DNA of 32,003 nucleotides from Chloroflexota bacterium (GTDB lineage Bacteria > Chloroflexota > Dehalococcoidia > Lucifugimonadales > Lucifugimonadaceae): positions 1-32,003 of the forward strand of contig JABIGL010000146.1 in assembly GCA_018650185.1 (NCBI GenBank). The letters run 5' to 3'. Under the pieces are notes generated by a model. That model had not been told where the DNA came from. It did not search any database and worked only from the letters and a program-made list of their open reading frames with translations. The translations under genes and the position numbers were made by a program. Shown in pieces: positions 1-32,003 of this stretch (the stretch's first letter is position 1; each line of letters starts with the position of its first letter).

Positions 1-20
1 ACGAAAGGAGGCACGGAGCG

Positions 21-1313
21 TTGGCAGACGTAAGACCCTTCCGTGGAGTTCGATACAACACCCGGTCAGCGGGCGATCTTTCTACGCTCCTGTGTCCGCC
101 TTTTGACGTTATTTCTGAGGCGGAACGAGAACGGCTTTACGCCGGATCTCCGTTCAACGTCATCAGACTTGAGTGGGGCAGGGACGAGCCGGGCGACACG
201 CCGGGTAACGACTGGTATGCACGTGCAGCAAAGCTACAGGCAGAGTGGCTGGCCTCCGGTGTCCTGGAGGAAGATGACAGCGCTTCGTTCTACGTGATCG
301 AAGAAACCTTCTCTTTCGCCAGTAACGATTTCGTCCGCAAGGGATTGATTTCGGCGGTGCGGCTTGAGGAGTTCGACAAAGGCGTCGTCCTCCCTCATGA
401 GTTCACTCGACCCGGGCCTAAGGTAGACCGGCTGGAGTTGATGCGATCCGCAAAGGCCAACTACAGCCCGCTTATGGTGCTCTACCGTGACTCAAATTCC
501 GCCGTCGCAAGCGTTATGCAGCGTGCGATGGCTGGGGATGCCATTGCAGATGCCGCACCGGAAGGTCTTCCCTCCATGCGGCTCTGGCGGATCACAGACG
601 CCGCAGATATCGAGAACGTGACATCGGCACTCGCCGACACACAGCTATACCTCGCAGACGGCCACCACCGTTACGAGACGGCCATCACTTACCGGGACGA
701 GGTGCGTGAAACACGCACCGTTGGCACAGACGATGCTGTGAATTTCCGGTTGATGACTCTCATCTCGGTGGACGACCCGGGTCTGCTGCTGCTGGGCTAT
801 CACCGGCAGTTGGAGGACGCGTCGGACGATGAGCTGGCACGGTTCCGGGAGTACGTTACTGGAGCGTTCGATCTAGAAGACAAAGGTCCGATAGACCCGT
901 CATCGGCTGCTGCATTTGAACAGTCATTGAACGACGTGCCACAGGACAAGGTCGCGATCGGGTTTGCGGGTGTCGAACCGGGGAGACTCCAGATCGGCGT
1001 GATGCGAAATCCCGCTGCGGCAACAGATGAGCTAGCAGCTTCGGATTACACGCGCCTCCACGACGAGGTCGTACGGTCCACGTTCAGCCTGGAACGCGAG
1101 CAGGTCGTTGTGGCCTTCGAACACAACGCCGCGGCGGTCTTGCGAAGTGTTTCGGGCGGTGCTGCACAGGTCGGGTTCGTCATGCGTGCGGTGCCAATAG
1201 AGCCGTTCGAGAACATAGTGAAGCGTGGTCAACGATTGCCGTCCAAGTCCACGTACTTCCATCCCAAGCTGCACACCGGGGCAGTGATCCAGAACCTTGA
1301 GGGTGGCCTGTAG
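21..1313 (+). CDS. DUF1015 family protein
   Basis: Protein of 430 residues, full length for the DUF1015 family, whose biochemical role is not established. The family signature is visible: a PPFDVI block near residue 26, the HEFTRPGPKVDRL stretch around 126-138, NYSPLMVLY near 147, and the ADGHHRYE motif at 212-219, which is the most diagnostic part. The TTG start is chosen because AAAGGAGG lies 9 bases upstream (positions 4-11). There is no signal peptide or membrane segment, so it should be cytoplasmic. The gene upstream is outside the window, so operon context is unknown. Family assignment is secure; function is not inferred. Confidence 0.9.
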   Translation: MADVRPFRGVRYNTRSAGDLSTLLCPPFDVISEAERERLYAGSPFNVIRLEWGRDEPGDTPGNDWYARAAKLQAEWLASGVLEEDDSASFYVIEETFSFASNDFVRKGLISAVRLEEFDKGVVLPHEFTRPGPKVDRLELMRSAKANYSPLMVLYRDSNSAVASVMQRAMAGDAIADAAPEGLPSMRLWRITDAADIENVTSALADTQLYLADGHHRYETAITYRDEVRETRTVGTDDAVNFRLMTLISVDDPGLLLLGYHRQLEDASDDELARFREYVTGAFDLEDKGPIDPSSAAAFEQSLNDVPQDKVAIGFAGVEPGRLQIGVMRNPAAATDELAASDYTRLHDEVVRSTFSLEREQVVVAFEHNAAAVLRSVSGGAAQVGFVMRAVPIEPFENIVKRGQRLPSKSTYFHPKLHTGAVIQNLEGGL

Positions 1314-1463
1314 AGACGTTCGACCAGATGGTCACCCAAAGATCATCCATATGGGTGGATCAGGGCTGCGCGCTGACCATAGTCGGGTCGCAGAATTTAC
1401 GCAGTCCCCGGACAACGGTCACCACGATTGTGGTCTTTCTGCACTAGCCTCAATATTCGGGCC

Positions 1464-1727
1464 ATGGATGCAGCGACCAGCAACAACGAATTTCGCCCCT
1501 TCCCGAGTCCTCATTCCCTGGGACGCTTCCGGGTCACCATCGTTTTTCTGATGGTGAGTATCGGCGCGCTTCTTCTTGCCTCCATCGCAGTTGACCGAGT
1601 GGCTAAGAATATCGGCGAAGATGCGACCGTCCGCGCTGGCACACAGATCGCCGCCCTTCTGGCGCGTGGAGTAGGCACGCAACGCATCAACAGGCCTGGT
1701 GGCGTAATTTTCGGCTCGGCTTTTTAG
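1464..1727 (+). CDS. short membrane ORF, possible truncated sensor protein
   Basis: An 87-residue ORF from an ATG at 1464. It has a basic N-terminal stretch, one strong membrane segment (about residues 20-38, FLMVSIGALLLASIAVD) and a following segment resembling the start of an extracytoplasmic sensor helix (ENIG/EDATVRAGTQIAALLARG-like). This layout is typical of the first 70 residues of histidine kinases or adenylate cyclases, but the ORF then ends abruptly. Its stop overlaps by four bases the 3' end of the convergent selenoprotein gene. No Shine-Dalgarno sequence is evident. It may be a genuine small membrane protein or the stump of a larger sensor gene cut by rearrangement; I cannot decide between them. 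Confidence 0.4.
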   Translation: MDAATSNNEFRPFPSPHSLGRFRVTIVFLMVSIGALLLASIAVDRVAKNIGEDATVRAGTQIAALLARGVGTQRINRPGGVIFGSAF

Positions 1728-3130
1728 CCGCCGATCTGATCTAGCTTGTCGATGACGGTGTCGGCCGACACCTGGTGTTGATAATTATCGCCCAGCGACT
1801 GCCAGACCAGCTTTCCGTCTCTGTCGATGACGTAAACGGATGCGTCAGCCAGGTTGGTCCCGAAGTTGCCAAATCGTTCCCATTCTTTTGGCACCTCTTC
1901 GCTTACATCGTAAGCGAGCGGGAACGCGATCCCCACGGAGTCGATCGATCCGGATGCCGCTCTAAGATCCTGCGTCGTGACGGCGATAACTTCTGCGTCT
2001 CGTGCGGCGATCTCACCGTAGTTATTCTGCAACTCAACGAGTTGCCTGCGGCAGTAGGTTCACCACCAGGCACGGAAGAAGACGAATACAACGTTCTTCT
2101 CCCCCACGTGCTCGCTGAGCGAGATGGATTCGCCACGCGCAGTGGGCAGGTCGAAGTCAGGGACCGGTCCGCCCACCACGGGCGGCCCGGACACTACGGG
2201 TACGGGAACGAGACTGGGGGGAGGAGCGGGTGTGTCGTCCGTCTTTATCTCCTCAATAATCTCCAACTCTATGGTTGGAGGAGAGTCAGATGTGGTGTCG
2301 GAACCGTCACCTACGGAACTCTCTGGGGCCACTACCGCCGTGACGGCCTCAGATGTGGCTGTAGCCCGTACGGTGACTGCGTCTTCCATCCCGTCCACGT
2401 CGTTTGGACTGTCGCCGTCGTCCCCTGGCGGCAACATTGCACGGTCCATCCCGGCCAACGAAGCGAGCACTTCCAGTACCGAGTCCGTTGTTGGCCGCTC
2501 TGAGATGTTCGTGCCTATCAGAGCCGATTCAAAAGTACCGTCTGTCCTGATTATGAATGTAGCGGGTGCAGACACACCGTCACCCAGCAGGTTGAACAAA
2601 CCCCACTCGGCGGTTACGGCGTGATCGGTGTCGTAAAGCACCGGGAACTCAAGGCCGAACTCGTCACGCATCGAAACGGCGTCCTGGACATCGTCCACAC
2701 TTACGACAACAACTTCACCGCCGAGTTGTTTTATCTCTTCGTAATGGTCCTGCAGCTCAACGAGCTGGTTACGGCAGATACCTCAGAAATAGCCCCGGTA
2801 GAACACGAGCACTGTGTTGCCCTGCGCGTATGCATCAGCCAGGTTGAGGGTGCCGCCGTTCGCCCGTGGGAGCACGAGATCAGGGGCGAACACAAGTTCG
2901 TTCACAGATGTCGGATTCGGCGTGGGCGAAGTGCCAGAGGACGAGCCATCGCCGATGGTTGTAGCAGTGGGCTGTGAAGCAGGCGCGTTGGTCGCTTGTG
3001 CGGCGACATCAGTGTCTAAATCGTCGCCACTGCCGCAGGCAACTAGAAACGCTGCGCCCACGATGACCGCGATAAATGAGAACCGACGCGTCGCGTTTCG
3101 CAAGAGAACGGTACGTTTGTCCGGCCCCAT
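1724..3130 (-). CDS. tandem peroxiredoxin-like selenoprotein (two Sec), lipoprotein
   Basis: One frame of 469 codons interrupted only by TGA at 2783-2785 (residue 116) and 2060-2062 (residue 357); the stop is TAA. Order: signal peptide with lipobox LVAC (Cys32), a Ser/Thr/Pro linker, thioredoxin-fold domain 1 (about 78-226), a Pro/acidic linker (227-322), domain 2 (323-468). At the active site, where relatives read FYRG-x-x-CxxC, this protein has VFYRGYF-U-GIC and VFFRAWW-U-TYC, with resolving Cys119 and Cys360. Sequence continues homologous to AhpC/TSA-like proteins past each TGA (QLVELQ in both). Both TGAs are followed by matching hairpins. AAAGGCGG lies 6 bases before the ATG. The inferred role is an extracytoplasmic thiol/peroxide redox protein using Sec-Cys pairs. 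TGA is a normal stop elsewhere here (for example ribF), and Trp is TGG. Confidence 0.88.
2027..2062 (-). promoter_or_regulatory. putative bacterial SECIS element 2 (with Sec TGA)
   Basis: TGA at 2062-2060 is followed by 15 bases and then CAACTC-GTT-GAGTTG (2044-2030). Geometry is identical to element 1: a 6-bp stem, a GTT loop, and 21 bases from TGA to loop. The second stem pair is A-T here and G-C in element 1. Both changes are synonymous (CAA/CAG Gln and TTG/CTG Leu), so the pairing, not only the protein, seems conserved. The lower CTG/CAG helix (2054-2052 with 2029-2027) is also present. Confidence 0.78.
2746..2785 (-). promoter_or_regulatory. putative bacterial SECIS element 1 (with Sec TGA)
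   Basis: TGA at 2785-2783 is followed by 15 bases and then the perfect hairpin CAGCTC-GTT-GAGCTG (2767-2753). The apical loop begins 21 bases after the TGA and starts with G, as bacterial SECIS models require (loop about 16-37 bases downstream, a G in the first two loop positions). A lower helix is possible: CTG (2777-2775) with CAG (2752-2750), and GGT (2782-2780) with ACC (2748-2746). The element lies inside the coding region, as bacterial SECIS elements do. Confidence 0.78.
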
Positions 3131-3205
3131 CAGGAACCGCCTTTCAGCCTGATCGATACCCTAGACCGCCAACCTCGGGAGATATCCCACGTGGTGGCCT
3201 GACTA

Positions 3206-4297
3206 TTAACTACGAAGGTCGGCCAGGGTCTTCTCTACCGCATCGATGCTTTCATCGATGTGCTCCGGCAGAACCCATCCCATGTGTCCTATACGGATGA
3301 TCTGGCCGGCCAGTTTCTCCTGACCGCCGCCGAGTTCAACGTTGTAAACCTCTCGGGCGTGCGAAACGAGGGCCTTGCCGTCGATATCGGCAGGAACGCT
3401 GATGGCGGTTACCGTGTCGGACGCAATCGATTCTTCCGGGAATATCTCCAGGCCGATCCGTTTTGCGCCATCGCGCGTCTGCTGCGCCCGTGCTGCGTGC
3501 CGGATGAGGACCTCTTCGATGCCCTCGGTGACGATCGCCTGCAGGGAGTGGTCCAGCGCGTAGATCGTGGACAGCGCCGGTGTAAACGGGGGCTGGCCCA
3601 TCTGGAGGAATTTTTCGTACTGATCGATGTCGAAGTAGTACTTCGGAATGGTTGAGGTCTCGTGCGCCTTCCACGCCTGGTCGCTCATGGCGACCATTGC
3701 GATCCCCGGAGGGGCGACCCATGACTTCTGGGAAGCCGTGCCGACTACGTCCAGGCCCCAGTCGTCCATCGGAAGAGGAACACCGGCGGCGCTGCTGACG
3801 GCGTCGACCAGAACAAGAGCGTCGGACTCGTCATGAACCGCCCGTGCGATGGCTTCGATCGGGTTCATCACGCCGGTCGAACTCTCGTTGTGCGTCACAA
3901 CCACGGCGGCGCAGTCCGGCATGGATCGGATGGTCTCACGGACCTTTTCCGGGTCAGCGGCCGTACCCCACTCGAATTCGATGCGTGTGACTTCGGCCCC
4001 GTACGCCTCTGCGATGTCGCCAAATCGATTGCCAAAAGATCCGATACTGACAGAAAGTACCCGGTCTCCGGGGGACAGCGTGTTCACTACTGCCGCCTCC
4101 ATGGATCCCGTGCCGGATGCGGTTAGGAAGTATGCGCGGCCCTGCGTGCCCAGCACCTTTTTGAAGTTCGTCGTCATCCTGTCGATGATCTCTGCGAACT
4201 CAGGTCCGCGGTGGTTGATCATCTGTCGGCCGGTTATTTCAAGTACTTCTTCAGGTAGTGGGACCGGGCCGGGGATTCGCAGGTTCAAGTCGGACAT
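3206..4297 (-). CDS. class V aminotransferase (serine/alanine-glyoxylate type)
   Basis: PLP-dependent fold-type I aminotransferase of 363 residues, most like serine-glyoxylate or alanine-glyoxylate aminotransferases acting in glyoxylate and photorespiratory-type metabolism. Visible motifs: N-terminal NLRIPGPVPLP, NHRGPEF, the phosphate-binding ASGTGSMEAA near residue 61, VDAVSSAAG with the cofactor Asp (about 165), and TASQKSW with the PLP lysine (about 191). A start seven codons upstream (4318) is possible, but the chosen ATG has GGGAAG just before it and matches where relatives begin (MSDLNLRIPGP). It precedes the selenoprotein gene by 75 bases with no obvious terminator between, so co-transcription is possible. 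Substrate specificity cannot be read from sequence alone. Confidence 0.9.
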   Translation of the reverse strand: MSDLNLRIPGPVPLPEEVLEITGRQMINHRGPEFAEIIDRMTTNFKKVLGTQGRAYFLTASGTGSMEAAVVNTLSPGDRVLSVSIGSFGNRFGDIAEAYGAEVTRIEFEWGTAADPEKVRETIRSMPDCAAVVVTHNESSTGVMNPIEAIARAVHDESDALVLVDAVSSAAGVPLPMDDWGLDVVGTASQKSWVAPPGIAMVAMSDQAWKAHETSTIPKYYFDIDQYEKFLQMGQPPFTPALSTIYALDHSLQAIVTEGIEEVLIRHAARAQQTRDGAKRIGLEIFPEESIASDTVTAISVPADIDGKALVSHAREVYNVELGGGQEKLAGQIIRIGHMGWVLPEHIDESIDAVEKTLADLRS

Positions 4298-4499
4298 TTC
4301 TTCCCGTCGATTTGCCAATGAAATTGTTGCTGACGTTTGGACGCGCCACGGCGCGACATCTGTGGACTGCGTCGCGGGGTCACGCCGTAGAACAAGTTTA
4401 GCGATACTCAGGCCAGATTGGCGTGAAATAGATGTGAAGCGAATTCAGTTTGCGTCGAATCGGGTATCGGACTACGACATTGGGCCGACAACGTGACCC

Positions 4500-4518
4500 C
4501 CTCTCCCGGTGGGAGAGG
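4500..4518. repeat. CCTCTCCC palindromic repeat, copy 1
   Basis: Perfect 8-bp inverted repeat CCTCTCCC-GGT-GGGAGAGG. A sister copy with a 9-bp stem lies at 21765-21788. There is no T-run, so it looks like a dispersed REP-like element rather than a terminator. Confidence 0.65.
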
Positions 4519-4593
4519 CCCAATTGCACAAAGGGCGAGGGAGGTCAGAATTTTGGCGCAAACGAAATCGATTGCCTCTAACCGGTATCAGTA

Positions 4594-4618
4594 AAGGCTC
4601 CTCGACTACGCTCGGGAT
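4594..4618 (-). repeat. dispersed repeat related to TCATCC..GAGCG..CGA
   Basis: On the minus strand this reads TCATCCCGAGCGTAGTCGAG, matching the widespread intergenic repeat type GTCATCC-GAGCG-AG-CGA. A related, palindrome-expanded copy lies near 25391-25432. Confidence 0.4.
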
Positions 4619-4645
4619 GACCATTCAGGCAGGTCGCGAACCCCT

Positions 4646-5917
4646 CTAGACCAACCGGACCATGAAGTAATTGCGTGCGCCTCGCCGAAGAACGACCACA
4701 TCGCCATCAATAGCGTTGTCTAACGTTACCGTGCCGCGGGCATCGCTCATCCTCTGGTTGTTCAGGTAGACGCCACCACCCTCGATCAGGCGTCGAGCCT
4801 CCCCGTTGGACTTTGCCGCACCGGCCTGCGTTAGGAGCTGGGGTAAGCCGATCCCATCCCCATGCAGCGTGGTCCGTTCCACATCCTCAGACGGCACATC
4901 GGCAAATATGTCCAGCAGCTCTGATGCGCTAAAGCCGTCCATATCACCGCCGAACAGTACTTCAGTCGCCCGCTGGGCTGTCGTCACACCCGCCGACCCG
5001 TGCACCATCTCCGTCACCGTAGCTGCAAGCGCGCGCTGCGCCTCCCGTTTCTGTGGCTCGGTCACTACGGCGTCTTCGAACCGGGCTATCTCGTCAGCAT
5101 CGAGCAGCGTGAACAGCTTCATATACGAGACAACATCTGCGTCATCCACGTTGATCCAGAACTGGTAGAACCGGTACGGGGACGTCTCTTCCGGGTCCAG
5201 CGTGGGGGCACCGCCGACAGATTTTCCGAACTTCGCACCGGAAGCTGTCGTGATGAGCGGGTAGGACATTGCGTGCGCCTGGTGACCCCGAGCTCGTCGG
5301 ATTAAATCAACCCCGGCGAGGATGTTGCCCCACTGGTCGGAGCCACCCATCTGTAGATTGCAGCCGTACTCGTCGTGCAGCACAAGGTAGTCGTACGCCT
5401 GGAGCAGCATGTAGCTGAACTCCGTGTACGACACGCCCTGTTCTCGGACCATCCGGGACGCCACCGACTCCTTCGCCAGCATGTAGTTAACCGTGAAATG
5501 CTTGCCGACATCCCGCAGGAAATCGGTCATGCCAACTTTTCGCAACCAGTCGGCGTTGTTGATGATGCGTGCCGGGTTAGCGCTGGCGTCAAAATCCAGG
5601 AAGTGGGCGAGTTGAAGCTTGATGTTCTCGACGTTGCTGTCGATTTCTTCAACGCTTAGTAACTGCCGCTCATCATCTCGCCCAGATGGGTCGCCGATCA
5701 TTCCTGTACCCGCGCCTGCGATAGCGATAGGTGAGTGCCCGTGGCGCTGCATGCGCACGAGGCCCATGATCGGAACGAGGTTGCCCACGTGGAGGCTGCG
5801 CGCCGTCGGGTCAAAGCCGACGTAGACCGTCGCCTTCTCGCTTCCGAGCATGTCTTCCACGCCCGGAGTAGCGTCATGTATGGAGCCGCGCCAGCGTAAC
5901 TCTTCGATAATGTCCAT
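4646..5917 (-). CDS. tyrS: tyrosyl-tRNA synthetase
   Basis: Class I aminoacyl-tRNA synthetase of 423 residues, normal length for bacterial TyrRS; it activates tyrosine with ATP and charges tRNA-Tyr in the cytoplasm. Visible: the HIGH-equivalent HVGN at 43-46, tyrosine-binding QAYDY near 173 and QMGGSDQWGN near 189, the KMSKS-equivalent KFGKS at 229-233, and a C-terminal S4-like RNA-binding domain (about 355-420). It starts only five bases after the ribF stop, so it is co-transcribed with ribF and probably with the aromatic biosynthesis genes upstream. No T-box leader precedes it, and an internal operon position would not require one. Confidence 0.97.
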   Translation of the reverse strand: MDIIEELRWRGSIHDATPGVEDMLGSEKATVYVGFDPTARSLHVGNLVPIMGLVRMQRHGHSPIAIAGAGTGMIGDPSGRDDERQLLSVEEIDSNVENIKLQLAHFLDFDASANPARIINNADWLRKVGMTDFLRDVGKHFTVNYMLAKESVASRMVREQGVSYTEFSYMLLQAYDYLVLHDEYGCNLQMGGSDQWGNILAGVDLIRRARGHQAHAMSYPLITTASGAKFGKSVGGAPTLDPEETSPYRFYQFWINVDDADVVSYMKLFTLLDADEIARFEDAVVTEPQKREAQRALAATVTEMVHGSAGVTTAQRATEVLFGGDMDGFSASELLDIFADVPSEDVERTTLHGDGIGLPQLLTQAGAAKSNGEARRLIEGGGVYLNNQRMSDARGTVTLDNAIDGDVVVLRRGARNYFMVRLV

Positions 5918-5922
5918 AGCGC

Positions 5923-6867
5923 TCAGCGGGTTCCTGACTGCTCTCGGGAAGCGCCAAGAATCCGGCGCGTGTCCTCTACGTCTTTATTCATCTGTACGAT
6001 TAGCGCATCCACGCTGTCGAACTTCGCTTCTTCTCGTAGCCGCTCTACGAACTCCACGGTGATGCGCTGTCCGTAAAGATCACCTTCAAAGTCCAGCAGG
6101 AAGGGCTCGATGATTCGCGGCCCGTTGTCGAAAGTCGGCCGGACACCGATATTGGTGGCCGCCTGGTATCGGCCGTCGGGCGTAGTTACGAAACATGCGT
6201 ATATACCGTCCGCCGGGAGCGCTCCGTGCGGGTCCGGGGTGACGTTGGCCGTCGGAAAACCCAGGGTACGTCCTCTGCGATCACCTTCCGTGACGATGCC
6301 GGTGACGCTGAAGGTCCGTCCCAGCAACTCGGCGGCAGATGCCATGTCTCCGGCGGTGAGGGCAGCACGGATTGTCGTACTCCTCGCCACCTTTCCGTTC
6401 ACCATCGCAGGCGGCACCACCCTGAGCTCAAATTCCAGCTCATCGCTCAACGCCCGCATCCGGTCCTCGTCGCCGCCACGATCGTGTCCGACCGTTGCAC
6501 CGGGACCAAGTACAAGCCCCTTCATATCCAGCTCAGACAACAGGATGCGAACGAAATTCTCGGCGTTGACGCTTCGGATCTCGTCGTCGAAATCGATCTC
6601 GATCACGTGATCGATGCCGAGTCCTTTTATCAACCCCTTGCGCTCATCCAAACCCCCGAGATGGGGCACGGGCAGTGTCGGATCGAGAAGTTCACGTGGC
6701 GGGGATCTGAACGTAATCGCGACGCTATCTGCATTGATCTCACGTGCCAGCCCGATAGTCGCCTCAAGAAGGCGCGCATGCCCCACATGTACACCATCGA
6801 AGGTGCCGACGGTGATCACCGCCGGGCGACCGGGAGAGGCAGCATTGAGCTGGGATTGGAGACTCAT
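5923..6867 (-). CDS. ribF: bifunctional riboflavin kinase / FAD synthetase
   Basis: Protein of 314 residues, usual RibF length; it converts riboflavin to FMN and then FAD. The N-terminal nucleotidyltransferase domain shows GTFDGVHVGH (about 22-31) and the loop ARSTTIR (about 162). The C-terminal flavokinase domain shows GRTLGFPTAN (about 201-210), the NIGVRPTF block and DLYG. It lies 54 bases after aroF and 5 bases before tyrS on the same strand, suggesting one transcript. No FMN riboswitch is visible nearby. Confidence 0.97.
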   Translation of the reverse strand: MSLQSQLNAASPGRPAVITVGTFDGVHVGHARLLEATIGLAREINADSVAITFRSPPRELLDPTLPVPHLGGLDERKGLIKGLGIDHVIEIDFDDEIRSVNAENFVRILLSELDMKGLVLGPGATVGHDRGGDEDRMRALSDELEFELRVVPPAMVNGKVARSTTIRAALTAGDMASAAELLGRTFSVTGIVTEGDRRGRTLGFPTANVTPDPHGALPADGIYACFVTTPDGRYQAATNIGVRPTFDNGPRIIEPFLLDFEGDLYGQRITVEFVERLREEAKFDSVDALIVQMNKDVEDTRRILGASREQSGTR

Positions 6868-6921
6868 CGTCCTGAGACTCGATTGATTGTGGGCAAACTA
6901 CACATGTTTTGAGGGACCAGC

Positions 6922-7971
6922 TTATGCGGGAAGTGGCTGCGCACGGAGCGGTGTGCGATTGGCCACGCCAATGCCTGTAACGCTACGAACACCCTCCATC
7001 AGTTTGCCGAAATTCTCAAACGTTACCGACTGCGGACCGTCAGACATCGCGTGATCCGGGTTTGGGTGGACCTCAATCAGAAGTCCGTCAGCGCCCGCCG
7101 CTACCGCGGCAACACTCATCGGTATCACGAGGTGCCAGCGTCCCGTTCCATGACTTGGGTCTGCAACCACGGGTAGGTGGCTCAACCGGTGGATCACCGG
7201 AATTGCCGCTATATCCAGTGTGTTTCGGGTGTAAGTCTCAAAGCTCCGGATACCGCGTTCACACAGGATCACGTTCCGGTTGCCGCCCGCAAGAATGTAT
7301 TCCGCCGCGTTCAGCCAGTCGTCGTAAGAGTTGGCCATGCCGCGCTTCAACAGGACGGGGGTGTTTAACTCGCCGACGGCGTCCAGCAGCATGAAGTTCT
7401 GGGCGTTCCGCGTTCCGATCTGGAGGATGTCGGAGTATTTGGCGACAAGTTCGACATCTTTTTCAGACATCAGTTCTGTGATGACCGGCAATCCGGTTTC
7501 ATCGCTGGCGGCCCGGAGAAGCTTGAGGCCTTCCTCCTTCAACCCACGGAATGAGTATGGAGTCGTACGCGGCTTGAAAGCACCACCTCGGAGCACGGTG
7601 GCCCCGGCCGCCTTCACGGCGTTTGCGGTTGCCATCAACTGCTCTTCAGACTCGACAGAGCAGGGTCCGGCCATAACGACCGGGTCGTTGCTGCCGCCAA
7701 TTTTGACGCCCTTGACGTTGACCACAGTGTCGGTCGGTCGGAACTCTCTGCTGCCGAGCTTGTACGACCGCGTGATACGCACCACGGCCTCTACTCCAGG
7801 TAGTGCCTCAAGGCCGGAGCGAAGATCTTCATTGATGTTGTCCCCGACAACGCCGATCACGGTGCGCTCAACGCCCCGAATCAGTTCAGTGTTGTTCCCT
7901 GTTTCTGCGACGTTAGCGACCACCGACTGGATCTGCTCTTCCGTCGCCAGGCGTTCCATTGTGACGATCAT
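6922..7971 (-). CDS. aroF: DAHP synthase, type I-beta
   Basis: 3-deoxy-D-arabino-heptulosonate 7-phosphate synthase, 349 residues, first step of the shikimate pathway (phosphoenolpyruvate plus erythrose 4-phosphate). It is of the I-beta class found in Bacillus and Thermotoga. An N-terminal ferredoxin-like/ACT-type regulatory domain (about 1-70) precedes the barrel, with AGPCSVES near 101-108, [14 protein letters not shown] near 128-141, the metal/substrate blocks LLKRGMANS and DPSHGTGR, and [13 protein letters not shown] near the C-terminus. The N-terminal domain is a likely site of feedback control by an aromatic amino acid. A second DAHP synthase of another class lies immediately upstream (aroG). 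Confidence 0.95.
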
Positions 7972-8032
7972 CGAACTTTATCTTTCTGGCGGCACGCCAC
8001 CGCCAATTCCGATGTTCTGGTTTAGATGGCGA

Positions 8033-9094
8033 TCAGGCGCTCGCGCCGACCTTTCCGGAAAGCACACCATGGGCCTCAAGGAGGAGTTCCTCGGTCGTGC
8101 CCCAGTCGATGCAGGCGTCGGTGATGGAGACTCCGTACTCCAGACCTTCGAGCCCGTTGACTAGCTTCTGCGCACCGGGGTTGAGGTGGCTCTCGAGCAT
8201 GATCCCGGCCACGTTTCCGTTGCCGCGGGCCCGCTGCTCGATAACGTCACGGAAGACGATCGGCTGTCGGTTGTGATCCTTGTTGGAGTTGGCGTGCGAG
8301 CAGTCGACTACCAGCCGCTGTGAAACACCACCAGTACCGAGCAACTTGGTCGCCCTCGCAACCGACTCGGCGTCGTAGTTCGGGCCGTCGGCGCCGCCCC
8401 TGAGTATCAGGTGCCCTCCGACGTTACCCGATGTGTGAACGACACTGGCGCGTCCTTCGCCGTCGACCCCTAAAAATGCGTGCGGGGATTCGGCTGCGAC
8501 CATGGCGTCCACGGCGATCTGGAGAGTTCCGCCGGTTCCGTTCTTGAAACCGATGGGCATGCTCAGACCGCTTGCCATCTGGCGGTGCGTCTGGCTCTCG
8601 GTGGTGCGAGCGCCGATAGCGCCCCAGGACACCAGGTCTGCCAGGTACTGCGGTGTGAAAGGGTCAAGAAACTCAGTCCCGGCCGGTAGTCCAAGCTCGG
8701 CGACTTGCAGTAGGAACTTGCGTCCCCGTCGTAGGCCCGTGGCCACATCGAACGTGCCGTTCAGATTCGGGTCGTTAATAAGACCCTTCCAGCCCACGGT
8801 GGTGCGTGGCTTTTCGAAGTAGACCCGCATCACGACGAGAATCTGGTCGCTCACCTTATTGGCGAGTTCCGCCAGGTTCTGGGCGTATTCAAGCCCGGCC
8901 TTCTCGTCGTGGATAGAGCAGGGCCCGACCAGCATCGCCATCCGGTCGTCTTTCCCGGCGAGGATGTCCTGTAACTCTTGCCGGGACTTTGCGACCAGCG
9001 CAGTCGCTTCCGGAGTGATCGGCAGCTCGGTGATGTAATCGTCGGGAGCGCCAAGTCTGTCCATACGTTCCACGTTTACGTTGGAGGTAGTCAT
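8033..9094 (-). CDS. aroG: DAHP synthase, type I-alpha (AroG-like)
   Basis: Second DAHP synthase, 353 residues, of the E. coli AroF/AroG/AroH class. Visible: LVGPCSIHD at 55-63, RVYFEKPRTTVGWKGLINDP from residue 90, PAGTEFLDPFTPQY, GARTTESQTHRQMASG, GFKNGT, DCSHANS and MLESHLNPG. The N-terminal 45 residues correspond to the extension that carries the feedback site in E. coli enzymes. It performs the same reaction as its downstream neighbour aroF, 61 bases away, so the pair is probably differently regulated. A 370-base leader region lies upstream. The ATG at 9094 has only a weak ribosome site (AAAGAG about 12 bases before). Confidence 0.95.
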   Translation of the reverse strand: MTTSNVNVERMDRLGAPDDYITELPITPEATALVAKSRQELQDILAGKDDRMAMLVGPCSIHDEKAGLEYAQNLAELANKVSDQILVVMRVYFEKPRTTVGWKGLINDPNLNGTFDVATGLRRGRKFLLQVAELGLPAGTEFLDPFTPQYLADLVSWGAIGARTTESQTHRQMASGLSMPIGFKNGTGGTLQIAVDAMVAAESPHAFLGVDGEGRASVVHTSGNVGGHLILRGGADGPNYDAESVARATKLLGTGGVSQRLVVDCSHANSNKDHNRQPIVFRDVIEQRARGNGNVAGIMLESHLNPGAQKLVNGLEGLEYGVSITDACIDWGTTEELLLEAHGVLSGKVGASA

Positions 9095-9464
9095 TTCTGT
9101 TATCGCTCTTTCGGTATCAGTAGTGTGATTTTTGGAGAGGTTGATTGTGGATCCGTTAGCGGCCTGGATAAAAGAACCGTCGACGGTAGTCCACCGGGCA
9201 TTTGCTAACTGGGAGGTTTGTTGAAGGGTTCATATGAGTTTGTGACCTTTAGGAGTGCTGTGCGAGATACGCGCGTATGCACCACGGGGCAGCGAGAAAT
9301 TGAAATTTAACGGGCGCCCGGGCGGAAGTTAGCCGCGATAGGTATAGGGACGCCCGCTCGTAAACAACGGGACCAGGGTGAAACGCGTAAAAGCGCCGCG
9401 CACGAAGCTGTGGGCGGTTGAATCGCTTTTGGATGTCACCGGTCTACCGTTCATCTGCCTGTCT
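9095..9464. other. leader / intergenic region upstream of aroG
   Basis: A 370-base gap inside an otherwise tight minus-strand gene series. It contains a GC-rich palindromic patch (CGCCCGGGCG near 9313-9325) and a 25-codon ORF ending in an aromatic run (9156-9233). Its length suggests an internal promoter and regulation of the two DAHP synthase genes, but no consensus promoter or clear terminator was found. Confidence 0.4.
9156..9233 (-). CDS. possible leader peptide before aroG (Phe-Phe-Tyr)
   Basis: A 25-codon ORF from ATG at 9233 to TAA at 9158-9156, ending YRRRFFYPGR, 61 bases before aroG. Adjacent Phe, Phe, Tyr codons ahead of a DAHP synthase gene are what a Phe/Tyr attenuation leader would look like. 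Against it: the AAAGG upstream is about 12 bases from the ATG, and the 61 bases that follow contain no strong terminator with a T-run. A short palindrome ACCGTCGACGGT overlaps the FFY codons. A chance ORF is quite possible. Confidence 0.25.
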   Translation of the reverse strand: MNPSTNLPVSKCPVDYRRRFFYPGR

Positions 9465-9833
9465 TTAGGTCAGTTTGGACTGCTTCGTACGCAAGTTTAC
9501 CGCGTCTCGCAGATAGATGTGTTTTACGTCCTGAGGTGCGACGTCTGTGTTCCACGTCAAGAGCACTCGGATGCAGCGCGGGAAGCCGTGGGGGACAGCC
9601 ATCTCGTGGCTGTTCATGAGTGGCACATGGACCCAGCCCAACATGCGGGCGGCCACTGCCGGAAATTCCGAGACGAGATCGGTCGTCGTCGTGAACTGTG
9701 CTGAAGCCAGGTCATCTTTGTCGATCCCGTTGGCGGCCACGATTTCACTGATGAGCTCGGTGGTCGCATCAAGAATCGCTTCCCGCGTGTCTTCGGTCAC
9801 GGTTGTTGCGCCGCGTACGCCTCTGACTGCCAT
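9465..9833 (-). CDS. aroH: chorismate mutase, AroH class
   Basis: Monofunctional chorismate mutase of the Bacillus AroH fold, 122 residues, converting chorismate to prephenate for Phe and Tyr synthesis. Recognisable by VRGVRGATTV at the N-terminus (Arg7), the HEM block with Glu77, CIRV with Arg89, and HIYLRDAV with Tyr107, which correspond to the known active-site residues. GGGAG sits 4 bases before the ATG. It lies between trpA and the DAHP synthases on the same strand, so the series covers both the entrance and two branches of aromatic amino-acid synthesis. Confidence 0.95.
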   Translation of the reverse strand: MAVRGVRGATTVTEDTREAILDATTELISEIVAANGIDKDDLASAQFTTTTDLVSEFPAVAARMLGWVHVPLMNSHEMAVPHGFPRCIRVLLTWNTDVAPQDVKHIYLRDAVNLRTKQSKLT

Positions 9834-9948
9834 CGTGCTCCCGGTGATTTAATAAGGTCTAAATGTTCCTGCGTGACCGAATTCCGGTTTAGGGAACTCG
9901 CCGTCGAGTTGCGCAGGACCAACATAGATTGGCCGTGCGGCGAGCAGT

Positions 9949-10752
9949 TTAGCTGGCGCGCGCCGCCGCGGCCAGTTCCCGGACCAGCGCACCCGCGCGC
10001 TCCGCTGAGCCATCCGCTGGGCCGTCGCCGATCACATCCACCAGCGCACTGCCCACGATAGCGATATCGGCAAACTCGGCTACCTTCCTCACATCGTCTC
10101 CGGTGCGAATGCCAAATCCGACGCCAACGGGAATATCGGCGTGGTTCCGCACCTCGTCCACAAGAGCGTGGACCCGATCAAACGCCGTCTTTGCAACCCC
10201 GGTGACCCCCAGCGTTCCGACGCAGTAGATGAATCCGGTAGCACCAAGGCATGCATTTTTGATCCGGTGATCAGGGCTGGTCATCGCCACAAGTGGGATA
10301 AGGCTCAATCCATATTTCTCGGCGAGCGCGCTTAGCCCGGAGTTCTCCTCTGTGGGTAGGTCAGGCACGATCATCCCATCTATTCCGGCCCCCGCTGCAT
10401 CCTTGCAGTAGCGCTCCGGGTCGTAAGAGAGGACGGGGTTGTAGTAGCCCATGAACACCATCGGAATCGTCACGCCGGATGCGCGCAATTGCCGGGCTAC
10501 GCTCATTGCAGTCTCAGAGGAGACGCCTTGTTCCAGCGCATGCTGGCTGGACTTCTGGATGGTCGGCCCTTCAGCCAGCGGATCGCTGAACGGAACGCCC
10601 AGCTCGATCAAGTCCGCACCCGCTGCCTCAAGTTCGGGAACGATCTCGAGCGTGGCCTTAACGGACGGGTAGCCGACGGTAACGAACGGCGCGATGGCGG
10701 TGCGGCCTTCGTCTTTTGCACGACGGAGTGCGGAGTCGAGTCTTTCAGACAT
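9949..10752 (-). CDS. trpA: tryptophan synthase alpha subunit
   Basis: TIM-barrel protein of 267 residues, usual TrpA length; it cleaves indole-3-glycerol phosphate to indole and passes it to TrpB. Catalytic Glu50 is present in DLIELGVPFSDP. The second catalytic position, Asp60 in E. coli (SDPLADGP), is Glu61 here (SDPLAEGP). The phosphate-binding GVGFGIRTG and IVGSALVD are intact. trpB is not adjacent; the upstream neighbour is a CPBP protease, so the trp operon is split in this genome. It starts 34 bases after that gene. Confidence 0.95.
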   Translation of the reverse strand: MSERLDSALRRAKDEGRTAIAPFVTVGYPSVKATLEIVPELEAAGADLIELGVPFSDPLAEGPTIQKSSQHALEQGVSSETAMSVARQLRASGVTIPMVFMGYYNPVLSYDPERYCKDAAGAGIDGMIVPDLPTEENSGLSALAEKYGLSLIPLVAMTSPDHRIKNACLGATGFIYCVGTLGVTGVAKTAFDRVHALVDEVRNHADIPVGVGFGIRTGDDVRKVAEFADIAIVGSALVDVIGDGPADGSAERAGALVRELAAAARAS

Positions 10753-10786
10753 CTTGTTGGTGGGATCTCTCTTTGGGCTGATCAGA

Positions 10787-11533
10787 TCAGGTAGAAAGTA
10801 GCGTAGCCACTATGTTCTGCGTTGCATGGGCGACGATACTCGGGTAGATCGAGCCGGTCTTCACGTAAAGCCAGGCCAGGACGATACCAAAGATGAATAT
10901 CGGGACGAACGCCCCGATGCTGAAGTGGAACACAGAAAACAGCGCTGCGCTGATCAGTATGCCGCCACGCAGGCCGTATCGGCTCGCAAACGCAGGAAGT
11001 GCAAACCCGCGAAAGAACACTTCTTCGCAAAACGGCCCGAACAACCCGACGATCAGTAGCGGGAACGCCAGACGGATTCCGGAGTAGTCGACCAGCTCCG
11101 CAGGCGGTTCGGGAATCTTCAGGAATTCGACGCCCAGTAGCTCCGTAATCCCTGCCCATACCAGTAGCGCCAACAACCCCAGGAGCCAGGCACCTACGGC
11201 CAGAAGGTAGGGCCTTCGTCCAGACGGTTGAACGAATCCCAGCTGTGGAATGAGAGCGCCACGTTTTGAAATGGCAAAGATGAAAACGGCGACAAGAAAG
11301 AAGGTCTCAAGGACGAGCGCCAGCAGCATCGGGGCGGGGACACCCAGGAGATCGCCCTCGGAAAACCAGTCTGTGTCACTCTCCAGCCTGCTGGCGGCGC
11401 GCGAAACAACGATCAGAAATACCAGGACCGCCCCGACGACGGCGGCGGAACCCAGGAGCACATCTTTTATCGACCATGGAACATCAACCCGTTGGACTTC
11501 GCGACCAGGTTGATCGATACCGGGTATCTGCAC
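10787..11533 (-). CDS. CPBP family intramembrane glutamic protease
   Basis: Integral membrane protein of 248 residues with about six to seven hydrophobic segments and the CPBP (Abi/Rce1-like) signature: EEVFFRG at 170-176 (Glu170, Glu171, Arg175), FHFSIG with His203, and HATQN with His236 and Asn240. Family members cleave within the membrane or act in prenyl-protein processing; the substrate here is unknown. It starts with GTG whose G is the last base of the preceding MBL hydrolase TAG stop (a one-base overlap), so translation of the two is probably coupled. Confidence 0.92.
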   Translation of the reverse strand: MQIPGIDQPGREVQRVDVPWSIKDVLLGSAAVVGAVLVFLIVVSRAASRLESDTDWFSEGDLLGVPAPMLLALVLETFFLVAVFIFAISKRGALIPQLGFVQPSGRRPYLLAVGAWLLGLLALLVWAGITELLGVEFLKIPEPPAELVDYSGIRLAFPLLIVGLFGPFCEEVFFRGFALPAFASRYGLRGGILISAALFSVFHFSIGAFVPIFIFGIVLAWLYVKTGSIYPSIVAHATQNIVATLLST

Positions 11534-12195
11534 TAGTCCTCCAGCCAGGCTACGTTTCCGTGCAGATCATCGGCGTGCTGCTTTGATGCGAAGATGCCGT
11601 ACTCATGTTTCGCGGTCCCGATCGTCGTGTCATCGCCGTGACCGGGCATTACGGCTGTTTTGTCCGGAAGCGGGAATAGACGTCCCGTGATGCTCTGAAC
11701 TTCCTGGAGGAACAATTCTGGGCTTCCGGACCGACCGGGCCCGCCGGGGAAGAGGGTGTCACCGGAGAAGAGAAGGGTGTTCTCTCCCTGCTCGGTGCTA
11801 ATCGCGTAACAGGTAGATCCTGGCGTGTGGCCCGGCGTGTGGATCGGGCGAATCTTTAGCTCACCCACAGATATATTCTCGGAATCCGGTATCCACTCCG
11901 TGATCCCCTTGCCGTCCAGAGTGCCAGCATCTGCGGTGCCGATACTGACACCGACTGTGTGTGCGCTGAATACGGCATCGAAACCAGCGAGGTGGTCCAT
12001 GTGGTTGTGGGTGATCAGGATCGACTGGACATTGGTGTCCGCAGCCTGATTGATCACGGCTTCCGGGTTTTCTGGCGTGTCGACGATTGCGCTTTTGCCA
12101 GTTTTGCGACAGATCAGCAGATAACTGTTGTTGTCGTAAGGACCACAAGACGTCTTGTAGACGACAATGTCATGGTCCTGATAATGGATTCCCAT
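11533..12195 (-). CDS. metallo-beta-lactamase-fold hydrolase (glyoxalase II-like)
   Basis: 220-residue MBL-fold protein. The binuclear metal ligands are all visible: THNHMDHL (His63, His65, Asp67, His68), HTPGHTPGS (His123), GDTLF (Asp146) and PGHG (His186). It is most like the glyoxalase II-type thioesterases, but several MBL subfamilies share these motifs, so the substrate is open. AGGAG lies 9 bases before the ATG. It is first in the long minus-strand gene series and divergent from the small plus-strand gene at 12320. Confidence 0.92.
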   Translation of the reverse strand: MGIHYQDHDIVVYKTSCGPYDNNSYLLICRKTGKSAIVDTPENPEAVINQAADTNVQSILITHNHMDHLAGFDAVFSAHTVGVSIGTADAGTLDGKGITEWIPDSENISVGELKIRPIHTPGHTPGSTCYAISTEQGENTLLFSGDTLFPGGPGRSGSPELFLQEVQSITGRLFPLPDKTAVMPGHGDDTTIGTAKHEYGIFASKQHADDLHGNVAWLED

Positions 12196-12274
12196 CGACC
12201 CCGCTCCTGTGTGGTCCGGTGAATTCGGGTCGCCACAAGACTACCCTAATAACGCACCTCGCCGTGCTGTCGCA

Positions 12275-12295
12275 GGTTGTGAGACCGTCACAACC
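12275..12295. promoter_or_regulatory. inverted repeat, possible operator
   Basis: Perfect inverted repeat GGTTGTGA-GACCG-TCACAACC between two divergent genes, 24 bases before the plus-strand start. It suits a dimeric regulator, or could be a 5' hairpin in that gene's leader. No cognate regulator is obvious. Confidence 0.4.
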
Positions 12296-12319
12296 GCACT
12301 TCGCCCTTGAGGAGAAAAC

Positions 12320-12622
12320 ATGAGCGCCCACGAAACGTCGTCCGATAACCCAACACTCGCGGACGGTGGATTCATCCTCAAGGCAGGGGAGGGGAGCGCT
12401 TCCATGGGGATGGAGTGTCCACACCAGAACGGGCTGCTTTACATGGTCCCCGGGGATCGCAGTTGGGTGTGCGAAGACGATGTGCGACCGGCCCACGTGC
12501 TTGCCGGGTTCTTCAAAGAGATAGCCGCACTGGACGACGCCCGAATCCGTGAAGCAATGAACCGTTGGGGCCTGTATTACCGACCGAGGGCCCTGGCATC
12601 GGAAGACGCCGAAAACGAGTAG
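12320..12622 (+). CDS. small protein of unknown function
   Basis: 100 residues, not recognised. GAGGAG five bases before the ATG supports real translation. There is no signal peptide or membrane segment. Two cysteines (in MECPHQ and WVCEDD) about 17 residues apart could bind a metal or form a redox pair, but they are not arranged as a classical zinc ribbon. The middle contains an aromatic-rich GLLYMVPGDRSWVCEDD stretch, and the C-terminal half is predicted helical and charged. It is transcribed divergently from the MBL hydrolase and converges with ftsH across a shared hairpin. Confidence 0.75.
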   Translation: MSAHETSSDNPTLADGGFILKAGEGSASMGMECPHQNGLLYMVPGDRSWVCEDDVRPAHVLAGFFKEIAALDDARIREAMNRWGLYYRPRALASEDAENE

Positions 12623-12646
12623 AGGACCAGTTTCCTGGTCCTCTAC
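12619..12646. terminator. hairpin between convergent genes
   Basis: Perfect 12-bp stem GTAGAGGACCAG / CTGGTCCTCTAC with a TTTC loop, overlapping the stop codon of the plus-strand gene and lying 32 bases past the ftsH stop. It has no proper T-run on either strand, so it is a probable but not canonical bidirectional terminator. Confidence 0.6.
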
Positions 12647-12677
12647 AAATTAGCCTGATGTCGGTTCCGGACCGTTC

Positions 12678-14630
12678 TTAGTCCAGGCCCGGTTGCGGGT
12701 TAGCGTCCCGGATGTCCGGCGCTCTGCCCGGGTCATCGGATGATGCTGAAGGACTCTCGGGCTCTTCAACCCCAACCTCTTCAACGGGTTCCTCAACTTC
12801 GGCAACAGCCAGCGGGTCCCGGCCTTCAACGATGTCGACCATCTGCTTTCCGTCGATCGTCTCGTGCTCGATCAGGAATCGCGAGATGTCATCCAGGTGT
12901 GTGCGCTGCTCAGTGATGATGCGCTCGGCGTGCTCCCATCCGGCCTGAAGCAACCGGTCGACCTCTTCGTCGATCAGTTCCTCTGTCCGGGGGCCGTAGT
13001 CACGGTGCTCGCCAAGGTCTTTGCCAAGGAACACCATCTCCTCGCGCTTGCCGAAGAGCCGCGGTCCAAGCTTCTCGCTCATTCCGAACTGCGTCACCAT
13101 CGCTCGGGCGATCTGGGTCGCCTTCTCGATGTCGTTTGACGCTCCGGTAGTGACTTCGTCGAACACCATCTGCTCGGCGACGCGCCCGCCCATTGCGGTG
13201 GCAATCATCGCCTCAAACTGGTTCTTGGTCTGCAGCGTGCGCTCTTCGTCCGGAAGGTATCGGGTGTAACCACCCATCCGGCCGCGAGCGACGATAGAAA
13301 TCTTGTGGACCTTGTCTGCGTGGGGCATGAAGTAGCCCACGATTGCGTGGCCGGACTCGTGGAAGGCCGTGACCTCTTTTTCGTGCTTGGAGATCACCCT
13401 ACTCTTGCGGGCAGGGCCTGCAATCAATCGGTCGATAGCCTCAAGCATCTCATCCTGGCCGACCTCTTTCTTGTTACGACGGGCGGCAAGGATCGCCGCC
13501 TCGTTGATGAGGTTCGCCAGGTCAGCTCCGCTAAATCCGGGGGTCTGTTGAGCAAGGTTCTGTAGATCAACGTCCTCGGCAAGCGGCTTGCCTTTGGCGT
13601 GAACGTCCAGGATTGCGGTGCGTCCGCGGATGTCCGGGGAGTCCAGCGTTACGCGTCGGTCGAAACGTCCCGGGCGGAGAAGCGCCGGGTCAAGGATGTC
13701 AGGCCGGTTGGTGGCCGCGATGACGATGACGTTGGTACCGGTCTCAAAACCGTCCATCTCAACGAGGATCTGGTTCAGGGTCTGTTCCCGTTCATCGTGT
13801 CCGCCGCCAAGTCCTGCCCCACGGTGGCGACCAACTGCGTCGATTTCGTCGACGAAGATGATTGCGGGACCGTGTCGCTTGGCCTGCTCAAACAGGTCAC
13901 GCACACGAGATGCACCGACTCCGACGAACATTTCGACGAACTCGGAACCTGAGATCGAGAAGAAAGGAACTCCGGCCTCACCCGCCACTGCTTTCGCCAG
14001 CAGGGTCTTACCGGTTCCGGGAGGGCCGACTAAAAGCACACCGCGCGGGATGCGGGCACCCAACGCTACAAAGCGCTCAGGGTATTTGAGGAACTCAACA
14101 ACTTCCTCAAGTTCCTGCTTGGCCTCGGGTGCTCCGGCTACGTCAAAGAAGGTGACGGTGGCCTTGGTGCCGACGAACATGCGAGCCCGGCTGCGACCAA
14201 ACCCCATCGCCTGGTTAGAACTGCCCTGCGCCTGGCGCATCATGAACAGCAGAATCCCGCCGAACAGGATCAGCGGCAGGAAGTTGATCAGGAGGCCTAT
14301 GACGTTGCCGAGACCGCTACCGGACTCTTTGACCTCGATGACTACGTTGTCTCTAGCGCCTACCTGGTCCAGGAGCTCGACAATGCTCGCTCCCGGTTCC
14401 TTGCGGGAGACGAAAGTGCTTGCGCCCTTGCGGATCGTGAGGTCATCGCCATCGACTTCGATCCGAACGGTGTCGTTGCCCGGATCCTCCGCTATGGCGA
14501 CAACTTCGCTGATCGGTATCTCTGGCGCGCCGTCCAGAGGACCGCTGTCAAAGAATAGGAAAAATACCGTTATTACGGCAACAACAATCAGCAGGTAGAT
14601 CAGGCTGTTACGCATCCAGCGCCGGCTCAC
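12678..14630 (-). CDS. ftsH: ATP-dependent membrane zinc protease FtsH
   Basis: Membrane-anchored AAA+ protease of 650 residues from the GTG at 14630, chosen because GGAGGT precedes it by four bases and the protein then begins directly before the first membrane helix; a longer frame to 14765 has no such support. Order: TM1, a short extracytoplasmic domain, TM2 (about 110-131), AAA domain with Walker A GPPGTGKT (202-209), Walker B IIFVDEID (about 256-263) and the second region of homology [21 protein letters not shown], then the M41 peptidase with HESGH (424-428). The acidic, Pro-rich tail is variable in this family. It degrades misfolded membrane proteins and selected regulators. Confidence 0.97.
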
Positions 14631-15066
14631 AGTCACCTCCCGGGTGACCGGACCGCCGTTTGCTCCCGTGTATAGGAAGCTGACGGTCCTCGATAGAACA
14701 TGATTTGAATACCGACGATTAGATGTCGACGGAACTCGATTCGTTGTTGAGATCAATCCCAACAACGAGCAGTAATCTAAGGATTACGACCATTTGATCC
14801 TATCACAGCACCCCCCCTTGGCCGCCCGTACAGGCACGGTATTTCTAGATGCCGCCGCGATGGGGTGTTTAGATAGTCGCTCGATAATGTTTACGTCTGC
14901 GTGACGCGTATAGATTCTGTCATGTTTCGACATCTGAGATCACCCGAGCGAACAAACGTAGACCTGAATCGTCACTACGTGGTATTCTTCATCGTGGACA
15001 AATAGCGTCCGTAAATTTGTAAATCCACAGGTCTCTTTTAGGGTCTGTGGACAAAGGATCCCACAC
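14631..15066. promoter_or_regulatory. divergent promoter and leader region, ftsH / infC
   Basis: 436 bases without a gene between divergent ftsH and infC. For ftsH a possible -10 TATACA lies at 14674-14669 on the minus strand. For infC a weak promoter candidate is TAGACC (14959-14964), 18 bases, TATTCT (14983-14988). An inverted repeat GTAATC-TAAG-GATTAC (14772-14787) could be an operator. A stem CCACAG / CTGTGG (15025-15030 with 15045-15050) sits just before the infC ribosome site. Promoter assignments are tentative. Confidence 0.35.
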
Positions 15067-15624
15067 ATAGCCAAGGATTACCGTACCAACCGCCAGATCC
15101 GAGCGACGGAAGTGCGGATTATTGAAGAAGACGGCTCTGGAGCCGTACTGGAGATTCAGGCCGCGCTTGAGTTGGCAGAGGAACAGGGACTTGACCTTGT
15201 AGAGGTTGCCCCTAACCAGACGCCGCCGGTGTGCAAACTACTGGACTACGGAAAGTTCAAGTTCGTACAGAAGAAGCGCGATCGGGAGACCAAGAAGAGC
15301 CAGGCTCGTAATGAGCTCCGCGAAGTTCGTCTGAGCATGAAGATCGGTGAACACGATTTCCTTGCCAAGATCAAAAGAGCACGGGATCTACTGGCCGGTG
15401 GGGCCAAAGTTAAAGTCACGGTCAGGTTCCGGGGTCGAGAGATCGCCCATCCGGATCTTGCCGTAAAACTCCTGAGGCGAGCGGCAGAAAACCTCGCAGA
15501 TGGGGCTAAACTGGAACGAGCTCCCATGATGGAAGCGCGTTCACTAAGCATCATCCTGGCTCCGGATGAGTTGGCCGTTGCGGCGAACTCCGGGCCCAGC
15601 GCACCAAGCGAAAGCGCAAATTAA
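15067..15624 (+). CDS. infC: translation initiation factor IF-3
   Basis: 185 residues if it begins at ATA (15067); it binds the 30S subunit and checks start-codon pairing. The frame from that codon reads IAKDYRTNRQIRATEVRIIEEDG, which aligns with the normal IF-3 N-terminus (Bacillus: MISKDFIINEQIRAREVRLI), and AAAGGA lies 8 bases before it. The first conventional start (GTG at 15112) would remove the conserved N-terminus. Further IF-3 blocks: LDLVEVAPNQTPPVCKLLDYGKFKF and the C-terminal KVKVTVRFRGREIAHPDLAVKLL. IF-3 genes are known for rare starts (AUU in E. coli) used for autoregulation. It is followed by rpmI after six bases. Confidence 0.95.
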   Translation: MAKDYRTNRQIRATEVRIIEEDGSGAVLEIQAALELAEEQGLDLVEVAPNQTPPVCKLLDYGKFKFVQKKRDRETKKSQARNELREVRLSMKIGEHDFLAKIKRARDLLAGGAKVKVTVRFRGREIAHPDLAVKLLRRAAENLADGAKLERAPMMEARSLSIILAPDELAVAANSGPSAPSESAN

Positions 15625-15630
15625 CTAGAT

Positions 15631-15825
15631 ATGCCGAAGATCAAGACCCACAAGGGCGCAAAGCGCCGTTTTCACATCTCCGCAGGTGGCAAGGTCCTTC
15701 GAACCAAGGGCCCCAAGAGCCATCTGCGACGTAACAAGTCATCTCGCGTCCGCCGAGCGTTCGATAAAAAAATCGGAACGTCACCGGCGAACGCAAAGCG
15801 AATCAAAAGGCTTCTGGGCCGATAG
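15631..15825 (+). CDS. rpmI: 50S ribosomal protein L35
   Basis: 64 residues, typical L35: MPKIKTHKGAKRRFHISAGGK start, very basic throughout, KGPKSHLRRNKSSRVRR centre and a KRIKRLL tail. It is part of the conserved infC-rpmI-rplT order. It starts six bases after the infC stop and is separated from rplT by an unusually long, structured 170-base spacer. Confidence 0.98.
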   Translation: MPKIKTHKGAKRRFHISAGGKVLRTKGPKSHLRRNKSSRVRRAFDKKIGTSPANAKRIKRLLGR

Positions 15826-15898
15826 AGGACTAGAACGCTTGCGGCCACACGCCTAAAGCGTCATCCTTAGTAACTTCCTGAAACTTTCTTTCATCATG

Positions 15899-15956
15899 CC
15901 GACGTGCAACGTCGGTTTGATCGCGTAATCGAAGTGACGCGTGATCACCTGATCAC
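15899..15956 (+). promoter_or_regulatory. two hairpins in the rpmI-rplT spacer
   Basis: Hairpin A is CCGACGT-GCA-ACGTCGG (15899-15915) followed by TTTGAT. Hairpin B is GTGATC-ACCT-GATCAC (15941-15956). They occupy the 170-base rpmI-rplT spacer ahead of the TTG start of rplT. L20 is known to repress its own operon in E. coli and Bacillus by binding leader RNA, so an L20 control site or partial terminator is plausible. Confidence 0.45.
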
Positions 15957-15995
15957 CGTCCCACTAAAAGACAACAGTCACCGGAGAAGCCTCAG

Positions 15996-16355
15996 TTGGC
16001 ACGAGTCAAGCGCGGCACTACAAAACACCGAAGGCATCGCGCCGTATTGAAGGCCGTTCGCGGCCATCGCGGATCACGAAATCGCCGTTACAAGGTCGCA
16101 CGCGAGTCATTGCTGCACGCAATGGCTTACCAGACGGCTCACCGCCGTCTTCGAAAGCGTGAAATGCGTTCCCTGTGGATTATCCGCATCAACGCAGCGG
16201 CGCGCGAACACGGACTGAGCTACTCCAGGCTTGTCCACGGCTTATTGCTTGCCGAAGTAGAGATCGACCGTAAGCAGCTTGCGGATCTCTCGGTCCGAGA
16301 GCCAGCGGCCTTCGCAGAAGTCGCCCGTGTGGCAACCGAAGCCCTCGCCGCCTAG
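15996..16355 (+). CDS. rplT: 50S ribosomal protein L20
   Basis: 119 residues, full-length L20: MARVKRGTTKHRRHRAVLK start, the basic N-terminal extension, RESLLHAMAYQTAHRRLRKREMRSLWIIRINAAAREHGLSYSRL core. It binds 23S rRNA early in 50S assembly. It begins with TTG, with GGAGA about 10 bases upstream; the match of the first residues to the family fixes this start. It is the last gene of the infC operon, followed by a strong terminator. Confidence 0.98.
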   Translation: MARVKRGTTKHRRHRAVLKAVRGHRGSRNRRYKVARESLLHAMAYQTAHRRLRKREMRSLWIIRINAAAREHGLSYSRLVHGLLLAEVEIDRKQLADLSVREPAAFAEVARVATEALAA

Positions 16356-16379
16356 CACAACCACTCTCTTACAAGAGAA

Positions 16380-16421
16380 CAAAAAAGGCCGCCCCGATAA
16401 TCCGGGGCGGCCTTTTTATTT
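16380..16421. terminator. bidirectional intrinsic terminator, rplT / ctaB
   Basis: GGCCGCCCCG-ATAATC-CGGGGCGGCC (16387-16412) is followed by TTTTTATTT and preceded by a run of A, so it serves rplT on the plus strand and ctaB on the minus strand. Confidence 0.95.
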
Positions 16422-16442
16422 GCGTCTTTACTGAGGCCCGGA

Positions 16443-17354
16443 CTAGCCGATCGTACCGTCAACCATGACCGCCACAAATAGCAAGGCCAGGTAGAGCAAC
16501 GAATATTTGTACAAACCCAGGATCACTGTGCGGGTGTCGTCCCGGAACAGGCGGACGGTCAGGTAGAGATAGATGGCTCCCAGGACAGCCGTAGGTGCCA
16601 GGTAAATAATGCCAAGCTTGTCGGTCGCCGCCACGAACGCCAGCGACAGTGCTACCAGCAGCACTGTGTAGAGCAAGATCGACATGTTGGTCGTCGATCG
16701 AGTCGCAACGACCGGCAGCATCGGAATCCCGGCCGCTTCGTAGTCGTCCTTGATGAGCAACGCCAACGCCCAGAAGTGTGGCGGGGTCCAGAAGAAGATG
16801 ATGGCAAACAGGTACCAGGCCTCAAGTCCTACGCTGTTTTCGACACCGGCCCAGCCTACCAACGGCGGAATTGCCCCAGCGGCACCGCCAATGACTATGT
16901 TCTGGACCGATGACCTCTTCAACCATACGGTATAGACGATCACGTAAATGAGCGTCCCGGCCATCGCCAGTAGCGCCGCAAGAAGGTTGGCCCAGGCAAA
17001 GAGGACGGCGAAGCTGATCACATTCAGGATGATGCCGAAAGCGAAAGCGCTCATGGGCCTGACGCGTCCGCTGGCTACGGGCCTTGTCGCCGTCCGATCC
17101 ATCTCCTGATCGATATCACGGTCCAGCCAGTGGTTCAGCGCGCTGGCACCACCGGACGCTCCAATACCACCTGCAAGTACCGCCGCCAGGATTGTGCCAT
17201 CCGGGAAACCACCGGCCGCCAGCACCATACCTGTGACCGAAGTCAGCAATAGCAGGACCATCACACGTGGCTTGGTCAGGGTGATGTAATCACGCACCAC
17301 TGCCGTCATACCGTTTGTCCCTGATCTGATGCGATAAAGATCAGGAGCCGACAT
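16443..17354 (-). CDS. ctaB: protoheme IX farnesyltransferase (heme O synthase)
   Basis: Polytopic membrane prenyltransferase of 303 residues with about nine hydrophobic segments; it adds a farnesyl group to heme b to make heme O. The UbiA-type motif N-x3-D-x3-D is visible as NHWLDRDID (Asn74, Asp78, Asp82), with TATRPVASGR following, and FFWTPPHFWALALLIKDDYEAAGIPMLPVV in the second half. GGGAG lies 9 bases before the ATG. The gene overlaps the 3' end of ctaA by 14 bases, so the heme O and heme A steps are coupled, presumably for an aa3-type cytochrome oxidase encoded elsewhere. Confidence 0.96.
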   Translation of the reverse strand: MSAPDLYRIRSGTNGMTAVVRDYITLTKPRVMVLLLLTSVTGMVLAAGGFPDGTILAAVLAGGIGASGGASALNHWLDRDIDQEMDRTATRPVASGRVRPMSAFAFGIILNVISFAVLFAWANLLAALLAMAGTLIYVIVYTVWLKRSSVQNIVIGGAAGAIPPLVGWAGVENSVGLEAWYLFAIIFFWTPPHFWALALLIKDDYEAAGIPMLPVVATRSTTNMSILLYTVLLVALSLAFVAATDKLGIIYLAPTAVLGAIYLYLTVRLFRDDTRTVILGLYKYSLLYLALLFVAVMVDGTIG

Positions 17355-18423
17355 TTGGTTGCGCTCCCGTGACTACAGAGTTTGCACCGTCGTTCTCGTA
17401 AGGGCGCATCGCCAGCACCGCCACAAGAAGTGCCAGATCCGTCCACATGATCGTCGCCAGTGAGAGATGTATGGCCTGCGCCCACTCGGAGAAGTCTGAC
17501 CAGGGGTTTGCCGCTCCGACCAGAACCTGGACCACCACCGTTGTCATTGCACCTAACGAAAGCAGTTTGACGGCCGACGATCCACCAGAGAGGCGGTACG
17601 CCTTGTGCGCCGCGTACAAGGCCACGAGCGTGGCTACAGCGGCGGTCAATCTGTGTATAGCGTGGATCCATACCAGCTCGGACTCCGGGATGAACGATCC
17701 GCCGCAAAGTGGCCAGCTTGGACATACAGCCCCCGCACCACGCCATACGGCGTATGAGCCTGACAGCAGCGTTATGAGCGCAAGTACCGCAGCCAGAGTG
17801 GTGATTCGTCGAATTGTGACAAGACTTCTGGCAGATTCTACCGTCGCCCCGGCTATTCCGCCCGCCGCAACCGACAACCTGCCCGGCGTCCAGCCGGTTA
17901 CAGCGGCCGACAGCGCCAGGAGGGCTAGCAGCACCACGCCTTCTGCGAGACCAAGGTGGAGCGTCCTTAACGCCGGTTCGACTTCAGACAATACGACTGC
18001 GCCGCCGATGCCCCCGACGATCATTATGAGTACAAGTGATCCGGTGGTGGAGGCGACCAGAAAGGTGTTGCTGCGGTGCGACACCCAGACCCGGACCGCG
18101 GCGGCGATGAAGAACAAGCCGACGGCAGAGCCTGCGGTTCTGTGGCTCCATTCGATCATCGTGTGGTATTCGAACTTCGGGATGATCGAGCCGTGACATA
18201 GAGGCCAGTCCGGGCAGCCCAGTCCGGATTCCGTCACCCGCACAACACCCCCGAGGGTGATCTGGATTATGGCTCCGACGACCATGACGATCAGCATCGC
18301 GATCAGGAATCGGTCGTTTGACGCGTCCCGTGCGACGCCGGTTCTGCCGTCCGAAGGGGCGTCACTCTGAAGGGTAGCCACTTGGTTGTGTTTGCCTTTG
18401 TCAGGGATTGCGCTCTGTTTCAC
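17341..18423 (-). CDS. ctaA: heme A synthase (CtaA/COX15 family)
   Basis: 360-residue membrane protein with eight predicted helices that oxidises heme O to heme A. The first half shows VRVTESGLGCPDWPLCHG (Cys70, Cys76), EWSHR (Glu91, His94) and LRTLHLGLAEG. The second half repeats the pattern with AVCPSWPLCGG and WIHAIHRL, giving paired cysteines in both halves as in the type with two disulfide-forming Cys pairs. The N-terminal 37 residues are hydrophilic and variable. It is co-transcribed with ctaB. Confidence 0.95.
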   Translation of the reverse strand: MKQSAIPDKGKHNQVATLQSDAPSDGRTGVARDASNDRFLIAMLIVMVVGAIIQITLGGVVRVTESGLGCPDWPLCHGSIIPKFEYHTMIEWSHRTAGSAVGLFFIAAAVRVWVSHRSNTFLVASTTGSLVLIMIVGGIGGAVVLSEVEPALRTLHLGLAEGVVLLALLALSAAVTGWTPGRLSVAAGGIAGATVESARSLVTIRRITTLAAVLALITLLSGSYAVWRGAGAVCPSWPLCGGSFIPESELVWIHAIHRLTAAVATLVALYAAHKAYRLSGGSSAVKLLSLGAMTTVVVQVLVGAANPWSDFSEWAQAIHLSLATIMWTDLALLVAVLAMRPYENDGANSVVTGAQPNVGS

Positions 18424-18498
18424 AAGCTATGTGAATTATAGCCGGACAGACGTCTCAAATCAGTACCCGGTGGGACACCCGGTCGGACCACGGGGCGT

Positions 18499-19422
18499 CT
18501 ATCCCGGAGCGCGGTACGCAAGAAGCTCTGCCGTCACGAGCAGCCGGTGATCGTATACAAGCTTCGGGTAGGAAGCGACGAGTGTGACAGTGGAGGCTGA
18601 TGTCTGGTCAAGGGTCAGGTCGTTCCGGTGAATAAATCCGGTTTCCGTGACCCTGTACAGGAACTCGCCGTCAGCGCTCCCGATGATCACGTCTACCGGA
18701 TCATTCTTGATTAGATCAACGACGTCCGGGAGCCTCCGGAATATGTTGCCCTCGCCCTGGACGGGACTTTGTAAGTGGCCGAAATACCAGCCAGTACCTA
18801 TTTCACCAGGCAGAGCCGTCCCCGGGATGTGCCCGACGATGTCGACCGGGCTCTCCCAGAACGCCTGGTCATTGTCGTCGTACAACTCGAGGTCGTATAC
18901 GGTCGTGTCCAGATTGATGGCGGTTATAACCAGCGTCTCCGCGTCCGAACGGTTTAGCGGTCTCGATACGATCTCAGCCGGGTTCACGTATTCGAAATCG
19001 GGAGGCAGGTCCGTACCACCATAGGGCAGGGCACCGGCCCATTCCGGCTCAGCCCAGTACCGCGGGTTGGTCCAACGGGCCGGGAACAAATTTGCTGCGC
19101 TCACCGGTTCCGTGATGATGGGCGCGTCGGGAGGCACATCGCCATCGGTCGGCGTCTGGTTTGCGGGTTCGCCATCACTAGAGCCGTTGTTCGGTACCGG
19201 CGCCGTAAGCCAGTCAGTCCGCTCATCTTGCGAGACTACGTATACCAGCTCGTCCAGTTGGGATCGGGCGATCTCGGCGTAGATCAGGTACCCGATGCCG
19301 ATGACCGCCAACAGAGTACCGAGGACCATTACGGCTATCGCAATCCTGAATCGATTGCGGGACGGCGGCGCCGGTGGGCGCGCAAGTCCCAATGAGCCTG
19401 GTTGTGAAGTTACGGAACTCAA
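18499..19422 (-). CDS. sortase-fold membrane protein, catalytic Cys replaced by Ser
   Basis: 307 residues with one N-terminal membrane helix (about 26-48), a Pro/Asn/Asp-rich spacer (75-145) and a C-terminal sortase domain (about 160-305). The sortase His is present in WYFGHLQSP (His216), the NIFRRLPDV block follows, and the conserved Arg is in VYDHRLLV (Arg293). Where active sortases read TLVTCxP, this one reads TLVASYP (Ser284, codon TCC). It may be inactive, a binding protein, or a Ser variant. The start is uncertain: the TTG at 19422 has no ribosome site and lies in the T-run of the upstream terminator; a TTG at 19392 is an alternative. Confidence 0.8.
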   Translation of the reverse strand: MSSVTSQPGSLGLARPPAPPSRNRFRIAIAVMVLGTLLAVIGIGYLIYAEIARSQLDELVYVVSQDERTDWLTAPVPNNGSSDGEPANQTPTDGDVPPDAPIITEPVSAANLFPARWTNPRYWAEPEWAGALPYGGTDLPPDFEYVNPAEIVSRPLNRSDAETLVITAINLDTTVYDLELYDDNDQAFWESPVDIVGHIPGTALPGEIGTGWYFGHLQSPVQGEGNIFRRLPDVVDLIKNDPVDVIIGSADGEFLYRVTETGFIHRNDLTLDQTSASTVTLVASYPKLVYDHRLLVTAELLAYRAPG

Positions 19423-19453
19423 AAGGGATCGGCACCTTGCGGGCCGATCCCTT
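19421..19453 (-). terminator. intrinsic terminator of the zinc-ribbon gene
   Basis: On the minus strand, AAGGGATCGGC pairs with GCCGATCCCTT (11 bp, 9-base loop) and is followed by TTGAG, giving TTTT in all. It lies 33 bases after the zinc-ribbon gene stop and touches the annotated sortase start. Confidence 0.85.
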
Positions 19454-19486
19454 GTTGATTCTTGAGCAGTTACAGTTTCGCCGGAG

Positions 19487-19705
19487 CTAGCGCATCGCCT
19501 GTCTGCGTGTGCGATCTGCTTCGGTGAGGATCGGCTCGTTCAAGTATACGTCGCCGTTCCTGATCTTCAGGTTGAAACCGCAACCGGGATTGGTGCAGAT
19601 CCATGCCTTGTAATGGACAGCTGAGCCTTGGCCACCAAAGTCCGACAACGGTACCAGGTCGCCCTCGTTGCAGGATTTACACTCCGGGTAATTCTCGTTT
19701 GCCAC
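19487..19705 (-). CDS. small zinc-ribbon protein
   Basis: 72 residues from a GTG at 19705, chosen because GGAGG lies five bases before it; a longer frame to 19765 lacks this support. Two cysteine pairs, CKSC near residue 9 and CTNPGC near 37, form a zinc-ribbon pattern, with an NLKIRNGD stretch following. The function is unknown; such small ribbons often bind nucleic acid or a protein partner. It is divergent from tsaD and ends in its own terminator. Confidence 0.75.
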   Translation of the reverse strand: MANENYPECKSCNEGDLVPLSDFGGQGSAVHYKAWICTNPGCGFNLKIRNGDVYLNEPILTEADRTRRQAMR

Positions 19706-19895
19706 GTCGTCCTCCGCTTGTTCTCGACTTCCCCCCAACCACGTCGGTCCGGGGCTTTTATACATATTGCCCCTCTACAATTAGAAGGAACGTAAAATTT
19801 CGGTATCACGAGCCTGTGATTTTGTTCGGGCGACCGGGTGGTACTACGTGGAATCTACCTCTCGCGCGCTTTTTAGCACTGGAAAACCAATCAAG
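19706..19895. promoter_or_regulatory. divergent promoter region, zinc-ribbon gene / tsaD
   Basis: Candidate -10 elements: TATAAA on the minus strand (19762-19757) for the zinc-ribbon gene and TACAAT on the plus strand (19776-19781) for tsaD. No good -35 was found for either. Confidence 0.3.
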
Positions 19896-20969
19896 ATGAT
19901 CGTCCTGGGTATTGAGTCGTCGTGCGACGACACCGCCGCCGCTGTAGTGGTTGATGGCCGTGAAATTCGGTCTAACGTTGCGTCGTCTCAGGCCGAACTG
20001 CACGCTAAATATGGCGGCATCGTGCCTGAACTGGCTTCTCGGAGTCACGTCCAGCAGATAGTTCCGATAGTGCGAGCCGCGTTGTCTACCGCCGACGTAT
20101 CGCTGCAGGATGTGGACGCTATCGCCGTTACTAGCGGACCCGGTCTCGCGGGGTCTCTCATTGTCGGGCTCAACATGGCGAAGGGCCTCGCCGCTGCGTC
20201 CGGCAAGCCACTTATAGGCGTTAACCACCTCCAGGGACACGCCTACGCCGGTTGGCTGTACCAATCGGGTGACGCTGCTGCACCGACTGCACCCGAAGAG
20301 ATGTGTGGATTTCCGCTCCTCTGTCTTGTCGTTTCCGGGGGGCACACAGACCTCGCCCTGCTCAAGTCGCATGGCGAGTTTGAACGAGTGGGGCGAACCC
20401 GTGACGACGCTGCGGGCGAGGCGTTCGACAAGGCGGCCCGGTTGATGGGGCTTGGTTATCCGGGCGGTCCTGTCATCCAGAAGATCGCCGAGACCGGTGG
20501 CCCGTCCGACCCGTTACCGCGCGCTTGGATTCGGGGCACATGGGACTTTAGTTTCAGCGGCCTTAAAACGGCCGTACTGCACCGCGCTCGAGCCGAGGGA
20601 ATATACCCGGCACCGGAAGGCGGACCGGACCAGGACGCCGTCGCAGCGTTGGCGAGGTCGTTCCAGGAAGCCGTGGCAGACGTGATCGCCACCAAAACAG
20701 CCCGGGCTGCCGAGGAGTTCGGTGTGCAGGGAATTGTTATCGGCGGGGGTGTCGCAGCGAACTCCGCACTGCGAGAGGCTCTGCAAGATCGATCAAGTGT
20801 GCCGGTGATGTCGCCGCCACCTGCTCTGTGTACCGACAACGGGGCCATGATTGCCGCCGCTGCTTATCACTACCTCAAGCGCGGGGAGAGTTCCGGATTA
20901 GACCTGGATGTCACGCCGGGACTCACTATCGAGGAAGCACCGTCAGCGCCCGCGGCTAGCGTCATCTAG
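19896..20969 (+). CDS. tsaD: tRNA N6-threonylcarbamoyltransferase TsaD
   Basis: 357 residues from ATG 19896. It transfers the threonylcarbamoyl group to A37 of ANN-decoding tRNAs, with TsaB, TsaC and TsaE. From this start the metal-binding histidines of NHLQGHAYAG fall at 111 and 115, exactly as in E. coli, which supports this start over the GTG 16 codons upstream. Other blocks: IESSCDDTA, SGPGLAGSL, VVSGGHT, DDAAGEAFDKAARLMGLGYPGGP, FSFSGLKTAV, GGGVAANSALR and the terminal CTDNGAMIA with the catalytic Asp. It converges with the next gene, three bases between stops. Confidence 0.97.
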   Translation: MIVLGIESSCDDTAAAVVVDGREIRSNVASSQAELHAKYGGIVPELASRSHVQQIVPIVRAALSTADVSLQDVDAIAVTSGPGLAGSLIVGLNMAKGLAAASGKPLIGVNHLQGHAYAGWLYQSGDAAAPTAPEEMCGFPLLCLVVSGGHTDLALLKSHGEFERVGRTRDDAAGEAFDKAARLMGLGYPGGPVIQKIAETGGPSDPLPRAWIRGTWDFSFSGLKTAVLHRARAEGIYPAPEGGPDQDAVAALARSFQEAVADVIATKTARAAEEFGVQGIVIGGGVAANSALREALQDRSSVPVMSPPPALCTDNGAMIAAAAYHYLKRGESSGLDLDVTPGLTIEEAPSAPAASVI

Positions 20970-20972
20970 AGC

Positions 20973-21581
20973 CTAAGGCGCGGGGTAGCGATACCGGCGT
21001 GTGATGCCGGCCGTCTTTGCGGACCCAGAAGTGGACTCCGCTCTGTCACCCCGAGACTTGAGCTCGAAAACGCTGTCGCCGAAAGAGCGCGCACCCACCT
21101 CTGCTGACCGGCTCAATGGTCCACCTATTGGCTGTCCATCGGCGTGGAAAAGTAGCCGGGAGGGCGGCGTCCTCAAGTAGTAATCCCAGAGCAGCAAAGC
21201 GCCAAGCGCCGCCATTACTATGCCGCCCACAATTCCGACCGTGTCGTTTGTGGCGACCTGCCAGATTCCGAGTGCTGCGACCAGTCCGAGTACGCCCCAG
21301 TAGAGCGATGAACGTTCTCGTGATACACGGGTAACTTCGACCGAAGTGACCTCGGAAAGAGAAGCGAACGACCAGTTTCGGTGATCCTCGTCGCCGCCTA
21401 TGTAGATCACCCGCATGTCCGTCAAGATGAACCGGTCGGTGCCGTCAACCTCAAGCGTGTCGACCACGGATTCGCCATCGGTCAGACGAAAGCCGTCGAT
21501 CACCTCGTCGGACTCGACGACGGACGCGGCTTCCTCCGCCTGGAAGGGCGACGCGTTTTGAAATTGATCTTCGACTGCCAC
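20973..21581 (-). CDS. two-helix membrane protein of unknown function
   Basis: 202 residues, GTG start with GGGAG five bases before it. Residues 45-90 (DRFILTDMRVIYIGG...WSFASLSEVTSVEVTR) resemble the PH-like YdbT/bPH fold seen in small bacterial membrane proteins. Two hydrophobic helices follow (about 93-110 and 114-133), then a short Arg/Ser-rich domain whose strand-rich start (RLLFHADGQ) could complete the PH-like sheet. Function is not known. It converges with tsaD. Confidence 0.75.
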   Translation of the reverse strand: MAVEDQFQNASPFQAEEAASVVESDEVIDGFRLTDGESVVDTLEVDGTDRFILTDMRVIYIGGDEDHRNWSFASLSEVTSVEVTRVSRERSSLYWGVLGLVAALGIWQVATNDTVGIVGGIVMAALGALLLWDYYLRTPPSRLLFHADGQPIGGPLSRSAEVGARSFGDSVFELKSRGDRAESTSGSAKTAGITRRYRYPAP

Positions 21582-21764
21582 AAAGGCTCCCGACCTGTTT
21601 TTGTTTCGACCCGTCGATCATATCAGTGGGTTGTGTACCGAAAGTGAAGAACAAGGTATGAGATACGGGGAATATGCATGCTGTCCTCGAAACATCGGCA
21701 TCCTGAGGCAGTCGAAGTGGACCGTGTACAACGCAAACGTTGCGGACTGATCGCCTCACCCCGA

Positions 21765-21788
21765 CCCTCTCCCGCGAAGGGGAGAGGG
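21765..21788. repeat. CCTCTCCC palindromic repeat, copy 2
   Basis: CCCTCTCCC-GCGAAG-GGGAGAGGG, a perfect 9-bp inverted repeat between two minus-strand genes. It shares its stem with the copy at 4500-4518. Confidence 0.65.
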
Positions 21789-21832
21789 AGCACGTAGTTG
21801 GTGACTTTCGCATCCGGGACCTTTGGGTGGAA

Positions 21833-22582
21833 CTACTCGAACGCGTCATCCCCGTGTGCCGCCGTGAATTCACGACCCGCGCCAATCAGAAGACCCTTCA
21901 TGTCCATCGTTGCGCCGTAGTCGGACCACAAGTGCTTGCCAGCGGCACGGACTTTGGCCTCAACCTCGTCGTGAATTGCCAGAACTTCGGGGTGCTCCGG
22001 CTCTCCGGGATGTCCCAGGGAAGCTGCCATGTCGTGCGGCCCCCAGGCGATCGCCATAAGTCCGGGCACAGCGATAATCTCATCTGCACGCGCTGCGGCT
22101 TCCTTGGATTCGATCTGCCCGCCGACAAGCATGTTGGCGTTGGAGAATTTGGCGAACCCGAGCTTTCCGCCGTACTTGTTGTCAAGAACGTGTTGGTCAC
22201 CGTGTTCCGTTCCACGTCCGCCGCCCCATGACCGCCAGCCGTCTGGCGGGAATAGGCATGCGTCCGCGAGCGCCTGCGCTTCTTCGCCGTTCTCGATGTG
22301 CGGACCCATGATTCCCTGTAGTCCGCGGTCGAGCCAGCGGTTGATCTCATTTGCATTTATGTTCGGTACACGCGCCGTAACGATCATGCCAAACGCATGC
22401 GCATTCGCCACGATATCGTCCACCGCCACGGGGTTGAACGCCCCATGCTCGCCATCAAGGTGGATGGCGTCGAAACCGACCCTGGCCGCCAGCTCAATAG
22501 CGCTGGGCACGGGGTACTGCATGGAGAAGACAAGCGCCTGCTTGCCCTGCTTGTTCTTGGCGAACATAGAGTTCTCGATCAT
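21833..22582 (-). CDS. HpcH/HpaI-type aldolase
   Basis: 249-residue class II (metal-dependent) pyruvate aldolase of the HpaI family, which splits 2-oxo-4-hydroxy acids. Visible: LDGEHG (His46), TARVP (Arg71), MGPHIENGEEA, GGQIES with metal ligand Glu158, and WGPHDMAASLG with metal ligand Asp184. AAAGGA sits 8 bases before the ATG. It lies 134 bases after the enolase-superfamily gene on the same strand. Dehydration of a sugar acid followed by aldol cleavage would make a complete short route, but the real substrate is unknown. Confidence 0.92.
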   Translation of the reverse strand: MIENSMFAKNKQGKQALVFSMQYPVPSAIELAARVGFDAIHLDGEHGAFNPVAVDDIVANAHAFGMIVTARVPNINANEINRWLDRGLQGIMGPHIENGEEAQALADACLFPPDGWRSWGGGRGTEHGDQHVLDNKYGGKLGFAKFSNANMLVGGQIESKEAAARADEIIAVPGLMAIAWGPHDMAASLGHPGEPEHPEVLAIHDEVEAKVRAAGKHLWSDYGATMDMKGLLIGAGREFTAAHGDDAFE

Positions 22583-22716
22583 GGGTCCGTCCTTTCAGAT
22601 GTGGTTCAAGAGTCGCTCTGTCGGTGCCGGGGGCTCCATCGGTGGTATGCGATTTGGATCGTCTCTGGCTATGCAGGGTCGTATGGCGAAGAGTCCAAAA
22701 TAATCGCCCATTGAGG

Positions 22717-23868
22717 CTAAATCCGGCGACTTGTCCCTGCGCGGGCGGTTGCCGTCGGATCGTATCCGTGCGCTGCCAGCACCTCTTCGTTGATCGTCAA
22801 TCCCAGGCCCGGCGTGTCCGGCACCGTCAGGTAACCGTCCTTTTGCCGTGGGAAGCCGTCGAAAGCATCAAAGTAGTGCGGTGTGTAAAACTCAGCGTGG
22901 TACTCCTGAATTAAGAAGTTCGTCATCGTTAGATCCAGGTGGCATTCGGCCATCGTGCCGACCGGCGAACAGGTGTTGTGCGGCGCCATGTTCACGTGAC
23001 GGGCCTCAGCGATTGCGGCGATCTTCTTCAGCTCCGTAATACCGCCCGCGTTGGCAATGTCCGGTTGGAGCACATCTACCGCGTCGGCCGCTACAAGCTC
23101 GTAGAACGGGAACTTGGTGTAAAGACGCTCGCCGGTTGCGATTGGGATGTTTACCCGATCACGCACGTACTTCATCTCAGACACGTTTTCCTGCGACGTA
23201 GGCTCCTCGAACCAGAGCGGTCGATACTTCTCAAGCCGCTGGCCAAGCGAAATGGCTGTTCCCGTGGAGAACTTGGCGTGCACCTCGACAAGGATGTCGA
23301 TGTTTGGCCCGACGGCTTCACGCACGGCGGCCACGCGATCCTCTGCGATCTGCGCCTCTTCAAGCGAGATGTTGTAGTAGTTGTTCTGGGCAAAGGGGTC
23401 AAACTTCATGGCGGTGTAACCCATCGCCACGACCTTTTTCGCCTCTTCCCCGTTTAATTCCGGTGAACCCGGGTTGGTGTACCAACCGTTGGCGTACACA
23501 CGGACTTTCTCTCGTTGCGCACCGCCTAATAACTTGTAGACGGGTAGACCAAGCGCCTTACCCTTCAGATCCCACAACGCGATGTCGATTCCTGACAGCG
23601 CCGTCGTGTCGATACGCCCGCCTCGGGACTGGTTGTTGTAGTAGATCTGCGTCCAGATCGCCTCGTTGTCCATCGGGTCGCGGCCGATGAGGAAGTTCTC
23701 GGCCATCTCGTTGATCAGCGAGATCACCTGGTGGTCGTTGCCAAGTCCGCTGGCGTCGCCGAGGCCGTACTGGCCATCGTCCGTGTTGATCTTGACGATC
23801 ACCCAGTTCCGGTTGGCGTTGTGGTGCGCTGCCGAAAAGATGAAAGTCTCGACATCCGTGATTTTCAT
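22717..23868 (-). CDS. enolase-superfamily sugar-acid dehydratase (mandelate racemase type)
   Basis: 383 residues, usual length. It has the N-terminal capping domain and barrel of the mandelate racemase subgroup. Likely catalytic residues: Lys155 in MKFDPF, the metal ligands Glu195 (VEVHAKF), Glu221/222 (WFEEP) and Glu247 (ATGERL), and His297 (NMAPHNT). Glu195 sits where galactonate dehydratase has Asp, with His197 at the equivalent of the catalytic His, so acid-sugar dehydration is more likely than racemisation. AAGGA lies 7 bases upstream of the ATG. Expansion of this family is a reported feature of SAR202 genomes. Confidence 0.93.
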   Translation of the reverse strand: MKITDVETFIFSAAHHNANRNWVIVKINTDDGQYGLGDASGLGNDHQVISLINEMAENFLIGRDPMDNEAIWTQIYYNNQSRGGRIDTTALSGIDIALWDLKGKALGLPVYKLLGGAQREKVRVYANGWYTNPGSPELNGEEAKKVVAMGYTAMKFDPFAQNNYYNISLEEAQIAEDRVAAVREAVGPNIDILVEVHAKFSTGTAISLGQRLEKYRPLWFEEPTSQENVSEMKYVRDRVNIPIATGERLYTKFPFYELVAADAVDVLQPDIANAGGITELKKIAAIAEARHVNMAPHNTCSPVGTMAECHLDLTMTNFLIQEYHAEFYTPHYFDAFDGFPRQKDGYLTVPDTPGLGLTINEEVLAAHGYDPTATARAGTSRRI

Positions 23869-23898
23869 GTGTGGTCCTTACTGGAACGGTTAGTGCTT

Positions 23899-23939
23899 AA
23901 AAAAGACAGGAGCCCAGCACGCTGGACCCCTGTCTTTTT
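23899..23939. terminator. bidirectional intrinsic terminator
   Basis: AAAAAGACAGG pairs with CCTGTCTTTTT around an inner CCAG-CACG-CTGG stem. It terminates the Ldh2-family gene on the minus strand (followed there by a T-run) and leaves only about 30 bases before the downstream dehydratase ATG. Confidence 0.9.
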
Positions 23940-23993
23940 ACGATTCGGTTGGTTCTCCATCGGGCCTATCCATAATTCAGGCCCTGTTGGGGG

Positions 23994-25091
23994 CTAGTCC
24001 CGCAGGTTGAATGCGATGTCCAGCTCGCTTGTGATGCCCTCGAACCAGTCGACGACCTCGGGGTGAAGCGGAACGCCAATCTCACGACGCTCGGCCTCGG
24101 TCTCGGTCTCGATCATCCCGGCGTAGACAACGCGATCGTGGCCCGGCGCAGGTTTCGTCTCACGCAGACCCTTCATCATGCCGTCCATGTCCGCCTTGAA
24201 CTCGTCCAGAGGAACAAAGGCCTCCACGTCGTAAGCCGCAACGAAGTGAGCACGTCGCTCTTTAGTTGCAGCTCCAAATCCGGCTGCTCCCGAGAGAGGT
24301 CCGCACATGATGTCCACCATCACGCCCAGGCTGTAACCCTTGTGGGATCCAAGCTCACGGGTCGAACCCATCGGCAGCTGCATCCGAACTCCACCGGCGG
24401 AGAAGTCGGAAGACGCCTCGCCCTCCATGTCAGGGGAGCCGTCGTCGTTGGCTACCCAGCCCGGCTGCAGGCCGTGGCCGAGCCGGTTCGCCAGTCCGAT
24501 CTTGTTTCCGGCGATGGATGTCGTAGCGGCGTCAAAGCTGAACGGCTCTTCCGTGCCGGTCGGGGCTGCGAAAGCGATGGGGTTTGTGCCGAGCTTAGGC
24601 TCTGCGCCCCAGGTCGGGACCATGGAGTTTCCGCCGGCGGTGTAGGCGGTTCCGATCATGCCTTCTTTTACGGCCATCAGCGCGTGGTAGGCCATCATCC
24701 CGGCGTGGCCGGAGTTCTTGATCGTGACCATGCCGACGCCGGTGTTCTTCGCCTTGGCGATGGCGATATCCATGGCGTGTGGGGTTGTGATGATTCCGAG
24801 ACCGTTGTCGCCGTCGTACACGGCCGTGGATGCGGTCTCCCGGACGATCTGCTCGTTCGGGGTCGGGTTTGTGGCGCCACTGCCGTAGGACGCCACGTAT
24901 GCACGCAGCATGTTGGACACGCCGTGTGTGTCCGCTCCGCGAAGGTCGGCCTGCATCAGGACGTCGGTGGCAAGAGCGGCGTCCGCGTCTGGCACTCCCA
25001 TCTTTAGGAAGATCGACTTTGTCGCTGCGGCCAGGTTTTCAATTTTGACCCTGACAGCGATGTCATCCGGGACCTGGAAATGCTTAAGCAA
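23994..25091 (-). CDS. Ldh2/malate-lactate dehydrogenase family oxidoreductase
   Basis: 365 residues, NAD(P)-dependent 2-hydroxyacid dehydrogenase of the YlbC/ComC/sulfolactate dehydrogenase type, unrelated to classical lactate dehydrogenase. Visible: LMQADLRGADTHGVSN (Arg51, catalytic His56), IKNSGHAGMMAYHAL (His129), KLGTNPIAFAAPT and GSHKGYSLGVMVDI. It probably oxidises or reduces a 2-hydroxy/2-oxo acid linked to the dehydratase and aldolase downstream. The terminator between this gene and the dehydratase shows they are not a simple operon. Confidence 0.93.
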   Translation of the reverse strand: MLKHFQVPDDIAVRVKIENLAAATKSIFLKMGVPDADAALATDVLMQADLRGADTHGVSNMLRAYVASYGSGATNPTPNEQIVRETASTAVYDGDNGLGIITTPHAMDIAIAKAKNTGVGMVTIKNSGHAGMMAYHALMAVKEGMIGTAYTAGGNSMVPTWGAEPKLGTNPIAFAAPTGTEEPFSFDAATTSIAGNKIGLANRLGHGLQPGWVANDDGSPDMEGEASSDFSAGGVRMQLPMGSTRELGSHKGYSLGVMVDIMCGPLSGAAGFGAATKERRAHFVAAYDVEAFVPLDEFKADMDGMMKGLRETKPAPGHDRVVYAGMIETETEAERREIGVPLHPEVVDWFEGITSELDIAFNLRD

Positions 25092-25311
25092 TTCGTGCTA
25101 CCTCTTTGCGACTCGTCAAATGATTCATCGGGAACGAGCGCTCCCGATTGCGGTTGATCTGATAAACGGGCACCAATCGGGCGGGATTGTAGCACCCGCG
25201 TGCGGGGTTTATTCGGTCAGGCTTTTTTGCGTGACGTTTGTTCTTGTGGTGATACACCGTCTGAACGACGCTAGATTCGCCCGATATCCGTACGTCTACG
25301 GCGTCTCGTCT

Positions 25312-25355
25312 CAACATACGCGTGGGCTGATTCGTATCCGCCCACGCGTATGTTG
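25312..25355. repeat. long inverted repeat with GATTCGTATC loop
   Basis: Perfect 16-bp stem (25312-25327 with 25340-25355, beginning CAACATACGCGTGGGC) around the loop TGATTCGTATCC. The loop and the flanking G/C runs match the elements at 29147 and 30268. Confidence 0.75.
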
Positions 25356-25390
25356 CGTCCACCGGCGACGCCGCAGACGCAACAATGCTG

Positions 25391-25418
25391 TCATCCTGGG
25401 CATATATGCCCAGGATGA
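25391..25418. repeat. 28-base perfect palindrome
   Basis: The half-site TCATCCTGGGCATA is followed by its exact reverse complement. The next bases, GCCGAAGCGAATGATCTC, resemble the TCATCC..GAGCG..CGA repeat seen reversed at 4594-4618. Confidence 0.75.
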
Positions 25419-25527
25419 GCCGAAGCGAATGATCTCATCGCGCTCAGTGTGTACGACTGGACACGACCCTGACATCCGTTAATTGGATCGGCGAACCAGC
25501 CAGAGCATATGAATTGGGTTTGCGGGA

Positions 25528-26040
25528 CTATCCCCGACGCTCCACCAATCCACGCACATACGACACCTGCCCAACGTGCTGCGCCGTTTCATTCACGACA
25601 CTCGTCAACCTCACGCCCCGTGTGACTGGCGGATCCCATGAGCGGTCGATGACCTCTTCCAGGGCGGATTCGGACAGTCCACGAAGATATGTCTCGGTAC
25701 GACGCGCCACCGCAGCCTGATACTCCGCCAGTAACGTGGCGGTCGCTGGGACCACTCCCGCCACCTGCTCCGGTGTGTGGCCGTAACCGTGGTCCTCTAG
25801 ATCCGCGGACATTCCAAACTTATCGTTCCACCCCTCATCGGCCCAGATCTGGTCCCGACCCTCCATGTGCGCCATGTGATGGTCCTGAACCCGTGTGACG
25901 TGCCAGGTAAGCCAAGCGATGGAGTTCGCCTCCGGGTCTGGTCGATAGCACTGCTGCTCCACTGTCAGCCCGTCTAATCCTGATATCAGTCGTTCGGACA
26001 TTCGGGCCAGGGCGTCAGCAGCGAACTCTCCGACGTTCAT
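25528..26040 (-). CDS. DinB-like four-helix metalloprotein
   Basis: 170 residues of the DinB/DUF664-type superfamily, whose members include metal-dependent thiol S-transferases and maleylpyruvate isomerase-like proteins. Characteristic parts are NSIAWLTWHVTRVQDHHMAH (His47) and the C-terminal VNETAQHVGQVSYVRGL (His155), the usual metal-ligand helices. AGGAG six bases before the ATG supports this start. It is divergent from the lipoprotein hydrolase gene with only 54 bases between. The reaction cannot be stated. Confidence 0.85.
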   Translation of the reverse strand: MNVGEFAADALARMSERLISGLDGLTVEQQCYRPDPEANSIAWLTWHVTRVQDHHMAHMEGRDQIWADEGWNDKFGMSADLEDHGYGHTPEQVAGVVPATATLLAEYQAAVARRTETYLRGLSESALEEVIDRSWDPPVTRGVRLTSVVNETAQHVGQVSYVRGLVERRG

Positions 26041-26094
26041 TGAAGTCTCCTATCCTCTGGTGTTCGGCTGTGTGCCGATCTCCTTCGGTTCCGC

Positions 26095-27327
26095 ATGGAT
26101 TATCTTGCGGTGGTGAAATTCTTGCATCTGGACCCGTCACGCCTCGTATGGCTTGTGGCCACGTTGATAGTTGTATTTGTCGTAGCCGCATGTGGCGGTG
26201 ATTCCTCAGACGCGCCTGTGTCGACCCCTACTTCCGAGGCCACCGCACAGCCTAACGGCGCTCCCGTTCAACCGACGACCACACCTGTCGTCGAGCCGTC
26301 ACCGTCTCCTGCTCCCACATCGACGCCGGTAGCGACGAACACTGTAATTCCTGACCGGCCACAAGGCCCCACTTCTACCGATTTAAGCTGGTCGAACGGA
26401 GGCGTATTAGTTGAAGGCACACTATCGACTCCGCCCGGAGATCGGTTGCCAGCGGTGCTGCTGATTGCAGATGGCGGAGGTGCCGACCGTGACTGGCTCT
26501 CACCGTCGATCCCCGGCATCAACGGATCGGGCCGTTTGATGGCATCCGTTTTAGTCGACGCCGGATACATCACGCTTCGATATGACCGTCGTGGCACCGG
26601 ACGTGCTTCGGCAACGACCGCACCGGCAGATGGCGAGAACCATCTCGATGACTCGGTCGCAGAGATTTCCAGCGCAATTGGATTCCTTCGTTCGCGCCCG
26701 GAAGTAGACCGCACCCGGATCTACGTTGTCGCTCACGACGAAGGCGCATTGCACTCCCTACGTCGGGAGCAACAGACACGAGATTCAGACATCGCGGGGA
26801 TAGCTTTGCTCGCCCCGAGCGCGTTGACTCTCAGACAGCAAGTAATTCGCAGGCTTGGTGAGTTAGCCGAAGCCCCGGAAGATGAACCGTTAATCGGGGC
26901 GTTTGACGCGGCGATGGCCTTCTTCATTGCAGATGCGCTGCCGGAAGGTGATCTCGGCCTTTCGCCATCACTCCAGGGGTTGTTTGAGAACCTGACCCAT
27001 CCGAGCAAGCTCCCCTACAACACCGAGATCTGGAACCTGGACCCGGTGTCGTTGCTGCCATTTGCCGGGTCGCCGGTTCTGGTGCTTATGGGACAGTCGG
27101 ACAGCGAACTGGACTGGGAGCTAGAGGGATCGATGTGGAAAGCCGGATCTATTGATGAGCAGGACGTTAGGTTCGTGTATCCGGCTAATGCCGACCACGT
27201 GCTCAAGGAGACTGACTCAGAGGCCACCGAAACGGGGCTCAGCACTTACAACGCGTTCGGCCGCATGTTGGATCAGGAGACGGTAGATACGTTGGTTTTC
27301 TGGTTGGATGAACTCTCCGGGTGGTGA
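26095..27327 (+). CDS. lipoprotein alpha/beta hydrolase with Asp nucleophile
   Basis: 410 residues. A hydrophobic signal segment ends in the lipobox VVAAC (Cys33), followed by a Thr/Pro/Ser linker to about residue 90 and then an alpha/beta hydrolase domain. The oxyanion region is LLIADGGGADRDW and the strand-helix YDRRGTGRA is typical. At the nucleophile elbow, where esterases read GHSEG, this reads VAHDEGAL, so Asp215 is the nucleophile; Asp336 (GQSDSE) and His368 (ADHVLK) complete a triad. Asp nucleophiles mark epoxide hydrolases and haloalkane dehalogenases. The ATG has no clear ribosome site; the TTG nine codons later would give a more compact signal peptide. Confidence 0.85.
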   Translation: MDYLAVVKFLHLDPSRLVWLVATLIVVFVVAACGGDSSDAPVSTPTSEATAQPNGAPVQPTTTPVVEPSPSPAPTSTPVATNTVIPDRPQGPTSTDLSWSNGGVLVEGTLSTPPGDRLPAVLLIADGGGADRDWLSPSIPGINGSGRLMASVLVDAGYITLRYDRRGTGRASATTAPADGENHLDDSVAEISSAIGFLRSRPEVDRTRIYVVAHDEGALHSLRREQQTRDSDIAGIALLAPSALTLRQQVIRRLGELAEAPEDEPLIGAFDAAMAFFIADALPEGDLGLSPSLQGLFENLTHPSKLPYNTEIWNLDPVSLLPFAGSPVLVLMGQSDSELDWELEGSMWKAGSIDEQDVRFVYPANADHVLKETDSEATETGLSTYNAFGRMLDQETVDTLVFWLDELSGW

Positions 27328-27348
27328 TCGTTCTCCCTGATCACTCGG

Positions 27349-27364
27349 GTGGGTGAGATCCCAC
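27349..27364 (+). terminator. weak hairpin after the lipoprotein hydrolase gene
   Basis: GTGGG-TGAGAT-CCCAC followed by TTTGA, 22 bases after the stop. The stem is only 5 bp, so termination is uncertain. Confidence 0.3.
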
Positions 27365-27462
27365 TTTGACCTAGCCATATGGGTGATGCGCAGGATTAGT
27401 GATGGCGTAAATCTGGATGGAGCACCCAATTCCAGTTACAACGCCACAACGGAGGCGCACCC

Positions 27463-28359
27463 ATGCCCGCAAACCCCGCAGAACAACTTTCCGACGCACT
27501 GGTAACGGCGGTAGAGACCGCCGCGCAGTCCACCGTTCTCGTAAGTGCCCGTCGTCGGTTCCCGGCAAGTGGTGTTGCGTGGACTTCCGAAGGCCTCGTC
27601 GTCACGGCCAACCACGTCGTCGAACGGGATGATGAGATCGGCATCCTGTTACCGGACGGCACAGAAACCTCGGCCGCTGTGGTTGGACGCGACCCCCGAT
27701 CAGACATCGCTCTGCTAAAGGTAGAAGACGCAAAACTCACTCCTGCAGAACGCGTGTCCGGGGATGACGTAAAAGTCGGGCAACTTGCCATCGCCGTTGC
27801 GCGTCCGACACACGGCACGCCCCAAGCATCCCACGGCGTGGTAAGCGCATTCGTATCACGGCGTCGCCGTCGTGTTCGGAATGCAGCGCCGTTCATAAGA
27901 CCAGACTTGACGATGTACCCAGGGTTCTCGGGAGGACCCCTCGTGAACGCATCCGGACTCGTGATTGGTGTTAACTCGTCACATCTCGGGCGTGGGGAGG
28001 GGCTAACGGTCCCGGCAGCGACCGTCGATAGAATTGTCACGGCGCTGTCCACTGATGGCCGAATTCGTCGAGCGTACCTCGGAATTGCCAGCCAGCCAGC
28101 GCGTCTCGCCGAAGAAATCGGAGGCAGCGATGCCGTGTTGCTGGTCGTCATGGTGGATCCGGACAGTCCGGCAGCGGCAGCGGGCGTGCTGGTCGGCGAC
28201 TCAATAACGTCGGTAGATGGAGAACGATTACGTTCAGCGGACGATCTACAGTTCGCCCTCGCCGGAGTTGAAGTTGGGTTCGACGTCTCGTTGGGCATCA
28301 TCCGAGGCGGCGACGGTGTGAATCTGTCCGTTACCGCGGGCGAAAGGCCTCAGAGTTAA
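27463..28359 (+). CDS. HtrA-like serine protease with PDZ domain, no signal peptide
   Basis: 298 residues. The trypsin-like domain has His51 (TANHVVE), Asp81 (RSDIALLKV) and Ser156 (PGFSGGPL; the usual Asn before Ser is Phe). A PDZ domain (about 200-295) includes AYLGI, DPDSPAAAAGVLVGDSITSVDG and the GLxxGD-like carboxylate loop region. Unlike most HtrA/DegP proteins it has no signal peptide or membrane anchor, so it should act in the cytoplasm. A basic loop SRRRRRVR (132-139) is notable. GGAGG lies eight bases before the ATG. It is followed after 58 bases by a LuxR-type regulator. Confidence 0.9.
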   Translation: MPANPAEQLSDALVTAVETAAQSTVLVSARRRFPASGVAWTSEGLVVTANHVVERDDEIGILLPDGTETSAAVVGRDPRSDIALLKVEDAKLTPAERVSGDDVKVGQLAIAVARPTHGTPQASHGVVSAFVSRRRRRVRNAAPFIRPDLTMYPGFSGGPLVNASGLVIGVNSSHLGRGEGLTVPAATVDRIVTALSTDGRIRRAYLGIASQPARLAEEIGGSDAVLLVVMVDPDSPAAAAGVLVGDSITSVDGERLRSADDLQFALAGVEVGFDVSLGIIRGGDGVNLSVTAGERPQS

Positions 28360-28417
28360 TCCCATTGCAGCCGAAGGGATTCCCGGCACGGCTTCATTAA
28401 GCGCGTACCCTAGTTCT

Positions 28418-29062
28418 ATGGCGGATCTGGACCAGAGCATTGACGCAAACCACGCCCTTCGGGTGCTCGTGATCGCGCAATCTCCCGTCGCCGAGCTCGG
28501 ACTTACAGCGATGCTGGAAAAAGCGGGGTTCCTGGTGCTGCTTGGCGGCGAGCAGGGGTTCTCCGATTCAGTGTCTGAGATCGACACGACCGTGCCGGAC
28601 GTAGTTGTGATTGACGCCCGAGACTCGTCTGACCCAGAGCAACCAGACAATTTTCCTGACCGACCCACTATCTTCCTTACGGATACAGCTCCCAACGGTG
28701 AAGACGTTACCTCAGGCGAAAGACCCACGGCCTGGCTCCGACGGGATGCTCGACCCGGCGATGTTGTCGCCGCGCTGCATGCGGTGATCGCTGGACTGAA
28801 CGTGGTGGACCCGGCTCTGGGCGAGCGCGAAGTTGCTTCGGGAGACGGTCAAGACGAACTCACGTCTCCCCTTACAGTGCGCGAAGTAGAGGTGCTGATC
28901 GCGCTCGCTGACGGTCTCACAAACAAGGCGATCGCATTCGACCTCAAAATCAGTGAGCACACCGTGAAATATCACGTCGGCTCCATCCTCACCAAGCTTG
29001 AAGCCGCAAGTCGGACTGAAGCCGTGAGCATCGGTGCTCGATTGGGACTGATCGCCCTTTAG
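28418..29062 (+). CDS. LuxR/NarL-type regulator with degenerate receiver
   Basis: 214 residues. The N-terminal 130 residues keep the fold pattern of a response-regulator receiver, with an Asp at the phosphoacceptor position (VVVIDARD, Asp66). The acidic pair that binds magnesium is AQ (VLVIAQSP, residues 20-21) and the conserved Lys is Arg (WLRRDARP). The C-terminal domain is a standard LuxR helix-turn-helix (LTVREVEVL...NKAIAFDLKISEHTVKYHVGSILTKL). It probably binds DNA but may not respond to phosphorylation. TACCCT six bases before the ATG could be a -10 for leaderless transcription. No histidine kinase gene is adjacent. Confidence 0.88.
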   Translation: MADLDQSIDANHALRVLVIAQSPVAELGLTAMLEKAGFLVLLGGEQGFSDSVSEIDTTVPDVVVIDARDSSDPEQPDNFPDRPTIFLTDTAPNGEDVTSGERPTAWLRRDARPGDVVAALHAVIAGLNVVDPALGEREVASGDGQDELTSPLTVREVEVLIALADGLTNKAIAFDLKISEHTVKYHVGSILTKLEAASRTEAVSIGARLGLIAL

Positions 29063-29146
29063 CCGTCCACCCGGGACGAACGCACCGCCAGCACCGATCC
29101 TCGTCTAAACTCTGAGCCTCACGTACACACGTAACCCCCGAACGCC

Positions 29147-29170
29147 GTAGGGGCGGATTCGTATTCACCC
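29147..29170 (+). repeat. dispersed GATTCGTAT repeat, degenerate copy
   Basis: GTAGGGGCGGATTCGTATTC followed by ACCC, an imperfect inverted repeat sharing its loop with the copies at 25312 and 30268. It lies upstream of the first CurA-like gene. Confidence 0.55.
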
Positions 29171-29230
29171 GTCGTTCGATGGTTAACGACCCGGTACCGG
29201 GACACCACCACCATCAACAGAGGCCGAGAT

Positions 29231-30223
29231 ATGCCAGAGAACGTGAACCGCCAGTGGGTGCTCAAGTCACGCCCGGACGGAATGCCGACCGAGACCGATT
29301 TCGATCTGGCTGAGAGTCCGATTCCAGGTCCTGAGTTTGGGCAGGTTCTGGTGAAGAGCCTTTGGAACTCACTAGACCCTTACATGCGCGGCAGAATTTC
29401 CTCGTCGCCTATCGGTGGGGTGATCGAATCTGAAGCCGTGGGCCGGGTGATGGAGAGCAAGCTGGACGGCTTCAAGCCCGGAGACATCGTCCGTGGGCGT
29501 ATTGGATGGCAGGAATACGGCTTGTTGGATGTGACTTCGGCATATGCCGTGAACCCGGATTACGGGCCTATCTCGACCTCGGTCGGCGTACTGGGGATGC
29601 CCGGCCTCACCGCCTATTTCGGGTTGCTGGACGTCTGTGAACCAAAGCCCGGAGATACCGTCGTAGTCTCATCCGCATCAGGCGCGGTGGGAGCCGTGGT
29701 CGGCCAGATCGCTAAGATCGGCGGTTGCCGCGTGGTGGCGATTGCCGGTTCAGACGAGAAGGTTGCTTACTGCGTTGACGAACTCGGATTCGACGTCGGC
29801 ATCAATTACAAGACTGAGGACGTTAGCGAGGCGCTGGGTAAAGCAGCCCCGAATGGCGTTGATTGCTACTTCGATAATGTCGGTGGACCTATCACGGAAG
29901 CGGTGATGGAACACCTTGCCATGTACTCACGAACCGTGATCTGCGGTCGAATCTCCGAGTACAACGAGGGCGAGCCGTCGATGGGTCCACGAATCCTCCG
30001 GTACCTCCACAGTACCCGGAGTCGAATTCAGGGCTTCACCGTGAATCAGTACCCATCGCAGTTCGAGGACGGACGCGCCCAGCTCGCTCGCTGGGTCAAG
30101 AGCGGCGAAATCAAGTACCGGGAAGACATCGTAGAAGGGTTCGAGAACTCGCCAAAAGCCTTCATCGGACAACTCGGCGGCGCTAACTTCGGAAAGCTGC
30201 TCATCAAGATGTCCGACGAGTAA
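29231..30223 (+). CDS. CurA-like NADP-dependent MDR oxidoreductase (copy 1)
   Basis: 330-residue zinc-free medium-chain reductase of the leukotriene B4 dehydrogenase/curcumin reductase group, which uses NADPH to reduce the C=C bond of enones and 2-alkenals. Visible: LWNSLDPYMRGR, GMPGLTAYFGL, the nucleotide-binding SSASGAVGAVVGQIAKI, GSDEKV, INYKTEDV and the YFDNVGG block near 216. AGAGGCC precedes the ATG. It is followed after 128 bases by a close paralogue, forming a tandem pair. The natural substrate cannot be deduced. Confidence 0.93.
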   Translation: MPENVNRQWVLKSRPDGMPTETDFDLAESPIPGPEFGQVLVKSLWNSLDPYMRGRISSSPIGGVIESEAVGRVMESKLDGFKPGDIVRGRIGWQEYGLLDVTSAYAVNPDYGPISTSVGVLGMPGLTAYFGLLDVCEPKPGDTVVVSSASGAVGAVVGQIAKIGGCRVVAIAGSDEKVAYCVDELGFDVGINYKTEDVSEALGKAAPNGVDCYFDNVGGPITEAVMEHLAMYSRTVICGRISEYNEGEPSMGPRILRYLHSTRSRIQGFTVNQYPSQFEDGRAQLARWVKSGEIKYREDIVEGFENSPKAFIGQLGGANFGKLLIKMSDE

Positions 30224-30267
30224 GGTTTGTGAGCGAAAACACTGTAGGGACAGATAGCGATCCGCCC

Positions 30268-30291
30268 AGGGGTCGATACGAATCGACCCCT
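30268..30291. repeat. dispersed GATTCGTAT repeat, perfect hairpin copy
   Basis: AGGGGTCGAT-ACGA-ATCGACCCCT, a perfect 10-bp stem with a 4-base loop between the two paralogous reductase genes. It reads as GTAGGGGTCGATTCGTATCG on the minus strand, matching the copy at 29147. It has no T-run. Confidence 0.75.
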
Positions 30292-30351
30292 ACGATCTTG
30301 ATCCAAAGCTGCACTCAATCCGCACAACCCGAACCAACCAGAGGCCAACAA

Positions 30352-31365
30352 ATGCCAGAGAACGTAAACCGACAGTGGGTCCTCAAATCACGCCCCGACG
30401 GCATGCCAAAAGAGAGCGACCTGGAACTAATCGAGACACCGATCCCTGAGACGAGACACGGCGAACTCCTCGTCAAAAACCTGTGGATGTCGATCGACCC
30501 GTATATGCGCGGTCGCCTGAGGGATGGACCGTCTTACGCGGAACCGGTGCCGATAGGTGGAGTGCTGCAAGGTGAATCGGTCGGCCGCGTCGTGGAAAGC
30601 AAGCTGGAAGGCTTCAAATCCGGTGACATAGTCCGCGGACACATCGGCTGGCAGGAGTACGGCATCCTGGACGTGACCGGTGCGCACACCGTAGATACCT
30701 CGCTCGGCCCTATCTCCACCTCCGTCGGCGTTCTTGGTATGCCCGGCCTCACCGCCTACTTTGGCCTGCTTGAGGTCAACCGACCGCAACCCGGCGACAC
30801 CATCGTCGTGTCCGCAGCATCCGGGGCGGTAGGTGCGATCGTCGGACAGATAGCGAAGATCATGAGCTGCCGTGTGGTCGGCATCGCAGGATCCGACGAA
30901 AAGGTCTCCTACATCGTGGATGAACTCGGTTTTGATGCCGGCATCAACTACAAGACGCAGGACGTGGCGTCGGCCATAGAGGCCGCATGCCCGAACGGCG
31001 TCGACGGCTATTTCGACAACGTCGGTGGCGAGATCACGGAAGCCGTCATGCCCTACTTCAACCTGTACGCACGAATGGCGATCTGCGGGCGGATCTCCGA
31101 GTACAACGAAGACACTCCATCAATGGGTCCGCGCGTAATGCGCTTCGTCCACGCAAAGCAGGCGGTAGTCGAGGGTTTCCTCGTGTTCCGATGGGAGGAC
31201 CGCTATGAAGAAGGACGTGCAAGGCTGGCGCAGTGGGTCAAAAACGGCCAGATCAAGTATCTGGAGGATGTGGTCGAAGGCTTTGAGAACGCCCCGAAAG
31301 CCTTCATAGGCCAGCTGGGCGGAGCAAACTTCGGCAAGCTACTTATCAAAGTGTCGGACGAGTAG
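30352..31365 (+). CDS. CurA-like NADP-dependent MDR oxidoreductase (copy 2)
   Basis: 337 residues from the ATG at 30352, chosen because the first 15 residues are nearly the same as in copy 1 (MPENVNRQWVLKSRPDGMP) and both genes carry an AGAGGCC ribosome site. A longer frame to 30229 runs through the intergenic hairpin and is not credible. Motifs are as in copy 1: VSAASGAVGAIVGQIAKI, YFDNVGG, GMPGLTAYFGL. Differences cluster around residues 55-65, where copy 2 has an insertion near the substrate loop (GPSYAEPVPIGG), and in the C-terminal third, so the two may have different substrates. Confidence 0.93.
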   Translation: MPENVNRQWVLKSRPDGMPKESDLELIETPIPETRHGELLVKNLWMSIDPYMRGRLRDGPSYAEPVPIGGVLQGESVGRVVESKLEGFKSGDIVRGHIGWQEYGILDVTGAHTVDTSLGPISTSVGVLGMPGLTAYFGLLEVNRPQPGDTIVVSAASGAVGAIVGQIAKIMSCRVVGIAGSDEKVSYIVDELGFDAGINYKTQDVASAIEAACPNGVDGYFDNVGGEITEAVMPYFNLYARMAICGRISEYNEDTPSMGPRVMRFVHAKQAVVEGFLVFRWEDRYEEGRARLAQWVKNGQIKYLEDVVEGFENAPKAFIGQLGGANFGKLLIKVSDE

Positions 31366-31392
31366 GGCGTCGCACAAAAACATCGATCCAAC

Positions 31393-31429
31393 AAAAAGGC
31401 CCGGCGGGAGTAACTCCCGCCGGGCCTTT
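31393..31429. terminator. bidirectional intrinsic terminator
   Basis: GGCCCGGCGGGAG-TAA-CTCCCGCCGGGCC with flanking AAAAA and TTT. It serves the CurA-like gene on the plus strand and the cysteine hydrolase on the minus strand. Confidence 0.93.
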
Positions 31430-31459
31430 CGTTATTCCGTCGAAACAGACGCTGGGTGA

Positions 31460-32003
31460 CTAACCGTTAAATGCAGCCACGATCTCGTCGGTGGACTGCA
31501 CGGAACTGGCCATCATCCTGAAATTTAGGAGAGCCGCCTCGTAACCGTTCCCGCCCGGGAGAATCGCCGCCGCAGTGGCGTCGCTCACCACCGCAACCTC
31601 AAATCCGTCCTCAAGCAGAGAGCGCATGTGCGCCTCAACACAGAGGTTGGCGGACATCCCGGCAAGCACCACTTTGTCGATCTTCTGCTTGCGGAGCTGA
31701 AGGGCAAGGTCGTTCGATTCCGGGCCATATACCTTGTGAGGGCTGGACACCGTGACATCGTCGCGCTGGAGCAACGGTTTGAGCGGGTTGACCCAGTCTG
31801 CGCCAGAACCCTCGAATCCATCTACGGACAGGGCATTCCCGCGATCAAACATCCCAATGGCGTGCATCATCTTTTCCAGAGCGCCGCCGAACTGCCATTT
31901 GTGATCCTGGGGATAGTAATAGTGCGGGGACACAAAGACCGGGATTCCGGAATCGTGTGCGCCCTTGATCAACTTTTCCAGGTTTCCGACCGCGCCATTT
32001 GCC
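31460..32003 (-). CDS. isochorismatase-family cysteine hydrolase (partial)
   Basis: The C-terminal 180 residues or so of a cysteine hydrolase; the frame stays open to the window edge, so the 5' end is missing. The catalytic Cys lies in GMSANLCVEAHMRSLLEDGF and the active-site Lys in SSPHKVYGPESNDL. The usual N-terminal catalytic Asp is outside the window. The following VVSDATAA and FRMMASSVQSTDEIV match the family C-terminus. Such proteins hydrolyse isochorismate, nicotinamide or carbamoyl compounds; which one cannot be told here. It converges with the CurA-like pair. Confidence 0.88.
   Translation of the reverse strand, partial: ANGAVGNLEKLIKGAHDSGIPVFVSPHYYYPQDHKWQFGGALEKMMHAIGMFDRGNALSVDGFEGSGADWVNPLKPLLQRDDVTVSSPHKVYGPESNDLALQLRKQKIDKVVLAGMSANLCVEAHMRSLLEDGFEVAVVSDATAAAILPGGNGYEAALLNFRMMASSVQSTDEIVAAFNG

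Follow-up and report, generated by a model that had tools for sequence, protein, structure and literature searches.

A likely two-selenocysteine tandem redoxin, predicted to be a lipoprotein, in a Chloroflexota bacterium

In the window, by which we mean the whole stretch of 32,003 nucleotides of Chloroflexota DNA that was analysed, the standard code splits a redoxin frame into ORFs of 115, 212 and 102 aa. The question raised by this locus is whether the two TGA codons responsible are stops, errors, or selenocysteine (Sec) codons within a single gene. Reading TGA as Sec opens the frame all the way from an ATG (3130) to a TAA (1724) and gives a protein of 468 aa:

1724..3130, minus strand: complete gene for a 468-aa tandem redoxin with two putative Sec codons, ATG at 3130 and TAA at 1724-1726, kept in 7 congeners
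2783..2785, minus strand: putative Sec codon 1, TGA, residue 116
2060..2062, minus strand: putative Sec codon 2, TGA, residue 357

The contexts of the two codons are FYRGYF-UGIC for U116 and FFRAWW-UTYC for U357. Translation of the frame upheld what the preliminary description had proposed, namely a gene at 1724-3130, three ORF pieces joined into a 468-residue protein by two TGA codons read as Sec, and the motifs UGIC and UTYC with TGA at residues 116 and 357; the strand (minus) was absent from it. A plus-strand reading of the locus was rejected, as it gives no sensible protein. With an in-frame UGA at a redox-active position and homology on both sides, the gene fulfils one of the criteria for a bacterial selenoprotein. 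A short membrane-like ORF, which appears truncated, lies at 1465-1727 on the plus strand and ends right at the stop of the redoxin gene.

The protein is composed of the following parts:

3038..3130, minus strand: predicted lipoprotein signal peptide, residues 1-31, ending in the lipobox LVA-C32 (by eye from the sequence, no predictor)
2450..2887, minus strand: domain 1 (D1), residues 82-227, AhpC/TSA fold, active site U116-G-I-C119, SAPATF-loop Pro kept
2189..2428, minus strand: low-complexity linker between D1 and D2, residues 235-314, pLDDT below 50
1730..2176, minus strand: domain 2 (D2), residues 319-467, AhpC/TSA fold, active site U357-T-Y-C360

Two stretches matched Pfam family PF00578 (AhpC-TSA), the whole protein reaching 3.9e-50 and 169.4 bits against a gathering score of 26. 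An AlphaFold model, built with Cys replacing Sec and of modest overall quality (pLDDT 63.7, mostly 80-93 in the domain cores), contains two Trx-fold units, in which residues 117 and 358 start the catalytic helices and each Sec position is at the helix N-cap. The nearest solved folds by structure comparison were ResA structures. Among PDB sequence matches a thiol peroxidase came best and ResA second; in the thiol peroxidase alignment it is C119, the second residue of the UxxC pair, that matches the VC of the Prx motif. Of the NCBIfam models ResA scores best, yet its 97 bits do not meet the 170-bit curated cut-off of NF002854; no Prx model reaches its cut-off, and neither does the TUGYCR (seleno)protein model NF053656 (31.4 bits, curated cut-off 100 bits). 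The criterion for peroxiredoxins proper, PxxxT/SxxC(U), is not met, UxxC following FYRG or FFRA without any PxxxTxxU.

D1 and D2 of the window protein are 32% identical. Among the proteins of the genus (hereafter g1, eight species including that of the window), the SAPATF-loop Pro is present in D1 of 7/8 species, and Ala is found there in D2 of 8/8. Residues 1-81 are poorly conserved and of low complexity, and the linker between the domains is much shorter in most congeners. The N-terminus is a hydrophobic segment ending in LVAC-G, judged to be a lipobox by eye only, and C32-G33 is invariant in 8/8 proteins. We predict from this lipobox that the redoxin is a lipoprotein; its lipidation and its location outside the membrane are inferred.

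The source genome (3.08 Mb, 94% complete, fragmented into 212 contigs) contains a tRNA-Sec with anticodon UCA (66.5 bits), selA (526 bits), a full-length selB (334 bits) and selD (356 bits), the last with its own in-frame TGA at its catalytic site. By gene content, the cell is equipped to make Sec. Other Sec genes of this genome include a WASWUGC ResA-like gene (L033), a SFTGGU (TGGU) peroxiredoxin (L035), a UPYC redoxin (L030) and the Sec-type selD (L023). TGA is also used as a stop, in 5 of the 27 window genes taken as real, ribF included.

The fused redoxin with TGA at both sites was found in all 7 congeneric genomes, that is in 8/8 g1 species. The arrangement lies far outside what chance would give. 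Congener proteins are 58-66% identical to that of the window, their frame is intact, and the active-site residues are invariant across the eight species. The end of the gene is covered in 6 of the 7 congener loci (that of G030 runs off its contig), and is a TGA stop in five of them and TAA in G031. No hairpin passing the energy cut was found at the terminal TGA of the orthologue in 5/5 congeners ending in TGA. Since TGA stands for Sec twice and for a stop once in a single message of these five congeners, a global code change is ruled out; since their terminal TGA is a true stop without hairpin, we conclude that UGA decoding depends on context.

The gene lies between two neighbours:

3206..4318, minus strand: upstream neighbour, AGXT-like aminotransferase, syntenic in g1, G008 and G003
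21..1313, plus strand: convergent downstream neighbour, DUF1015-like protein, syntenic

The order ribF, tyrS, aminotransferase, redoxin and convergent DUF1015 is common to the congeners, to G008 and to G003. Synteny in congeners was judged only as far as the examined stretches extend, and the DUF1015 gene was not found in the G032 stretch. The families of both neighbours were named from sequence only, as were those of two other gene groups of the window: adjacent DAHP-synthase-like genes (6922-7971 and 8033-9094, minus strand) beside a chorismate-mutase-like gene (9465-9833), and tandem paralogues of an NADP-dependent oxidoreductase (29231-30223 and 30229-31365, plus strand) with a five-base gap.

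Beyond the genus, every listed order-level relative with E≤1e-25 had at least one TGA within the match. In GTDB, the TGA form of the active-site DNA motif was recovered at more than 100 loci from many phyla, and no ORF with two such motifs was seen among the 113 GTDB loci read. A whole-protein search of GTDB via six sampled peptides gave no match, perhaps because the peptides are too little conserved between genera.

Downstream of each TGA, a SECIS-like hairpin can be drawn:

2753..2767, minus strand: hairpin 1, CAGCUC-GUU-GAGCUG, apical loop 21 nt past the UGA
2029..2045, minus strand: hairpin 2, GCAACUC-GUU-GAGUUGC, apical loop 21 nt past the UGA

The published bSECIS model requires a loop of 3-9 nt, an upper stem of 4-16 bp, a G in the first two loop positions, a spacing of 16-37 nt and an MFE of -7.5 or below (PMC13188914, Fig. 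2 legend). Both hairpins fit it (GUU loop, stems of 6 and 7 bp, spacing 21), with a caveat on energy at site 1. The upper stem reaches -7.7 kcal/mol at site 2; at site 1 it reaches -6.7 kcal/mol alone and -13.1 with the lower pairs, so that upper stem-loop 1 taken alone misses the -7.5 cut-off, which counts against the Sec reading unless the lower pairs are included. The D2 hairpins of G029 and G031 have no loop G and failed the relaxed SECIS test. Overall, 47 of 61 family sites passed this relaxed test, compared to 14% of background TGAs. Dinucleotide shuffles of single hairpins were uninformative (z only about -1 each).

The hairpin stem is formed by the codons of the QL.EL motif, and we could examine synonymous positions within it. 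Over 60 related Sec sites, the wobble base of the Gln codon and the first base of the Leu codon combine as G-C in 22 cases, A-U in 27, G-U in 11 and A-C in 0 (Fisher 1.4e-8). Kinship among the sequences inflates these counts; this is mitigated by a wider, GTDB-wide set of 56 sites from other loci, in which A-C was again found 0 times (4e-8). The codon of the second Leu is without exception TTG or CTG; in the rest of the same domains, these two account for 42% of the Leu codons. Synonymous shuffling gave a mean z of -1.62 in the hairpin, against +0.04 in control segments. As controls we used terminal TGAs, background TGAs and further segments from the same genes. Cys homologues were too rare to serve as a control, since 1 of 393 genomes of the class has the active-site DNA motif with TGY instead of TGA. 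The absence of A-C pairs and the shuffle z support the conclusion that the Gln and Leu codons of the hairpins covary synonymously, and that site-specific hairpins are under synonymous selection.

The locus takes other forms in relatives. At the same position genus g2 has three separate adjacent genes with one Sec domain each (UPYC, UGFC, UGIC), and G008, a single-contig genome, has one gene (L067:2746-4845, G008:C1) whose 700-aa product, also a predicted lipoprotein, contains a Sec in each of three domains (U126, U319 and U590; sites UGIC, UGFC and UGYC). The same hairpin recurs at all three sites. The second and third domains of the G008 protein are 77% identical. In another family of the order, G098 has a double-Sec tandem redoxin (L206, G098:C1:362000-368000) with UTYC at both sites and domains 68% identical; it is not syntenic, lacking this neighbourhood. 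Among further relatives, genus g7 (L077, L078, L079, L083) has a Cys-Sec fusion, with a Cys-type first domain (CEDC in L083) and UTFC or UTYC in the second, and genus g8 (L081, L082, L085, L086) has a Sec redoxin gene followed by a paralogous domain in which the active-site Cys/Sec is lost.

A maximum-likelihood tree of 96 domains sets the two apart: D1 clusters (98/94) with stand-alone genes from other families within a UG(I/V/T)C clade, and D2 belongs to a different group (94/95). Given these separate groups and the 32% identity, we conclude that D1 and D2 are old paralogues joined by fusion, and a recent internal duplication is rejected for the window gene. Such a duplication does fit G098 (68%) and, in G008, the second and third domains (77%). 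The G098 fusion, which is from another family and not syntenic, is an independent one. A single common fusion for g1 and G008 finds no support in the domain tree; it remains possible, not being excluded.

These results can be set against the remaining claims of the preliminary description. It would have been refuted by the lack of selB and selC in the source genome, and tRNA-Sec, selA, selB and selD are all there. Its argument that code reassignment is unlikely because TGA ends ribF held, five window genes in all stopping at TGA, and so did its view that two nonsense mutations or sequencing errors are improbable, both codons being conserved in eight species. It would also have been refuted by homologues with ordinary stops and the domains in separate genes: 8/8 species keep the fusion and both TGAs, and genus g2 does have separate genes, yet each of the three keeps its internal Sec TGA. 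The proposed count of Cys against TGA homologues showed the Cys form to be nearly absent nearby, at the 1 in 393 genomes given above. The ancient paralogy of the domains, the SECIS-like hairpins at both sites, the predicted lipoprotein and the triple-Sec relative were not part of it.

Several other explanations were considered. UGA could specify an ordinary amino acid, either by reassignment or by readthrough (giving Trp or Cys via a suppressor tRNA, for instance), and a frame open across TGA is what this predicts. Against it, TGA stops 5 of 27 window genes and this very gene in five congeners, the genome has a full Sec system with tRNA-Sec UCA, and the TGAs of the family are at the catalytic position and followed by site-specific hairpins under synonymous selection; we regard it as excluded for practical purposes. 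That the gene is a pseudogene, or that both codons stem from sequencing or assembly errors, could be argued for a genome fragmented into 212 contigs. This can hardly be maintained either, as both TGAs occur in eight species with 58-66% protein identity, an intact frame and an invariant active site, and as a triple-TGA homologue is found in a single-contig genome.

Alternatively, the TGAs may act as regulated stops and form a selenium-responsive switch: the main product would end at residue 115, and the cell would make the full-length protein with Sec only when selenium is plentiful. One can reason in its favour that with recodings in series the full-length yield is the product of two efficiencies, and that the N-terminal piece would be secreted as a lipoprotein stub. 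Residues 1-81 are however poorly conserved and of low complexity, so that a functional stub is improbable, and we consider this switch very doubtful. The last alternative concerns function. A peroxiredoxin-like Sec-peroxidase, rather than a disulfide oxidoreductase, is suggested by membership of PF00578 and by the thiol peroxidase as best PDB sequence match, with C119 on the VC of the Prx motif. Yet ResA gives the best structural matches and is also second by sequence, Sec lies three residues ahead of C119, where CxxC has its first residue, rather than where TxxC has its peroxidatic Cys, and among NCBIfam models ResA has the best score while no Prx model reaches its cut-off. A peroxidase is therefore unlikely.

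We thus favour decoding of both UGAs as Sec. The gene content of the genome, conservation and synonymous covariation make it very probable, but insertion as such is inferred, without proteomic or selenium evidence and from genomes that are probably MAGs. An extracytoplasmic thiol(selenol)-disulfide oxidoreductase is the likely function; it rests on fold and motif, and no redox partner was found. The reading as a whole, a true two-Sec selenoprotein with non-identical AhpC/TSA (ResA/TlpA-like) domains, predicted to be a lipoprotein and acting as a UxxC oxidoreductase, is likely too. According to this reading, each UGA would be recoded by the SelA/SelB/SelC/SelD of the cell under the guidance of the in-frame hairpin that follows it at 21 nt, and the protein would be tethered outside the membrane as a lipoprotein. 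In each domain, Sec would attack a disulfide or a peroxide, and the downstream Cys would resolve the selenenylsulfide. As D1 and D2 are ancient paralogues, encoded by separate adjacent genes in relatives, fusion of such neighbouring genes would have brought two complementary Sec active sites onto one tethered chain. The loop Pro that characterises Trx/TlpA enzymes has been retained by D1 and lost by D2, from which we infer a division of labour rather than a simple doubling. Two successive recodings are required for each full-length molecule, so the fusion can pay only if insertion is efficient.

A bolder reading is that an uncultured Chloroflexota lineage repeatedly strings Sec redoxin genes into one chain, with two or three Sec domains and at least two independent fusions, and that this comes with intramolecular selenol relays outside the membrane, electrons moving between functionally unlike Sec sites (with and without the loop Pro), and with processive, high-efficiency Sec insertion. 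Taken as one joint claim, we lean slightly against it.

A 2026 catalogue of prokaryotic selenoproteins lists a Prx-like UxxC/UxxU family (PF00578) with 1-2 Sec, together with several other multi-Sec families (PMC13188914). We take the "2 Sec" of this Prx-like family to be the UxxU motif. Prx-like thiol:disulfide oxidoreductase selenoproteins (PMC13188914, Table 1; PMC1088965; PMC2398784) resemble the redoxin in fold family and UxxC motif, and they too come from environmental bacteria and were predicted from in-frame UGA and SECIS. What sets the window protein and its relatives apart is the fusion of two (or three) entire UxxC domains, every one of them with a SECIS-like hairpin to itself, in a predicted lipoprotein. 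Single-domain FYRGxWUPxCxxQL redoxins, present in many phyla of GTDB, share the active-site signature with Sec and a similar downstream hairpin, but two motifs per ORF were found in none of their inspected loci. ResA/TlpA oxidoreductases, the best match by structure and among the best by sequence, are likewise extracytoplasmic with the catalytic motif at a helix N-cap. ResA itself is a single-domain Cys protein, whereas the window protein is a tandem with Sec and falls below the NCBIfam ResA cut-off; we suppose that it works like ResA, membership not having been shown. Several Sec per bacterial chain also occur in arsenite methyltransferase/AhpD (3 Sec, NF041537) and in the NF047649 double selenoprotein (PMC13188914), but these have other domains, and repeated UxxC redoxin domains are described for none in the table of that paper.

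The Global Ocean Sampling study reported Sec Trx-fold domains fused to other domains, as well as neighbouring selenoprotein genes (PMC2398784); no Sec-Sec redoxin fusion is described in its relevant passages, supplements excluded. The preliminary description had taken Sec-containing UxxC Prx-like proteins to be known singly, a double Sec fusion of this kind not being known to it. In the open-access literature searched, we came across no previous account of a bacterial protein with UxxC Sec domains in tandem, nor any report for SAR202 or Chloroflexota; this does not prove novelty.

The catalogued bacterial selenoproteins include few with several Sec, and none was found in which UxxC redoxin domains are repeated and independently recoded. 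Such genes are fragmented by standard gene callers and are therefore probably missing from annotation. The hairpins of one gene match and differ between its two sites by a synonymous compensatory change, and so they offer an unusually clean, in-gene view of SECIS constraint. Since orthologous loci carry either separate Sec genes or two- or three-Sec fusions, and relatives have mixed Cys-Sec fusions, they form a natural test series, which bears on how bacteria handle several UGA recodings per message and on why Sec stays at each site.
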